DNA from: a virus
Direction: 5' to 3' (one strand)
Virus record (IMG/VR): IMGVR_UViG_3300034374_001006
Span: 1 to 43,764 of that record
Length of the DNA: 43,764 nucleotides
Below are positions 1 through 43,764 of the stretch, one piece after another; the first letter of the stretch is position 1, and every line of letters begins with the position of its first letter. The notes under the pieces were generated by a model. The model was given only the letters and a program-made list of their open reading frames with translations. It ran no database searches and was not told where the DNA came from. The translations under genes were made by a program, and so were the position numbers.

Positions 1-99
1 AACACAATCATTGAGATCAGCGAAGTACATGTCATTGCTGACCATCTTCTTGTCTTCCCCCGTGCCCAAGAAAACGAACAGGAGAAAGACGTGTTTCAT
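1..99 (-). CDS. Partial hypothetical protein, N-terminus only
   Basis: Starts at ATG 99-97, which overlaps the TAA of the upstream gene (TAATG). The 33 visible residues begin with a hydrophobic stretch (MKHVFLLFVFLGTG) followed by a polar segment ending at DLNDC, and the frame runs off the window. The hydrophobic start could be a signal peptide or membrane anchor. It resembles small secreted-looking proteins I associate with marine phages, but no function is known to me. Last visible gene of the lysis cluster. Confidence 0.65.
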   Translation of the reverse strand, partial: MKHVFLLFVFLGTGEDKKMVSNDMYFADLNDCV

Positions 100-338
100 T
101 ACGTACTCCGTGAACTCTTATATTTACTCTTAGTAAGAGAGTGAAAAGCTTTTGGAGATATAGGAGCGTTAGATTCGTGTCCTGTTTCTCCTTGCTTACC
201 TTCAAAGGGACGAACCTGCACAGTGGGTTTTCTGTGCATAGAGAATGGAGCAATAGGGCGGTTATCATAATTCTGCCCCTCCTCTCGACGCTTTTTTTCT
301 TCTGTATCTTGCGCTGAACGTGGTACTTGATACCTCAT
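99..338 (-). CDS. Hypothetical protein downstream of endolysin
   Basis: A 79-aa ORF whose ATG (338-336) overlaps the endolysin TGA in the arrangement TGATG, and whose TAA overlaps the next start. A TTG three bases upstream is also possible. The product is hydrophilic, with charged KKRREE near the N-terminus and a Ser/Lys-rich tail, no membrane segment and no lipobox, so it does not look like a spanin. Coupling on both sides is the main argument that it is real. Function unknown. Confidence 0.6.
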   Translation of the reverse strand: MRYQVPRSAQDTEEKKRREEGQNYDNRPIAPFSMHRKPTVQVRPFEGKQGETGHESNAPISPKAFHSLTKSKYKSSRST

Positions 339-823
339 CAAAACTCCCCCTTGACCATTGCGTCCGAAAGCTTAGTGGCCCGCGAACCGACTTGTTTCGC
401 CCACCTCGAATCGAGCATCTCCCGTCCTGCGTCGTCGAACTTCCGTTCGTGAATCGCATTCCACATGCGCTTGAATTTACAGAGGCGGGGTACACCCATG
501 TTAAAGGCCATATCCATCAAGATAAGCTGACGTACTGCGTCGAGGTCTTCTACGCACTTGTGTACGCGGCACAACTCGTCTTCCACAATCTTCATGTCGT
601 TCATTGCAAGATACCGGGCATCAGCCTCTGTGATGCCGTGTTCGTATACGACAGCCATCGACGGGATGTCCATGTGGTCGAGTTCTTCCTTGCTGATACC
701 ACGATCCTTGAGATTGCGTCCGATACCAATCGTGTCGATGCCCAGCGTGTCCTGATAGACAGTGAGGACCATGCCCTCGTGTGCAATCAGTTTGTCTAGG
801 AAGTGTGAGGTGTTATACTTCAT
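338..823 (-). CDS. T4-type lysozyme (GH24 endolysin)
   Basis: Degrades peptidoglycan (muramidase) at the end of infection. From ATG 823 the product is 161 aa. The GH24 catalytic signature is visible as Glu16, Asp25 and Thr31, with the same 9- and 15-residue spacing as Glu11/Asp20/Thr26 of T4 lysozyme, followed by GIGRNL. Length matches the T4 family. A start at 880 is open but would put 68 bases inside the upstream membrane-protein gene; ATG 823 overlaps that gene by only 11 bases. There is no signal peptide, so export through a holin encoded just upstream is expected. Confidence 0.9.
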   Translation of the reverse strand: MKYNTSHFLDKLIAHEGMVLTVYQDTLGIDTIGIGRNLKDRGISKEELDHMDIPSMAVVYEHGITEADARYLAMNDMKIVEDELCRVHKCVEDLDAVRQLILMDMAFNMGVPRLCKFKRMWNAIHERKFDDAGREMLDSRWAKQVGSRATKLSDAMVKGEF

Positions 824-1049
824 CGCTATGTTTCCTGCTTTCGCCCTTGTTTTCTCCGCCCATCCAGATACCAAACGCACCTGTCATGGCTCCCATTACA
901 ACGCTTACAAACGCGGACTGTGCTGCAGTGGGGCTGTCCAAGTTCATAAACCACTCTGCACAACGCCAACTCATCAACGTCATCACAAGCATCATAAACC
1001 GGGGGAGTATCTTCCACTTTGAGATGCGTTCAAATGTTACGTCAGCCAC
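813..1049 (-). CDS. Small two-helix membrane protein of the lysis cassette
   Basis: A 78-aa product from GTG 1049, three bases after the holin stop, with GGAAAG upstream inside the holin gene. A longer reading frame to 1133 would overlap the holin gene by 82 bases. Two hydrophobic segments are visible (about residues 14-32, LPRFMMLVMTLMSW, and 42-62, FVSVVMGAMTGAFGIWMGGE), then a charged tail. Position between a 3TM holin and the endolysin suggests a second holin, antiholin or accessory membrane protein; which one cannot be told from sequence. Confidence 0.7.
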   Translation of the reverse strand: MADVTFERISKWKILPRFMMLVMTLMSWRCAEWFMNLDSPTAAQSAFVSVVMGAMTGAFGIWMGGENKGESRKHSDEV

Positions 1050-1051
1050 GC

Positions 1052-1441
1052 CTATTTCTTTCCGAAGAACTTCGTTGCGCTTCGTACGCCAAAGCTTGCA
1101 GCAACAATAACGCCCAAGCTGTACTGGTACCATTCAGGCATTTGCTCCAGTTGTTGAAATCCGTGTGAGACGACATCTTCCATACCCGGTATAAACGCTA
1201 GGATCAGGGGAACAGAAAACAAGATCACCAGCCACTCATCCTTCCACGAGTTCTGACTACCCTTGATCGCTTCCAAGTCCCAGTCTATTTCACCTGTTGC
1301 TTTCTTTTCCATGATGACCGCTTCGGCTTTTGCCATCGCGACCTTCGCACCTGTTTCGGCTTTGGTCTTTTCGACCTTGCCCTGTAGCCATGTGCCAGCT
1401 AGTTCAGAAATCGGACCTATCAGTAGGTTTAACATTTCCAC
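1052..1441 (-). CDS. Holin, 3TM / GTA-holin-like
   Basis: A 129-aa protein. Residues 1-20 form an amphipathic or hydrophobic segment (LLIGPISELAGTWL), residues 20-48 are a charged Lys/Glu/Ala helix (KVEKTKAETGAKVAMAKAE), then two clear membrane segments follow at about 70-88 (EWLVILFSVPLILAFIP) and 106-120 (YSLGVIVAASFG). This is the layout of the phage 'holin of 3TMs' family, also seen in gene transfer agents. It lies two genes upstream of the endolysin and would form the inner-membrane lesion that releases it. Overlaps the upstream basic-protein gene by 13 bases. Confidence 0.8.
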   Translation of the reverse strand: MEMLNLLIGPISELAGTWLQGKVEKTKAETGAKVAMAKAEAVIMEKKATGEIDWDLEAIKGSQNSWKDEWLVILFSVPLILAFIPGMEDVVSHGFQQLEQMPEWYQYSLGVIVAASFGVRSATKFFGKK

Positions 1442-1692
1442 CTCTTCCGTGCTTGGCGAAGACGACTATTCGGATTCTTCGCTGCCTTCGGGAACTTCTT
1501 CATCTGTCCTGCAGAGCGGGCACAGAACGACTTGCGACGTTTTGCTGCCTTGCTTCCGGGCTTTACTTTGCCCGTTACTGCAGTCTTGAGTTTGCTGCCG
1601 GGGTTCTTCTTGCGGTATGCAGCCACCCCAGCCTTCGTCATACCAGCACCCTTCTTCGTAGGGCGAAAGTTCTTCTTGTTGCGGGCGGGCAT
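1429..1692 (-). CDS. Very basic small protein (DUF6321-like)
   Basis: An 87-aa product from ATG 1692, chosen over an in-frame start at 1713 because it lies just after the upstream stop. Lys/Arg-rich throughout (AAYRKKNPGSKLK, KPGSKAAKRRKSFCARSAG, RLRQARKRWKC). I recognise this as the DUF6321 type common in marine phages, from memory. High charge suggests nucleic-acid binding or virion DNA contact, but that is inference. Second of its kind, it sits between two other tightly packed small genes and the holin. Confidence 0.75.
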   Translation of the reverse strand: MPARNKKNFRPTKKGAGMTKAGVAAYRKKNPGSKLKTAVTGKVKPGSKAAKRRKSFCARSAGQMKKFPKAAKNPNSRLRQARKRWKC

Positions 1693-1696
1693 GTTA

Positions 1697-1945
1697 TCAG
1701 GCTTTCTTGCCACTGGACTTCTTCCTTTTTCTGCCCGAAGCTGTCACAGACCAGTTCACTTTGCGTGGTCCGGTCTTCTTTGCTGCTTCTTTCTTGGTTA
1801 TACGCTTGGCAACTTTGGCTGGCCTACATGCAGGGTAGGGCCTCTTCTTCTTTTCTGATCCGGAGCGACCACACTTCTTGCCGGTCTTTACATCCCGCCA
1901 GTCTTCCTTGAACCATTTCGTTAAGCCGCCCTTCGGTTTAGCCAT
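1697..1945 (-). CDS. Very basic small protein (DUF5872-like)
   Basis: An 82-aa product from ATG 1945 (MAKPKGGLTKWFKEDWRDV), with the ATG overlapping the TAA of the preceding gene. It contains CGR and a YPACRP motif followed by MT-less KKEAAKK and a terminal RKRKKSSGKK tract. The GLxKWFKExW...CGR...YPxCRP pattern resembles the phage family DUF5872, assigned from memory and not checked. Function unknown; the strong positive charge suggests contact with nucleic acid. Confidence 0.7.
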   Translation of the reverse strand: MAKPKGGLTKWFKEDWRDVKTGKKCGRSGSEKKKRPYPACRPAKVAKRITKKEAAKKTGPRKVNWSVTASGRKRKKSSGKKA

Positions 1946-2124
1946 TAGGCATACGTCCCGCCACGCTTCTTGTATGTGCGAACAAGCCAAGCATTTGCAT
2001 ATGCGCTTGGGTAAACATCAAATTTCTTCTTTGCTTCTGCTTTTACACGAGAGTAGAGAGCCTTGTTCTTAGGCGTAGGGCTGCCCGACTTCTTCTTTGG
2101 TTTGGGCGGTGCTTTACGTGCCAT
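1945..2124 (-). CDS. Very basic 59-aa protein
   Basis: Translated by eye from ATG 2124: a Pro/Lys-rich N-terminus (MARKAPPKPKKKSG) and a conserved-looking core (KALYSRVKAEAKKKFD, YPSAYANAWLVRTYKKRGG). The TAA overlaps the next ATG at 1945, and GGGGGA precedes the start. The YPSAYANAWL signature recurs in small phage proteins as I remember them. First of three consecutive basic proteins after the capsid genes; function unknown. Confidence 0.75.
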   Translation of the reverse strand: MARKAPPKPKKKSGSPTPKNKALYSRVKAEAKKKFDVYPSAYANAWLVRTYKKRGGTYA

Positions 2125-2179
2125 AGGTGTATCCCCCGCAAAGGTTATTGCTTATAACATGAATTGAGTAAGGAGTAAA

Positions 2180-2201
2180 GGGGGCAAGTTGCCCTGCCCC
2201 C
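2180..2201 (-). terminator. Possible terminator after the capsid genes
   Basis: Inverted repeat GGGGGCA / TGCCCCC (7 bp stem, 8-base loop). On the minus strand it is followed by TTTACTCC, a poor U-tract, so termination may be partial. It lies directly after the decoration-protein stop and before the basic-protein genes, where reduced read-through after highly expressed capsid genes would make sense. Confidence 0.5.
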
Positions 2202-2208
2202 AAAAGTA

Positions 2209-2661
2209 TTATGTACCCGTAGTTACGGAAGCAGTCTGCTTAGGACCTGTTCCGATATCGCACAGGATGGCGATAACGCGGAAGCGTCCTGCAGTCACGC
2301 CTGCACCCAGTGCCTTAACCTGAATGGCGTCAGCAGCAATAACAGTATTGATGCCTGCAGCCTTGAGGTTAAACTGGTAGATGGCGTCAGCGTTTCCGTC
2401 AACACCGTCAGCAAAAGCGTCGATGTCAGTGCTGAGACCCACATCGTAGGTCAAGCCTGAACCGCCTGCTTCAAGAACGTCGATACATCCGCCAATAACC
2501 ATTGTATTGTCCGGAACATCGATCATCTGAACGACATCGTTAGCTGACAGGTTCTGGTCAGCAGCATCGAAGATGCGAGACTGGACCATGTAAGGCCGGG
2601 GAACATTGCCGGGATGTCCGACAGTGCCGCCACCGGGAATGGTATGATTGTAAGTAGTCAT
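2209..2661 (-). CDS. Probable capsid decoration / head structural protein
   Basis: A 150-aa protein immediately after the major capsid gene (15-bp gap). Gly/Ala/Thr/Val-rich and beta-like (NHTIPGGGTVGHPGNVPRPY at the N-terminus, regular short hydrophobic strands, C-terminal TASVTTGT), with no charged domain and no signal peptide. Phage genes of this size and composition next to the capsid gene usually encode head decoration or other abundant virion proteins. The assignment rests on position and composition. Confidence 0.6.
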   Translation of the reverse strand: MTTYNHTIPGGGTVGHPGNVPRPYMVQSRIFDAADQNLSANDVVQMIDVPDNTMVIGGCIDVLEAGGSGLTYDVGLSTDIDAFADGVDGNADAIYQFNLKAAGINTVIAADAIQVKALGAGVTAGRFRVIAILCDIGTGPKQTASVTTGT

Positions 2662-2676
2662 TTACTTAACCCTCCC

Positions 2677-3654
2677 CTACGCAAAGTCGATGACGCCGCG
2701 AACGACAGCTTCTGGACGCAGAACTTTGCGACCAAAAACGTGCAGACCACGAATTACGTCAGAGAACGACTCAGTTGAACGAACCACTTCGGTCTTAGCA
2801 ATGTGCGAAGCAGTGGAGGTGGACGACATGTGACCTGCGAGAACAACATTCTCAGAGGCATCAGTTGCCACACCAGACAGAGTTACCTGATCGGTGCCTG
2901 CTGTCGAGTTGAGTGCGGTGGACTTGTAGCAGCGGAAACCAGCAAGGGTGCCCGGTACAGCAAGACCGTTACGCAGTGGTGAAGTACCATCGCCGGTTAC
3001 CTGAACTTCAGCCATTTTATTACCGGCTTGGAACATCTTCTCGTAGAAGATCGGCGGTGCTACGAACCAGCGATTCTCTTCCGGCACAGACTGATCGTCA
3101 AGCGAACGTGCCATCAGCAGCATCAGGTTGATGCCTGCATCGTCGGTTTCTACGTTGATTGGAGCGGATGCTGTACCCAGAGCAGAGTTGGTAGTGGTCA
3201 ACCCGCCGGAGAGTGAAGCATCGTCAGCACCTGCAATGCCTGCACCATCTGACATGGCTTGCAGAACATTGGCGTCGTACTTACGCTTCAGGGCAAATGC
3301 ACCGGATGAGGTAGCAAGTGCTTCGAAGTTTACGTGCGAGTGCCGCTCTTCGATGTCGTCGATCTTAAACGCGAAAGCGTTTGCATTATCGACAACCATC
3401 GTGATTTGATCGTCAGCCAAGTCTTGTGCGTTTACAACGGAACCCCGTGTGTATGCACTGACAGTGACTGTTGGTTCTTTGATGATGCGAACCGTGTCGC
3501 CAAAGTTTTCAATTTCGCCCGCGTAGTCGGTGTTTGTAATGTCTTCTACAACCGAAGCACGACGGAAGAACTTGAGAACCTTTTGGCTGAAAATTTCCGG
3601 TGCGAAGTTACCGGAAGGCAGGTTTGCGTAACCTGCAGCAGTACCAAATGCCAT
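2677..3654 (-). CDS. Major capsid protein
   Basis: 325 aa, the main shell subunit. Evidence is position (scaffold immediately upstream, decoration gene downstream), size, and sequence character: an N-terminal FAPEIFSQKVLKFFRRASV segment, a GDTVRIIKEPTVTVSAYTRG strand region, the DIEERHS segment near residue 100, and a C-terminal region closing with a GLHVFGRKVLRPEAVVRG segment. These features are typical of HK97-fold coat proteins from podoviruses. A strong AAGGAAGGAAAG ribosome site precedes the ATG. Confidence 0.85.
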   Translation of the reverse strand: MAFGTAAGYANLPSGNFAPEIFSQKVLKFFRRASVVEDITNTDYAGEIENFGDTVRIIKEPTVTVSAYTRGSVVNAQDLADDQITMVVDNANAFAFKIDDIEERHSHVNFEALATSSGAFALKRKYDANVLQAMSDGAGIAGADDASLSGGLTTTNSALGTASAPINVETDDAGINLMLLMARSLDDQSVPEENRWFVAPPIFYEKMFQAGNKMAEVQVTGDGTSPLRNGLAVPGTLAGFRCYKSTALNSTAGTDQVTLSGVATDASENVVLAGHMSSTSTASHIAKTEVVRSTESFSDVIRGLHVFGRKVLRPEAVVRGVIDFA

Positions 3655-3684
3655 TGGTTCTTTCCTTCCTTCTTGAGGTTAAGG

Positions 3685-4578
3685 TTAGTTGTTAGGATCG
3701 ATCCGTCCCTCTTGACGCGCAGAGTCGAGTTCTTCTTCGAGTTTCTCGAACTCCCACGGCTTGAGACTACGGATTTCGGAAGCTTTCCACACCTTGCCGT
3801 CTACTTTTGCAGTCGCTACTTCTCTCGCGGAGGTCTTAGTAACTGCATCTGCTGCAGAAGGTTTTGTGGTCTTCTTCCTTTTTGCCGGTACACCAGTATC
3901 GGCCTTGTAGAGGTCTATGACCCGTGCCGCCCATTTAGCATCCGTATTGTTTTTGTAGATGCCATCTGAGATTGACTCAGGCTGTTCTTCGAGCCACGAA
4001 AGAAACTTTTCATCTGACTTGATCTCGTCGAAGTCGGAATGATGATTGAGCAGTTGCTGGTAAGCCTTCTGCTTTTCGAGTTCCTTTTCACGCTCTTTGA
4101 TCGTACCTAGTTCCTCGCGGAGTTCGGCAACTTGTGATTCAGCCTGATAGGATGAAACGGTCTGTACGACTTCGAACACTTCTGGATACTGGTCTTTGAA
4201 TGCTTGCAGTTCTTCTGGAGTCTTTGGCATTGCTACCCCCTTCGGCATCTGTGCTTGAGGAGATTGCATAACCGTTTTTAATTCCGCGATTTCCTGTTTG
4301 AATTCATTTACCTTTGTATCGTAGTGACGTTTGAGGTCGTCGTATCGTTTCTTGTAGTCGTGTTCAGCTTCTTGCTTTTGTTCTACGAAACTGCTTGCTT
4401 GTTGCGGAGTAGCCTCTTCGGGGTCCGCGTCTTGTGCTTCTACAGTCTCTTCCGCTTCGTTGTCTTCGTCGTCTTTGTAGACATCTTCGCGGTGCTTCCC
4501 ACGATATAACGAATCATTGTTGATTGTTCCGAATGAGTCGTTAGGCTTGTTGGCACGGTGGCCTCTTGCTTTTGCCAT
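3685..4578 (-). CDS. Capsid scaffolding protein
   Basis: 297 aa, very acidic N-terminal half (residues 30-60, DDEDNEAEETVEAQDADPEE) followed by long coiled-coil-forming stretches (about 70-105 and 145-175, e.g. ELREELGTIKEREKELEKQK) and a basic patch near residue 232 (PAKRKKTTKP). This is the composition of phage scaffolds that organise coat assembly and then leave the prohead. It lies between the portal side of the operon and the capsid gene, the usual order. An AAGAGG ribosome site precedes the ATG. Confidence 0.8.
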   Translation of the reverse strand: MAKARGHRANKPNDSFGTINNDSLYRGKHREDVYKDDEDNEAEETVEAQDADPEEATPQQASSFVEQKQEAEHDYKKRYDDLKRHYDTKVNEFKQEIAELKTVMQSPQAQMPKGVAMPKTPEELQAFKDQYPEVFEVVQTVSSYQAESQVAELREELGTIKEREKELEKQKAYQQLLNHHSDFDEIKSDEKFLSWLEEQPESISDGIYKNNTDAKWAARVIDLYKADTGVPAKRKKTTKPSAADAVTKTSAREVATAKVDGKVWKASEIRSLKPWEFEKLEEELDSARQEGRIDPNN

Positions 4579-4599
4579 TTTATTACCTCTTGATAGCGG

Positions 4600-4623
4600 G
4601 GCTACTTTGGCGTGTAGGTAGCC
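4600..4623 (-). other. Intergenic hairpin upstream of scaffold gene
   Basis: GGCTAC / GTAGCC inverted repeat with a 12-base loop in the 90-bp gap between the 1027-aa gene and the scaffold gene. It lacks a U-tract, so an RNA processing or mRNA-stability site raising expression of the head genes is as likely as an attenuator. Low confidence. Confidence 0.3.
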
Positions 4624-4668
4624 GCTCCGGTTGTGCTGGGGCCGTTGTTAGCGGGTAGCCAGCGAATC

Positions 4669-7600
4669 TTAAAACTGTGGAGATTGCAGAGCCTCAGACT
4701 CGTAGTCTACGGGCTTTTCATCTCTCTTTTTTGTATTGGACTTACCGAATAAGCCGTCAATATATCTGGAAATAAATCCTTTTTCTTCAGGCTTGGCTAC
4801 AGGAGGAACACCTCTCTCTTTAAGCACCTCTGCAGCTAAATTATTGTAAAGTTCAACCTGTTTTTTAGGAATGCTCATATACTTAGCTACATCCCCCCTC
4901 TGCGCCACCTCTATGTAGGGAGACTCCGCAAGCACGAGCGAATTTTTCTTAGAAACTTCACGACGAGTTTTTTCGTCCATGACATCCATCATACGCTCTT
5001 CTTGTCCCCTTGTTAGTCGGGGTGCGCCAAGATCGTAGTGCATGTAGTTCATCGCAGCGTGTCGTAGTTCGTGCGCCAGCGTAATCATAACTGTCGCCCT
5101 ATCTCCCATGTCTACTCCCTCATAAGTTTGGGCGTGTGTTGGAATGTACATAGGTTCTGAGAAGTATGACGCCGTAGGAGTTTCGCTAGGAGTGATGCCC
5201 ACCTTCGAGAGAAGAGGTGAAATCATTCTGTTGGGAGTAGTGGATGGATTTAATGTTTCCGTCTTTGCCTCTTGTTCTTTAGAGAACCCTTGTCCCTGTG
5301 GAAAAACTGGTCTTTTGTTTTTGCCGGGGGCGGGATTGTATACGCCCGCAAATCCGTAACCAACTTGATCCCTTACCGTCTGCGTCCCATCATCTTGGCT
5401 AACCCTGCTGTAGTCAAACGGAGTGGGCAATCCTGCCACTCGCAACTCTCCCGATGTATACAAGTCCCAGCCAAGTCGAGCTAGCTGATCGTCGCGTATA
5501 AATTCTTCTAAATCGGCACGGAGTTCGACATCTGCTATAGCTTCGTCTTGACGACGCTCAACAAGGTCGGGCTTCGGCGTCGGACGAACCTTATCTCCCT
5601 CTGCGTACTTTCCCACAGTGAGGAATCCACCCCCTGCAGCACCCGCTGGGCGTTGGCCGTTCTCTTCGATGCGCTTCGACGTTTCCTTCTTGCCGCGATT
5701 GTTGATTTTTTCGAGGCGATCATAACCAATGATCTTGGCAATCGCTGGGGGCACAAGAACCTCGCCACGAGACACGGCTACGTCAACCTGATCCTTAGAT
5801 GGTGCTGCTGCTCCCTTCTTGCCTGCTTTTTTGTAGGCATCGTTTAACATCTTGGCAATGTCACCCTCACCAGCAAACTCGACGGCTGCAGCGTTGATGA
5901 CAAACGTGCCCTCTGGGACGCTCATAGGCTTGTCGTCAGCCACAGTGGCCGCTTCGGATACCTGTGATGGCGGACGCTCTACGAAGCCCGCTGGTGCAGC
6001 CTGTGGAGCGGTTCCGCCCATCTGCATACCGACACGGCCACCCTGTCTATAATTAAACTCATCTGCGTACGGTGCTTCTGCAGCAGCCTGTGCAGAGAAG
6101 TCTTGACTAGAACTTCCCGCACTGCCGCCACCGGGGTCGGTTTGGTATCCTTCGTCTGAATCGTCATAGTATACAGGTCGTCCCCCCGGTGTGGTTTGCA
6201 CCGTAGTCGCCCCACTATCGTCATCAGCCGGGGTAAAGCCGGGAGGAGGTTCACTACCCCCGGTTGGCGTTACTGTTTGGGTTGGGGTAGTCGTACTCGT
6301 GGTCGTTGTCACTGGCGTCGTAGGCGTAGAAAGACCGTACTGAGGTATGATTGAATCAATAATGAACTGTGCGCTTGTCTTTCCACGCAAAGCAAGGGCA
6401 GAATTGTAGCTGTCACGCGACATGCTACGTGTTTTATGAAAAAACCCGCCGTAATATATACTGCCCTTCATAACACCATCGACATGTTGCTTGTGAGCGA
6501 GTGCGGCATCTCGAAACTCCTGCTTGGTCATGCCGCTTATGTCAATACCCAACTCTTCAGCCTTGTTACGAAACTCTACTTCGCGGAGTCTACCCCCGCC
6601 CTGCATCATGTGTCCATCCTCCCGCCTCTGTGCGGAATGATACGTTCCGAATGGGTCAAGCGCGTAACCGGCTTGGGTGGCAACAGCAGTAAAACCCTCA
6701 CCATCCGTACCATTGTCGCTATTAAATGTCATGGTGCCGGGTATAAATCTTTTATTTATCTCATCATTACGAAGGGCTGTAGCCTGATCCATGCCGCCCA
6801 GTTGGCCATTAGTAATTTTGCTGCCCGGTGCGCGACTGAGGACTCTGCCCTTAAATTTGTACATTGACCCGCTGGTGCCACCAGTCGCTGCGATCTTTGC
6901 AGCGTTGTCGCGATTTATCTTTGCTGTTATGGTACTGGCCATAGTACCCAATGCTCCGCCAAAAAATTGGGAGATAAGGTCCGGCTTTGCTGGTTGATCT
7001 GGATTAAGGCCACCTCCAGCAGGCAGCATATCGCCTATAAAGTTCGAAAACTCATCGTTACCGCTTTTATCTCTTGGCTGCGTAAGGTCGTAGTCTACGA
7101 TATAATCGTCGTAATTTTGTGTAGAGAAATACCTGTTGCTGTCTGGCCTAGAGTTGCCACCGAATACAGGATCGTACGCTGTAAAAATTGCGTTTTCCTC
7201 TTGGTGATCTTGATAATCTACGGGTATTATGCGCGGGCCGGGATCAGGATCAGGGTCCGGATCAGCAGGGTCCGCTGCCGGTGCGGCTTTCACTTCGATG
7301 CCGCCAAAATTATAAAAATCAACTAGATTTTCTTGGTACTCATCAGGAGTTAGAGTGGAACCAGCCTGTGCAACACGCCCGCCCACGTTCATCTGAACTT
7401 GTGGTCCTTGATCTGCAAAGACATTTTCATACTCTGGTCTTCCTGCCATTTTATTATCTACTGTATCCGGGACACGATAATTAGTAATGCCTCGTTTACG
7501 TAATTCTAGGGCTGTCTGCGGATCGGTTGAAGGCACAACAGGCTTAGCAAAATTTTGGTACGGATCAGCCCGTTTAATTTTGTCCGCGTCAGTAATGTCT

Positions 7601-7752
7601 TCCGTTTTTATTGCAGGGTCTTTTAAAAACTCCGCTTCGTAGCCCGGAGTGAGCATTCCTTCGTACAGAAAATCACCTAAAGGTTTAGGAGAATCCCCTG
7701 AGTATTCTGCCATCTCGTGCATCTGCTTTAGAAGTTGTGTGATCTTATCCAT
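4669..7752 (-). CDS. 1027-aa virion-associated protein with HExxH metalloprotease motif
   Basis: A large multidomain protein between portal and scaffold. Visible parts: an acidic DPDPDPDPG repeat near residue 170, an Ala/Ile segment near 265, a Thr/Pro-rich low-complexity linker around 475-500 (TTPVTTTTSTTTPTQT), a Gly/Gln/Pro-rich linker near 580, a conserved-looking region around 625-690 (DQVDVAVSRGEVLVPPAIAK), and a C-terminal domain with HELRH at 894-898, a zincin-type zinc motif, with another His at 905. The role could be a prohead or tail-associated protease or a cell-wall-acting virion component. The protease idea rests only on the motif and context; a third zinc ligand is not certain. 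Confidence 0.65.
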   Translation of the reverse strand: MDKITQLLKQMHEMAEYSGDSPKPLGDFLYEGMLTPGYEAEFLKDPAIKTEDITDADKIKRADPYQNFAKPVVPSTDPQTALELRKRGITNYRVPDTVDNKMAGRPEYENVFADQGPQVQMNVGGRVAQAGSTLTPDEYQENLVDFYNFGGIEVKAAPAADPADPDPDPDPGPRIIPVDYQDHQEENAIFTAYDPVFGGNSRPDSNRYFSTQNYDDYIVDYDLTQPRDKSGNDEFSNFIGDMLPAGGGLNPDQPAKPDLISQFFGGALGTMASTITAKINRDNAAKIAATGGTSGSMYKFKGRVLSRAPGSKITNGQLGGMDQATALRNDEINKRFIPGTMTFNSDNGTDGEGFTAVATQAGYALDPFGTYHSAQRREDGHMMQGGGRLREVEFRNKAEELGIDISGMTKQEFRDAALAHKQHVDGVMKGSIYYGGFFHKTRSMSRDSYNSALALRGKTSAQFIIDSIIPQYGLSTPTTPVTTTTSTTTPTQTVTPTGGSEPPPGFTPADDDSGATTVQTTPGGRPVYYDDSDEGYQTDPGGGSAGSSSQDFSAQAAAEAPYADEFNYRQGGRVGMQMGGTAPQAAPAGFVERPPSQVSEAATVADDKPMSVPEGTFVINAAAVEFAGEGDIAKMLNDAYKKAGKKGAAAPSKDQVDVAVSRGEVLVPPAIAKIIGYDRLEKINNRGKKETSKRIEENGQRPAGAAGGGFLTVGKYAEGDKVRPTPKPDLVERRQDEAIADVELRADLEEFIRDDQLARLGWDLYTSGELRVAGLPTPFDYSRVSQDDGTQTVRDQVGYGFAGVYNPAPGKNKRPVFPQGQGFSKEQEAKTETLNPSTTPNRMISPLLSKVGITPSETPTASYFSEPMYIPTHAQTYEGVDMGDRATVMITLAHELRHAAMNYMHYDLGAPRLTRGQEERMMDVMDEKTRREVSKKNSLVLAESPYIEVAQRGDVAKYMSIPKKQVELYNNLAAEVLKERGVPPVAKPEEKGFISRYIDGLFGKSNTKKRDEKPVDYESEALQSPQF

Positions 7753-7969
7753 CGTTTTTCACTACCGCCTCGTGACTATCCTTCAACTTGAGGAGCATTT
7801 CCAGTAAACCCAGCTTCCCCTGCACTTGGCGAAGCTCCGACTCCGATTGTGCCGTTACCACGGCCCGAATCATCGACTCCCGGAGGTCCGCTAGGTACTC
7901 CTCCATCTGGGGCCATTCCTTGCTGTAGAGGAGCGGGGCTAGCTTCTGGGCCTGCTGCTTGTTGAGCAT
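7745..7969 (-). CDS. 74-aa helical protein overprinted on portal 3' end
   Basis: This ORF runs in the +1 frame over the last 194 bases of the portal gene and overlaps the next gene by 8 bases. It starts with ATG 7969, preceded by AAGGA about 10 bases upstream. The product (MLNKQQAQKLAPLLYSKEW, then ESELRQVQGKLGLLEMLLKLKD) is regular, amphipathic and unlike a chance shadow frame; small proteins of this style occur beside podovirus portals in my memory. The portal frame here is low-complexity Gly/Pro/Gln. Function unknown, possibly a head or connector accessory protein. Confidence 0.7.
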   Translation of the reverse strand: MLNKQQAQKLAPLLYSKEWPQMEEYLADLRESMIRAVVTAQSESELRQVQGKLGLLEMLLKLKDSHEAVVKNDG

Positions 7970-9896
7970 TTTGCATCATTCCTTGTAACATCTGCGCGTA
8001 TACTTGCGCCTCATTCTGATCGTTGACCAAGCTGTCAGGGTCTATATCCTGTGCGATAGCCAGTTCACGCATCAGGTTTGGCAACTTTACAAACGGAGCC
8101 AGCATAGGGTTGGCTACAGTTTGCAGCAGTGAGGTAAGTCGCTGTGTACGTACTTCTTTCTGCATCACGGCGGCTACACCACGAGGCTTGATCTCTAAGT
8201 CACCTGTGATATCTTCGACATTCTCTCCGAACTGCATGTTCCATTGAAAGAATGCCTCACCAATCGGCTTGAGCAGATGATCGTCGATGTTCTTGATAAC
8301 CGTCTTCATCGACAAGCCTGCACTGCCCATCAGCATCGACAAACCTGCTGCCGTGCGTCCTGTGCCCGTCACGCCAGTTTGACCATGTATGATTGATGGG
8401 ATGCCCGTCTCTTCATCAGCAAGCTGCCGTGAGATTTGATACATCTGTATGTTTTCGGGTGCGGTGTTCGGAAACTTGAGGCCGTTGATTGCCGTGCCGG
8501 TAACGCCTGACTGTCTGCGGAATATCTTGCCGGGGAAGATGTCCATATTTTGTCCGGGAACCAACGACGCCTCATCGACATCGAAGACTAGGTTGCCAGC
8601 GAGGGCGAGGTTGTCGATTGCCATACGAACGTGGCCGTTCATCAGCATCTGTGCGTCTTCCATGTTCTCCGCAACACCAACGCCCCAGATTTGATAGGGA
8701 TTGATCTCGAACGGAAAGGCTTGATACGGAATACGTGCAGGTGTGAATGGGTTTAATACGCAACGTAAAACCATCGTGCCACACACCCAGATGTTGACCT
8801 GCATCTGGTCGAACTCAGACATAAGTTCTGCGTTTTCTAGGCCGACTTCTTTCGCGAACTTGGAGTCGAGGACGCCCCAATATTCGAGGACTTCATAGCG
8901 GTTCTCAGAGATGTGAGGTTCGGTCTCGTCCTCACGAATTGTATCCTCGTAGTATTTGTCCTCGTAGTTCGGCCCCTTTGCAAGGCATTCCTCAATTGCT
9001 TGAGCGTCGAAGTGTGGGCGCATAATAAGACTACGAAGCTGCTGACGATTCATGCGGTGACGTTCGATGACGTACTCGCAGTCCTCTACAGATGTAGCGG
9101 ATGGATCAGGATGAAAGTCCCATACTGATACATGCTCAATGCGCGGCACCATTCGTTCGTACGGATCGTAGGAACGCTCACCGTTATCGTCCGTACTCCA
9201 GTTGTGAACGCGCTTATGGAAGTTGAATGGCCCCTTAACAATGCCCGTGCCGAACAGGGACGACTCAAAGATAGCCTTGCGAAACTCGCTTACGGCGTTT
9301 GTGTCGAGCAACTGGTCGTGGATGCACTTTTCCATCTTTCGTGCCTGCTCTTTTGCAGGTTCGAACTGTGGCTCACCTACGCGAGACTTGCCCGCAAGGA
9401 TCGTGTCACCAAAGTCTTTACCGTAGGAGCCTAGACGATGCGGTTCGTTGGCTTGCATCGCTCCCGGAGCTAACTCGCGACCATCTCCCGGAAAACCGTA
9501 GGGGTCACTTCCCAACTGTGAAAGTTCGTCAGCAGGCGTACGCATATGAGCAAACTCTTCGATACCTTCCGGCATAGGAGTTGACTCGACAACAAGTGGA
9601 AACTTCTTGTTGGCAAACAGAATGTCGATAATCTGCCCGTACGCAGCAAGGACCTTTGTCTTGGTGATCTTGATGAACACCTTAGACTTCTCGCTGTCGC
9701 GGTACTGCGTCGTACTATCGTAGATTCCACGAAAGTTTTTATACGCCTGCAGCCACCGCTGTTCGTACGAAAACCGTCCGTTCTCTGCGTCATCAAACCT
9801 CGCCTTGATGTGACCCGCAAGTCCGGGCATCTGCTCATCAGGGCTAGCAATCGGAATCGCTCGTTCGTCGTCCGGTTCTAGGAAATTATCAGCCAT
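7776..9896 (-). CDS. Portal protein (P22-like head-tail connector)
   Basis: 706 aa, the dodecameric portal that joins head to tail and through which DNA is packaged and ejected. Size and layout match P22-type portals: an acidic N-terminus, a FSYEQRWLQAYKNFRGIYD segment, long helical wing regions (residues 110-420), a segment with PFTPARIPYQAFPFEINPYQ, the IPSIIHGQTGVTGTGRTAAG glycine-rich region near 500, and a C-terminal Gln/Met/Gly/Pro tail (about 620-706). The tail is the region overprinted by the 7745-7969 gene. It is two genes downstream of the large terminase. Confidence 0.85.
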   Translation of the reverse strand: MADNFLEPDDERAIPIASPDEQMPGLAGHIKARFDDAENGRFSYEQRWLQAYKNFRGIYDSTTQYRDSEKSKVFIKITKTKVLAAYGQIIDILFANKKFPLVVESTPMPEGIEEFAHMRTPADELSQLGSDPYGFPGDGRELAPGAMQANEPHRLGSYGKDFGDTILAGKSRVGEPQFEPAKEQARKMEKCIHDQLLDTNAVSEFRKAIFESSLFGTGIVKGPFNFHKRVHNWSTDDNGERSYDPYERMVPRIEHVSVWDFHPDPSATSVEDCEYVIERHRMNRQQLRSLIMRPHFDAQAIEECLAKGPNYEDKYYEDTIREDETEPHISENRYEVLEYWGVLDSKFAKEVGLENAELMSEFDQMQVNIWVCGTMVLRCVLNPFTPARIPYQAFPFEINPYQIWGVGVAENMEDAQMLMNGHVRMAIDNLALAGNLVFDVDEASLVPGQNMDIFPGKIFRRQSGVTGTAINGLKFPNTAPENIQMYQISRQLADEETGIPSIIHGQTGVTGTGRTAAGLSMLMGSAGLSMKTVIKNIDDHLLKPIGEAFFQWNMQFGENVEDITGDLEIKPRGVAAVMQKEVRTQRLTSLLQTVANPMLAPFVKLPNLMRELAIAQDIDPDSLVNDQNEAQVYAQMLQGMMQNAQQAAGPEASPAPLQQGMAPDGGVPSGPPGVDDSGRGNGTIGVGASPSAGEAGFTGNAPQVEG

Positions 9897-9905
9897 GTCG
9901 CTTCC

Positions 9906-10124
9906 TTAGTAGTCGCGTTCGTCTGCCATCTTAAACAGTGAAGCTTCCACAGTTGGCTTGGTTTGCTTCTTAGGCATAGCTTCGATCATCGGTCCAGTTA
10001 CGACACGACCATCAAACTCCAAGCCCTCACGGTAGAGTTGTGTTGCGCCCTCGTCTTTATCGACGCTGGTCTTGTCGGCACTCATAATGTACGATGCGCC
10101 ATAGTTGTAGTTATTACCGGGCAT
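9906..10124 (-). CDS. Hypothetical protein upstream of portal
   Basis: A 72-aa hydrophilic protein in the tight packaging operon (9 bp before the portal, 13 bp after the recombinase-like gene). Begins MPGNNYNYGASYIM and ends FKMADERDY, with no motif recognised. Spacing and strand suggest a structural or packaging accessory; no function can be given. Confidence 0.6.
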   Translation of the reverse strand: MPGNNYNYGASYIMSADKTSVDKDEGATQLYREGLEFDGRVVTGPMIEAMPKKQTKPTVEASLFKMADERDY

Positions 10125-10137
10125 AGGTTTCTCTCCC

Positions 10138-12105
10138 CTATGGTTGTTGTTGATTTTCTAGGAAGCCCGAACCGACTCTGGCGCGGTTTCTCCCTCTTCT
10201 TCGGGCAACTGCTTCTTGCTCTTGTTGTGCAATTGCATCATCCAAAGCCTGTTGATACGGAGCCATTTGCTCCGGAGTCATGTCGTAAAAATCTTGTGCG
10301 GGTCTGTTGTAGGCTTTTGCCAAGTTCTCTTGTGGATCAACCGAAGTATCGCCCGGAATAATTGCTTCTGCAAAAGGTATACGACGAGCTATCGTTTTTC
10401 CTACAATTGCACGTGTGGCTGCTTCACCCGTTTGTTGAATTGCTTCATCAGCAAGAGCCTGTGCAGGGTCTAGGAGTGCCATTCCAACTCCTGCTGCTGC
10501 CATTCCTACGCCAAGTTTTTGTCCAGTTGTTGACCCTTTTGTTTCAGGAGCCTCGTAGTCAGGGTTGGTTAGCCTGTCAAGATCATCATTCCACAGCCCG
10601 TTGGCCTTCATGGTTTCAATCTGTTCAGGGGTAAATTTCACAAGTCCCTGCGGACCCTTTCCCGCCAGTTCTGCCTCAACCTCTACTTGTGCCCTGCCCT
10701 CTAAGCGCCCCTGCTCAAATAGGGCCTCTGCTTGTCCCTTCGCTTTACCCGCTTCCCTCACTTTTACAGGATCGTAGGCAGGTTGCTCTTCTAGGAGCGT
10801 TAAGAATCTATTTAGGGATGCCTGCTGATCTTCTAGATTAGTGGACTGAAGTAACTCAAATCTTGCCGTGCGTAACTTTTCAATCTGCTCATCAGTTAGT
10901 CGAACCACGTTGCCTGTGTTTTCCATCAAGCCGCCCCGAAAATTTTCAGAGCCGTAGTCCGTAGGATTTTCTAAAAGAAATGGAATATCTCGTGTGGGGA
11001 TGAGACCAGTGCCTGTGTAGTTTTTAGACAGGGTAGCAGTGTTTTCGTGCCCCATAGCTCCCTTAACTAGGTCCTCGCGAACATTGAACTGTTCGATAAG
11101 GTAGTTGGGTACGATAGAACGCATGACACCTATGGTCTTAAACGGAACCTTTGTGCGTACTCGTTCCCCCGTGTTGCTTCCCTCTACCTTTTTTGCCACA
11201 TCCATAGTGGGTAGCAAGTCTTCAAACGGCTCTAGCAGGGGTGTAATATACGTTTTAAATGCGTTTTCTACTTGAGTTTTCTTCACGTCGAACAGAAGAT
11301 CGGATTCAGATTCTTCTAGGGCTTTTAAAATAATCTGACCACCACGAGACTGGGCTGACCACTCAAGTTCTGGACGGCCCTTCTTGTCGGTAGTCCTAAC
11401 CTTTTTACCTTTGACTTTTACACCAAGTATATTTCCATCAGAATCCCTCTGGATTACAACGTCACTTTTTTTCAGTCCCAACAACTGTGCGGGACGATTT
11501 ACTGTCATACGATGATATTCTAGAAAGCGAGATACTTTCGCGCCGTACTTGGAGTCGTTTTCCACTTGCGGGAGTGCCTCATCGTACATCGCATCGATTT
11601 TTTCTTTTTCGATGGTTCCTCGCATGGGGCGAGTTCCCTCGCTGTCTTCCGCACTACTCTTTCCACCTCGCTGGGTTCTTCCCGTAGATTCTCCTGTTAG
11701 GGGTGGATACATTGGACCCCTACTTACGACCTCCCCAGATGGTCCCATCATGTCGGTTAGCTGGGATGTGATTCCCATCTCATCAAAAACAGGGCGCAGT
11801 GCATTTTCAAGAGCCTGCAAGTTGCCCCATTTGTTTGACCTGTATGGCGTATCTGACGGACCCAAGAGGTCAACTATCTTCATGCCCTCAACCCGGTCAA
11901 ACTTATTGAGGTCTTTATAGGGCATGTCTATGTTGATGCCCAACTCTTTAAAGCCAGAAACCAAGCGGCCCATACGATCTTGAGAGGATTCAGTAACTTT
12001 CAAAGCTTTATTCAAAGGAAGGGATTGACCAAATTCAATAGCTTCACGAACGGTAAGCGTGCCGTTCATAGCCTTTGCCGTCATCTCTTCTCTTGTGAGT
12101 GCCAT
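10138..12105 (-). CDS. 655-aa protein with tyrosine-recombinase-like domain
   Basis: Residues 16-120 look like an integrase core-binding region (helical, YRSNKWGNLQALENALRPVF). Residues 185-370 match a tyrosine recombinase catalytic domain: Arg204 in VNRPAQLLGLKKSDV (box I), a Lys-rich beta region near 230-245, Arg329 in GVMRSIVPNYLIEQF (box II), His353 in AMGHENTATLSKNY and Tyr363. The box II His (HxxR) is Gly326, and the His353-Tyr363 gap is 10 where 9 is usual. About 290 further residues follow: a helical Glu/Ala region, a hydrophobic segment at 531-545 and an Arg-rich tail (VARRRGRNRAR). It lies between large terminase and portal, an odd place for an integrase, and may be a virion protein that acquired or kept the fold. 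Confidence 0.7.
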   Translation of the reverse strand: MALTREEMTAKAMNGTLTVREAIEFGQSLPLNKALKVTESSQDRMGRLVSGFKELGINIDMPYKDLNKFDRVEGMKIVDLLGPSDTPYRSNKWGNLQALENALRPVFDEMGITSQLTDMMGPSGEVVSRGPMYPPLTGESTGRTQRGGKSSAEDSEGTRPMRGTIEKEKIDAMYDEALPQVENDSKYGAKVSRFLEYHRMTVNRPAQLLGLKKSDVVIQRDSDGNILGVKVKGKKVRTTDKKGRPELEWSAQSRGGQIILKALEESESDLLFDVKKTQVENAFKTYITPLLEPFEDLLPTMDVAKKVEGSNTGERVRTKVPFKTIGVMRSIVPNYLIEQFNVREDLVKGAMGHENTATLSKNYTGTGLIPTRDIPFLLENPTDYGSENFRGGLMENTGNVVRLTDEQIEKLRTARFELLQSTNLEDQQASLNRFLTLLEEQPAYDPVKVREAGKAKGQAEALFEQGRLEGRAQVEVEAELAGKGPQGLVKFTPEQIETMKANGLWNDDLDRLTNPDYEAPETKGSTTGQKLGVGMAAAGVGMALLDPAQALADEAIQQTGEAATRAIVGKTIARRIPFAEAIIPGDTSVDPQENLAKAYNRPAQDFYDMTPEQMAPYQQALDDAIAQQEQEAVARRRGRNRARVGSGFLENQQQP

Positions 12106-12108
12106 AAA

Positions 12109-13779
12109 TTAGTATCCGAATACTTCGTCTTGAACTTGGTGAACTTGGTTCTTGATTGCGGTGAGTTGCTGGTGTATCGAAGCGTAGCCACTCATGCGTG
12201 TCATCATTCCGTAGCGCAGGGCATCGTATGCGTGATCCTCTGCCTTCGTATCTACGTCTTCGCTGTTCGTCTTGGAGAGAGGGATGCCTGCAATCTGCTT
12301 GACGATGTTCTGGCACGAAGAGAAGAAGCGTAGGCGTGGCTCCTCTGTGTAGGGATCGTCAGCGAGACGACGGTGTATCTCCATCTTCCCCTGAATACGA
12401 TTGCGATCTGACGGCGTCCATCGTACGCCCTCTCGCATCATCACTTCTGCAATTGACGGCCCGAAACCCGTCTTGTTCCAGCAGGACGAGTCGAGGACCG
12501 TGTAGTGAGGTAGCGGGTCTAGCTGTTCCGCTTCTAGTATTCTACCAGCCAGTTCCTCTGCTGTCAAGTGTTTTTGATATAGTTCTCTGTATATCCAGAT
12601 ATTGTTGTCCCAGTCGATTGCACCCCAGAGAACGCATGAGGGTGCTGCGTATCCATAGTCGGCCATTCTGATGCGCGGCCAGTTCGTTGGAAGTTCGAAT
12701 GGTTCAACGACGTGCTTGACTCGTGAGAACTCCGGGAAGGCTGCACCCTCTGCTACGTCCCAGTCCCCTTCGAGGAGACGCTTGCGTTCGACTTCAGGTA
12801 GTGATCTGAGCATCGCCTCGTATTGGCCGTCTGCCATGAGGTGCGGATTGTCGGTCAAGCGGGCAGGGACGAACTTGCGGAAGAAGAGAGGCTCACCCTC
12901 CTTCTCGTGTCCCTTCGGCCAGAGGAACGGCTTGTGCGTTTCTATATCGAAGGCAGGAAAAGGCTTATTCTCAGGTGTTCCTTCGATGTAGGTTTTCTTG
13001 ACCCACCAACCACCCACTCCTCCGGGGTTGGCTGTGCAGCGCATGTACAGGTGTTGCTGGAGTTCAGGATCAGTAGTACGAAGGCGAGAACGCAGGTAGT
13101 CCCACACATAAGGCGTGGGGTATTGTGTAATTTCATCGATGCCAATCCAGTTGAATGCCTGTCCCTGAAAACGAGTTACGTCCTTGTCCTTGTCGAGATA
13201 GGTGAACCAGATGGTTGCGCCGGAGGGAAAAACCCACGTAGACTTCGACTCACGGAACTTCGCACCGGGAAACGCCTTCGTGTATAGCTGGCGCGACTTG
13301 TCGATCAGTTCGGTTAGTTCGTCGAGAGTACGCCTAAGTAGAAGCCCACGATGATTAGCGTTGTGACAGAAGCGCAGAGGATCGGCCAAGAGAGCGAAAG
13401 ATTTACCGCCCCCGGCTGCACCACCATAGAGAACATCCCTTTCACCCGCGCTGAGAAACTCTTCTTGTGGTCCCTCATTCGGACGAAATACGATCTCACT
13501 GTCTTCAACCAAGTCCGCAACGGCTGCAGGTAGATCATCCAAATCTCCTTGATCAATGACTGTCGTATCCTTGCCAACAAGGGCCTTCTCCACTTTACCT
13601 ATCTTGTCTTCGAGTTTGCGGGCGTAGCGTCGTTTGTCTTCTGCTGCCTTCGTTGTCTTGGCTGCACGACGCTTCGCTCCGTTGAGTTTCTTTTGGGCAG
13701 CACGTCGGGCACGTTCCTTTGTAGACAGGTTGTACGTGGCTTTGGGTGCGTTGGGGTCCTTTTTAGGGCGTCCTGCCAC
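12109..13779 (-). CDS. terL: Terminase large subunit (packaging ATPase-nuclease)
   Basis: 556 aa, the motor that pumps DNA into the prohead and cuts it. An N-terminal Lys/Arg/Ala coiled region (residues 1-65) precedes the ATPase: Walker A GGAAGGGKS at 119-127, Walker B IGIDE at 212-216 and a coupling-type TANPGG motif. The C-terminal nuclease half shows acidic residues in MADYGYAAPS, TVLDSSC and DHAYDALRYG, as in RNase H-fold terminase nucleases. It is adjacent to the small-subunit gene and upstream of the portal. The stop is 3 bp from the next start. Confidence 0.93.
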   Translation of the reverse strand: MAGRPKKDPNAPKATYNLSTKERARRAAQKKLNGAKRRAAKTTKAAEDKRRYARKLEDKIGKVEKALVGKDTTVIDQGDLDDLPAAVADLVEDSEIVFRPNEGPQEEFLSAGERDVLYGGAAGGGKSFALLADPLRFCHNANHRGLLLRRTLDELTELIDKSRQLYTKAFPGAKFRESKSTWVFPSGATIWFTYLDKDKDVTRFQGQAFNWIGIDEITQYPTPYVWDYLRSRLRTTDPELQQHLYMRCTANPGGVGGWWVKKTYIEGTPENKPFPAFDIETHKPFLWPKGHEKEGEPLFFRKFVPARLTDNPHLMADGQYEAMLRSLPEVERKRLLEGDWDVAEGAAFPEFSRVKHVVEPFELPTNWPRIRMADYGYAAPSCVLWGAIDWDNNIWIYRELYQKHLTAEELAGRILEAEQLDPLPHYTVLDSSCWNKTGFGPSIAEVMMREGVRWTPSDRNRIQGKMEIHRRLADDPYTEEPRLRFFSSCQNIVKQIAGIPLSKTNSEDVDTKAEDHAYDALRYGMMTRMSGYASIHQQLTAIKNQVHQVQDEVFGY

Positions 13780-13995
13780 CTAGTTCTTCTCCGCGCTTCC
13801 CTGTGCGGAGCGGCCCTTACAACTGCCGCCGTGCGCCATCTTTTTTCGGGACTGATCTACAACCATAGGGATGTAGTCATTCACGTGCAGATTTTTAATT
13901 CCTGCTGCCTCGTCCTGCATGAGAAGAATGTCTACTTGTTTTCTCTGGCTGGAGGTCAGGTCTCTATACTTTGGGTACTTGGACATATCAGCCAT
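13780..13995 (-). CDS. Hypothetical protein between terminase subunits
   Basis: 71 aa; the ATG overlaps the small-terminase end by 8 bases and the stop abuts the large-terminase gene. N-terminal part helical (YRDLTSSQRKQVDILLMQDE), C-terminal part Gly/Ser/Lys-rich. No motif recognised. Its position suggests a packaging accessory. Confidence 0.65.
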   Translation of the reverse strand: MADMSKYPKYRDLTSSQRKQVDILLMQDEAAGIKNLHVNDYIPMVVDQSRKKMAHGGSCKGRSAQGSAEKN

Positions 13996-14392
13996 CGATC
14001 ACGACCTCTTTCTTTGGGGGGAGCAGGACAACGCCGTGTACTGCAGTTACATTGTGGTTGATTGTCTCCGCCTGCTTCACTCCTACGCGATTGAGGAGGC
14101 TCTCAGCAGCCTTGAGACGCAGATCATCACCGCGTTCGGGGGCGGGGTTGTCAATTGTGTCTACGAGGCGTGTAGCAGCCTTGTAGGCGTTCATAGATAG
14201 GACATCCTTCGTGCGATCTACGATCTCATCGGCAAGGGTTTTGCGTAACCAGACTGCGCTGCCCTTCGAATAGCCCGCATCGACGGCTGCGGCAGTCACG
14301 TTGCCACCGTTTTCAAAGAGAATGTCGAGGAACTGCGTCTGTTGGGGTGTTAGTTCCCGCTTTTTCGGTGTTTGTTGGGGGAGAAGGTTCAT
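13988..14392 (-). CDS. terS: Terminase small subunit
   Basis: 134 aa from ATG 14392; a longer frame to 14500 would overlap the preceding gene completely and reads as shadow. Residues 15-50 form a helix-turn-helix (LTPQQTQFLDILFENGGNV, TAAAVDAGYSKGSAVWLRK), the DNA-recognition domain of small terminases, followed by an oligomerisation helix region (RLKAAESLLNRVGVKQAE). It recognises the phage DNA and regulates the large subunit. Second gene of the packaging operon, about 320 bp from the promoter at 14715-14743. Confidence 0.82.
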   Translation of the reverse strand: MNLLPQQTPKKRELTPQQTQFLDILFENGGNVTAAAVDAGYSKGSAVWLRKTLADEIVDRTKDVLSMNAYKAATRLVDTIDNPAPERGDDLRLKAAESLLNRVGVKQAETINHNVTAVHGVVLLPPKKEVVIDG

Positions 14393-14394
14393 AT

Positions 14395-14595
14395 CTACGT
14401 AGATTCCTGCGCGACTATGGTGCATTGGGCACCGACGATGATCATTCCGGGCGTAATCGTGCGTATTTCGCCTATCATCTCGACGACACGGGTACCACAC
14501 TCGCCCTTGTCGAGGTAGGGACCCCGTCTGTCAGTGAATTGTGTGCAGTCGTTGGGACTGTGGAGCCAACATGCAAGGATCATGGCGGTGAACAT
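14395..14595 (-). CDS. Small cysteine-containing, possibly exported protein
   Basis: 66 aa from ATG 14595, two bases before the small-terminase start. The N-terminus is hydrophobic (MFTAMILACWL), followed by a region with cysteines spaced through TECTQF-like, KGECG and AQC segments (Cys10, 17, 32 and 59 approximately). Looks like a short secreted or membrane-anchored protein of a type I associate with marine phages. First gene of the late packaging operon; function unknown. GGGAA lies about 8 bases upstream. Confidence 0.6.
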   Translation of the reverse strand: MFTAMILACWLHSPNDCTQFTDRRGPYLDKGECGTRVVEMIGEIRTITPGMIIVGAQCTIVAQEST

Positions 14596-14714
14596 CGGTG
14601 TTTCCCGTGAAAAGAAGGAGGAGTGAGTCGCATTTATGTCCGATACCACTGATTGTATGACGAAGTAATTTTCGTTGTGGGGTGGTTCGACATAAAAATG
14701 CGGCTCACGTCAAC

Positions 14715-14743
14715 AGTATAGGTACTTTTTACATGTGTGTCAA
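14715..14743 (-). promoter_or_regulatory. Sigma70-type promoter for the packaging operon
   Basis: On the minus strand TTGACA (14743-14738), a 17-base spacer, then TATACT (14720-14715). Near-consensus. It points at the small cysteine protein, terS and terL genes, so it is the likely promoter of the leftward late operon. Its -35 box is only 9 bases from that of the rightward promoter. Confidence 0.75.
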
Positions 14744-14752
14744 CTTTTTTTC

Positions 14753-14781
14753 TTGACAAAATTAGAATTCGACTGTACTAT
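14753..14781 (+). promoter_or_regulatory. Sigma70-type promoter into a gene-free region
   Basis: TTGACA (14753-14758), a 17-base spacer, TACTAT (14776-14781). Reads rightwards into about 500 bases with no convincing ORF and then antisense to the minus-strand genes at 15.35 kb. Either a non-coding RNA or an antisense transcript would be its product. Confidence 0.6.
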
Positions 14782-15268
14782 GGGCATAGGCCCGCCGGGG
14801 TAAACCCCATAGGTACCCGCCGGGTATCCCGCTGACCTCCCCAACGTATCCTTTTTACGCATATCGATAACTACACCGATATAAAATCGATGGCGGTATT
14901 GCTAGTACATATACCCGTCCCCCCAGTGGCCCATGCCCGCCCGTGCGCGGCACAAATCTTTTTGTTTGCTTCTCTGCTCTAAGCTGACTGCCGGTTTCCG
15001 GATGCCATCTTAGCAAAAATCCCTCTCTGACTTTCCCATCGCCGATGCCAAGGCGGCACCTGCAAAACACACTATCCGAACAAGCCAAGACATGCCCCCC
15101 CTGACATGTGCAAACGTCACATGACACGCGCGCGCGTTGCCTGATTTGTCATGCCTGTTATTATAACCGGCTGATGTGGCGACCAGAAAGCGCAGCATTC
15201 CCCGAACATGCAACCCGCCAGATAATCCAACCTATACAACCCGCAAGGCTATTAACTGGCATCAAGGC
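14782..15268. other. Gene-free region, possible ncRNA locus
   Basis: About 490 bases in which short frames exist on both strands but none has a ribosome site, codon pattern or recognisable product. It begins with the paired hairpin repeats, is C/G-rich with runs such as CCCGTCCCCCC, and ends at the terminator of the 15.35-kb gene. It may hold a non-coding RNA from the rightward promoter; a weak GTGC-GCG-GCAC hairpin followed by TCTTTTTG near 14950-14970 could end it. Confidence 0.4.
14785..14830 (+). repeat. Two imperfect direct repeats with hairpins
   Basis: CATAGG followed by CCCGCCGGGGTAAACCCC (copy 1, from 14785) and CATAGGTACCCGCCGGGTATCCC (copy 2, from 14808). Each can fold: GGGG-TAAA-CCCC and TACCC-GCC-GGGTA. 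Immediately downstream of the rightward promoter, so either a structured RNA 5' end or operator sites. Confidence 0.5.
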
Positions 15269-15299
15269 AAAAAAAGACCCCCGCCACTAAGGACGGGGG
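15269..15299 (-). terminator. Rho-independent terminator
   Basis: On the minus strand CCCCCG / CGGGGG (with two more pairs across GG-CC) followed by TCTTTTTTTG. Strong stem and U-tract. It lies 55 bases after the 15354-15584 gene and ends the leftward early/accessory transcript before it reaches the packaging promoter. Confidence 0.85.
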
Positions 15300-15353
15300 C
15301 AAGGCTAGGAGGAGATGCCGGAGTATTAGCCCCCTTCCGGCTGGGTAACTGGC

Positions 15354-15584
15354 TTACTTATGCGGATATTTCGCATGGTCAGAAGCGTAGTTGGTGATCT
15401 TCTTCACCGGCTGCTTTACGTCCATAAAGACCTTTACCTTGATCGGATTGCCGTACTGATCTGTACCGGAAAGCTTAACAACCTTAAAGGTTTTATGGTG
15501 GGTGGTTTCAAAGAACACTTTAGCATTGCCTTTGTTGTGATCCGAAATGGTGTCTTTTTCGTGTGCGAAGATTGAGAGTTCCAT
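15354..15584 (-). CDS. Hypothetical protein, last gene of leftward early operon
   Basis: 76 aa from ATG 15584, preceded by AGGAAACC. Longer frame to 15650 has no ribosome site and starts near the upstream stop. The product (MELSIFAHEKDTISDHNKG, later KVVKLSGTDQYGNPIKVKV) has alternating hydrophobic residues that suggest a small beta domain and many His/Lys residues. No family recognised. Confidence 0.65.
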   Translation of the reverse strand: MELSIFAHEKDTISDHNKGNAKVFFETTHHKTFKVVKLSGTDQYGNPIKVKVFMDVKQPVKKITNYASDHAKYPHK

Positions 15585-15653
15585 TGGTTTCCTATCCTTG
15601 TTCCTAGACGTTGAGGCGGGCCACAACAGCCCGCCCCAGATTATAAGCACAAG

Positions 15654-16067
15654 TCATGCAGCCTTTGCAAGCCGATAGATCAAACGATATCCGCCCCGCC
15701 TGTTACCGGTGCTTCTCTTCTCAAGCTTATATCCGGCCTGTTCAAGCTGGCCCAGATAGGTATAAACCGACTGCTTCTTAATATTGCAATGACCGGCAAG
15801 CGTAGGCACGGCCATGAATCCGTCGCGCAAATAGGAAAGCATCGTGCGGTGTGTTGCGTTCAGTTCGACACTTACAACGTCGTCCGGCTGCTGGCCGGAT
15901 TCGCGCAGCGGATGGCCGTGCATGTCGGTATTGTTGCCGGTGGCCGGAAACTCTGCCCGAAACTTGGCAAGCAATACCTGCCGCTCGTCCCGTCGTATAG
16001 CCTGCTCGAAATTATCGCCAAGCTGCTTAAGTTGCGCCAGAAGTTCAGGTGTATAGATGGTAGACAT
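15654..16067 (-). CDS. Winged-helix DNA-binding protein
   Basis: 137 aa. Residues 75-135 read as a winged helix-turn-helix: a helix (THRTMLSYLRDGFMAVPTLA), a recognition helix (NIKKQSVYTYLGQLEQAGY) and a wing with Arg/Gly (KRSTGNRRGGYRLIY). The N-terminal half is helical. Likely a transcriptional regulator of the phage, though a replication-initiator role for such a domain is also possible. Upstream lies a short leader with a GCCC-TGCG-GGGC hairpin. Confidence 0.65.
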   Translation of the reverse strand: MSTIYTPELLAQLKQLGDNFEQAIRRDERQVLLAKFRAEFPATGNNTDMHGHPLRESGQQPDDVVSVELNATHRTMLSYLRDGFMAVPTLAGHCNIKKQSVYTYLGQLEQAGYKLEKRSTGNRRGGYRLIYRLAKAA

Positions 16068-16100
16068 GTTGTGTGTTCTTTCTGCCCCGCAGGGCGTTGT

Positions 16101-16178
16101 TTAAGTCAAGAATAGGGAAATGATCATTATTAAGGCTATCATTCCGGCAAGCCTGTAGACTAGTAACAAAGCTTCCAT
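16101..16178 (-). CDS. Putative 25-aa single-pass membrane microprotein
   Basis: ATG 16178 begins one base after the TAG of the DUF932 gene and the frame ends at TAA 16103-16101. The product (MEALLLVYRLAGMIALIMI, then ISLFLT) is almost entirely hydrophobic, a plausible one-helix membrane peptide. Spacing to AGG is very short, but a GAAGGG lies about 13 bases upstream. Fills an otherwise empty 112-base gap. Could be chance. Confidence 0.35.
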   Translation of the reverse strand: MEALLLVYRLAGMIALIMIISLFLT

Positions 16179-16179
16179 C

Positions 16180-17187
16180 CTATGCTGCCAACCCTTCCAG
16201 ATACCGCCATGATGGCCCGTCCACTATCTGCCGGACTTGCTCGTTGCGCTGGTACCTTTTGCGCTCGTTGCGGCCATTGTTTGTTGCATCAGGCAGATGG
16301 GTTGCCCAGTGCGTCAGGGCGTTATAACCGGCCCAGAGCGTCAGGCCCAGTTCCGCCTTTTCTTCCTTGAAGCGTTCCAACATCCAATTCAGACGGCCTT
16401 CATTGATGGCCAGACGTTCATCGGTTCGCGCTGCTGCCGTGTTTTTCTTGCAGAGCGTTTCCTTGCAGATGTCCGCAAACTGCTTCTCAGTCAGAGGTGC
16501 AGACCGCCACAAGCGCATCTGATCCTTCTGGTTCTGCCACATGGAAAGCCCCATTGTTGCCTTGCCGATCATGGCTTCAGGCGACACCGAACCTTTGTGA
16601 ACCTTCCGCTGGTGATAGGCTTTCTCACCGCCAAAAACGAGCGTATTGCGGCACAAGTCACGATATGCCCCGCTGAATATCTGCAAGGCCCATGACATAT
16701 CAACACTGTTGAAGATGTCCATCCGGCAGCGCACTACATCATCACCGCCGCCCCGTGTGGTCGAACGCGACTGCAAATCATGGAAATAGATGGTGCGATG
16801 AACCCGTGCCCCCTCTTCATAGAGACGGTCCACCACTTCGACATTGTCAAGCGGCAGGTCCGAACCGGCCAGCTGCTCCGCCTGTGCCTTGAATAGCAGG
16901 TCATGCGGAACAAGCGCATAGGACTTGCCGACAGGCCGGACATTGAGAACCCCGCCCGTTGCCGTGTTCTGCAAAGCGTGGAAACCCTCTAGCGGTTGCG
17001 GCTCGACAAATTCAACATCCTGATGGGTATATGTTGTTTGCGCTTCAAGCGGCACCCGCCGAATCTGCCCAAACCGTTCGTATAGGCTTACATCGTCAAT
17101 TCGCTTGTGCGTGGCCCAGATGTCCCCGCCTTTCGCCTTTGACCGGCTGGCGGCCTGCTCTTCTGTTGGTATAATATCAAGTGGCAT
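16180..17187 (-). CDS. DUF932 phage/plasmid-like protein
   Basis: 335 aa. The central pattern (PVGKSYALVPHDLLF..., a basic/acidic beta region, VRCRMDIFNSVDMSWALQI and FSGAYRDLCRNTLVFGG) matches the DUF932 family found in phages, plasmids and integrative elements; family function is not established, though its spread in mobile elements suggests a role in replication, recombination or defence interaction. Good ribosome site AAAGGGG before ATG 17187. A 253-base leader with tandem repeats precedes it. Confidence 0.8.
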   Translation of the reverse strand: MPLDIIPTEEQAASRSKAKGGDIWATHKRIDDVSLYERFGQIRRVPLEAQTTYTHQDVEFVEPQPLEGFHALQNTATGGVLNVRPVGKSYALVPHDLLFKAQAEQLAGSDLPLDNVEVVDRLYEEGARVHRTIYFHDLQSRSTTRGGGDDVVRCRMDIFNSVDMSWALQIFSGAYRDLCRNTLVFGGEKAYHQRKVHKGSVSPEAMIGKATMGLSMWQNQKDQMRLWRSAPLTEKQFADICKETLCKKNTAAARTDERLAINEGRLNWMLERFKEEKAELGLTLWAGYNALTHWATHLPDATNNGRNERKRYQRNEQVRQIVDGPSWRYLEGLAA

Positions 17188-17440
17188 ATCGTGCCCCTTT
17201 CGTCGTTGTTGTTGCTGGCTTCGTGGCCAGTTCGTGAATCATGGCACACAATTTGCACCAGTTGAACCCCCCCGCCGAAAAAAGTTGGGAAGGCTGGCAG
17301 GCTGGCCCCATCGACTCGCCGCCTGCCCGATCAATCCGCCAGTCTTGCCCCGCCCCCGAACGGACGAACAAGAAACCGTTAACTGATCCCCAATGTTTTA
17401 TAGCGTCAGCCGGTTTGTCATTTTGGCGTCAGACGGTTTG
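17188..17440 (-). promoter_or_regulatory. Leader region of the DUF932 gene
   Basis: A 253-base gap without a supported gene. It holds two tandem 16-base repeats near its upstream end, then TATAAA just beyond them on the minus strand, and a GC-rich leader to the ribosome site. I see no clean -35 box, so the TATAAA is only a candidate -10. The arrangement suggests repressor- or activator-controlled expression of the DUF932 gene. Confidence 0.35.
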
Positions 17441-17443
17441 TCA
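17405..17443. repeat. Tandem 16-bp direct repeats
   Basis: GTCAGCCGGTTTGTCA (17405-17420) and GTCAGACGGTTTGTCA (17428-17443), 23 bases apart and differing at one base. A third perfect copy of the first is at 18646-18661 inside a coding region. Spacing of about two helical turns suits a dimeric or cooperative DNA-binding protein. Confidence 0.6.
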
Positions 17444-18058
17444 AGTTATGCCCCACCGATCCCGCCAGACGCGCCAAGTGACAGCCTGTAATTGGTAGGG
17501 CATCAGGCCGACGCGCCGTGCTGCTTCTTCGTATGCGGCCTGCAAGGCCCGATATTCACGGACGCCGATATTGGTGCGATCATCAGTCAAGCCTACCTTT
17601 TCATCATAGGCAATGTTGCGGGCATGGCCGTCAATCGTGACGTTAAACTCGCCCATAATATCCATAAAAAACGACGTGATCTTTTGTCCCTTCAGCATGC
17701 GCTTTGCCCCGTCATAGTCCGGACGCGCCGCCAAGATATCCCAAGCCTTCTTTTTCATAGCGTGATAGGTGGATACCTTTACAGCGTCGATCCCGTCACC
17801 GCGCAGGAAAGCGGCAATCAAAGCATCGGCATTGACAACATTACGCGCCCACTTGTTGTTAGGTGATAGGGCAGAGATAACAGCCACCACAATATAAACC
17901 GCAATGCCATACTTTGCCGCGATATTGTGTGCTGCTTTCTGTGCGTCGGAGTACCAGAGCAAGCCTTCCGCAACCTGCACGGAATCGGCAGCCCGATAGC
18001 AGGCCATGATATTATGGACCATTCTTTCATGGTCAATCAGCGTCACTTGTTTTGTCAT
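17441..18058 (-). CDS. Phage family protein with ALSPNNKW / VTIDGHA signature
   Basis: 205 aa, helical. Conserved-looking segments: WYSDAQKAAHNIA (residues 35-47), VISALSPNNKWARNVVNA (60-78), LKGQKITSFFMDIMGEFNVT (122-141), then IDGHARNIA (142-150). I recognise this as a phage and mobile-element family of unknown function (possibly DUF7178, from memory). The helical layout with a conserved Asp after a Lys/Asn-rich hairpin recalls HhH-type DNA glycosylases, but that is a guess. Start overlaps the previous gene by 4 bases. Confidence 0.65.
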   Translation of the reverse strand: MTKQVTLIDHERMVHNIMACYRAADSVQVAEGLLWYSDAQKAAHNIAAKYGIAVYIVVAVISALSPNNKWARNVVNADALIAAFLRGDGIDAVKVSTYHAMKKKAWDILAARPDYDGAKRMLKGQKITSFFMDIMGEFNVTIDGHARNIAYDEKVGLTDDRTNIGVREYRALQAAYEEAARRVGLMPYQLQAVTWRVWRDRWGIT

Positions 18059-18288
18059 ATGATCTGCCCCCCATCAAAACGAACCGGCGCGTCGGTCTCA
18101 ATCCAAACACGGGCACCACAGTTCAAGGGCTTGTCCGGTGAGTAGACAACAGTGGACGCGCCGCCGATATCAACCCGGTGCGCGTATACGTTCTTTTTAT
18201 ATGTCTTGACAGTGATTGCCGGGTCGTTGGTGCCGTTCTTGGCGTTGGCCCGGATAACATGCTGGTTTATGTGAATACGTTTTTTCAT
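18055..18288 (-). CDS. Small conserved-looking protein coupled to the 205-aa gene
   Basis: 77 aa; the stop overlaps the start of the 17441-18058 gene (ATGA). Sequence: basic N-terminus (MKKRIHINQHVIRANAKNG), then a beta-rich part with VYSPDKPLNCGARVWIET. I have seen this pattern in small mobile-element proteins paired with the same neighbour, from memory. Likely functions with it. AAGGAAC precedes the ATG. Confidence 0.65.
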   Translation of the reverse strand: MKKRIHINQHVIRANAKNGTNDPAITVKTYKKNVYAHRVDIGGASTVVYSPDKPLNCGARVWIETDAPVRFDGGQII

Positions 18289-18330
18289 GTCGTTTGTTCC
18301 TTGTCGTGTTTCCTAATCGTTGCGGCAAGC

Positions 18331-18537
18331 CTACGGCCGGTAACCCCTATGGTCAAGCGGTTTTATTTTCCGGCCCTGTTCCCGCAGCCAGCACGTCGGA
18401 CAGCGCAGCCGGTTCCCTTCCTTCGTCATGGCTGGCTGGCCGCACACGTCGCAGGGATAGTCAGGCGGTAGCGTCGTGCGGTTTGTCTTGGCGTCGTTGC
18501 GTTTGTCAGTTTGTCTTGTCAAAATTTTGGCAGCCAT
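18331..18537 (-). CDS. Small zinc-ribbon protein
   Basis: 68 aa with CDVCG (residues 29-33) and CPTC (46-49), a four-cysteine zinc ribbon, between Lys/Arg-rich ends. Such small phage zinc ribbons bind DNA or RNA polymerase; which partner is not known here. Overlaps the preceding gene by 19 bases. Confidence 0.65.
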   Translation of the reverse strand: MAAKILTRQTDKRNDAKTNRTTLPPDYPCDVCGQPAMTKEGNRLRCPTCWLREQGRKIKPLDHRGYRP

Positions 18538-18716
18538 AGCGTCCCTGCGTTTGTCATCTGTGTCAGGCGTTTTGCCTCGTTTCTTGTCATAGCGTCAACG
18601 GGCTTGCCATCCCAGTCTGCCTCGTCAATTAGCGTCCGCAGATTTGTCAGCCGGTTTGTCACGCTCTCAAGGCGTGGGTCCTTGTCTAGCGTCGGATACT
18701 TTGTCGGCCTATACAT
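18519..18716 (-). CDS. Hypothetical small protein
   Basis: 65 aa from ATG 18716 (MYRPTKYPTLDKDPRL), which lies inside the end of the previous gene (8-base overlap). Helical and charged, with a LTNLRTLIDEADW segment. No function recognised. Its coding sequence contains a perfect copy of the GTCAGCCGGTTTGTCA repeat at 18646-18661. Confidence 0.6.
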   Translation of the reverse strand: MYRPTKYPTLDKDPRLESVTNRLTNLRTLIDEADWDGKPVDAMTRNEAKRLTQMTNAGTLWLPKF

Positions 18717-18876
18717 CGAACAAGTCCCCCTGATCCGGCTCGTCGATGTGTTCCCTGCGCTTGAATTCATCGTAGACATCGACAACAGTCTCGCCGTGCT
18801 TTGTCATCCACTCCTCGCGTGTCATGCACGAGGCGTCCTCTTCCATTTCAATCAGCCAGTCCTTTACTTTACCCAT
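18709..18876 (-). CDS. Acidic 55-aa hypothetical protein
   Basis: Translated by eye from ATG 18876 to TAG 18711-18709: a short acidic protein (MGKVKDWLIEMEEDASCM at the start, EPDQGDLFDV at the end). It overlaps both neighbours by 8 bases, the style of this operon, which supports it as a real gene. Function unknown; small acidic early phage proteins often bind host proteins. Confidence 0.65.
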   Translation of the reverse strand: MGKVKDWLIEMEEDASCMTREEWMTKHGETVVDVYDEFKRREHIDEPDQGDLFDV

Positions 18877-19204
18877 CTCGTGTACCTACCTTTGTTTCGT
18901 ATCGTTCCATGTCACCAATGGCGTCGTCTATCTTGCCATAGATGCGGTCAATGTCTGTGTCAAGCACTTCGATATCTTCTATGGCGTGTTTTGCCTGTGT
19001 CAACAGGGCACGGATCACCGTCGTCTGTGTTAGTTTGGCGCGTAACAATTCACCATCACCATCACAGCCATCACACTCATCAAAAACACCAACAAGATCG
19101 CCGCCCCGAATCGGATCGGGGACGGCCTCTGTGTATTCCTTCTTGCCATAGCCGCCGCACTCCCAGCAGTGGCATCGTTCGACGTGGTTCTCAATCGTCC
19201 GCAT
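18869..19204 (-). CDS. Small protein with DnaJ-type CxxCxGxG zinc motif
   Basis: 111 aa from ATG 19204. Residues 11-20 contain CHCWECGGYG and residues 43-51 CDGCDGDGE, two CxxCxGxG-like knuckles as in the DnaJ zinc domain, separated by an acidic loop. The C-terminal half is a charged helix (HAIEDIEVLDTDIDRIYGKI). No J-domain is present. It may bind unfolded proteins or nucleic acid. The DNA polymerase of this phage has a similar insert. A longer frame to 19306 is unlikely because it overlaps the neighbour. Confidence 0.6.
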   Translation of the reverse strand: MRTIENHVERCHCWECGGYGKKEYTEAVPDPIRGGDLVGVFDECDGCDGDGELLRAKLTQTTVIRALLTQAKHAIEDIEVLDTDIDRIYGKIDDAIGDMERYETKVGTRDG

Positions 19205-19436
19205 CGTCAGGCTCCGAAACATCTGCCAGAACCCAGTCGGCATAGGGCATACGATGACCCTCGTCATCCTCTTTGGGTACAAACTTGAAGATGCGGTGCA
19301 GGTCACACTGCAATCCTTCCAGCTTGCCTACATCAGACATCCACAAATCATTACAATCATATATTGTTTGCAGTGTGTTTCTCAAATCGTTGTATGACTT
19401 GAGCAAGTCGAGGCGTTGTTCGTTTGTGATTTCCAT
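19191..19436 (-). CDS. Hypothetical protein
   Basis: 81 aa from ATG 19436, preceded by GGAAGGG about 9 bases upstream; an in-frame ATG at 19469 has no good ribosome site. Helical N-terminus (EQRLDLLKSYNDLRNTLQTI) and an acidic C-terminus. First gene after the promoter at 19472-19500. No function recognised. Confidence 0.6.
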   Translation of the reverse strand: MEITNEQRLDLLKSYNDLRNTLQTIYDCNDLWMSDVGKLEGLQCDLHRIFKFVPKEDDEGHRMPYADWVLADVSEPDDADD

Positions 19437-19471
19437 CGTGTGTAACCCTTCCGGTTTGTTGCGATACATAA

Positions 19472-19500
19472 CCCATATCGGTTAAAACAATGGGCGTCAA
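19472..19500 (-). promoter_or_regulatory. Leftward promoter after terminator
   Basis: On the minus strand TTGACG (19500-19495), a 17-base spacer, TATGGG (19477-19472). It lies directly behind the terminator U-tract, so the distal small genes from 19436 downward could be re-initiated here independently of the promoter at 20317-20346. Confidence 0.45.
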
Positions 19501-19502
19501 GC

Positions 19503-19535
19503 AAAAAAGAACGGGGCCAGAAAAATCCAGCCCCG
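19503..19535 (-). terminator. Rho-independent terminator
   Basis: Minus strand: CGGGGC stem, 12-base loop, GCCCCG, then TTCTTTTTTGC. Follows the 19566-19823 gene by about 30 bases and separates the first four leftward genes from the rest. Confidence 0.75.
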
Positions 19536-19565
19536 CTCTCCACACACAACAACGAAAGTGTATCC

Positions 19566-19823
19566 CTACGAACTACCAACCTCGTAAGGAATACCCAGTT
19601 TTACCAAGACGTGACGGTGCTTGTCAAGCCATCGTTTACACTCTTGTTCACTTTTTCCGACAAAAATTGTAACGAGGCGCAGATAGTCTACAGCCTGCTT
19701 CTTCTTGACAAGTTCGCGGCTTGTCTCCCCGATGCGTACGGACGACACTGGAGCGACAACCTCCCACCGCCACCGATTGACAATCTCTATCTCTAGGGGC
19801 TTGGTCTTCAGGTTATTCTTCAT
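19566..19823 (-). CDS. Hypothetical protein
   Basis: 85 aa from ATG 19823 (MKNNLKTKPLEIEIVNRW); another ATG three codons upstream at 19832 is equally possible. Beta-like N-terminal half with Val/Arg (RWEVVAPVSSVRIG), then a helical Lys/Glu region (ECKRWLDKHRHVLVKLG). No family recognised. Overlaps the upstream gene by about 11 bases. Confidence 0.6.
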   Translation of the reverse strand: MKNNLKTKPLEIEIVNRWRWEVVAPVSSVRIGETSRELVKKKQAVDYLRLVTIFVGKSEQECKRWLDKHRHVLVKLGIPYEVGSS

Positions 19824-19998
19824 CGTTTCCACCCACTCTCATACACAGGAGTTCTTGATTCATCGGCACGTTTTCCCAGAATAGTTTCGTCGATGCGACG
19901 TAACAGTCTGACATGGTTTCGTATTCAGCTATAGGTTTAGAGTCAAACTCTGACCGATTAATTGCTGTCACTAGCAGCAGCACCCACTTCACTGTCAT
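19813..19998 (-). CDS. Small protein with signal-like N-terminus
   Basis: 61 aa from ATG 19998: a hydrophobic start (MTVKWVLLLVTAI) followed by a polar body with FDSKPIAEYETMSDCYVAST and a second Cys near the C-terminus. Resembles short exported phage proteins. The start is inside the ribbon-helix-helix-like gene (41-base overlap). Function unknown. Confidence 0.55.
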   Translation of the reverse strand: MTVKWVLLLVTAINRSEFDSKPIAEYETMSDCYVASTKLFWENVPMNQELLCMRVGGNDEE

Positions 19999-20176
19999 CG
20001 TCCAGTGCCTCCAAATATATGTCAATACCCTCACGCATCAAGTCAGACACAGCAACTTGTTCCCTGCTTGTCTTCTGTAAGCGTTCAGAGTGTGCAGCCA
20101 GTCTCTCGTATTGTTTGACTGACATCAACAGACTATAGGTCTTTGTCGGTTCGTCTATCTTCGCTGGTCTTCCCAT
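19958..20176 (-). CDS. Ribbon-helix-helix-like DNA-binding protein
   Basis: 72 aa from ATG 20176. MGRPAKIDEPTKTYSLLMS could form the beta ribbon and is followed by two helices (VKQYERLAAHSERLQKT and SDLMREGIDIYLEALDD), the layout of RHH repressors such as Arc. It is the second gene behind the divergent control region, a natural place for a regulator of it. Classification is by pattern only. Confidence 0.55.
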   Translation of the reverse strand: MGRPAKIDEPTKTYSLLMSVKQYERLAAHSERLQKTSREQVAVSDLMREGIDIYLEALDDDSEVGAAASDSN

Positions 20177-20294
20177 CACGAATGTCCTTCTTAGCTTGTT
20201 TGTCTTTTTCTTTGGTACGCTTGTCAGGTATTACTTGTTTACCATACTTACGTAACTCTTTAGCTATAGGGTTGATTCTATTGATCTTTTTCAT
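20133..20294 (-). CDS. Basic 53-aa hypothetical protein
   Basis: Translated by eye from ATG 20294 to TAG 20135-20133. Product begins MKKINRINPIAKELRKYGKQ, then is Lys/Asp-rich. Similar short proteins with NPxAKELRKYGKQV occur in marine phages, as I recall. It overlaps the next gene by 44 bases and is the first gene of the leftward operon. Function unknown. Confidence 0.7.
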   Translation of the reverse strand: MKKINRINPIAKELRKYGKQVIPDKRTKEKDKQAKKDIRDGKTSEDRRTDKDL

Positions 20295-20297
20295 AAC

Positions 20298-20315
20298 AGG
20301 GTATTCCCTATAGGG
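20298..20315. promoter_or_regulatory. Overlapping palindromes, candidate operator
   Basis: AGGGTATTCCCT (20298-20309) and CCCTATAGGG (20306-20315) share CCCT, so two alternative inverted repeats overlap directly downstream of the leftward -10 and upstream of ATG 20294. A repressor site or mRNA 5' structure is possible. Confidence 0.4.
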
Positions 20316-20316
20316 T

Positions 20317-20346
20317 GTTATTCTTTGTGTGTAGCTGGTTTGTCAA
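20317..20346 (-). promoter_or_regulatory. Leftward early promoter
   Basis: Minus strand TTGACA (20346-20341), an 18-base spacer, AATAAC (20322-20317). Consensus -35 and a partial -10. Would drive the small-gene operon from ATG 20294. Confidence 0.5.
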
Positions 20347-20370
20347 CGGGGGTCAAGCAATTTTTTCGTG

Positions 20371-20399
20371 TTGACAAGATTTGCCATGTCGATTATGCA
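20371..20399 (+). promoter_or_regulatory. Rightward promoter of the replication operon
   Basis: TTGACA (20371-20376), a 17-base spacer, TATGCA (20394-20399). Consensus -35 and weak -10, 36 bases before the primase ATG. With the leftward promoter it forms an inverted repeat (TTGTCAAC ... GTTGACAA) around the control region. The weak -10 suggests activation may be needed. Confidence 0.55.
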
Positions 20400-20434
20400 G
20401 GGGGCATGTCTTCTGACAAACAAGGAACGCAACG

Positions 20435-21241
20435 ATGAAATCACCAGCTTGGTTATGTGGGTACGTTGAGTCACTCGACTTCCCTGCGCTGACAAGGTAC
20501 AGATCAGACTGTCCTGTCTGCGGCAAGAAGAATACATTTAGCGTGACGGACGACGGAATGCAACGCCTGTGGTATTGTTTCCACGCTGACTGCAACGTGT
20601 CTGGTCGCACAGGTATCACCCTGACAAAAGAACACGCCGCCCGCACCCTTCGTGGTTCGCAGGCTTTGGGGCCTGCTCCCCGTACTAATAACACTTACGA
20701 GGTGCCCGACACATTTGTCAGTCTTTCTCGTAGCTTAGACGCGGAACTTTATGTTAAACGTGTACAAGCATACGATGCGTATCTGTCGGGCAGGGCTGAC
20801 ATTCGGTACGACTTCAAGCGTAATCGCGCTGTCTTTCTTGTGAAGGATGGCAACAAAGTCGTAGATGCGGCAGGGAGATCAATCGATGGACGAGCGCCTA
20901 AGTGGTATCGCTATGGAAGCAGTAAGCATCCTTTCGTATGTGGGAACGGAAATGCTTGCGCCATTGTTGTTGAAGATTGCAGTTCTGCTTGCTCTGCTAG
21001 TAATATTTGTACGGCAGTAGCTTTATTGGGAACTAATCTTCTTAGCGAACACATCAGCGTATTGAAACAATATGACCGTGTGTTCGTCGCGCTTGACAAG
21101 GATGCCACTGACAAGGCTATTACGATGGTACGTGCGCTGCACACCCACGTGCCGACAAAACTCATGGTTCTTCGAACCGACTTGAAAAACATGCAAAAGG
21201 ACGAACGTGATGACTTCCTACGATCCTACATCGATAGATAA
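20435..21241 (+). CDS. DNA primase (zinc ribbon plus TOPRIM)
   Basis: 268 aa. Makes RNA primers for lagging-strand synthesis. N-terminal zinc ribbon with Cys26, Cys29, Cys48 and Cys53, then a short linker and a TOPRIM domain with Glu180 (CAIVVEDCSSA) and Asp221/Asp223 (FVALDKDATD). Shorter than bacterial DnaG, like the free-standing primase halves of phages whose helicase is a separate gene. AAGGA precedes the ATG. The last 32 bases overlap the helicase gene. Confidence 0.88.
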   Translation: MKSPAWLCGYVESLDFPALTRYRSDCPVCGKKNTFSVTDDGMQRLWYCFHADCNVSGRTGITLTKEHAARTLRGSQALGPAPRTNNTYEVPDTFVSLSRSLDAELYVKRVQAYDAYLSGRADIRYDFKRNRAVFLVKDGNKVVDAAGRSIDGRAPKWYRYGSSKHPFVCGNGNACAIVVEDCSSACSASNICTAVALLGTNLLSEHISVLKQYDRVFVALDKDATDKAITMVRALHTHVPTKLMVLRTDLKNMQKDERDDFLRSYIDR

Positions 21242-22439
21242 ACAGCTACTGGGCTTTTGCCTCAACTCTGAGTTCTTCTCGAATGTGGCCAACACGGTGA
21301 CCCGTGAGATGTTCACGAAAGAGATGCGTGATGTGTTCGACGTGATATCTCACGCGCACACTACCTATGAGAACGACATCACTGTCGGTGAACTCGCCAT
21401 CCTGTTCAATGACCGCAACCCTGCTATGCCGGACTCTACACGAGAACGGGCACAGGAACTGATCGTCACCCTAGAGCAGGGCAATCCACACAACATGGAC
21501 ATGCACCTCGACATGGTGCGTAACTTCTGGCTGCGTGATCGTGCCCGTATCATTGGCGAGAAGGCCATTGAGATATTCACGGGTGAGAGCGAGGACTTCG
21601 GTGAGTTGCGGGCTATGGTCGAGTCTGTCGAGGATGGACGCATGTCTGACCGCACCACCTATGAAGAGGTGACGGACAGTCTCGACGAACTGCTCGACGC
21701 AAACACCGGAGAGCCTGACTTCCCTTTTGAGTTCGGCCTGATCAACGAGCGTGTGGCTGGCCTTGATCGGGGCAACTTGGGTATTATCTTTGCCCGTCCG
21801 GAAGTGGGCAAGACGACATTCTGCTGCTTTCTCGCTGCCTCGTACGTACGGGCCGGACACAAGGTTGTCTACTGGGCAAACGAGGAGCCTGCTGAGAAGA
21901 TCAAGCTGCGCCTCATCCAGTCGTTCTTCAACATCACACGCAAGGAACTCGACGACAATCGTGCCAAGTACACACCGATGTACGAGCGTGACGTGATGCC
22001 GTACCTCAAGGTGATGGCTGCTGTGGGCATGGGCGTCGAGGAAGCTGACGCATACGCAAAGCTGAACAAGCCGGACATCATGTTCATGGATCAGCTTGAC
22101 AAGTTCCGCATATCTGGCGAATACAACCGTGGTGACGAGCGGCTCAAGGAGACGTATGTTCACGCCCGTGAGATTGCCAAGCGCAACAAGATGCTGGTGT
22201 GGGCTGTCAGTCAGGCATCGAACGACGGGCATGATCGCCAGTTCATCGACTACAACATGATGGACAACTCGAAGACCGGCAAGGCTGGCGAGGCTGACAT
22301 CATCATCGGCATTGGCAAGACAGGGGCGAGTGACGTTGAGAACATCGTGCGTCACATCTGCATATCAAAGAACAAGATCAACGGATGGCACGGCCCCATA
22401 AATGCACAGATAGATGTGCAGCGTGGGGTGTACTACTGA
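21210..22439 (+). CDS. DnaB-type replicative helicase
   Basis: 409 aa from ATG 21210 (a GTG directly before it could also be used; AAGGACG is upstream). N-terminal helical region (1-110) as in DnaB, then the RecA-fold domain: Walker A ARPEVGKT at 195-202 and Walker B IMFMDQ at 290-295, with the sensor region WAVSQASNDGHD around 330. Unwinds DNA with the primase. The C-terminus (QRGVYY) and its TGATG junction are repeated downstream at 23020-23040, a sign of recombination. Confidence 0.88.
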   Translation: MTSYDPTSIDKQLLGFCLNSEFFSNVANTVTREMFTKEMRDVFDVISHAHTTYENDITVGELAILFNDRNPAMPDSTRERAQELIVTLEQGNPHNMDMHLDMVRNFWLRDRARIIGEKAIEIFTGESEDFGELRAMVESVEDGRMSDRTTYEEVTDSLDELLDANTGEPDFPFEFGLINERVAGLDRGNLGIIFARPEVGKTTFCCFLAASYVRAGHKVVYWANEEPAEKIKLRLIQSFFNITRKELDDNRAKYTPMYERDVMPYLKVMAAVGMGVEEADAYAKLNKPDIMFMDQLDKFRISGEYNRGDERLKETYVHAREIAKRNKMLVWAVSQASNDGHDRQFIDYNMMDNSKTGKAGEADIIIGIGKTGASDVENIVRHICISKNKINGWHGPINAQIDVQRGVYY

Positions 22440-22864
22440 TGAAGTGGGGGGAAATAGCACCTGACGGCAGAGTATCTATGGGATACCGGCGTGAGAAGAG
22501 GAAGGATGGCACCGTTTATGAAAAGGTAAGGTGGACTTCGCAGGAAGCTTTTGAGCGGCGTAGACTCAGAATTAATCGTAGAAACTCAGACCGAATGAAA
22601 CGGAGAAGACACTGGCTAACTAGATACAAACTCCACAAGGGCTGTGAGAGGTGCGGATACAACGCGCATGGTTGTGCCCTACATTTTGATCACATTGATC
22701 CTTCTAAAAAGAAAGATCAGGTATCTCTGATTATAAAGGGTACGATAAAGAATCTCATACTAGAGGTGAGAAAGTGTCGAGTGCTGTGTGCTAATTGTCA
22801 TGCAGTAAAGACACACGAGGATAGACAAGTAACACGAGGGCAACATGAGCAACCATCAGAATGA
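22439..22864 (+). CDS. HNH endonuclease (probable free-standing homing enzyme)
   Basis: 141 aa, its ATG overlapping the helicase TGA (TGATG). N-terminal half basic (RRLRINRRNSDRMKRRRHWL). HNH domain at about 66-125: CERCG (69-72), the catalytic FDHID with Asp84/His85, NLILEVRKCRVLCANCH with Cys117, Cys120 and His121. Cuts DNA with a metal ion; in phages such enzymes spread by cutting related genomes lacking them. Its presence between helicase and polymerase fits a homing insertion. Base use seems more A-rich than its neighbours. Confidence 0.85.
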   Translation: MKWGEIAPDGRVSMGYRREKRKDGTVYEKVRWTSQEAFERRRLRINRRNSDRMKRRRHWLTRYKLHKGCERCGYNAHGCALHFDHIDPSKKKDQVSLIIKGTIKNLILEVRKCRVLCANCHAVKTHEDRQVTRGQHEQPSE

Positions 22865-22997
22865 AGAGATACTTGAACGCCTCTACGACGAGGAGTACGT
22901 TCGTATACAGAAGCGTTGGCCTATGCTATCAGACGAACACACAGAGAAGTTCGCTGCGTACTTTGCACAGAAGCGGTTCGAGGAGGAGTCAGAATGA
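22845..22997 (+). CDS. 50-aa hypothetical protein upstream of a decoy polymerase start
   Basis: From ATG 22845, preceded by GAGGG, overlapping the HNH end by 20 bases. A charged helical product (begins MSNHQNEEILERLYDEEY, ends AQKRFEEESE). Its TGA overlaps an ATG that begins a copy of the polymerase-exonuclease start, so ancestrally this gene probably sat directly before that gene. Function unknown. Confidence 0.65.
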   Translation: MSNHQNEEILERLYDEEYVRIQKRWPMLSDEHTEKFAAYFAQKRFEEESE

Positions 22998-23038
22998 ACG
23001 TCCTGACCTTTGACGTGCAGTGCGGGGTGTACTACTGA
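22994..23038 (+). other. Chimeric scar: polymerase start fused to helicase end
   Basis: A 14-codon frame, MNVLTFDVQCGVYY-stop. The first eight codons copy the start of the exonuclease gene at 23337 and the last five copy the helicase end at 22425-22439 (GGGGTGTACTACTGATG in both). The fusion falls at GACGTGCAG, a short match to both parents. A relic of illegitimate recombination or of endonuclease insertion. Confidence 0.8.
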
Positions 23039-23340
23039 TGGCTAACACTAACAGAATAGGTGACATTACTGAACTCGACATATGCCATTACTTCTTGGAA
23101 CACGGCTTCGAAGTTTTCAGAAATGTGTCATCTAGTGGGCCTGTTGACTTCGTTACCTTAGACACAAACACAGGCGAGATAACCCTGTATGACAGTAAGA
23201 CGGTAAACCCATACATAAATAAAGATGGTAAATGTGTGGTTCACTTAACAAAATTAAGTGACGTTCAAAAACGCTTGGGTGTTATGCTTGTGGGTAAGTA
23301 TGGTGATACAATAATCACTGGAGAGAAGACAATACTATGA
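23038..23340 (+). CDS. PD-(D/E)xK endonuclease (probable homing type)
   Basis: 100 aa from ATG 23038, overlapping the chimeric frame's TGA; the 18-base longer GTG frame reads through the helicase-copy sequence. Visible nuclease pattern: GDITELDICHYFLEHGFEVF (Glu12), GPVDFV (Asp37), then YDSKT with Asp52 and Lys54. This is the small PD-(D/E)xK fold used by Holliday-junction-resolvase-like and some homing endonucleases. It sits between two copies of the junction, and the polymerase start follows with a 4-base ATGA overlap. A mobile gene is likely. Confidence 0.75.
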   Translation: MANTNRIGDITELDICHYFLEHGFEVFRNVSSSGPVDFVTLDTNTGEITLYDSKTVNPYINKDGKCVVHLTKLSDVQKRLGVMLVGKYGDTIITGEKTIL

Positions 23341-23921
23341 ACGTACTGACATTTGACGTAGAGACAACCCACACGAATAAGCCCAACGGCGGCACGACTG
23401 CGCTGCCTTACTTCGGAAACCGCCTCGTGTCGATAGGCTACAAGTGGCTGGGTGAAGACAACGTGTTTTATCACTGTTACTATCACGAGACTGAGCCACC
23501 TACACCTAACGCAGCGCACAGCTTTCAGGTTGCACTCAACTGCGCCGATGTGGTCTTGGGCCAGAACATCAAGTTTGACTTGCAGTGGATACGTGACTGC
23601 GGGTTCATATACAAGGGAGACATCTATGATACTATGGTTGCGGAGTATGTTTTATCAAAAGCGAGACGCTGGCCTCTTGGACTTGCTGCTCTTGCAAAAA
23701 AGTATGACACAGTGCAAAAGGAGAAGGACCTTGTTCAGCCGTATCTGGACGGGGGCAAGACGTTCTACGAGATACCGTGGGAGATAGTACGAGAGTATGG
23801 CATTGCTGACGTGATAAGCACGGAGCAAGTAGCCCTGAAACAACTGGATGCCTTTGGCACTACATTCGAGGACTTATACAATGACGAACGATCTACTGCC
23901 GACACTGCGCTTGTCGTTTGA
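23337..23921 (+). CDS. 3'-5' exonuclease subunit of split family A DNA polymerase
   Basis: 194 aa, proofreading. DEDD-type residues: Asp7 and Glu9 (FDVET), Asp81 (GQNIKFDLQW), and Tyr154xxxAsp158 (YGIAD). This corresponds to the N-terminal exonuclease of PolA-type polymerases, but the frame ends after a short unrelated tail (ERSTADTALVV) in the polymerase overlap. The polymerase starts 41 bases before this stop with its own ribosome site, so the enzyme appears to be made as two chains. Start context repeats at 22994. Confidence 0.85.
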   Translation: MNVLTFDVETTHTNKPNGGTTALPYFGNRLVSIGYKWLGEDNVFYHCYYHETEPPTPNAAHSFQVALNCADVVLGQNIKFDLQWIRDCGFIYKGDIYDTMVAEYVLSKARRWPLGLAALAKKYDTVQKEKDLVQPYLDGGKTFYEIPWEIVREYGIADVISTEQVALKQLDAFGTTFEDLYNDERSTADTALVV

Positions 23922-25419
23922 AATGGCCGACACACTGGCCCGCATCGAACGCAACGGATTGCGGGTCAACCTAGATACACTACAAGAGATTGAGAAGCAG
24001 TACCAAGAGGAACTCGACGCACTCGAACTGCGCCTCAACGAGATGGCACGTGAGGCTATGGGTGACACGCCCATCAGTCTGACCAGCCCAGACGACAGGT
24101 CGATGCTTCTCTACTCTCGTAAGGTAAGAGACAAGAAGGCGTGGTCACAGATGTTCAACTTGGGTATGGAGCGTCGTGGTGCCACGATGAAGCCTAAGCA
24201 GCGCACACGCATGTCAGGCAAGGACTTCCGCCTCGCTGTACGCAACAACACGGATGTCGTATATAAGACAATTGGTGAGCAGTGCCGCACCTGTGTCGGA
24301 TTCGGCAAAGTTCGACCTGTACGCAAGGACGGCACACCAAGCAAGGCTCTGCGTATCTGTAAGACATGCGGCGGCAAGGGTGTGGTCTATCGCCCGACAA
24401 GTGAGGTGGCAGGCTTCAAGATCGTACCGCGCAACGTGCGTGACGTGGCATCTGCTGGCTTCAAGACGGACAAGGACACACTGGCTGAACGCGAACTCGA
24501 ACTGTCGGGTCCGGCCCGTGAGTTTGCATCGTCTTACGTGCGCTACAATGCGTTGCGTATGTATTTGGGAACCTTCGTAGAGGGGATGAAAAACAATGTC
24601 GATGACTACGGAATCGTACATCCGGAATTTATGCAGTGTGTTACGGCGACGGGTCGCCTTTCGTCTCGTAACCCGAACTTTCAGAATATGCCACGTGGTA
24701 ATACCTTCGAGATACGCAAGGTTGTCGAGAGTCGCTTTGAGGACGGCAAGATCATTGAGGGCGACTACTCGCAACTCGAATTCAGAGTCGCAGGATTTCT
24801 AGCCAATGATCAGCAGGCGTACGATGATGTGCGTATCGGGACTGACGTACACAGCTACACTGCTGGTGTCATAGGCTGCTCACGTCAAGAAGCGAAGGCT
24901 CACACCTTCAAGCCTCTCTATGGTGGCACTACGGGCACAGAGGCCCAGCAACGCTACTACAGGGCCTTCAAGGAGAAGTATGGGGGTGTATCCCTCTGGC
25001 ATGAAGACTTGCAGCGAGAGGCCGTTGAGAAGCGCGTAGTGACGCTTCCGTCTGGCAGGCAGTATGCTTTCCCTGATGCGCGGTGGACAAAGTACGGCAC
25101 GGCTACACACAGGACAAACATATGCAACTATCCTGTGCAGGGGTTCGCAACCGCCGACCTCTTGCCCGCTGCCCTCGTTCGCCTCGACAGCCTGTTCATA
25201 GAAAACAAACTACAGTCTGTGATATGCAACACGGTCCACGACTCGATTGTAATTGACTGTCACCCAGATGAAAAAATCATTTGCGTCAAGCTGATGCGGG
25301 ATGCTATGCTCTCTCTACCTGAAGAGACGATACGACGCTATGGTGTCGAGTATGACATGCCCGTCGAGATTGAGATAAAAATGGGCGATAACTGGCTTGA
25401 CTTGCACGTCGTAGAGTAG
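23881..25419 (+). CDS. Family A DNA polymerase with inserted CxxCxGxG zinc motif
   Basis: 512 aa from ATG 23881, with GAGGA 8 bases upstream inside the exonuclease gene. Polymerase motifs: TATGRLSSRNPNFQNMP (256-271), motif A DYSQLE (295-300), motif B RQEAKAHTFKPLYGG (335-349) and motif C VHDS (452-455). Residues 135-166 carry Cys135, Cys138, Cys160 and Cys163 as CxxCxGFG and CxxCGGKG, a DnaJ-type zinc pattern inserted before the palm. Polymerases with a DnaJ-like central domain were described for SAR116 phage HMO-2011, as I recall. Function of the insert is unknown; it might bind a processivity partner. Confidence 0.9.
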   Translation: MTNDLLPTLRLSFEMADTLARIERNGLRVNLDTLQEIEKQYQEELDALELRLNEMAREAMGDTPISLTSPDDRSMLLYSRKVRDKKAWSQMFNLGMERRGATMKPKQRTRMSGKDFRLAVRNNTDVVYKTIGEQCRTCVGFGKVRPVRKDGTPSKALRICKTCGGKGVVYRPTSEVAGFKIVPRNVRDVASAGFKTDKDTLAERELELSGPAREFASSYVRYNALRMYLGTFVEGMKNNVDDYGIVHPEFMQCVTATGRLSSRNPNFQNMPRGNTFEIRKVVESRFEDGKIIEGDYSQLEFRVAGFLANDQQAYDDVRIGTDVHSYTAGVIGCSRQEAKAHTFKPLYGGTTGTEAQQRYYRAFKEKYGGVSLWHEDLQREAVEKRVVTLPSGRQYAFPDARWTKYGTATHRTNICNYPVQGFATADLLPAALVRLDSLFIENKLQSVICNTVHDSIVIDCHPDEKIICVKLMRDAMLSLPEETIRRYGVEYDMPVEIEIKMGDNWLDLHVVE

Positions 25420-25465
25420 TAATATCTATCTACCAACCCTAGAACGTAAAGGAGATCAACGGATC

Positions 25466-26338
25466 ATGTTAGGGACAGAACTAATGGAAATGGACAACGA
25501 CCTTGATAACATCGTAGCGGCTATGTCGAGCGATAACGTCGAGGAGATGATGAAGCTTACTGGACAGGGTGGCGGTGCCACTGAGAAGGTCGGGCTTCCT
25601 CGTTTGAACATCAACTACGATCAGGAGACGGACGACGGTCACAACCTCACACGGGGCGACTGGAAGATGTTTCTCAACGGTCAGTACATCTTCGCCAAAG
25701 AAGTCAAGCTTCGAGCGTTGCTGCGTACCTACGAGTATTCTATGTGGGATGCAGAGGCCAACGAGGGTAAGGGCGGCTTCTCATGCAAGTCAGTCCAGAA
25801 GACTTCATTTGGCGGTGGATTCCCCGACACGCAGGGTGGTAACAAGTGTGGTCGCCTCACTCGTGACGAGGAGGATGCACTCGACAAGGATGACGTGCGA
25901 TACCTGACTTCTCGTGCTGTCGTCTGTAATCAGGTTATCTATGGACGCATCAGTGGCACGTTCCACTCTGCGGATGGTACGCCTGTCGAGGTGACCGACG
26001 AGCCGGTGATTGCTTACTTCAAGCGATCAGGGTTCAAGCCTATCGCAGACTTCATTCAGGGTCTGACGAAGCAAAACAAACTGATGGCGCAGACCAGCAT
26101 CTTGCTGCGTACGAACCGTCAGAAGAAGGGCAGCGTGACCTACTGGACGCCGATGCCTACGTTCGATAGCACTGTAGCTATCACGGACGACGATAAGGAA
26201 CTGTTGGGAACTTTCGCGGAAACCGTCAAGGGTCACAACGAAAACGTAATGAATGGGCACAGGGAAGCATCTAAGCTGATGTCAGACGATAGCGATATCG
26301 ATCTGGCTGCGGATTTCAAAGATGCTGACGCTGCTTAA
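25466..26338 (+). CDS. Hypothetical replication-region protein, possible ssDNA-binding
   Basis: 290 aa between polymerase and Cas4-like nuclease. Beta-rich core (about 60-220, with GDWKMFLNGQYIFAKEVKLR and an ISGTFHSADGTPV strand) flanked by an acidic N-terminus and a strongly acidic tail (SDIDLAADFKDADAA). Acidic-tailed single-strand-binding proteins have this layout and map here in related phages, but no fold is recognised. AAGGAG lies about 11 bases from the ATG. Confidence 0.6.
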   Translation: MLGTELMEMDNDLDNIVAAMSSDNVEEMMKLTGQGGGATEKVGLPRLNINYDQETDDGHNLTRGDWKMFLNGQYIFAKEVKLRALLRTYEYSMWDAEANEGKGGFSCKSVQKTSFGGGFPDTQGGNKCGRLTRDEEDALDKDDVRYLTSRAVVCNQVIYGRISGTFHSADGTPVEVTDEPVIAYFKRSGFKPIADFIQGLTKQNKLMAQTSILLRTNRQKKGSVTYWTPMPTFDSTVAITDDDKELLGTFAETVKGHNENVMNGHREASKLMSDDSDIDLAADFKDADAA

Positions 26339-26351
26339 CATTCAGGACTAC

Positions 26352-27215
26352 ATGTCTAAGGCTTTGCGGGGGGAGACCAGCGCTTCCCCCGCAGGTCTTT
26401 CTGCGTTTGTAGACGAGACGAGACACTCAGTAAACAGGCAACTCACTGAAAAGCGCGGTGAGTATCGCATACGTATGTCCGGCTTGGGTCGCCCCCTATG
26501 CCAGCAAGTCCTAGAGAAGAAGGGCATCAAGGAGTCGATGCAGTACAATACGCTGTTTCGATTTATCTTCGGTGACATCACAGAGGCTATCCTCATGCTT
26601 GTCATGCGAGAGGCGGGCGTGGACATCGTGGATGCCCAGCGTCAGGTCGAACTGAAGGTGGGTGATCAAACGATCAAGGGCACACTCGACGTAATCATAC
26701 GTGACGAGACCGGCACAGAGAAAGTGTGGGACATCAAGTCAGCAAGTGACTGGGCGTTCAAGAACAAGTTCACTGGGTTCGGTGGCTACGATGGCCTCAA
26801 GGAAGATGATCCCTTTGGATACGTCATGCAGGGCTTTCTCTACTCTGCGGCGACGGGCATGCCATTCGGCGGATGGATCGTAGTCAACAAGTCGAGCGGC
26901 GAGGTGGCTATGGTCGAGGCACCGGAGTGGCAGGATGAGGACCGTGCCAAATATTTGGCGGACGCTGAGGAGCGTGTCAAATTCCTGACAGACCCCGACG
27001 TTAAGGAATTCAAACCCTACCCCGATGAGTTCGAGACGTATCGCCGCAAGGGTGAAACCCTGCGTACAGGCAACAAGGTCTTGGCAAAGGAATGCAATCT
27101 GTGTGGCTTCCGCAGTCACTGCTGGCCGAAAGCAGAACTGCACCCTCGTGTGACATCACAGGCCAAGTCGCCGCCACAGGTGTGGTACACCAAGCTGAAG
27201 ACAAGGGAGGTGTAG
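26352..27215 (+). CDS. RecB/Cas4-like PD-(D/E)xK exonuclease with Fe-S cysteines
   Basis: 287 aa from ATG 26352 (AGGA five bases upstream; an in-frame ATG at 26322 overlaps the prior gene). Nuclease residues: Glu78 (GDITEAI), Asp113 (GTLDVI), Asp127-x-Lys129 (WDIKS) and Gln160xxxTyr164. Cys50 and the C-terminal triad Cys248, Cys251, Cys257 follow the 4Fe-4S spacing of Cas4 and AddB nucleases. Likely a 5' exonuclease for recombination or host-DNA degradation. It is the only recognised exonuclease besides the polymerase proofreader. Confidence 0.82.
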   Translation: MSKALRGETSASPAGLSAFVDETRHSVNRQLTEKRGEYRIRMSGLGRPLCQQVLEKKGIKESMQYNTLFRFIFGDITEAILMLVMREAGVDIVDAQRQVELKVGDQTIKGTLDVIIRDETGTEKVWDIKSASDWAFKNKFTGFGGYDGLKEDDPFGYVMQGFLYSAATGMPFGGWIVVNKSSGEVAMVEAPEWQDEDRAKYLADAEERVKFLTDPDVKEFKPYPDEFETYRRKGETLRTGNKVLAKECNLCGFRSHCWPKAELHPRVTSQAKSPPQVWYTKLKTREV

Positions 27216-27216
27216 G

Positions 27217-27597
27217 ATGCCCTATATCTTCGTACGAGACTACGAGATAGAACTGATGGAGATGAACAAGGAACTGCATCACGTCTATGTCGAGTCTCAC
27301 GGCGGCAGTGGCGGGGAGCGTAAGCTTGTTCGTCTTCGCATGAATGAGCGGGGTCTCCCCCTCACACTGCGCGACAACTACAGTGAGTTGGGTACGCTGT
27401 CTTCGGGTACCGAAAAGCGTGACATCACCACACTCGAATCTGAATTGCAGAAGATAGGAAGAGTAGCACACTCTGGAGCAAACGTATGCGTCCCACTGAA
27501 TCGTTTGACAAACGAACTATCTATAATCGAAAAACTTTCCCCAAGAGTGGCAGGGTACGTGATACAAAGAATGGGGTCGATAGGAATGCAGATATGA
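27217..27597 (+). CDS. Hypothetical protein before endonuclease I
   Basis: 126 aa, one base after the Cas4-like gene stop with GGAGGTG before the ATG. N-terminal beta pattern (YIFVRDYEIELMEMN, HHVYVES), then a Glu/Ile-rich helical part (LESELQKIGRVAHSGANVCV). The C-terminal part overlaps no other real gene except 4 bases (ATGA) of the next one. No family recognised. Confidence 0.6.
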   Translation: MPYIFVRDYEIELMEMNKELHHVYVESHGGSGGERKLVRLRMNERGLPLTLRDNYSELGTLSSGTEKRDITTLESELQKIGRVAHSGANVCVPLNRLTNELSIIEKLSPRVAGYVIQRMGSIGMQI

Positions 27598-27983
27598 AGC
27601 GTGGCAATCGCAAGGCAGGGTTCCGGTCTAACTTCGAGTTAGGCATAGCGAAAAAACTGAGTAGCAAAAAAATTCCATACGAATATGAGAGCCTACGACT
27701 TACGTACGTGCCCAAGCCCCGCACCTACACACCAGACTTTCATCTTACCAAGCAGAACATAATCATCGAAGCGAAGGGATACTTCGACAAGGGTGACCGT
27801 GTTAAGATGCTTCTGATCAAGGAGCAGCATCCTGACTTGGACATTCGTATTGTTTTCCTGAATGCACGGAATAAGATTTACAAGGGAAGCAAGACCACGT
27901 ACGGTGCGTGGGCAGAGAAGAATGGATTCAAGTGGGCAGAGGGTTCGATCCCAGAGGAGTGGCTAAAAGATGACAACGATTGA
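27594..27983 (+). CDS. T7-type endonuclease I (Holliday junction resolvase)
   Basis: 129 aa from ATG 27594, coupled to the upstream gene by ATGA. Cleaves branched DNA during replication and packaging and helps host-DNA breakdown. Catalytic set of the T7 gp3 family: Glu15 (GFRSNFELG), Asp48 (TYTPDFHL), Glu59 and Lys61 (IIEAKGYFD). The C-terminal region with DIRIVFLNARNKIYKGSKT also fits. A longer frame to 27486 overlaps the upstream gene by over 100 bases and is not needed. Confidence 0.88.
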   Translation: MKRGNRKAGFRSNFELGIAKKLSSKKIPYEYESLRLTYVPKPRTYTPDFHLTKQNIIIEAKGYFDKGDRVKMLLIKEQHPDLDIRIVFLNARNKIYKGSKTTYGAWAEKNGFKWAEGSIPEEWLKDDND

Positions 27984-28314
27984 TGAGGGTGAATTCGAAA
28001 AGGCAACCCTGATGCCTAACCGCTGGTACATTATCCTGCGTAAGATCGACGAGGAAAGCTTCCAAGTGTCTGCGTACGATACGACCACAGACGACGACGA
28101 AGAGTTCTACGAGGCCGGTACGATTGTGACGAACGGCATGATGGAACTCCTAGAGTCTGACTTCGACAGAGTGATGGAAGCAGGCTTGGCGCGGCTGGCC
28201 TTCGAGAGTGTCAAGGAGAAGATGCTTGACGAGGTGGACAGCGACAACGGCCCCGTCGTAAAGCACGAAGACGGTACGAACATAGTCAAGATAGATTTTG
28301 GTAAGACGCAATGA
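27970..28314 (+). CDS. Hypothetical acidic protein
   Basis: 114 aa, overlapping both neighbours slightly (14 and 4 bases). Beta-like N-terminus (RWYIILRKIDEESFQVSAYD), an acidic linker (TTTDDDEEFYE) and a helical C-terminal half. No motif recognised. Placement in the operon between a resolvase and MazG gives no firm clue. Confidence 0.6.
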   Translation: MTTIDEGEFEKATLMPNRWYIILRKIDEESFQVSAYDTTTDDDEEFYEAGTIVTNGMMELLESDFDRVMEAGLARLAFESVKEKMLDEVDSDNGPVVKHEDGTNIVKIDFGKTQ

Positions 28315-28646
28315 TCAAAGAGAACTGGACCCTCAACAACTATCAGATGCAGGCTCGTGAGTTTGCCATCTACCCAGAGGACATGAAGATCACCTACCCC
28401 ACTCTGGGCCTAGCCGGTGAGGCAGGCGAGGTGGCAGACAAGGTGAAGAAGGTCTACCGTGACGGGCGTGACGACTCCCGGTTCAAGGGGGAGATAGCAA
28501 AAGAGATCGGTGACGTTCTCTGGTATTGCGCTGCCCTCGCAGATGATCTAGGGTTTTCTTTGCAGCAGATTGCAGAGATGAATATGTACAAGCTGAAGTC
28601 TCGCAAGGCTGCTGGTAAGATACAGGGTGATGGAGACAACAGATGA
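28311..28646 (+). CDS. MazG-like nucleotide pyrophosphohydrolase
   Basis: 111 aa with the MazG metal-binding motif: Glu37-x-x-Glu40 (LAGEAGEVADKVKK) and Glu65-x-x-Asp68 (KEIGDVLWYCAAL). Hydrolyses nucleoside triphosphates to monophosphates plus pyrophosphate. In marine phages MazG may tune host nucleotide signalling or the dNTP pool. It is adjacent to a DUF3310 gene and a ribonucleotide reductase, so nucleotide supply is its likely context. Confidence 0.85.
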   Translation: MIKENWTLNNYQMQAREFAIYPEDMKITYPTLGLAGEAGEVADKVKKVYRDGRDDSRFKGEIAKEIGDVLWYCAALADDLGFSLQQIAEMNMYKLKSRKAAGKIQGDGDNR

Positions 28647-28924
28647 GACACGACGAATACATGAAGATACGCAACGAGGATTACTTGGGGGAGAAGAGCA
28701 AGGATGTCGATAACGTCAATCACCCGCCACACTACAATCAGGCAGGTATCGAATGCCTTGACGCAATCGCAGCGGCGACAGGCGACGGCTTCCAATACTA
28801 CCTACAGGGAAACATCCTCAAGTACCTCTGGCGGTACAGATACAAAAACGGAATCGAAGACCTCAAGAAAGCACAGTTCTACCTAAACAAATTGATCGCA
28901 ACAAAGGAAGATAACAATGAATAA
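28643..28924 (+). CDS. DUF3310 protein (T7 gp1.7-related domain)
   Basis: 93 aa with the family's signature NHPPHYNQAGIECLDAI, then YLQGNILKYLWRYRYKNG and an EDLKKAQFYLNKL helix. DUF3310 also forms part of T7 gp1.7, a nucleotide kinase; a nucleotide-metabolism role fits the surroundings (MazG, RNR), but activity of the isolated domain is not shown. Coupled by a 4-base overlap upstream and 8 bases downstream. Confidence 0.8.
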   Translation: MRHDEYMKIRNEDYLGEKSKDVDNVNHPPHYNQAGIECLDAIAAATGDGFQYYLQGNILKYLWRYRYKNGIEDLKKAQFYLNKLIATKEDNNE

Positions 28925-30845
28925 TATGCTACCAACAACCTACCAACAGTTTATCCACAAGTCACGCTATGCACGTTGGCTTGATGACGAGGAGCGTCGT
29001 GAGAACTGGGACGAGACCGTGTATCGCTATACAAACTTCATGGCGAACCACGTCAAGGACAAGCACGGCTTCGACATACCCCGTGACGATCTTCTCGACA
29101 TTCACGATGCCGTGATCGGACAGGAGATCATGCCGTCTATGCGGGGCATGATGACAGCAGGCTCTGCTCTCTCAAGGGACAACATCTGCGGCTATAACTG
29201 TAGCTACATCCCTGTGGACAGCCCCCGCTCGTTCGACGAGTGCATGTACATCCTGATGTGCGGCACGGGTGTCGGATTCTCTGTGGAGCGTGAGAACGTG
29301 GACAAGCTGCCCGTGATCAGTGACGCTATGCACGAGACGGACACGGTGATACGTGTGGGTGACTCCAAGCCGGGGTGGGCCAAGTCTCTGCGCGAACTGA
29401 TTGCGCTGCTCTACGCTGGACAGATTCCTCAGTGGGACCTGTCCGCTGTGCGTCCGTCCGGTGCGCGGCTCAAGACGATGGGCGGCAGGGCATCTGGCCC
29501 CGGACCCCTAGATGATCTGTTCCACTTCACAGTCGAACTGTTCAAGAAGGCACAGGGTCGTCGCCTCTTCCCTATTGAGTGTCACGACCTGATGTGCAAG
29601 GTCGGTGAAATCGTAGTCGTTGGGGGCGTACGTCGCTCTGCTCTCATCTCCCTCTCGAACCTCAACGACGATCAGATGGCACATGCCAAGTCTGGTGCGT
29701 GGTGGGAGAACGAGGGGCAACGTGCCCTCGCAAACAACTCCGTAGCCTACAAGGGCAAGCCGGAGATGGGCACGTTCATGCGCGAGTGGCTGGCTCTCTA
29801 CGACTCGAAGTCAGGTGAGCGTGGCATCTTCAACCGTGATGCAGCAGACAAGCAGGTCGCCCGCAATGGACGCCGTGAGACAGGGCACATGTGGGGCACG
29901 AACCCCTGCTCTGAGATCATCCTGCGTCCCTATCAGTTCTGCAACCTGTCAGAGGTGGTCGTGCGTGAAAGCGACACGCTGGAGTCCCTGAAGCGCAAGG
30001 TGCGCCTCGCTACGATCTTGGGCACCCTACAGTCAACCCTAACCGATTTCAAATATCTGAGGAAAGTATGGCGGGACAACACAGAAGAAGAACGCCTCTT
30101 GGGCGTATCCTTGACTGGTATCATGGATCACTCAATTTTATCGAAGACCGTCGATTCCCCTCGTTGGCTCGAAGAGATGAAGCAAGTCGCCGTAGAGACG
30201 AATCGCAAGTATGCAAAGATGCTTGGAATCCCACAGTCCGCTGCCATCACCTGTGTCAAGCCATCGGGCACTGTGTCTCAACTCGTAGACGCCGCTAGTG
30301 GTATCCACGCCCGTCACAATGACTACTACATTCGTACGGTGCGCGGAGACAACAAGGACCCCCTGACACAGTTCCTCAAGGAGCAGGGTGTGTACAGTGA
30401 GGCGTGTGTGATGAAGCCGGACTCGACGACTGTCTTCTCGTTTGCTATGAAGTCACCAGAGGGTGCCGTCACACGGACACAGATGACAGCCATAGAGCAG
30501 CTTGAGTTGTGGAAGACGTATGCTGTTCACTGGTGTGAACACAAGCCGTCTGTGACCATCACAGTCAAGGAAGACGAGTGGATGGACGTGGGTGCGTGGG
30601 TGTATGAGAACTTCGACGTGGCATCGGGCGTGTCCTTCCTGCCGCATTCAGATCACACCTATCAGCAGGCCCCCTATCAGGACATCGAAGTCGATGACTA
30701 CTTGGAGTGGCAGCAGGAGCGGGGCAGTCTGATTATCGACTGGACTGCACTGTCAGAGTACGAGAAGGAAGACAACACATCCGGATCACGTGAACTGGCG
30801 TGTACTGCGGGCGTGTGTGAAGTGGTAGACTTGAATGCCGCCTAA
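28917..30845 (+). CDS. nrdJ: Class II (adenosylcobalamin) ribonucleotide reductase
   Basis: 642 aa. Reduces ribonucleotides to deoxyribonucleotides using B12. Cys95 (GYNCSY) and Cys342 (QFCNLSE) are the redox pair, and the Asn329/Cys331/Glu333 motif (NPCSEI) supplies the thiyl radical site. CVKPSGTVSQLVDAASG follows, and the C-terminal shuttle pair is Cys629/Cys634 (CTAGVC). The layout matches monomeric RTPR-type enzymes, without an R2 partner gene nearby. AAGGA precedes ATG 28917. It provides dNTPs and implies a host that obtains B12. Confidence 0.92.
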   Translation: MNNMLPTTYQQFIHKSRYARWLDDEERRENWDETVYRYTNFMANHVKDKHGFDIPRDDLLDIHDAVIGQEIMPSMRGMMTAGSALSRDNICGYNCSYIPVDSPRSFDECMYILMCGTGVGFSVERENVDKLPVISDAMHETDTVIRVGDSKPGWAKSLRELIALLYAGQIPQWDLSAVRPSGARLKTMGGRASGPGPLDDLFHFTVELFKKAQGRRLFPIECHDLMCKVGEIVVVGGVRRSALISLSNLNDDQMAHAKSGAWWENEGQRALANNSVAYKGKPEMGTFMREWLALYDSKSGERGIFNRDAADKQVARNGRRETGHMWGTNPCSEIILRPYQFCNLSEVVVRESDTLESLKRKVRLATILGTLQSTLTDFKYLRKVWRDNTEEERLLGVSLTGIMDHSILSKTVDSPRWLEEMKQVAVETNRKYAKMLGIPQSAAITCVKPSGTVSQLVDAASGIHARHNDYYIRTVRGDNKDPLTQFLKEQGVYSEACVMKPDSTTVFSFAMKSPEGAVTRTQMTAIEQLELWKTYAVHWCEHKPSVTITVKEDEWMDVGAWVYENFDVASGVSFLPHSDHTYQQAPYQDIEVDDYLEWQQERGSLIIDWTALSEYEKEDNTSGSRELACTAGVCEVVDLNAA

Positions 30846-30975
30846 GAAGGAAAAGAAAAAGCCACCCCTCGTGTGGAAGAGAGGTGACGGATGGGTTCAA
30901 TATCACCCCCATCCGCACCACCCCTGTTACAAAGAATGGATGGAAAAAGTTGATAAAAGTAAAGATAACTCCTGA
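30835..30975 (+). CDS. 46-aa basic hypothetical protein
   Basis: Translated by eye from ATG 30835, inside the end of the RNR gene (11-base overlap), to TGA 30973-30975. Sequence is Lys/Pro/His-rich (MPPKKEKKKPPLVWKRG, then a QYHPHPHHPCYKEW stretch). It overlaps a candidate start of the next gene. The product is unusual but consistent with the small basic genes elsewhere in this phage. Confidence 0.5.
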   Translation: MPPKKEKKKPPLVWKRGDGWVQYHPHPHHPCYKEWMEKVDKSKDNS

Positions 30976-31438
30976 GATCATAGCACGTGCCAAAAAGAAA
31001 GCTGCCACTGTAGGCAATCTACAGGGCAGCATCACAGGTAGCTTGAGTCATGTTGTCGGTGCGATAGGCGAGATCATCGTGGCTGACGCTATGGGTGCAG
31101 ACCAGTCGAACACCTACGACTATGATTTGGTGAGGGACGGGGAGCGGATCGACGTGAAAACGAAACGCTGCAATACCCGTCCCTTTCCACACTACGATTG
31201 TTCGGTGGCTGCACACGGGGCCAAACAGGATTGCGACAGTTATGTGTTTGTACGCATCCTGACCGATTCATCGCAGGCGTGGATACTGGGCAAGATTCCG
31301 AAGCAAGACTTCTACACGAAGGCAACGAAATACCAGAGGGGCGACGTAGACCCCGCAAACGGCTTCACGTTCAAGGCCGATTGTTACAATCTACCTATTA
31401 GTGAGTTGTCTGATGTCAAACAAAGCGTCTCTGTTTAA
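30884..31438 (+). CDS. PD-(D/E)xK nuclease-like protein
   Basis: 184 aa from GTG 30884 (GGAAGAG upstream); TTG 30950 is an alternative start, which would avoid most of the overlap with the 46-aa gene. Visible nuclease-like residues: Glu63 (GAIGEIIVADAM), Asp81 (YDYDLV), then Asp90-x-Lys92 (IDVKTK), followed by a beta-rich body with several Cys residues (CSVAAHG, CDSYVFVRIL). Likely a restriction-endonuclease-fold enzyme in DNA metabolism or host-DNA degradation. Substrate unknown. Confidence 0.65.
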   Translation: MTDGFNITPIRTTPVTKNGWKKLIKVKITPEIIARAKKKAATVGNLQGSITGSLSHVVGAIGEIIVADAMGADQSNTYDYDLVRDGERIDVKTKRCNTRPFPHYDCSVAAHGAKQDCDSYVFVRILTDSSQAWILGKIPKQDFYTKATKYQRGDVDPANGFTFKADCYNLPISELSDVKQSVSV

Positions 31439-31628
31439 GTTCGAAGCGAACCTCCTTACCAACGGGAAGGTCGAGTTGCTCTGTGAATCTGTGAGGCCCG
31501 AAGAGTTCGAGGGCGTGATCAACAACGGCCTGCCGGAGTACGACGGGGCACACTCCATAGCAAGCCTGTTGAGATACTTGAAGTCTTGGTCAGATGAGGC
31601 GATAGATAAGTCGGCCAGATATATCTAG
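31413..31628 (+). CDS. Hypothetical protein, last gene of the rightward operon
   Basis: 71 aa from ATG 31413 (MSNKASLFKFEANLL); a GTG at 31401 is also in frame. Overlaps the nuclease end by 26 bases. Beta-like start and an acidic middle (ESVRPEEFEGVINNG). Its TAG shares bases with the stop of the opposite-strand gene. No function recognised. Confidence 0.6.
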   Translation: MSNKASLFKFEANLLTNGKVELLCESVRPEEFEGVINNGLPEYDGAHSIASLLRYLKSWSDEAIDKSARYI

Positions 31629-31906
31629 CTTTTGCCCTTGCCGTCTGCAGCAAAGTCAGGAACCATCTTACCGGCTTTGTTCTTGACCATAGTCATTCCG
31701 CCGCCTGCCATCATCTTCGGACCCTGCATCATCGTGTTCTGCATCTGATTCTGCTGACCCTGTGTGGCAGTCATCATGCCCCCCGCTTGAGCCTTCTTGC
31801 GGGTTTTCTTTTTGGTGGTAGCCATGCCGCCGTACATCATAGGCTTACGCTTTGCAGCCCCGCCGTACATCATGCCCTTGCGCTGGCCATTGGTGTATGT
31901 TTTCAT
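31625..31906 (-). CDS. Met/Gly/Lys-rich repeat protein
   Basis: 93 aa with repeated MMYGG (residues 12-16 and 23-27) and Gly/Met segments such as AGGMM and MMAGGGM, between Lys/Arg-rich parts (AKRKP, TKKKTRKKA). Such Met-Gly-rich basic proteins occur at the ends of structural operons in marine phages. Possibly a minor virion protein; function unknown. It ends the leftward structural operon. Confidence 0.6.
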   Translation of the reverse strand: MKTYTNGQRKGMMYGGAAKRKPMMYGGMATTKKKTRKKAQAGGMMTATQGQQNQMQNTMMQGPKMMAGGGMTMVKNKAGKMVPDFAADGKGKS

Positions 31907-31916
31907 TTCTAGTCTC

Positions 31917-34900
31917 CTACGTTCTAGGTTTTATAAATTCAGGAAAGGCGTCTTCGGGTATAGTTTCAAGCTTTGCAGACTCTACGGACTCTGATACTGG
32001 TTCAGTCAGAATAGACCTGACTTCATCCGTATCTTCTACGCCTAACTCTATTAAGGCATCGGGTAAGTAATCTTCAGCATCGTACCCAAGCTTGCCAAAT
32101 TCCGTAACAATGAATGTTGTAAGCTTTGCAGAGAAGACATCCAAGTCTGCCTTAGTCATGTCTTTTGGAAATTCCATAAAACGGTGCATGAATTTCGCAC
32201 CATCCTTGTCCGTTGCTGCCATCTTCATAAGATCGATACCAGCCTTACTAGCCATAGAGACGGCAAGTTCTGCAGCCACGTACTGTGGGCTAACCATACC
32301 ACGACGGATGTTGAAGGCACGGGATATAAGCTGGTTTGTTCCGAATCCTGATACCAAGTTTGTAATCGTAGGGTCGTACTTTGCCATTACAGAATCTGCT
32401 TTTAAGTTCATATAAAAAGCTATGTCTTGTAGATACTGGACGTGATCATCGCCCAAGTAGTCCGCTAGGTTTCGAGCCACTACATCGTTATTTAGGAACT
32501 TTGCTAGTTCCCCCGGTGTAGACATTATTTCAGCAATGTCTCCCCGACGAGTCTCACCAGCGAGAACTTGAAGACCGCCCTTCTGAAGAAGTCCATCCAC
32601 AAGAAGCTGAGAAATACCTGCATCAATAACTTCGTCGATATCAACTTCAAAAGATACGTCCTCACCCTCAACACGACGTGTGATTGTGGTGGTTGTCTTA
32701 GTAGCATCGCCGCCTGACAGGGCTAACTTAGCGCGAAGTCGCATAGCATCTACTTTTCGAGGATCACCAGTTTCAAAGTATTCCTTTAAAAACTTAGCAC
32801 CATCCTTGCCTATACCCGCAACATCACTCACTGCCTTTAGTCCGGCATCACCCACTGCAGTTACACTATTAATAGTTTTTTCTTGCCGATTGATTTCATT
32901 CTTTATGCGCGTGGCTGTTTTACTAGCTGCATCTCTTACTTCTTTATCTACTTTTAGGAGTGTGCCGAACTTACGCCCCTCGCTTATCATGCCCTCGAAG
33001 TCAACAAGACTCACGGTATCTGTATTGCCGTTTACCAGACGCACATTAAATATTCCTTGAAGGTCTTTTATTCCGTCCATGTTAGCAGGCAATATCTCAG
33101 TGATAGCTTCTAGGCCCTTCTCTCTGTCCAGTACGTTAAGTGTTTCCCTAGCCCACGTATCGTACACAAATTCTGTCAGGGCTGTAGAGATTGCTCCGTA
33201 TACAGCCATGCTGTCTTTATCGGCTGCGTCAAAAAACAACTCGCCATTTGGACCCTTGTTTGCAAACTCTCCTAGAAGTCTTCGTATTTCATCCCTAACA
33301 GGTGCGCGGTTCATTGCACTGGGATTACGGGCTGCTGCATTTATCTTGTTTGCTAGTGGGCGAAGAAATGTGTCCGGACTCGTAGCACCATACCCAAAAC
33401 GGAACAAGCGTACAAAGTCAGACTCTTCGCTTGGACCCACACGCTCCGTCAGTGCGCCGAACTTTTGCGACTTGAGGAACTTAGAGCCTGCACCATCCAT
33501 ACGCTGAAACCTGTCAAACCACTCAGCCTTGTATAGGTCAGCAGCAGCCTGCCACTCACGGAAATACTCAGGAGCTTCACTCTTTACAATATCAAGAAGT
33601 CGTCCCTCGTATGTTTCGTACTGGTGAGCGAGACGACCATTACCAACTCCTATGGCGTAGTCCCGGAATGCGGAGTACACATCCATAACTTCGCCGGGAG
33701 CAGCCTGAAAACCTGTAAACCCGCTCTTGTCCATATGATACATAAGAAGCTTGAGCGGTGTTACGTCCTTGATGTACAGAGCGTTCTTTGAACCATCCTC
33801 TAGGAATTCGATACTGGCATTCTGCATCATTCCGTCGAATGTTTCTTTTCCAAGAGAATCCGCCCACCGTTTTGACATGGCATTGAAGGCGTCGTTTACG
33901 CGCTTACCCAATGCTCCACTGAAAAACTTTCCCTCTGGACTGAAGAATGTGGACAGCGTTGCGCCACCATCCGGATCATCTTTGGCGAACTCGTACAACT
34001 CCTTTATCATACTGCCTATATTTATGGTAGTATTTTCTTTTTCTGCACGTGCATCTAGCCCCTTGAACCCTCGCTTGGCAAGGCCCTTAAATCGTGCCAC
34101 GTTGTTCATTATAACGGTTTCAAAGTGTGAAGAAGTGAGAGCAGACCGTTTCTCATCCACACGAGACTTTTTTAAGTTTTCTGCCCGTCTTGCGAGGCCC
34201 TCGTTGATGCGTGTGCGAAGGCCGTTTCTATAGGCCATTTCATCAAGGTCTTTTCTAAGTCTTTTATTGACATTTACACCCGCAGAAACAAATTTCTCTA
34301 GTATTTCAGGTGTTACCTCTTGGAATGTGTCTTCCGTAGACATGTCGATTAAGTCTTCGATATTTCTGTTTAGCTGCGCTCCACCTTCAGCTATCCCCTC
34401 TTCACCCCGACGTATAGTTTCTTCTAGGGTTTGCATGTAGTCTTCCAGCATCTGCTTATCGTCGGGGTCTACTACATCTCTCTTAATCAGGCGACGAAAA
34501 TTATCTAGGGCAAGCTTTGCCTGAGTAACAGTTTGAGTTTGCAATTCAAACATTGCTTCGGCTTCGTTTATTCCTGCCTCAGAGTTTAGGGCGTTAGAGC
34601 TAATTTTACTCAAGGCTAATTGCTGTGCTGATCTCATCCATCCCATGTTAGACATCGTGGCGAATGTTTCACGGAAGGCTGTGCTGGCTTCCTCGTACTC
34701 CGAACTATTCTCTTCAAATGCGTTTAGGATTCTGGCTTGAAGTTTTTGATACTGCTTCAAACTATCCTTAACCATCGCACGAGAGTCATCATCCAACACT
34801 GTGGACAATTTTTGCATGTACTTCAGGGCTTTTCGTTCAGCATACGTTAGACCTTTGCCGCCCCTTGACGGATGACTTTCTATCAGCTCGCGGTACTTGA

Positions 34901-36866
34901 CCATGTCTTCATCGACAAGGACGCCTGTAAAAAAGTCTGGCCCTAGCGCAGGAGATGCAAGCACACTAGCCATATCCTGTATAGCTATACCTACGTTCGC
35001 CGCAGGATTTCCAAAGTAACTGTTAATACCTCCGCCTACACGACTAACAAGATTTATAGCAGTCGGACCACCTACAAGGTACGCTACGGCAGCTATCCCC
35101 TGTGCAGTCAAACGATCACCGTCAGTCAGTCCCTGCAAAAATTCGCCACCTAAATACTGGGCTGCAGCCATAGGCAGTGTTTCAGAGATTGTCGTTTTAA
35201 TTACAGGCATACCGTCCATTAGTATTTTGGACTGAAAGCGTTGTGAAATTAGGGACTCTTTGTTTGTTCGCAGGGTTTCAATCTCTAAGTCGTCAGCAAA
35301 CTTGTATATGTCGCCCTTCTTAAAGCCTGCTTCAGGCATATCATACGTCAATACTTTTCCGTCGAGAGTTCGACGATCATCTAAATCTGTAGATATACGT
35401 GCAACTTCATCACTTATGCGAGTAAAACCCTCCTGCGCTTTTTCTAGTTCTAGGGCATTTGCAACTGCACGTTTGTTGAACTTGAAAGCTTTATCCTGTT
35501 GTTGAAGTATTAGAAGCTGCTGTCCTGTAGGCAAATTCTCTAGACGCTTGGCGGTACGTCCACCCTTTGCAATAACCGCGTCGATACGGTTACGAACACG
35601 AGCAAGTTCCCTCGTGTCGCTAGCTAGTCGTGCCTTTGTAGTGCCCAACATCATTGCGGCTGTATCTATTGCTGCAACACCAAACTGTTCAAATTCTGTT
35701 AGCGTCTCTAGGCTTGCATTGAATACATTTTGTGCGATATCTTCTGTGACAAGCATACGCTTACCCCGCAGGGTTCCTCCGGTTGGAGTAGCTATTTCCT
35801 GCCCATCCTCACCAACTATTGCCGGATTGAGGATGCGATTCAATCGCTCCGGATCGTCAGCTAGGCGCACTTTTAGCTCCCGACGCAGGGCATCGTCCAT
35901 ATACGCGCTTAATGTTCTTATGCCTACCTCGTCGCTCAATAATTTGCGCCAAGATTCCTGTATCATTTCACGCACAGGAGCGTCTTCTCTCCATATCTTT
36001 GCTGCGGTTTTGTAGTCCATGTCAAAGAATGGTTTTTCATCACCAAAAGCACGACCTGCTTGTGCCATACCCCTTGCAGCCCACTCAGTTGCAGCAGTTA
36101 TTGCGGAGGGCGTATAACTAAAAAGCAGGTCACTGCCGAAAAGAATAGAGCCACGTATGATGTTTTCGTTGAATGCTTCTTGAACACCGTCTGACATGCT
36201 GCCGGTGGATATTAGCTGAGTCATAGTCTCTTCGATAAGATCGGTATCATCCGGGGTAAGACCCGGCACGCTATCAAACTTATTGAGAACAGCACCCAGT
36301 ATCTTCTGATTGGCAATGAATTTTATTTCTTGCTTGCTGTATAAAGCAGGGTCTTCTTCTTCTGTGACAGTAGGCTCAAACGTACCCGTTCCATACGCAG
36401 TTTTCGGCCCAATTGAGCGAGACTGGTTGTACACATCCATAAGGACATTGAGTTCGTTTTGTACGTTTGCTCTGAAGCCTGCATCATTAGACTCATCATT
36501 TGCGGCTGCTACCATACTTGACAGTGCAGTGGCATCCCGATTACCTACTCCCTCAATCTGACCCGCATTGATCCTCTCTTGGAATCCAGCCATGTCAACG
36601 CCAGATCGCTGCTGCTCAAGGCTCTCTTCCATAGACTCGCCCAGAGTACGACTGTCAAACAAACCTACTCGCTCATCTGCACCAGCAAGCGTTCCGGGTT
36701 CGCCCGAACTGAACGGAAGTGCGCTTTTGTCTAGGATGCCAGACGTTCCGAACAGTGCCTCACCAGTCGATGCTAGGGTAACTGGCTTGTCTGGCTCCGT
36801 AGCAGCAGGAGGCAACGCCGTTTGCGTGTTCTGATCTGTGTCTAGGTTCTGTGCTAGTTCAGCCAT
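31917..36866 (-). CDS. 1649-aa giant virion protein (putative internal/ejection protein)
   Basis: The largest gene of the window. Mostly helical and charged with long coiled-coil-like stretches (about 680-960), a Gly-rich hydrophobic part around 560-620 (AAQYLGGEFLQGL, IAAVAYLVGGPTAINLVSR) and a loosely charged N-terminus. No enzymatic motif recognised by eye. Size and position, last among the large structural genes after the 743-aa gene, resemble internal virion proteins that form the DNA-ejection tunnel of podoviruses (such as T7 gp15/gp16). The role is inferred only from context. Confidence 0.7.
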   Translation of the reverse strand: MAELAQNLDTDQNTQTALPPAATEPDKPVTLASTGEALFGTSGILDKSALPFSSGEPGTLAGADERVGLFDSRTLGESMEESLEQQRSGVDMAGFQERINAGQIEGVGNRDATALSSMVAAANDESNDAGFRANVQNELNVLMDVYNQSRSIGPKTAYGTGTFEPTVTEEEDPALYSKQEIKFIANQKILGAVLNKFDSVPGLTPDDTDLIEETMTQLISTGSMSDGVQEAFNENIIRGSILFGSDLLFSYTPSAITAATEWAARGMAQAGRAFGDEKPFFDMDYKTAAKIWREDAPVREMIQESWRKLLSDEVGIRTLSAYMDDALRRELKVRLADDPERLNRILNPAIVGEDGQEIATPTGGTLRGKRMLVTEDIAQNVFNASLETLTEFEQFGVAAIDTAAMMLGTTKARLASDTRELARVRNRIDAVIAKGGRTAKRLENLPTGQQLLILQQQDKAFKFNKRAVANALELEKAQEGFTRISDEVARISTDLDDRRTLDGKVLTYDMPEAGFKKGDIYKFADDLEIETLRTNKESLISQRFQSKILMDGMPVIKTTISETLPMAAAQYLGGEFLQGLTDGDRLTAQGIAAVAYLVGGPTAINLVSRVGGGINSYFGNPAANVGIAIQDMASVLASPALGPDFFTGVLVDEDMVKYRELIESHPSRGGKGLTYAERKALKYMQKLSTVLDDDSRAMVKDSLKQYQKLQARILNAFEENSSEYEEASTAFRETFATMSNMGWMRSAQQLALSKISSNALNSEAGINEAEAMFELQTQTVTQAKLALDNFRRLIKRDVVDPDDKQMLEDYMQTLEETIRRGEEGIAEGGAQLNRNIEDLIDMSTEDTFQEVTPEILEKFVSAGVNVNKRLRKDLDEMAYRNGLRTRINEGLARRAENLKKSRVDEKRSALTSSHFETVIMNNVARFKGLAKRGFKGLDARAEKENTTINIGSMIKELYEFAKDDPDGGATLSTFFSPEGKFFSGALGKRVNDAFNAMSKRWADSLGKETFDGMMQNASIEFLEDGSKNALYIKDVTPLKLLMYHMDKSGFTGFQAAPGEVMDVYSAFRDYAIGVGNGRLAHQYETYEGRLLDIVKSEAPEYFREWQAAADLYKAEWFDRFQRMDGAGSKFLKSQKFGALTERVGPSEESDFVRLFRFGYGATSPDTFLRPLANKINAAARNPSAMNRAPVRDEIRRLLGEFANKGPNGELFFDAADKDSMAVYGAISTALTEFVYDTWARETLNVLDREKGLEAITEILPANMDGIKDLQGIFNVRLVNGNTDTVSLVDFEGMISEGRKFGTLLKVDKEVRDAASKTATRIKNEINRQEKTINSVTAVGDAGLKAVSDVAGIGKDGAKFLKEYFETGDPRKVDAMRLRAKLALSGGDATKTTTTITRRVEGEDVSFEVDIDEVIDAGISQLLVDGLLQKGGLQVLAGETRRGDIAEIMSTPGELAKFLNNDVVARNLADYLGDDHVQYLQDIAFYMNLKADSVMAKYDPTITNLVSGFGTNQLISRAFNIRRGMVSPQYVAAELAVSMASKAGIDLMKMAATDKDGAKFMHRFMEFPKDMTKADLDVFSAKLTTFIVTEFGKLGYDAEDYLPDALIELGVEDTDEVRSILTEPVSESVESAKLETIPEDAFPEFIKPRT

Positions 36867-36868
36867 GC

Positions 36869-39100
36869 TTATGTGCCCTGTCCGCTTGGTACGCTAACGT
36901 CTGCAGATTGTGATTGTGGTGGCATGTAATTTTGTGGTATTCCGGGTGCGCTCAAGATTGAAGACAGCAGGTCCATGTCCGTTATTATTTGCATAGTTGT
37001 CGAATCGTACACTTTGCCGTTTCCAGCAAGCATGTAGGTTTGACCTCCGTAAGAAACTGTGCCTGCATTGTTTTTCATGGAGTACACCGGAGGCTCTATC
37101 TGATCACCCGGTGCGACAGACATAGACTCAGAGGCGGTCTGGAATCCTGCTGCACGAGCCAGCATAGTTACGGAGTGGTGCCCTTGAATTTGTTGCTTCT
37201 CTACGGATGTAACTGGGCCAGTTGAGTCTGCGTACTTTGCCATGTGAGCGTAACGATTTTTCTGTCGTGTAAAGTCATCAATTGCGTATTGTATACGCGC
37301 CTTCATTTGTTCCGGAGTATCCAGTTCCTCACCCAGACGAGCAAGCTGCTGGATGATATCTTGGTTTGACAGACGACCTGAAGGGTCTGCAGCACGAGCC
37401 ATCTGAAAGGCTAGGGAGATGCGAAGTGACTCGAAGCGGGCGTACATTACGCCCATCTCTTCGGCAGTCATTCGTGTACCATCCTTCTTGAAAAGCCTAT
37501 CCTTTTCAGCAACAGCCATACCGTCTTTTCTACGCTGTTCTATGCCTGCATTTAGCCCTTCAATATATTCTGTGGTCATATACTTTTTGCTATCGTCCGT
37601 ACGACTCTCGCCCGTTGCGTTGTCAAAGCCCAACTCTCCAGCCCTACGGCTAGAAACGATCTGTGTATCTGGAGCTACGGAAGTAATCGCACCACGAGAA
37701 ACGGCATCACCCTCGTCGTCTGAGTCGAAGAAGAATCCCAGTACGTTTTTAGCACGGGATACCGCGCCAGCGTACCTACTAACTACGGGAAGGGTCGTAA
37801 ATTCATCCGCCATATTTCGTAGGGCAACCAATCCGGTAGTCTCACTCAACACAGCTTCGAGGGCTACATTAGAATCTAAAATCTTTTGGAAGTCGTCCTC
37901 TGTTGCGGTAGAAGAAATCAAGACTCGTGCCGCATGTAGTTTTGCGGTTGCTATAGGTTTAGCTGGTGTACCCCCGGTTCCCGGTATGCCGCCTGCTCTT
38001 GGACGGGACTGTGTTTCGAATTGTTGTGGCTTTTGATAGGAACCCAAAATGAATGACATTTCAACGAGGTCACCATTGGTGATTTCGTTGAGGTCTTTCA
38101 GCATTGCGTTGGCAGTATCCTTGTTCAGGTTTGCAAACGTCGTCGATGCTGTGGGACCAAAAAGCTCGTACTTGGCTCCGAAGTCTATAGTCGCATCGAA
38201 GAGCCTTTCCCTGTCAGCCTTGTTGTACCCTGTGAGTATATCCGTATACCGCACCCATGTGGCGGCGTAGTTATCAGTATTCGCGCCGAAGTTGTTCATC
38301 ACTGTAGTTTGAGCCTTTGCGTGTGCATCACTCTTTGGCTTCATAATTTCAAAGCCTATAACATTGCCATCGGCCTCAACATTTTTTGAAGGAGTTGCAC
38401 TCTCAACACCATCGTTCATTATAACGTATTGATCACCAAACGTGGACTGTCGGTTTTGATCAGGGTACAATACGTTATACACGTCATCGAACATCTGTGT
38501 CGAACGAAGCACTCCATCCATCTCCGGGAGGTCCACTTCAAATTCACCCGTTTTAAAGTAGTTATCTCTCTGTATAATCGCAGCGTTTGCCCGTATTATC
38601 TGCTCAAAGTCGAGGTGTACACTTTCCGGAGCGTTTTTAAACTTATCAGGATTCTTTTGAATTTCGGCAACTAGCGTTGTTATATTGCCCATAGCCTCGT
38701 TCGGATTGGCTGCCTTTTTAACGTCTGTATAGAAATCATATCTGTAGTCGTCCTGCCCAATGAATGATACTACTGCTGGATCATCATCGTCAGTTTTAGC
38801 TGTTGTCTTCAGCTTACCAATCAAGTCTGCCATCGCAGTGTCTGGAATGAGTTCCTCACCCCTCGTACCAAAGAGATCGATACCACCCCGCTGTGCATCC
38901 TGCTCACGCGCACTTGAGAGCATAGACTTTATAGCTGCTACGTTTTTATTGTTAAAGTCATCCCCCAGACCTGATGTCAGGACTGCGTTCTCAATAGTAT
39001 CTAGGCGTGTCCGTTCAGCCTGACGACGCTCCATCTCACGGCCAATGTTTCCCGTGAAACCTTTGACAAGACCTGATGCAAGTGCTATCCCGATACCCAT
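36869..39100 (-). CDS. 743-aa virion protein (putative ejection protein)
   Basis: Starts with a hydrophobic Gly/Ala stretch (MGIGIALASGLVKGFTGN) then long charged helices (residues 20-200), a central alpha/beta region and a Gln/Met/Pro/Ser tail. N-terminal hydrophobic segments and helical bulk are typical of internal virion proteins. It lies 3 bases from the 1649-aa gene and 3 bases after the 184-aa gene; probably made together with them. No enzymatic motif seen. Confidence 0.65.
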   Translation of the reverse strand: MGIGIALASGLVKGFTGNIGREMERRQAERTRLDTIENAVLTSGLGDDFNNKNVAAIKSMLSSAREQDAQRGGIDLFGTRGEELIPDTAMADLIGKLKTTAKTDDDDPAVVSFIGQDDYRYDFYTDVKKAANPNEAMGNITTLVAEIQKNPDKFKNAPESVHLDFEQIIRANAAIIQRDNYFKTGEFEVDLPEMDGVLRSTQMFDDVYNVLYPDQNRQSTFGDQYVIMNDGVESATPSKNVEADGNVIGFEIMKPKSDAHAKAQTTVMNNFGANTDNYAATWVRYTDILTGYNKADRERLFDATIDFGAKYELFGPTASTTFANLNKDTANAMLKDLNEITNGDLVEMSFILGSYQKPQQFETQSRPRAGGIPGTGGTPAKPIATAKLHAARVLISSTATEDDFQKILDSNVALEAVLSETTGLVALRNMADEFTTLPVVSRYAGAVSRAKNVLGFFFDSDDEGDAVSRGAITSVAPDTQIVSSRRAGELGFDNATGESRTDDSKKYMTTEYIEGLNAGIEQRRKDGMAVAEKDRLFKKDGTRMTAEEMGVMYARFESLRISLAFQMARAADPSGRLSNQDIIQQLARLGEELDTPEQMKARIQYAIDDFTRQKNRYAHMAKYADSTGPVTSVEKQQIQGHHSVTMLARAAGFQTASESMSVAPGDQIEPPVYSMKNNAGTVSYGGQTYMLAGNGKVYDSTTMQIITDMDLLSSILSAPGIPQNYMPPQSQSADVSVPSGQGT

Positions 39101-39103
39101 TGC

Positions 39104-39658
39104 CTATGATTCCTTTTCATCTTTTTTCATTGACATGAAGCTATCCTCTTTCGGAGGTTCTGGATCGTCTCCCCTGCGATAACTCTCGTTGATCTTTTCA
39201 CTTACGTACGCAAACATGGCCGGATTATTGTTTTGCATCATGGAGAAGAAGGTCGAGTCGTCCATCTCATCCTCAGTTAGTGCGTTTTCGTTTTCGAAGA
39301 GTCGGTAGGGCACGTTCTCTTCCTCCGCAACTGATGCGATATACATACCTAGAGGTCCCTTGATGAGCAAGCCCACATCTGGTGAGAACCCACCCTCCTG
39401 AAAAGCTTGAAATATATACCCCTCTACAAGCGATTCAACAGATGCTCCCACCATCAAGAGCTTCATCATCTCCTCACGTACGTGCGGCACCTCTAGCGAG
39501 TCTACAGCCTCACGAAGAACAATTTCAGGATTTACTTGTTGTTGCGGCTTTCCCCACGGCCAACGCTCGTTGTCGGACGTGAGACCATAGCCGGGAGGTG
39601 CCATAGAAAATGGGTCTTTGGCTTCGATAGTGCCGCGCATAGGAAGTTCTTCAGCCAT
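39104..39658 (-). CDS. Hypothetical virion-operon protein
   Basis: 184 aa, acidic. N-terminal Pro/Gly segment (DPFSMAPPGYGLT), a helical middle (EIVLREAVDSLEVPHVREEM, VESLVEGYIFQAFQEGG) and a Glu/Asp/Lys tail with PPKEDSFMSMKKDEKES. No family recognised. Position between two putative ejection genes suggests a structural or assembly role. Confidence 0.6.
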   Translation of the reverse strand: MAEELPMRGTIEAKDPFSMAPPGYGLTSDNERWPWGKPQQQVNPEIVLREAVDSLEVPHVREEMMKLLMVGASVESLVEGYIFQAFQEGGFSPDVGLLIKGPLGMYIASVAEEENVPYRLFENENALTEDEMDDSTFFSMMQNNNPAMFAYVSEKINESYRRGDDPEPPKEDSFMSMKKDEKES

Positions 39659-39660
39659 CT

Positions 39661-40089
39661 TTACCTTACCTTAATATCACCGGGTTGTTTTGTAGCTAGA
39701 GTTTTGCGTCCCTGCGCTGCGGTGGGGCGAGTGACGTACTTTGCGGAGAAGTCTTGCATCTGTCGGTTTGTACTTTCGGTAAGCATACGGTTTATCGCTG
39801 AAGATACACGAGGGTCGGATTGTACCAGTTGCTGTACGGGGTCTAAGCGTACCGAACTTGATCGCGCCGAACCCAACCGCATCTCTCCGATAGATCGGGC
39901 ACGGGGAATTTCCGGAGTAGAGAACGGACCCTTCTCTAGGTTTCCTTCTTTACCCAGCAGGCCACTGCTCATAAGGAATGACTGCGCTAGGTTCATACCC
40001 TTGCCCCCGCCCTGTTGTTGGGGGGAACCTCCACCGCCTGTAAGTAGGGAAAGTCCGATAGGTATTAGGGCTGTTAGAAATGAACTCAT
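39661..40089 (-). CDS. Hypothetical virion-operon protein with hydrophobic N-terminus
   Basis: 142 aa. MSSFLTALIPIGLSLLTGGGG forms one hydrophobic segment followed by a Gln/Gly spacer; the rest is polar with Arg-rich segments (ARSIGEMRLGSARSSSVRL). Looks like a small membrane-interacting virion protein. The stop is two bases from the next gene. No known family. Confidence 0.6.
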   Translation of the reverse strand: MSSFLTALIPIGLSLLTGGGGSPQQQGGGKGMNLAQSFLMSSGLLGKEGNLEKGPFSTPEIPRARSIGEMRLGSARSSSVRLDPVQQLVQSDPRVSSAINRMLTESTNRQMQDFSAKYVTRPTAAQGRKTLATKQPGDIKVR

Positions 40090-40091
40090 CG

Positions 40092-41447
40092 TTAATCTGA
40101 TCCTTTATTTGCGTACCAAATAGCCAGCCAGTTTCCGATACCGGAAGCTAGTTCATCTTTTTGTTGTTGACTGTATAACTCTTTGGTGTTGGCAAACTCC
40201 ATAGCCATTATGCCAATCTCGTGCTGTCGCTGCAGGAACGACTCGTTTTTCTGAAAGTTCCACGCCGCATTGTCACGGTACTTTTGCCACAAGTTATTCA
40301 GGGAGTTCTGACTTGCATTGAACAGGTTCTGCGCGTTGATACGATTCGTTTCGTTTTGCACGGCTGTGGCAGCAGTGTTGACCTGTCTGCGCCACTGGAC
40401 ATTAGACTGGTCGATGGCGAACTGCATATTCGAGTTGAACTTCTCACGGTTGTCGCGCATAGCAGCGTTGAACTGCCCCTGTGCGTTGATTTCTCCAGCA
40501 TTGAACTGGTCTACAGCAGCCTTTCTGTTGGCGTTTGCTGTTTCGACTTGCGATCCTAGTTCAGCAAAGAACTCCTCGACCTGCAACTCGTTCTTGGCGT
40601 TGAACTGTTGACGTGCATTCTCTTCGGCAGCGTCCTTGAAGACGGCCTGCGTGAGGGCATTGTATGAAAGAGTATCAGCCTTCTGTTGTGAATCGAGATT
40701 CTTTGTCTCTGTGGCCAGTAACAACTGTGCGTTTGTTACCGCGCTTTGCAGACGAGCAGACAGATTCGCCTTGTCCATACCAGCGATCTGTGCGGCGTTA
40801 GCTAGGGCTGTCTGCTGTTGATTGTTCAGATTTTGTAACTGTATCGTGGCGTACTTGTTTGCATCCTGTGCAGCGATAACAACGCCCGACTCCATAACAG
40901 CCTGTGTCATAGCCGCTGCAGCCATAGACGAGGCACCCAAGCCACGTGCCTGCATAACACCGGCTACCTTGCGTACGGCAGGTGCGGCCCATGCTGGCAT
41001 AGGCTTGCCCTCTTCGATGCTGCCAAGCAACTCGCCAAGCTGATATTGGACAGTGGCGCGTTGGTCGAGTTCCTGTGTGGCAGCAGTAGCCATCGCTCCC
41101 TGAGACAACGTACCCTGTACTTGGGCCATGTCAATTTCTGGTGCTGCGCCTATCTGTGCCGCATCCATCGTTGTGATCTGCGGAGCTATTTGTTGTGTTG
41201 ACGCTACTTGTCCTAGATCAGCCGAAGCTGTGGGGGCTGTCACTTGAATCCCTGTTGTAGGAGCAATCGCGGTAGGGGCTGTTACATTTCCCACGAGTTG
41301 AGTACCAGCAGTAGACTGTATCTCTTCATCCTCAACTGTAGGTAGAACAGCAGTTACTTGCGGTACACCTGTACTCTCACCCGCCGCTACCTCGCCTATC
41401 TGATTCATAAGGTCTGCGTCGGTGGATATTTTATTTACGTCAGACAT
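40092..41447 (-). CDS. Ala/Gln/Asn-rich helical virion protein
   Basis: 451 aa. Residues 1-120 are Thr/Val/Ala/Pro-rich and probably flexible. From 130 on it is a long helical domain with Gln/Asn/Ala-rich quasi-repeats (QQFNA, DQFNAGEINAQGQFNA, NLFNASQNSLNN). Similar proteins in podovirus structural operons form part of the internal virion or tail complex. No catalytic motif is visible. The gene lies 2 bases after the small coiled-coil membrane gene. Confidence 0.65.
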   Translation of the reverse strand: MSDVNKISTDADLMNQIGEVAAGESTGVPQVTAVLPTVEDEEIQSTAGTQLVGNVTAPTAIAPTTGIQVTAPTASADLGQVASTQQIAPQITTMDAAQIGAAPEIDMAQVQGTLSQGAMATAATQELDQRATVQYQLGELLGSIEEGKPMPAWAAPAVRKVAGVMQARGLGASSMAAAAMTQAVMESGVVIAAQDANKYATIQLQNLNNQQQTALANAAQIAGMDKANLSARLQSAVTNAQLLLATETKNLDSQQKADTLSYNALTQAVFKDAAEENARQQFNAKNELQVEEFFAELGSQVETANANRKAAVDQFNAGEINAQGQFNAAMRDNREKFNSNMQFAIDQSNVQWRRQVNTAATAVQNETNRINAQNLFNASQNSLNNLWQKYRDNAAWNFQKNESFLQRQHEIGIMAMEFANTKELYSQQQKDELASGIGNWLAIWYANKGSD

Positions 41448-41448
41448 A

Positions 41449-41649
41449 CTAATTCATTCCCATAAATACTGTAACTACCATAGCAACCACCATCACCGTG
41501 CTACCCATTATCATTGCTTCCAGCCGCCACATGCGCTTGTCTAGTGCTTCCAGTTTTTCTTGCACAGAAGCGTACCGAATGGCGCACTCCTTCTCGTGTG
41601 CCTCAAGTTCCATCTGGGTTTTGAGTACGGGTTCCATCGCCAGTTTCAT
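41449..41649 (-). CDS. Coiled-coil plus C-terminal membrane anchor (XhlA-like)
   Basis: 66 aa. Residues 12-45 form a charged coiled-coil with heptad spacing (TQMELEAHEKECAIRYA, VQEKLEALDKRMWRLEA), then a C-terminal transmembrane segment (IMGSTVMVVAMVVTVFMGM). The topology resembles XhlA-type phage lysis proteins and small membrane-anchored tail-associated proteins. It is in the tail gene region rather than with the endolysin, so a lysis role is uncertain. Overlaps its neighbour by one base. Confidence 0.6.
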   Translation of the reverse strand: MKLAMEPVLKTQMELEAHEKECAIRYASVQEKLEALDKRMWRLEAMIMGSTVMVVAMVVTVFMGMN

Positions 41650-41849
41650 CAGTCGGCGTCAGCTATGGTCAATATGCCGTCATCTACTTTAGCCTGAATG
41701 TCATCAGGCAAACTAGATTGATTAGCTGACAACCAAGACTGAAACTCTGGGTCGTGTGCAAGACAGGTCCGACGCACCAAACCATCAGCATCTGTGCGTT
41801 GGTAGATTACCTCGTTATCTTCGTTTGTTTTCATAACAGAATAAGACAT
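41649..41849 (-). CDS. Hypothetical protein after tail-fibre gene
   Basis: 66 aa, hydrophilic. MSYSVMKTNEDNEVIYQRTD at the start, then a FQSWLSANQSSLPDDI segment. Its stop shares a base with the next gene and it begins one base after the fibre gene. No family recognised; its place suggests a tail or chaperone-like accessory. Confidence 0.6.
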   Translation of the reverse strand: MSYSVMKTNEDNEVIYQRTDADGLVRRTCLAHDPEFQSWLSANQSSLPDDIQAKVDDGILTIADAD

Positions 41850-42959
41850 TTACAACTCCGCACTTACGCCAATATACCCTGACGCATTTACTATTCTATA
41901 GTTATATGTTCCAGTAGCACTATTCAGTGAACTAAATGTTAAATCAATTGCACAGGTAGTTTTACTTGAACTACCTCTGATAGCGGGAACAGCACTACAA
42001 ACTTGTGTAGCTCCATTACCCCATGACCCGTAATGTGCGGCTGTGCCACTTTGGTCAATGGCGGTTGGAGCAGCCCTCATTTCAACGGGCAATGGTAACA
42101 TTGCCATAGCTGCTGTAGTAGTATATACACCGCCAGCAGCAAAGTAATTATTGTCTCCGTTATAATTTATTCTGAAATAATACCTCTGACACCTAGCCAA
42201 CTCATCCGCAAATGACCGATGCTCAAACGGCGTGGCCTGTTCGCCAAGTTCCATCTGGACTCCGGTGATAAACAATTCGTTGTCAGTGCTAGAAAAGAAT
42301 GAATCAATACCTGCGGCCCTGTCAGCGTTGCTCTGCGCTTTCCATGTACTAGCATTGTATGTGCCGCTGCTATAGGTAGAACCCCCATGAAGCCACATAT
42401 TAAGATACAGACCTACTGCATTGTCGTTTGCGACTGTACCACTTGTGTCGCCGGGAAATGTAATGGAGAAGCGTTGCCAAGAAGTTGTTACATCAAACTG
42501 CTGCTGAATAATGCGGGAGTTTTCAGCGTCTTGGATTTCTAACATGTATTTTTTAGCCGTTCCTTTAGCATAAAAAGATACAGTTACAGCTTTTGCTGAC
42601 GATGTTCCTTTGGCAAGTTGTTGCAGATTTTGTCCTTCTATTCTTTGTTGAATTGTAAACGCCTCACCAGCAGCTATTGAAGTATCAGCAGTTGTGCAGT
42701 CTAGTTTGTGTGCAAATCCAAACCCCGGTAAATCTGTTATAGCTGCCTGTGAAGCAGTAAACCTTCCGGCAGTTGCGTCACCACCATTAAGACCATACCT
42801 AAATCTGTCCAAGACTTTGTATGTGTCGCCAGTGCCACCAATGCCTGTTGCTGACGTACCCCTTTGGGCCACCTGCATCGCACCGTTGATAATCAGGTTC
42901 CTGTTCGACAACGCCGTCTGCGAACCAATCAGTGCGGCTAGTTCTGCTGCTTTACTCAT
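41850..42959 (-). CDS. Tail-fibre / receptor-binding-like protein
   Basis: 369 aa. The N-terminal NLIINGAMQVAQRGTS motif (residues 20-35) is typical of phage tail or receptor-binding proteins, followed by beta-rich repeats and a probable carbohydrate-binding jelly-roll region (about 90-215, KKYMLEIQDAENSRIIQQQ, WQRFSITFPGD). A C-terminal region (FEHRSFADELARCQRYYFR, then Ser/Thr/Gly strands) follows. Probably trimeric and recognises the host surface. ATG 42959 overlaps the preceding gene (ATGA) at the repeated junction. Confidence 0.75.
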   Translation of the reverse strand: MSKAAELAALIGSQTALSNRNLIINGAMQVAQRGTSATGIGGTGDTYKVLDRFRYGLNGGDATAGRFTASQAAITDLPGFGFAHKLDCTTADTSIAAGEAFTIQQRIEGQNLQQLAKGTSSAKAVTVSFYAKGTAKKYMLEIQDAENSRIIQQQFDVTTSWQRFSITFPGDTSGTVANDNAVGLYLNMWLHGGSTYSSGTYNASTWKAQSNADRAAGIDSFFSSTDNELFITGVQMELGEQATPFEHRSFADELARCQRYYFRINYNGDNNYFAAGGVYTTTAAMAMLPLPVEMRAAPTAIDQSGTAAHYGSWGNGATQVCSAVPAIRGSSSKTTCAIDLTFSSLNSATGTYNYRIVNASGYIGVSAEL

Positions 42960-43327
42960 GCGAGGTCTCCATATCCAATAACTGACACCTTCCTATCTGT
43001 GTCTGAGAAATCTGTTTGTCTTGTCAGAGTTAGTAGCTGACTAGCACTTTCAAATCTAGACATTACACCTAAGTCGCCAGATGTTTGAGTATTTGTACCC
43101 GCAACAGGGCCATTAGCATCGTTCATTGCAGATGTCAGATTGTATCCAGTCTTGCCCGTGGCTGTATCTGTTAATGAGGCAATATTAAAAGACGATACTG
43201 TTGCTGGCGTAGCAGCGTCGGTCCTTTCGGCATAGGCTTTTGCTGTGCCGTCGAACACAGTAGACACAGCCACGCTGTTGTTCCCGCTGGCATCTTTGAG
43301 GGTGTTTACTCTAAGTTCACTTGCCAT
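42956..43327 (-). CDS. Short modular tail-fibre-type protein
   Basis: 123 aa, beginning MASELRVNTLKDASGNNS, ending YGDLA, beta-rich with Thr/Ser/Asn/Gly repeats (TATGKTGYNLTSAMNDANG). Start motif MAS[E/I]L[R/K]V[N/D]T[L/I] is shared with the next gene upstream. Probably a small fibre or receptor-binding module. The start is coupled to the upstream stop by TAATG. Confidence 0.65.
   Translation of the reverse strand: MASELRVNTLKDASGNNSVAVSTVFDGTAKAYAERTDAATPATVSSFNIASLTDTATGKTGYNLTSAMNDANGPVAGTNTQTSGDLGVMSRFESASQLLTLTRQTDFSDTDRKVSVIGYGDLA
42958..42970 (-). repeat. Junction repeat copy 3
   Basis: Plus-strand ATGCGAGGTCTCC, the reverse of GGAGACCTCGCAT. It ends the 42956-43327 gene (GDLA, then TGA) and supplies the ribosome-site GGAG for the fibre gene start at 42959. 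A 13-base match to the other two copies. Confidence 0.7.
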
Positions 43328-43341
43328 TATGCGAGGTCTCC
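43323..43341 (-). repeat. Junction repeat copy 2
   Basis: 19 bases identical to 43742-43760 (plus strand GCCATTATGCGAGGTCTCC). Encodes GDLA-stop and the next start and carries GGAG as ribosome site, so stop, Shine-Dalgarno and start are one repeated unit. Confidence 0.8.
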
Positions 43342-43746
43342 CTTAATATCCAGACCAGCAATGGTGCAATCTCTAACATTTCCATCTGGTGAAAAAGAAA
43401 TAAACTCTATAGTGGATGCAGAGTGGCTGTGACACATGGCTCCTGTGCCATTGTTATTAACTGCACCAGTGCTGTCTGTTTCCTTAGCAGTTCCAGTTGC
43501 ACAGAAGTCTGTGTTGCCCATGTTAGCAGTAAAAGTAAATTTATAGTTGCCTGTGCCTTGATCCGTAATACTGGCAGCATTCAAAGAGTCACCGATAGCA
43601 GCAGTACCGCCACCGTTAAAATTTACCCAGCACTTAGCCAGCCCCTGCTGCAAATTCGTTGTGGTCGAGTTGCCCTCGCCTGTCACCGCAATAGAGCCAG
43701 CCGTGGTTACTCCTGTGATGGTATCGACTTTGAGTATGCTTGCCAT
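43327..43746 (-). CDS. Short modular tail-fibre-type protein
   Basis: 139 aa, begins MASILKVDTITGVTTAGSIA and ends LDIKGDLA. Beta-rich with Gly/Asn/Thr loops and three or more Cys. N-terminal strand and C-terminal GDLA match its neighbour, so the two genes look like products of duplication or of a shared N-terminal assembly motif with different bodies. Likely tail-fibre or baseplate-associated; function is inferred from neighbours. Confidence 0.65.
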   Translation of the reverse strand: MASILKVDTITGVTTAGSIAVTGEGNSTTTNLQQGLAKCWVNFNGGGTAAIGDSLNAASITDQGTGNYKFTFTANMGNTDFCATGTAKETDSTGAVNNNGTGAMCHSHSASTIEFISFSPDGNVRDCTIAGLDIKGDLA

Positions 43747-43760
43747 TATGCGAGGTCTCC
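43742..43760 (-). repeat. Junction repeat copy 1
   Basis: The same 19 bases as 43323-43341, between the cut-off gene at the window end and the 43327-43746 gene. Third junction with this sequence in under 800 bases. Confidence 0.8.
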
Positions 43761-43764
43761 GTGA
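43746..43764 (-). CDS. Partial gene, C-terminus HGDLA only
   Basis: The window ends with codons for His-Gly-Asp-Leu-Ala then TAA that overlaps the ATG at 43746. The same GDLA-stop-ATG junction occurs twice more downstream, so another member of this family almost certainly precedes it outside the window. Confidence 0.6.

Follow-up and report, generated by a model that had tools for sequence, protein, structure and literature searches.

Gene order between the helicase and the polymerase

The window, by which we mean the whole 43,764-nt stretch analysed (IMG/VR virus record IMGVR_UViG_3300034374_001006), encodes a primase, a DnaB-like helicase, an exonuclease and a family A polymerase. Read from the replication genes alone, the window phage appears to resemble HMO-2011-like marine phages. 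The region from the helicase to the polymerase contains the following features (relatives are referred to by L numbers throughout):

21207–22439, + strand: DnaB-like replicative helicase (PF03796, phrog_19)
22439–22864, + strand: HNH endonuclease gene, 141 aa (PF01844, E = 0.00095, below the gathering score; phrog_3106, E = 4e-25)
22845–22997, + strand: 50-aa gene, p50 (phrog_9309)
22994–23038, + strand: chimeric scar frame, MNVLTFDVQCGVYY followed by a stop, a putative recipient exonuclease start fused in frame with a putative donor helicase end
23010–23017, + strand: microhomology TTGACGTG at the scar joint
23018–23037, + strand: helicase tail in the scar, attributed to the donor
23038–23340, + strand: PD-(D/E)xK endonuclease gene, 100 aa, with the predicted catalytic residues E12, D37 and D52-x-K54
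23337–23921, + strand: 3′–5′ exonuclease part of the family A DNA polymerase, true start (PF01612, phrog_17)
23337–23538, + strand: first ~202 nt of the exonuclease, probably imported, as judged by divergence from the sibling L080
23848–25419, + strand: polymerase part, DNA polymerase A (PF00476), sibling-like background

This order agrees with the initial annotation, which had placed the HNH gene and the 50-aa gene upstream of the scar and a PD-(D/E)xK gene after it, followed by the true exonuclease start. The stop of the 50-aa gene overlaps the scar ATG, and the stops and starts of the downstream frames overlap as well. In the window and in all the collected relatives the polymerase is split, the exonuclease and polymerase parts at 23337–25419 being overlapping frames in different reading frames, whereas the cultured HMO-2011-type phages HTVC033P and CRP-212 possess one fused polymerase gene with the helicase located directly before it. 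The polymerase frame of the window contains two CXXCXGXG motifs, CRTCVGFG and CKTCGGKG (PF00684, 19.1 bits, below the gathering score). Small genes are found at the same helicase/polymerase junction in the cultured phages CRP-235 and CRP-738. The 100-aa gene at this place in CRP-235 is similar by eye to a ~150-aa frame, the function of which is not known, located between the 50-aa gene and the exonuclease in L096 and L091. No scar is described for the HMO-2011-type phages in PMC9038755, from which the window also differs in having the polymerase in two overlapping frames, and a DNA-level search of cultured phages with the window gave no match.

The scar itself, 22994 ATGAACGTCCTGACCTTTGACGTGCAGTGCGGGGTGTACTACTGA 23038, is 45 bases long and consists of 14 open codons and a stop, with GAGGAGG standing upstream of its ATG. 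It joins an exonuclease start to a helicase end, as was claimed initially: the first 23 bases differ from the exonuclease start at 23337 in two positions, and the claimed 17-base identity to the helicase end is real, although it lies at 22425–22441 versus 23024–23040, one position off the 22424–22440 given before. When the interval was matched locally against helicase ends and exonuclease starts, the scores were 27 and 25, versus 16 at most for shuffles of the same interval. The sequence type copied on the helicase side is that of the last ~27 nt of the gene (DVQRGVYY and stop, TGATG), and this tail gives the scar a GGGG stretch and a TGATG stop-start overlap before the endonuclease gene.

When 2.9 million IMG/VR viral contigs were scanned with a degenerate pattern representing a fused exonuclease start and helicase end, it matched in four contigs only, all of which carry the identical scar. 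These contigs come from other metagenomes and show 6–25 mismatches to the window elsewhere over 9–15 kb, one of them being gapped as well. Since five assemblies carry the scar despite their flanking differences, it is not an assembly artefact but a natural feature, stably maintained within a population. An ancient and conserved 45-base element, which had been named beforehand as a finding that would contradict the proposed origin, is not what the IMG/VR scan returned, its matches being limited to the four near-identical contigs. No comparable remnant of the helicase or the exonuclease gene was detected in the other occupied junctions collected.

Ancestry of the scar halves, the exonuclease start and the upstream genes

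The left 23 bases of the scar match the exonuclease start of L081 and L009, siblings having no PD-(D/E)xK gene, at 23/23 positions, and the window's own copy at 21/23. The right 27 bases match the helicase end of L106 and L027, which belong to another lineage, at 26/27 positions, and the window's own copy at 24/27. By these matches the two halves evidently differ in ancestry, a point named initially as a check, with the call for the helicase half being based on 27 nt. The bases shared at the joint are TTGACGT(G) (23010–23016/17), that is 7–8 nt when the sibling exonuclease start is compared with the L106 helicase end and 6 nt with that of L139. The initial annotation had named GACGTGCAG as the microhomology, which is wrong because CAG is found only on the helicase side, the exonuclease having GAG. 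If these sequences are joined at random, a fraction of about 0.002 of the joints has an overlap of at least 6 nt. Asp-Val is read in a common frame from both copies of the microhomology, which keeps the scar frame open and preserves the stop-start chain.

The true exonuclease start is more diverged from the siblings than the sequence after it. Compared to L080, the window exonuclease has 24 differences in the first 206 positions and 9 in the following 1844 (Fisher p = 5.5e-18); compared to L070, the values are 25/206 and then 6/1844. The closest sibling pairs used as controls have no such excess, e.g. 8/206 versus 71/1844 for L080 and L084. The divergent tract begins at the exonuclease ATG and ends at base 202, near 23538. 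In the tree of positions 207–2050 the window groups with L070 and L080 (support 100/99), and in that of positions 1–206 it falls outside the set of five siblings (86/95). It is the rate contrast that carries the argument for import, as a grouping of the window with the siblings is not significantly rejected when the 206-nt tract is put to the AU test by itself (p = 0.18). On this evidence, the first ~200 nt of the exonuclease are in all probability a co-imported tract, and the replacement of the polymerase start suggested earlier takes the form of a divergent tract of ~200 bases. The donor was sought with two tract-specific DNA patterns, which matched scar-bearing contigs only, so the actual donor is unsampled. 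A search for resistant-target positions common to all the endonuclease carriers in the exonuclease start gave only weak candidates, e.g. A at +24, which are not significant with four lineages.

Upstream of the scar, the window HNH gene is ~88% identical at the nucleotide level to the copies in L154 and L155 and differs from the HNH of the nearest siblings, the gene being present or absent among the relatives. The 50-aa gene is found in nearly all the close relatives and is resident in the clade. Compared to L081, its first half (22845–22919) has 10/75 differences and its second half 2/75. This suggests that the HNH gene came earlier and independently, bringing its own downstream flank and with it some of the 50-aa gene; the other half of that gene and the copied exonuclease start would already have been in place when the scar formed. 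A similar start of the 50-aa gene beside the same short HNH is seen in the L009-type relatives and in L033. Within the HNH gene, 22 consecutive bases (GATGTGGATACAACGCACACGG) resemble the exonuclease start at 20/22 positions in L095 and 19/22 in L155; this likeness is probably due to chance but is possibly a lead on target recognition.

The PD-(D/E)xK gene and occupancy of the junction

The residues E12, D37, D52 and K54 of the 100-aa protein are invariant in all 10 aligned relatives. Weak matches to PF11645 (PDDEXK_5) were obtained for some relatives (gp36 of phage P60, E = 0.0002; others, 0.08–0.17), and the window's own copy gave no match to this profile. The predicted fold (pLDDT 76) has its best Foldseek matches among Hjc resolvases and I-Ssp6803I (E from 0.0016 to 0.02, probability 0.99–1.00), with VIA Z values of 5.5–6.4, which are moderate; the predicted model has a PD-(D/E)xK fold with the catalytic residues in place. 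I-Ssp6803I (PDB 2ost) is a PD-(D/E)xK intron homing endonuclease. The window protein shares with I-Ssp6803I and PF11645 the fold match and the E / D / D-x-K pattern, but its sequence similarity is marginal, it has only 100 aa and is free-standing, and equal or higher fold-search scores are reached by Hjc resolvases. A PDB sequence profile search with the endonuclease family gave no credible match, and no members were found in the bacterial and archaeal genomes searched.

The gene is located between conserved genes, outside any intron or intein, and in the close carriers starts at the TGATG of the helicase or the scar and ends at the ATGA of the exonuclease. Both presence or absence at the orthologous site and co-conversion of the flanks are observed for it. 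Members of the family are also found at this junction after the HNH gene in L131, L182 and L183, after the 50-aa gene in L119 and L121 and after the helicase in L034, and another lies beside the tail fibre gene in phage P60. The endonuclease gene behaves as a mobile gene, and from its residues and modelled fold it is a putative free-standing homing endonuclease of the PD-(D/E)xK class, presumably capable of cleavage. L119 and L121 have the same gene with ATG and GTG starts. In another clade of related phages, L188–L198, the family occupies a second insertion site upstream of the primase gene; at 2159–4177 of L188, and similarly in L189, the endonuclease gene lies between genes for a DUF932 protein and a phage integrase and has a stop-start overlap.

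About 70 distinct haplotypes of the helicase/exonuclease junction were collected, 16 of which are empty, with the rest containing combinations of the 50-aa gene, a long or short HNH gene, the PD-(D/E)xK gene and other small frames. The junction is a gene-insertion hotspot, where nearly every inserted gene begins on the stop of the gene upstream and where small non-nuclease genes (50-, 69-, 37- and ~100-aa frames) come and go as well. Relatives having none or one of the endonucleases, the absence of which had also been named beforehand as contradicting the proposed origin, are numerous and include the empty haplotypes, and both arrangements predicted for the recipient and the donor exist. The donor arrangement, helicase–PD-(D/E)xK–exonuclease, is found in three lineages (L005, L006 and L007), in which the PD-(D/E)xK gene starts at the helicase TGATG and ends at the exonuclease ATG. 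Among the closest relatives, L008 and L013–L015 have the 50-aa gene alone at the junction and L009, L060 and L070 have a short HNH gene and the 50-aa gene; a full-length HNH gene with the 50-aa gene is present in L019. The other stacked insertions (L131, L182, L183, L119, L121, L089 and L147) are joined cleanly at start codons with a few shared bases. The scar is therefore not the usual outcome, given the clean joins in L131, L119, L089 and L147.

Proposed course of the event, alternatives and known systems

It is quite probable that a single event produced the present arrangement, in which a donor piece entered by homologous exchange on the right and by a microhomology join on the left, presumably following a cut by the endonuclease. 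The recipient would have had the order helicase–(HNH)–50-aa gene–exonuclease and the donor helicase–PD-(D/E)xK endonuclease–exonuclease. During a mixed infection, the donor endonuclease may have made a double-strand break in the recipient exonuclease start, and the recipient would have received a copy of ~20–30 nt of the helicase tail, of the 303-nt endonuclease gene and of ~200 nt from the exonuclease start, which amounts to one-sided illegitimate homing. The right side would have been settled by homologous exchange within the exonuclease, near 23538. On the left, codons 6–8 of the recipient exonuclease would have been joined with the donor helicase tail at 6–8 nt of microhomology (TTGACGTG), since the true helicase homology is ~550 nt off, behind the HNH and 50-aa genes. 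The product would be the chimeric 14-codon frame. In its main points this supports the initial proposal of a misplaced recombination of a donor segment into a recipient leaving duplicated ends.

The same scar would be produced by an event of the mirror type, in which a phage with the order helicase–PD-(D/E)xK–exonuclease received an HNH–50-aa gene–exonuclease-start piece from a second phage, by homologous recombination in the helicase and illegitimate recombination at the helicase tail before the endonuclease. In its favour, HNH genes too are mobile at this junction, and that of the window is unlike those of its nearest siblings. Such an event is nevertheless improbable, as it requires the 50-aa gene, present in nearly all the close relatives, to have been lost and then regained, as well as a separate earlier import of the exonuclease tract, and as the second half of the 50-aa gene (2/75) and the scar exonuclease start (0/23) are sibling-like, with the first half diverged (10/75). 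Duplication of the phage's own helicase end and exonuclease start would account for the likeness of both pieces to genes of the window itself, but we consider it highly improbable in view of the better fit of the halves to other phages (23/23 against 21/23 and 26/27 against 24/27) and of the likely foreign origin of the window exonuclease start.

A conserved micro-gene with a function, or an artefact of assembly, is hardly a credible account of the 45-base frame. The open frame, the good GAGGAGG upstream and the stop-start overlaps on both sides would suit a gene, yet it is present in one near-identical group only, no divergent homologues of the 14-residue frame were found, and the five assemblies with their differing flanks speak against the artefact. 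The part played by the endonuclease is another matter: in ordinary phage recombination, by strand annealing or template switching, it could have been a passenger with no cutting role. Microhomology joins require no specific cut, the resulting sequence would be the same, and non-nuclease genes are gained and lost at the junction too. We find this rather unlikely, however, because an endonuclease gene with conserved catalytic residues lies at the centre of the imported tract and because the family recurs independently at the junction (L005/6/7, L034, L119, L131, L182 and L183) and at other sites.

One-sided illegitimate homing, the reading preferred here, has been proposed from laboratory crosses as a route by which homing elements reach new sites. 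According to the account given in PMC2988022, citing Parker, Belisle and Belfort 1999, crosses of the T4 td intron with one-sided homology led to illegitimate repair with microhomology junctions. As portrayed in that account, the td group I intron resembles the window in combining long homology at one end with a microhomology joint at the opposite end and in bringing its flanks along with the mobile DNA; the window likewise has homologous exchange on one side (the tract to ~+202) and a 6–8-nt microhomology junction on the other. It differs in that td is an intron with a characterised endonuclease studied in engineered crosses, while the window has a free-standing gene between genes of wild phages, with a presumed cut and with the sides read from relatives.

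The T4 free-standing homing endonucleases, SegA–G and MobA–E, are of the GIY-YIG or HNH type and take part in intronless homing. They are similar to the window genes in being nuclease genes between conserved genes, in their presence or absence and in co-conversion of neighbours; unlike them, the window combines a PD-(D/E)xK and an HNH gene in an HMO-2011-like marine phage, with stop-start-coupled insertion and a chimeric scar. In phage T6, segmental amplification of SegB and tRNA genes is described as tandem amplification under selection, also tying a free-standing homing endonuclease to rearrangement at microhomology (PMC13096335), but the window has gene acquisition with a chimeric scar and not tandem amplification. 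A literature search of open-access papers found no report of such a scar. Events of this kind are known from laboratory work; as far as the searches show, no natural and readable case has been described in which a free-standing PD-(D/E)xK gene is involved at a polymerase–helicase hotspot.

In this natural case wild relatives allow the recipient and donor types, the two halves of the scar and the imported tract to be read, and the presumed cut is narrowed to a likely site within the first ~200 nt of the polymerase gene. The case also provides a testable route for the build-up of nuclease and small cargo genes beside essential replication genes. Only tentatively may one-sided illegitimate homing be taken as the general route of gene build-up at the helicase–polymerase junction, where cassettes would enter by polymerase-start homology on the right and by a few bases on the left, usually at the start codon; the window scar would then be the one case whose left join fell wide of the start codon, with the intermediate still readable.

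The primase stretch 20834–21034 has ~16–43 differences per 100 nt to the close relatives, far above the helicase just downstream, and is another mosaic boundary in the window.
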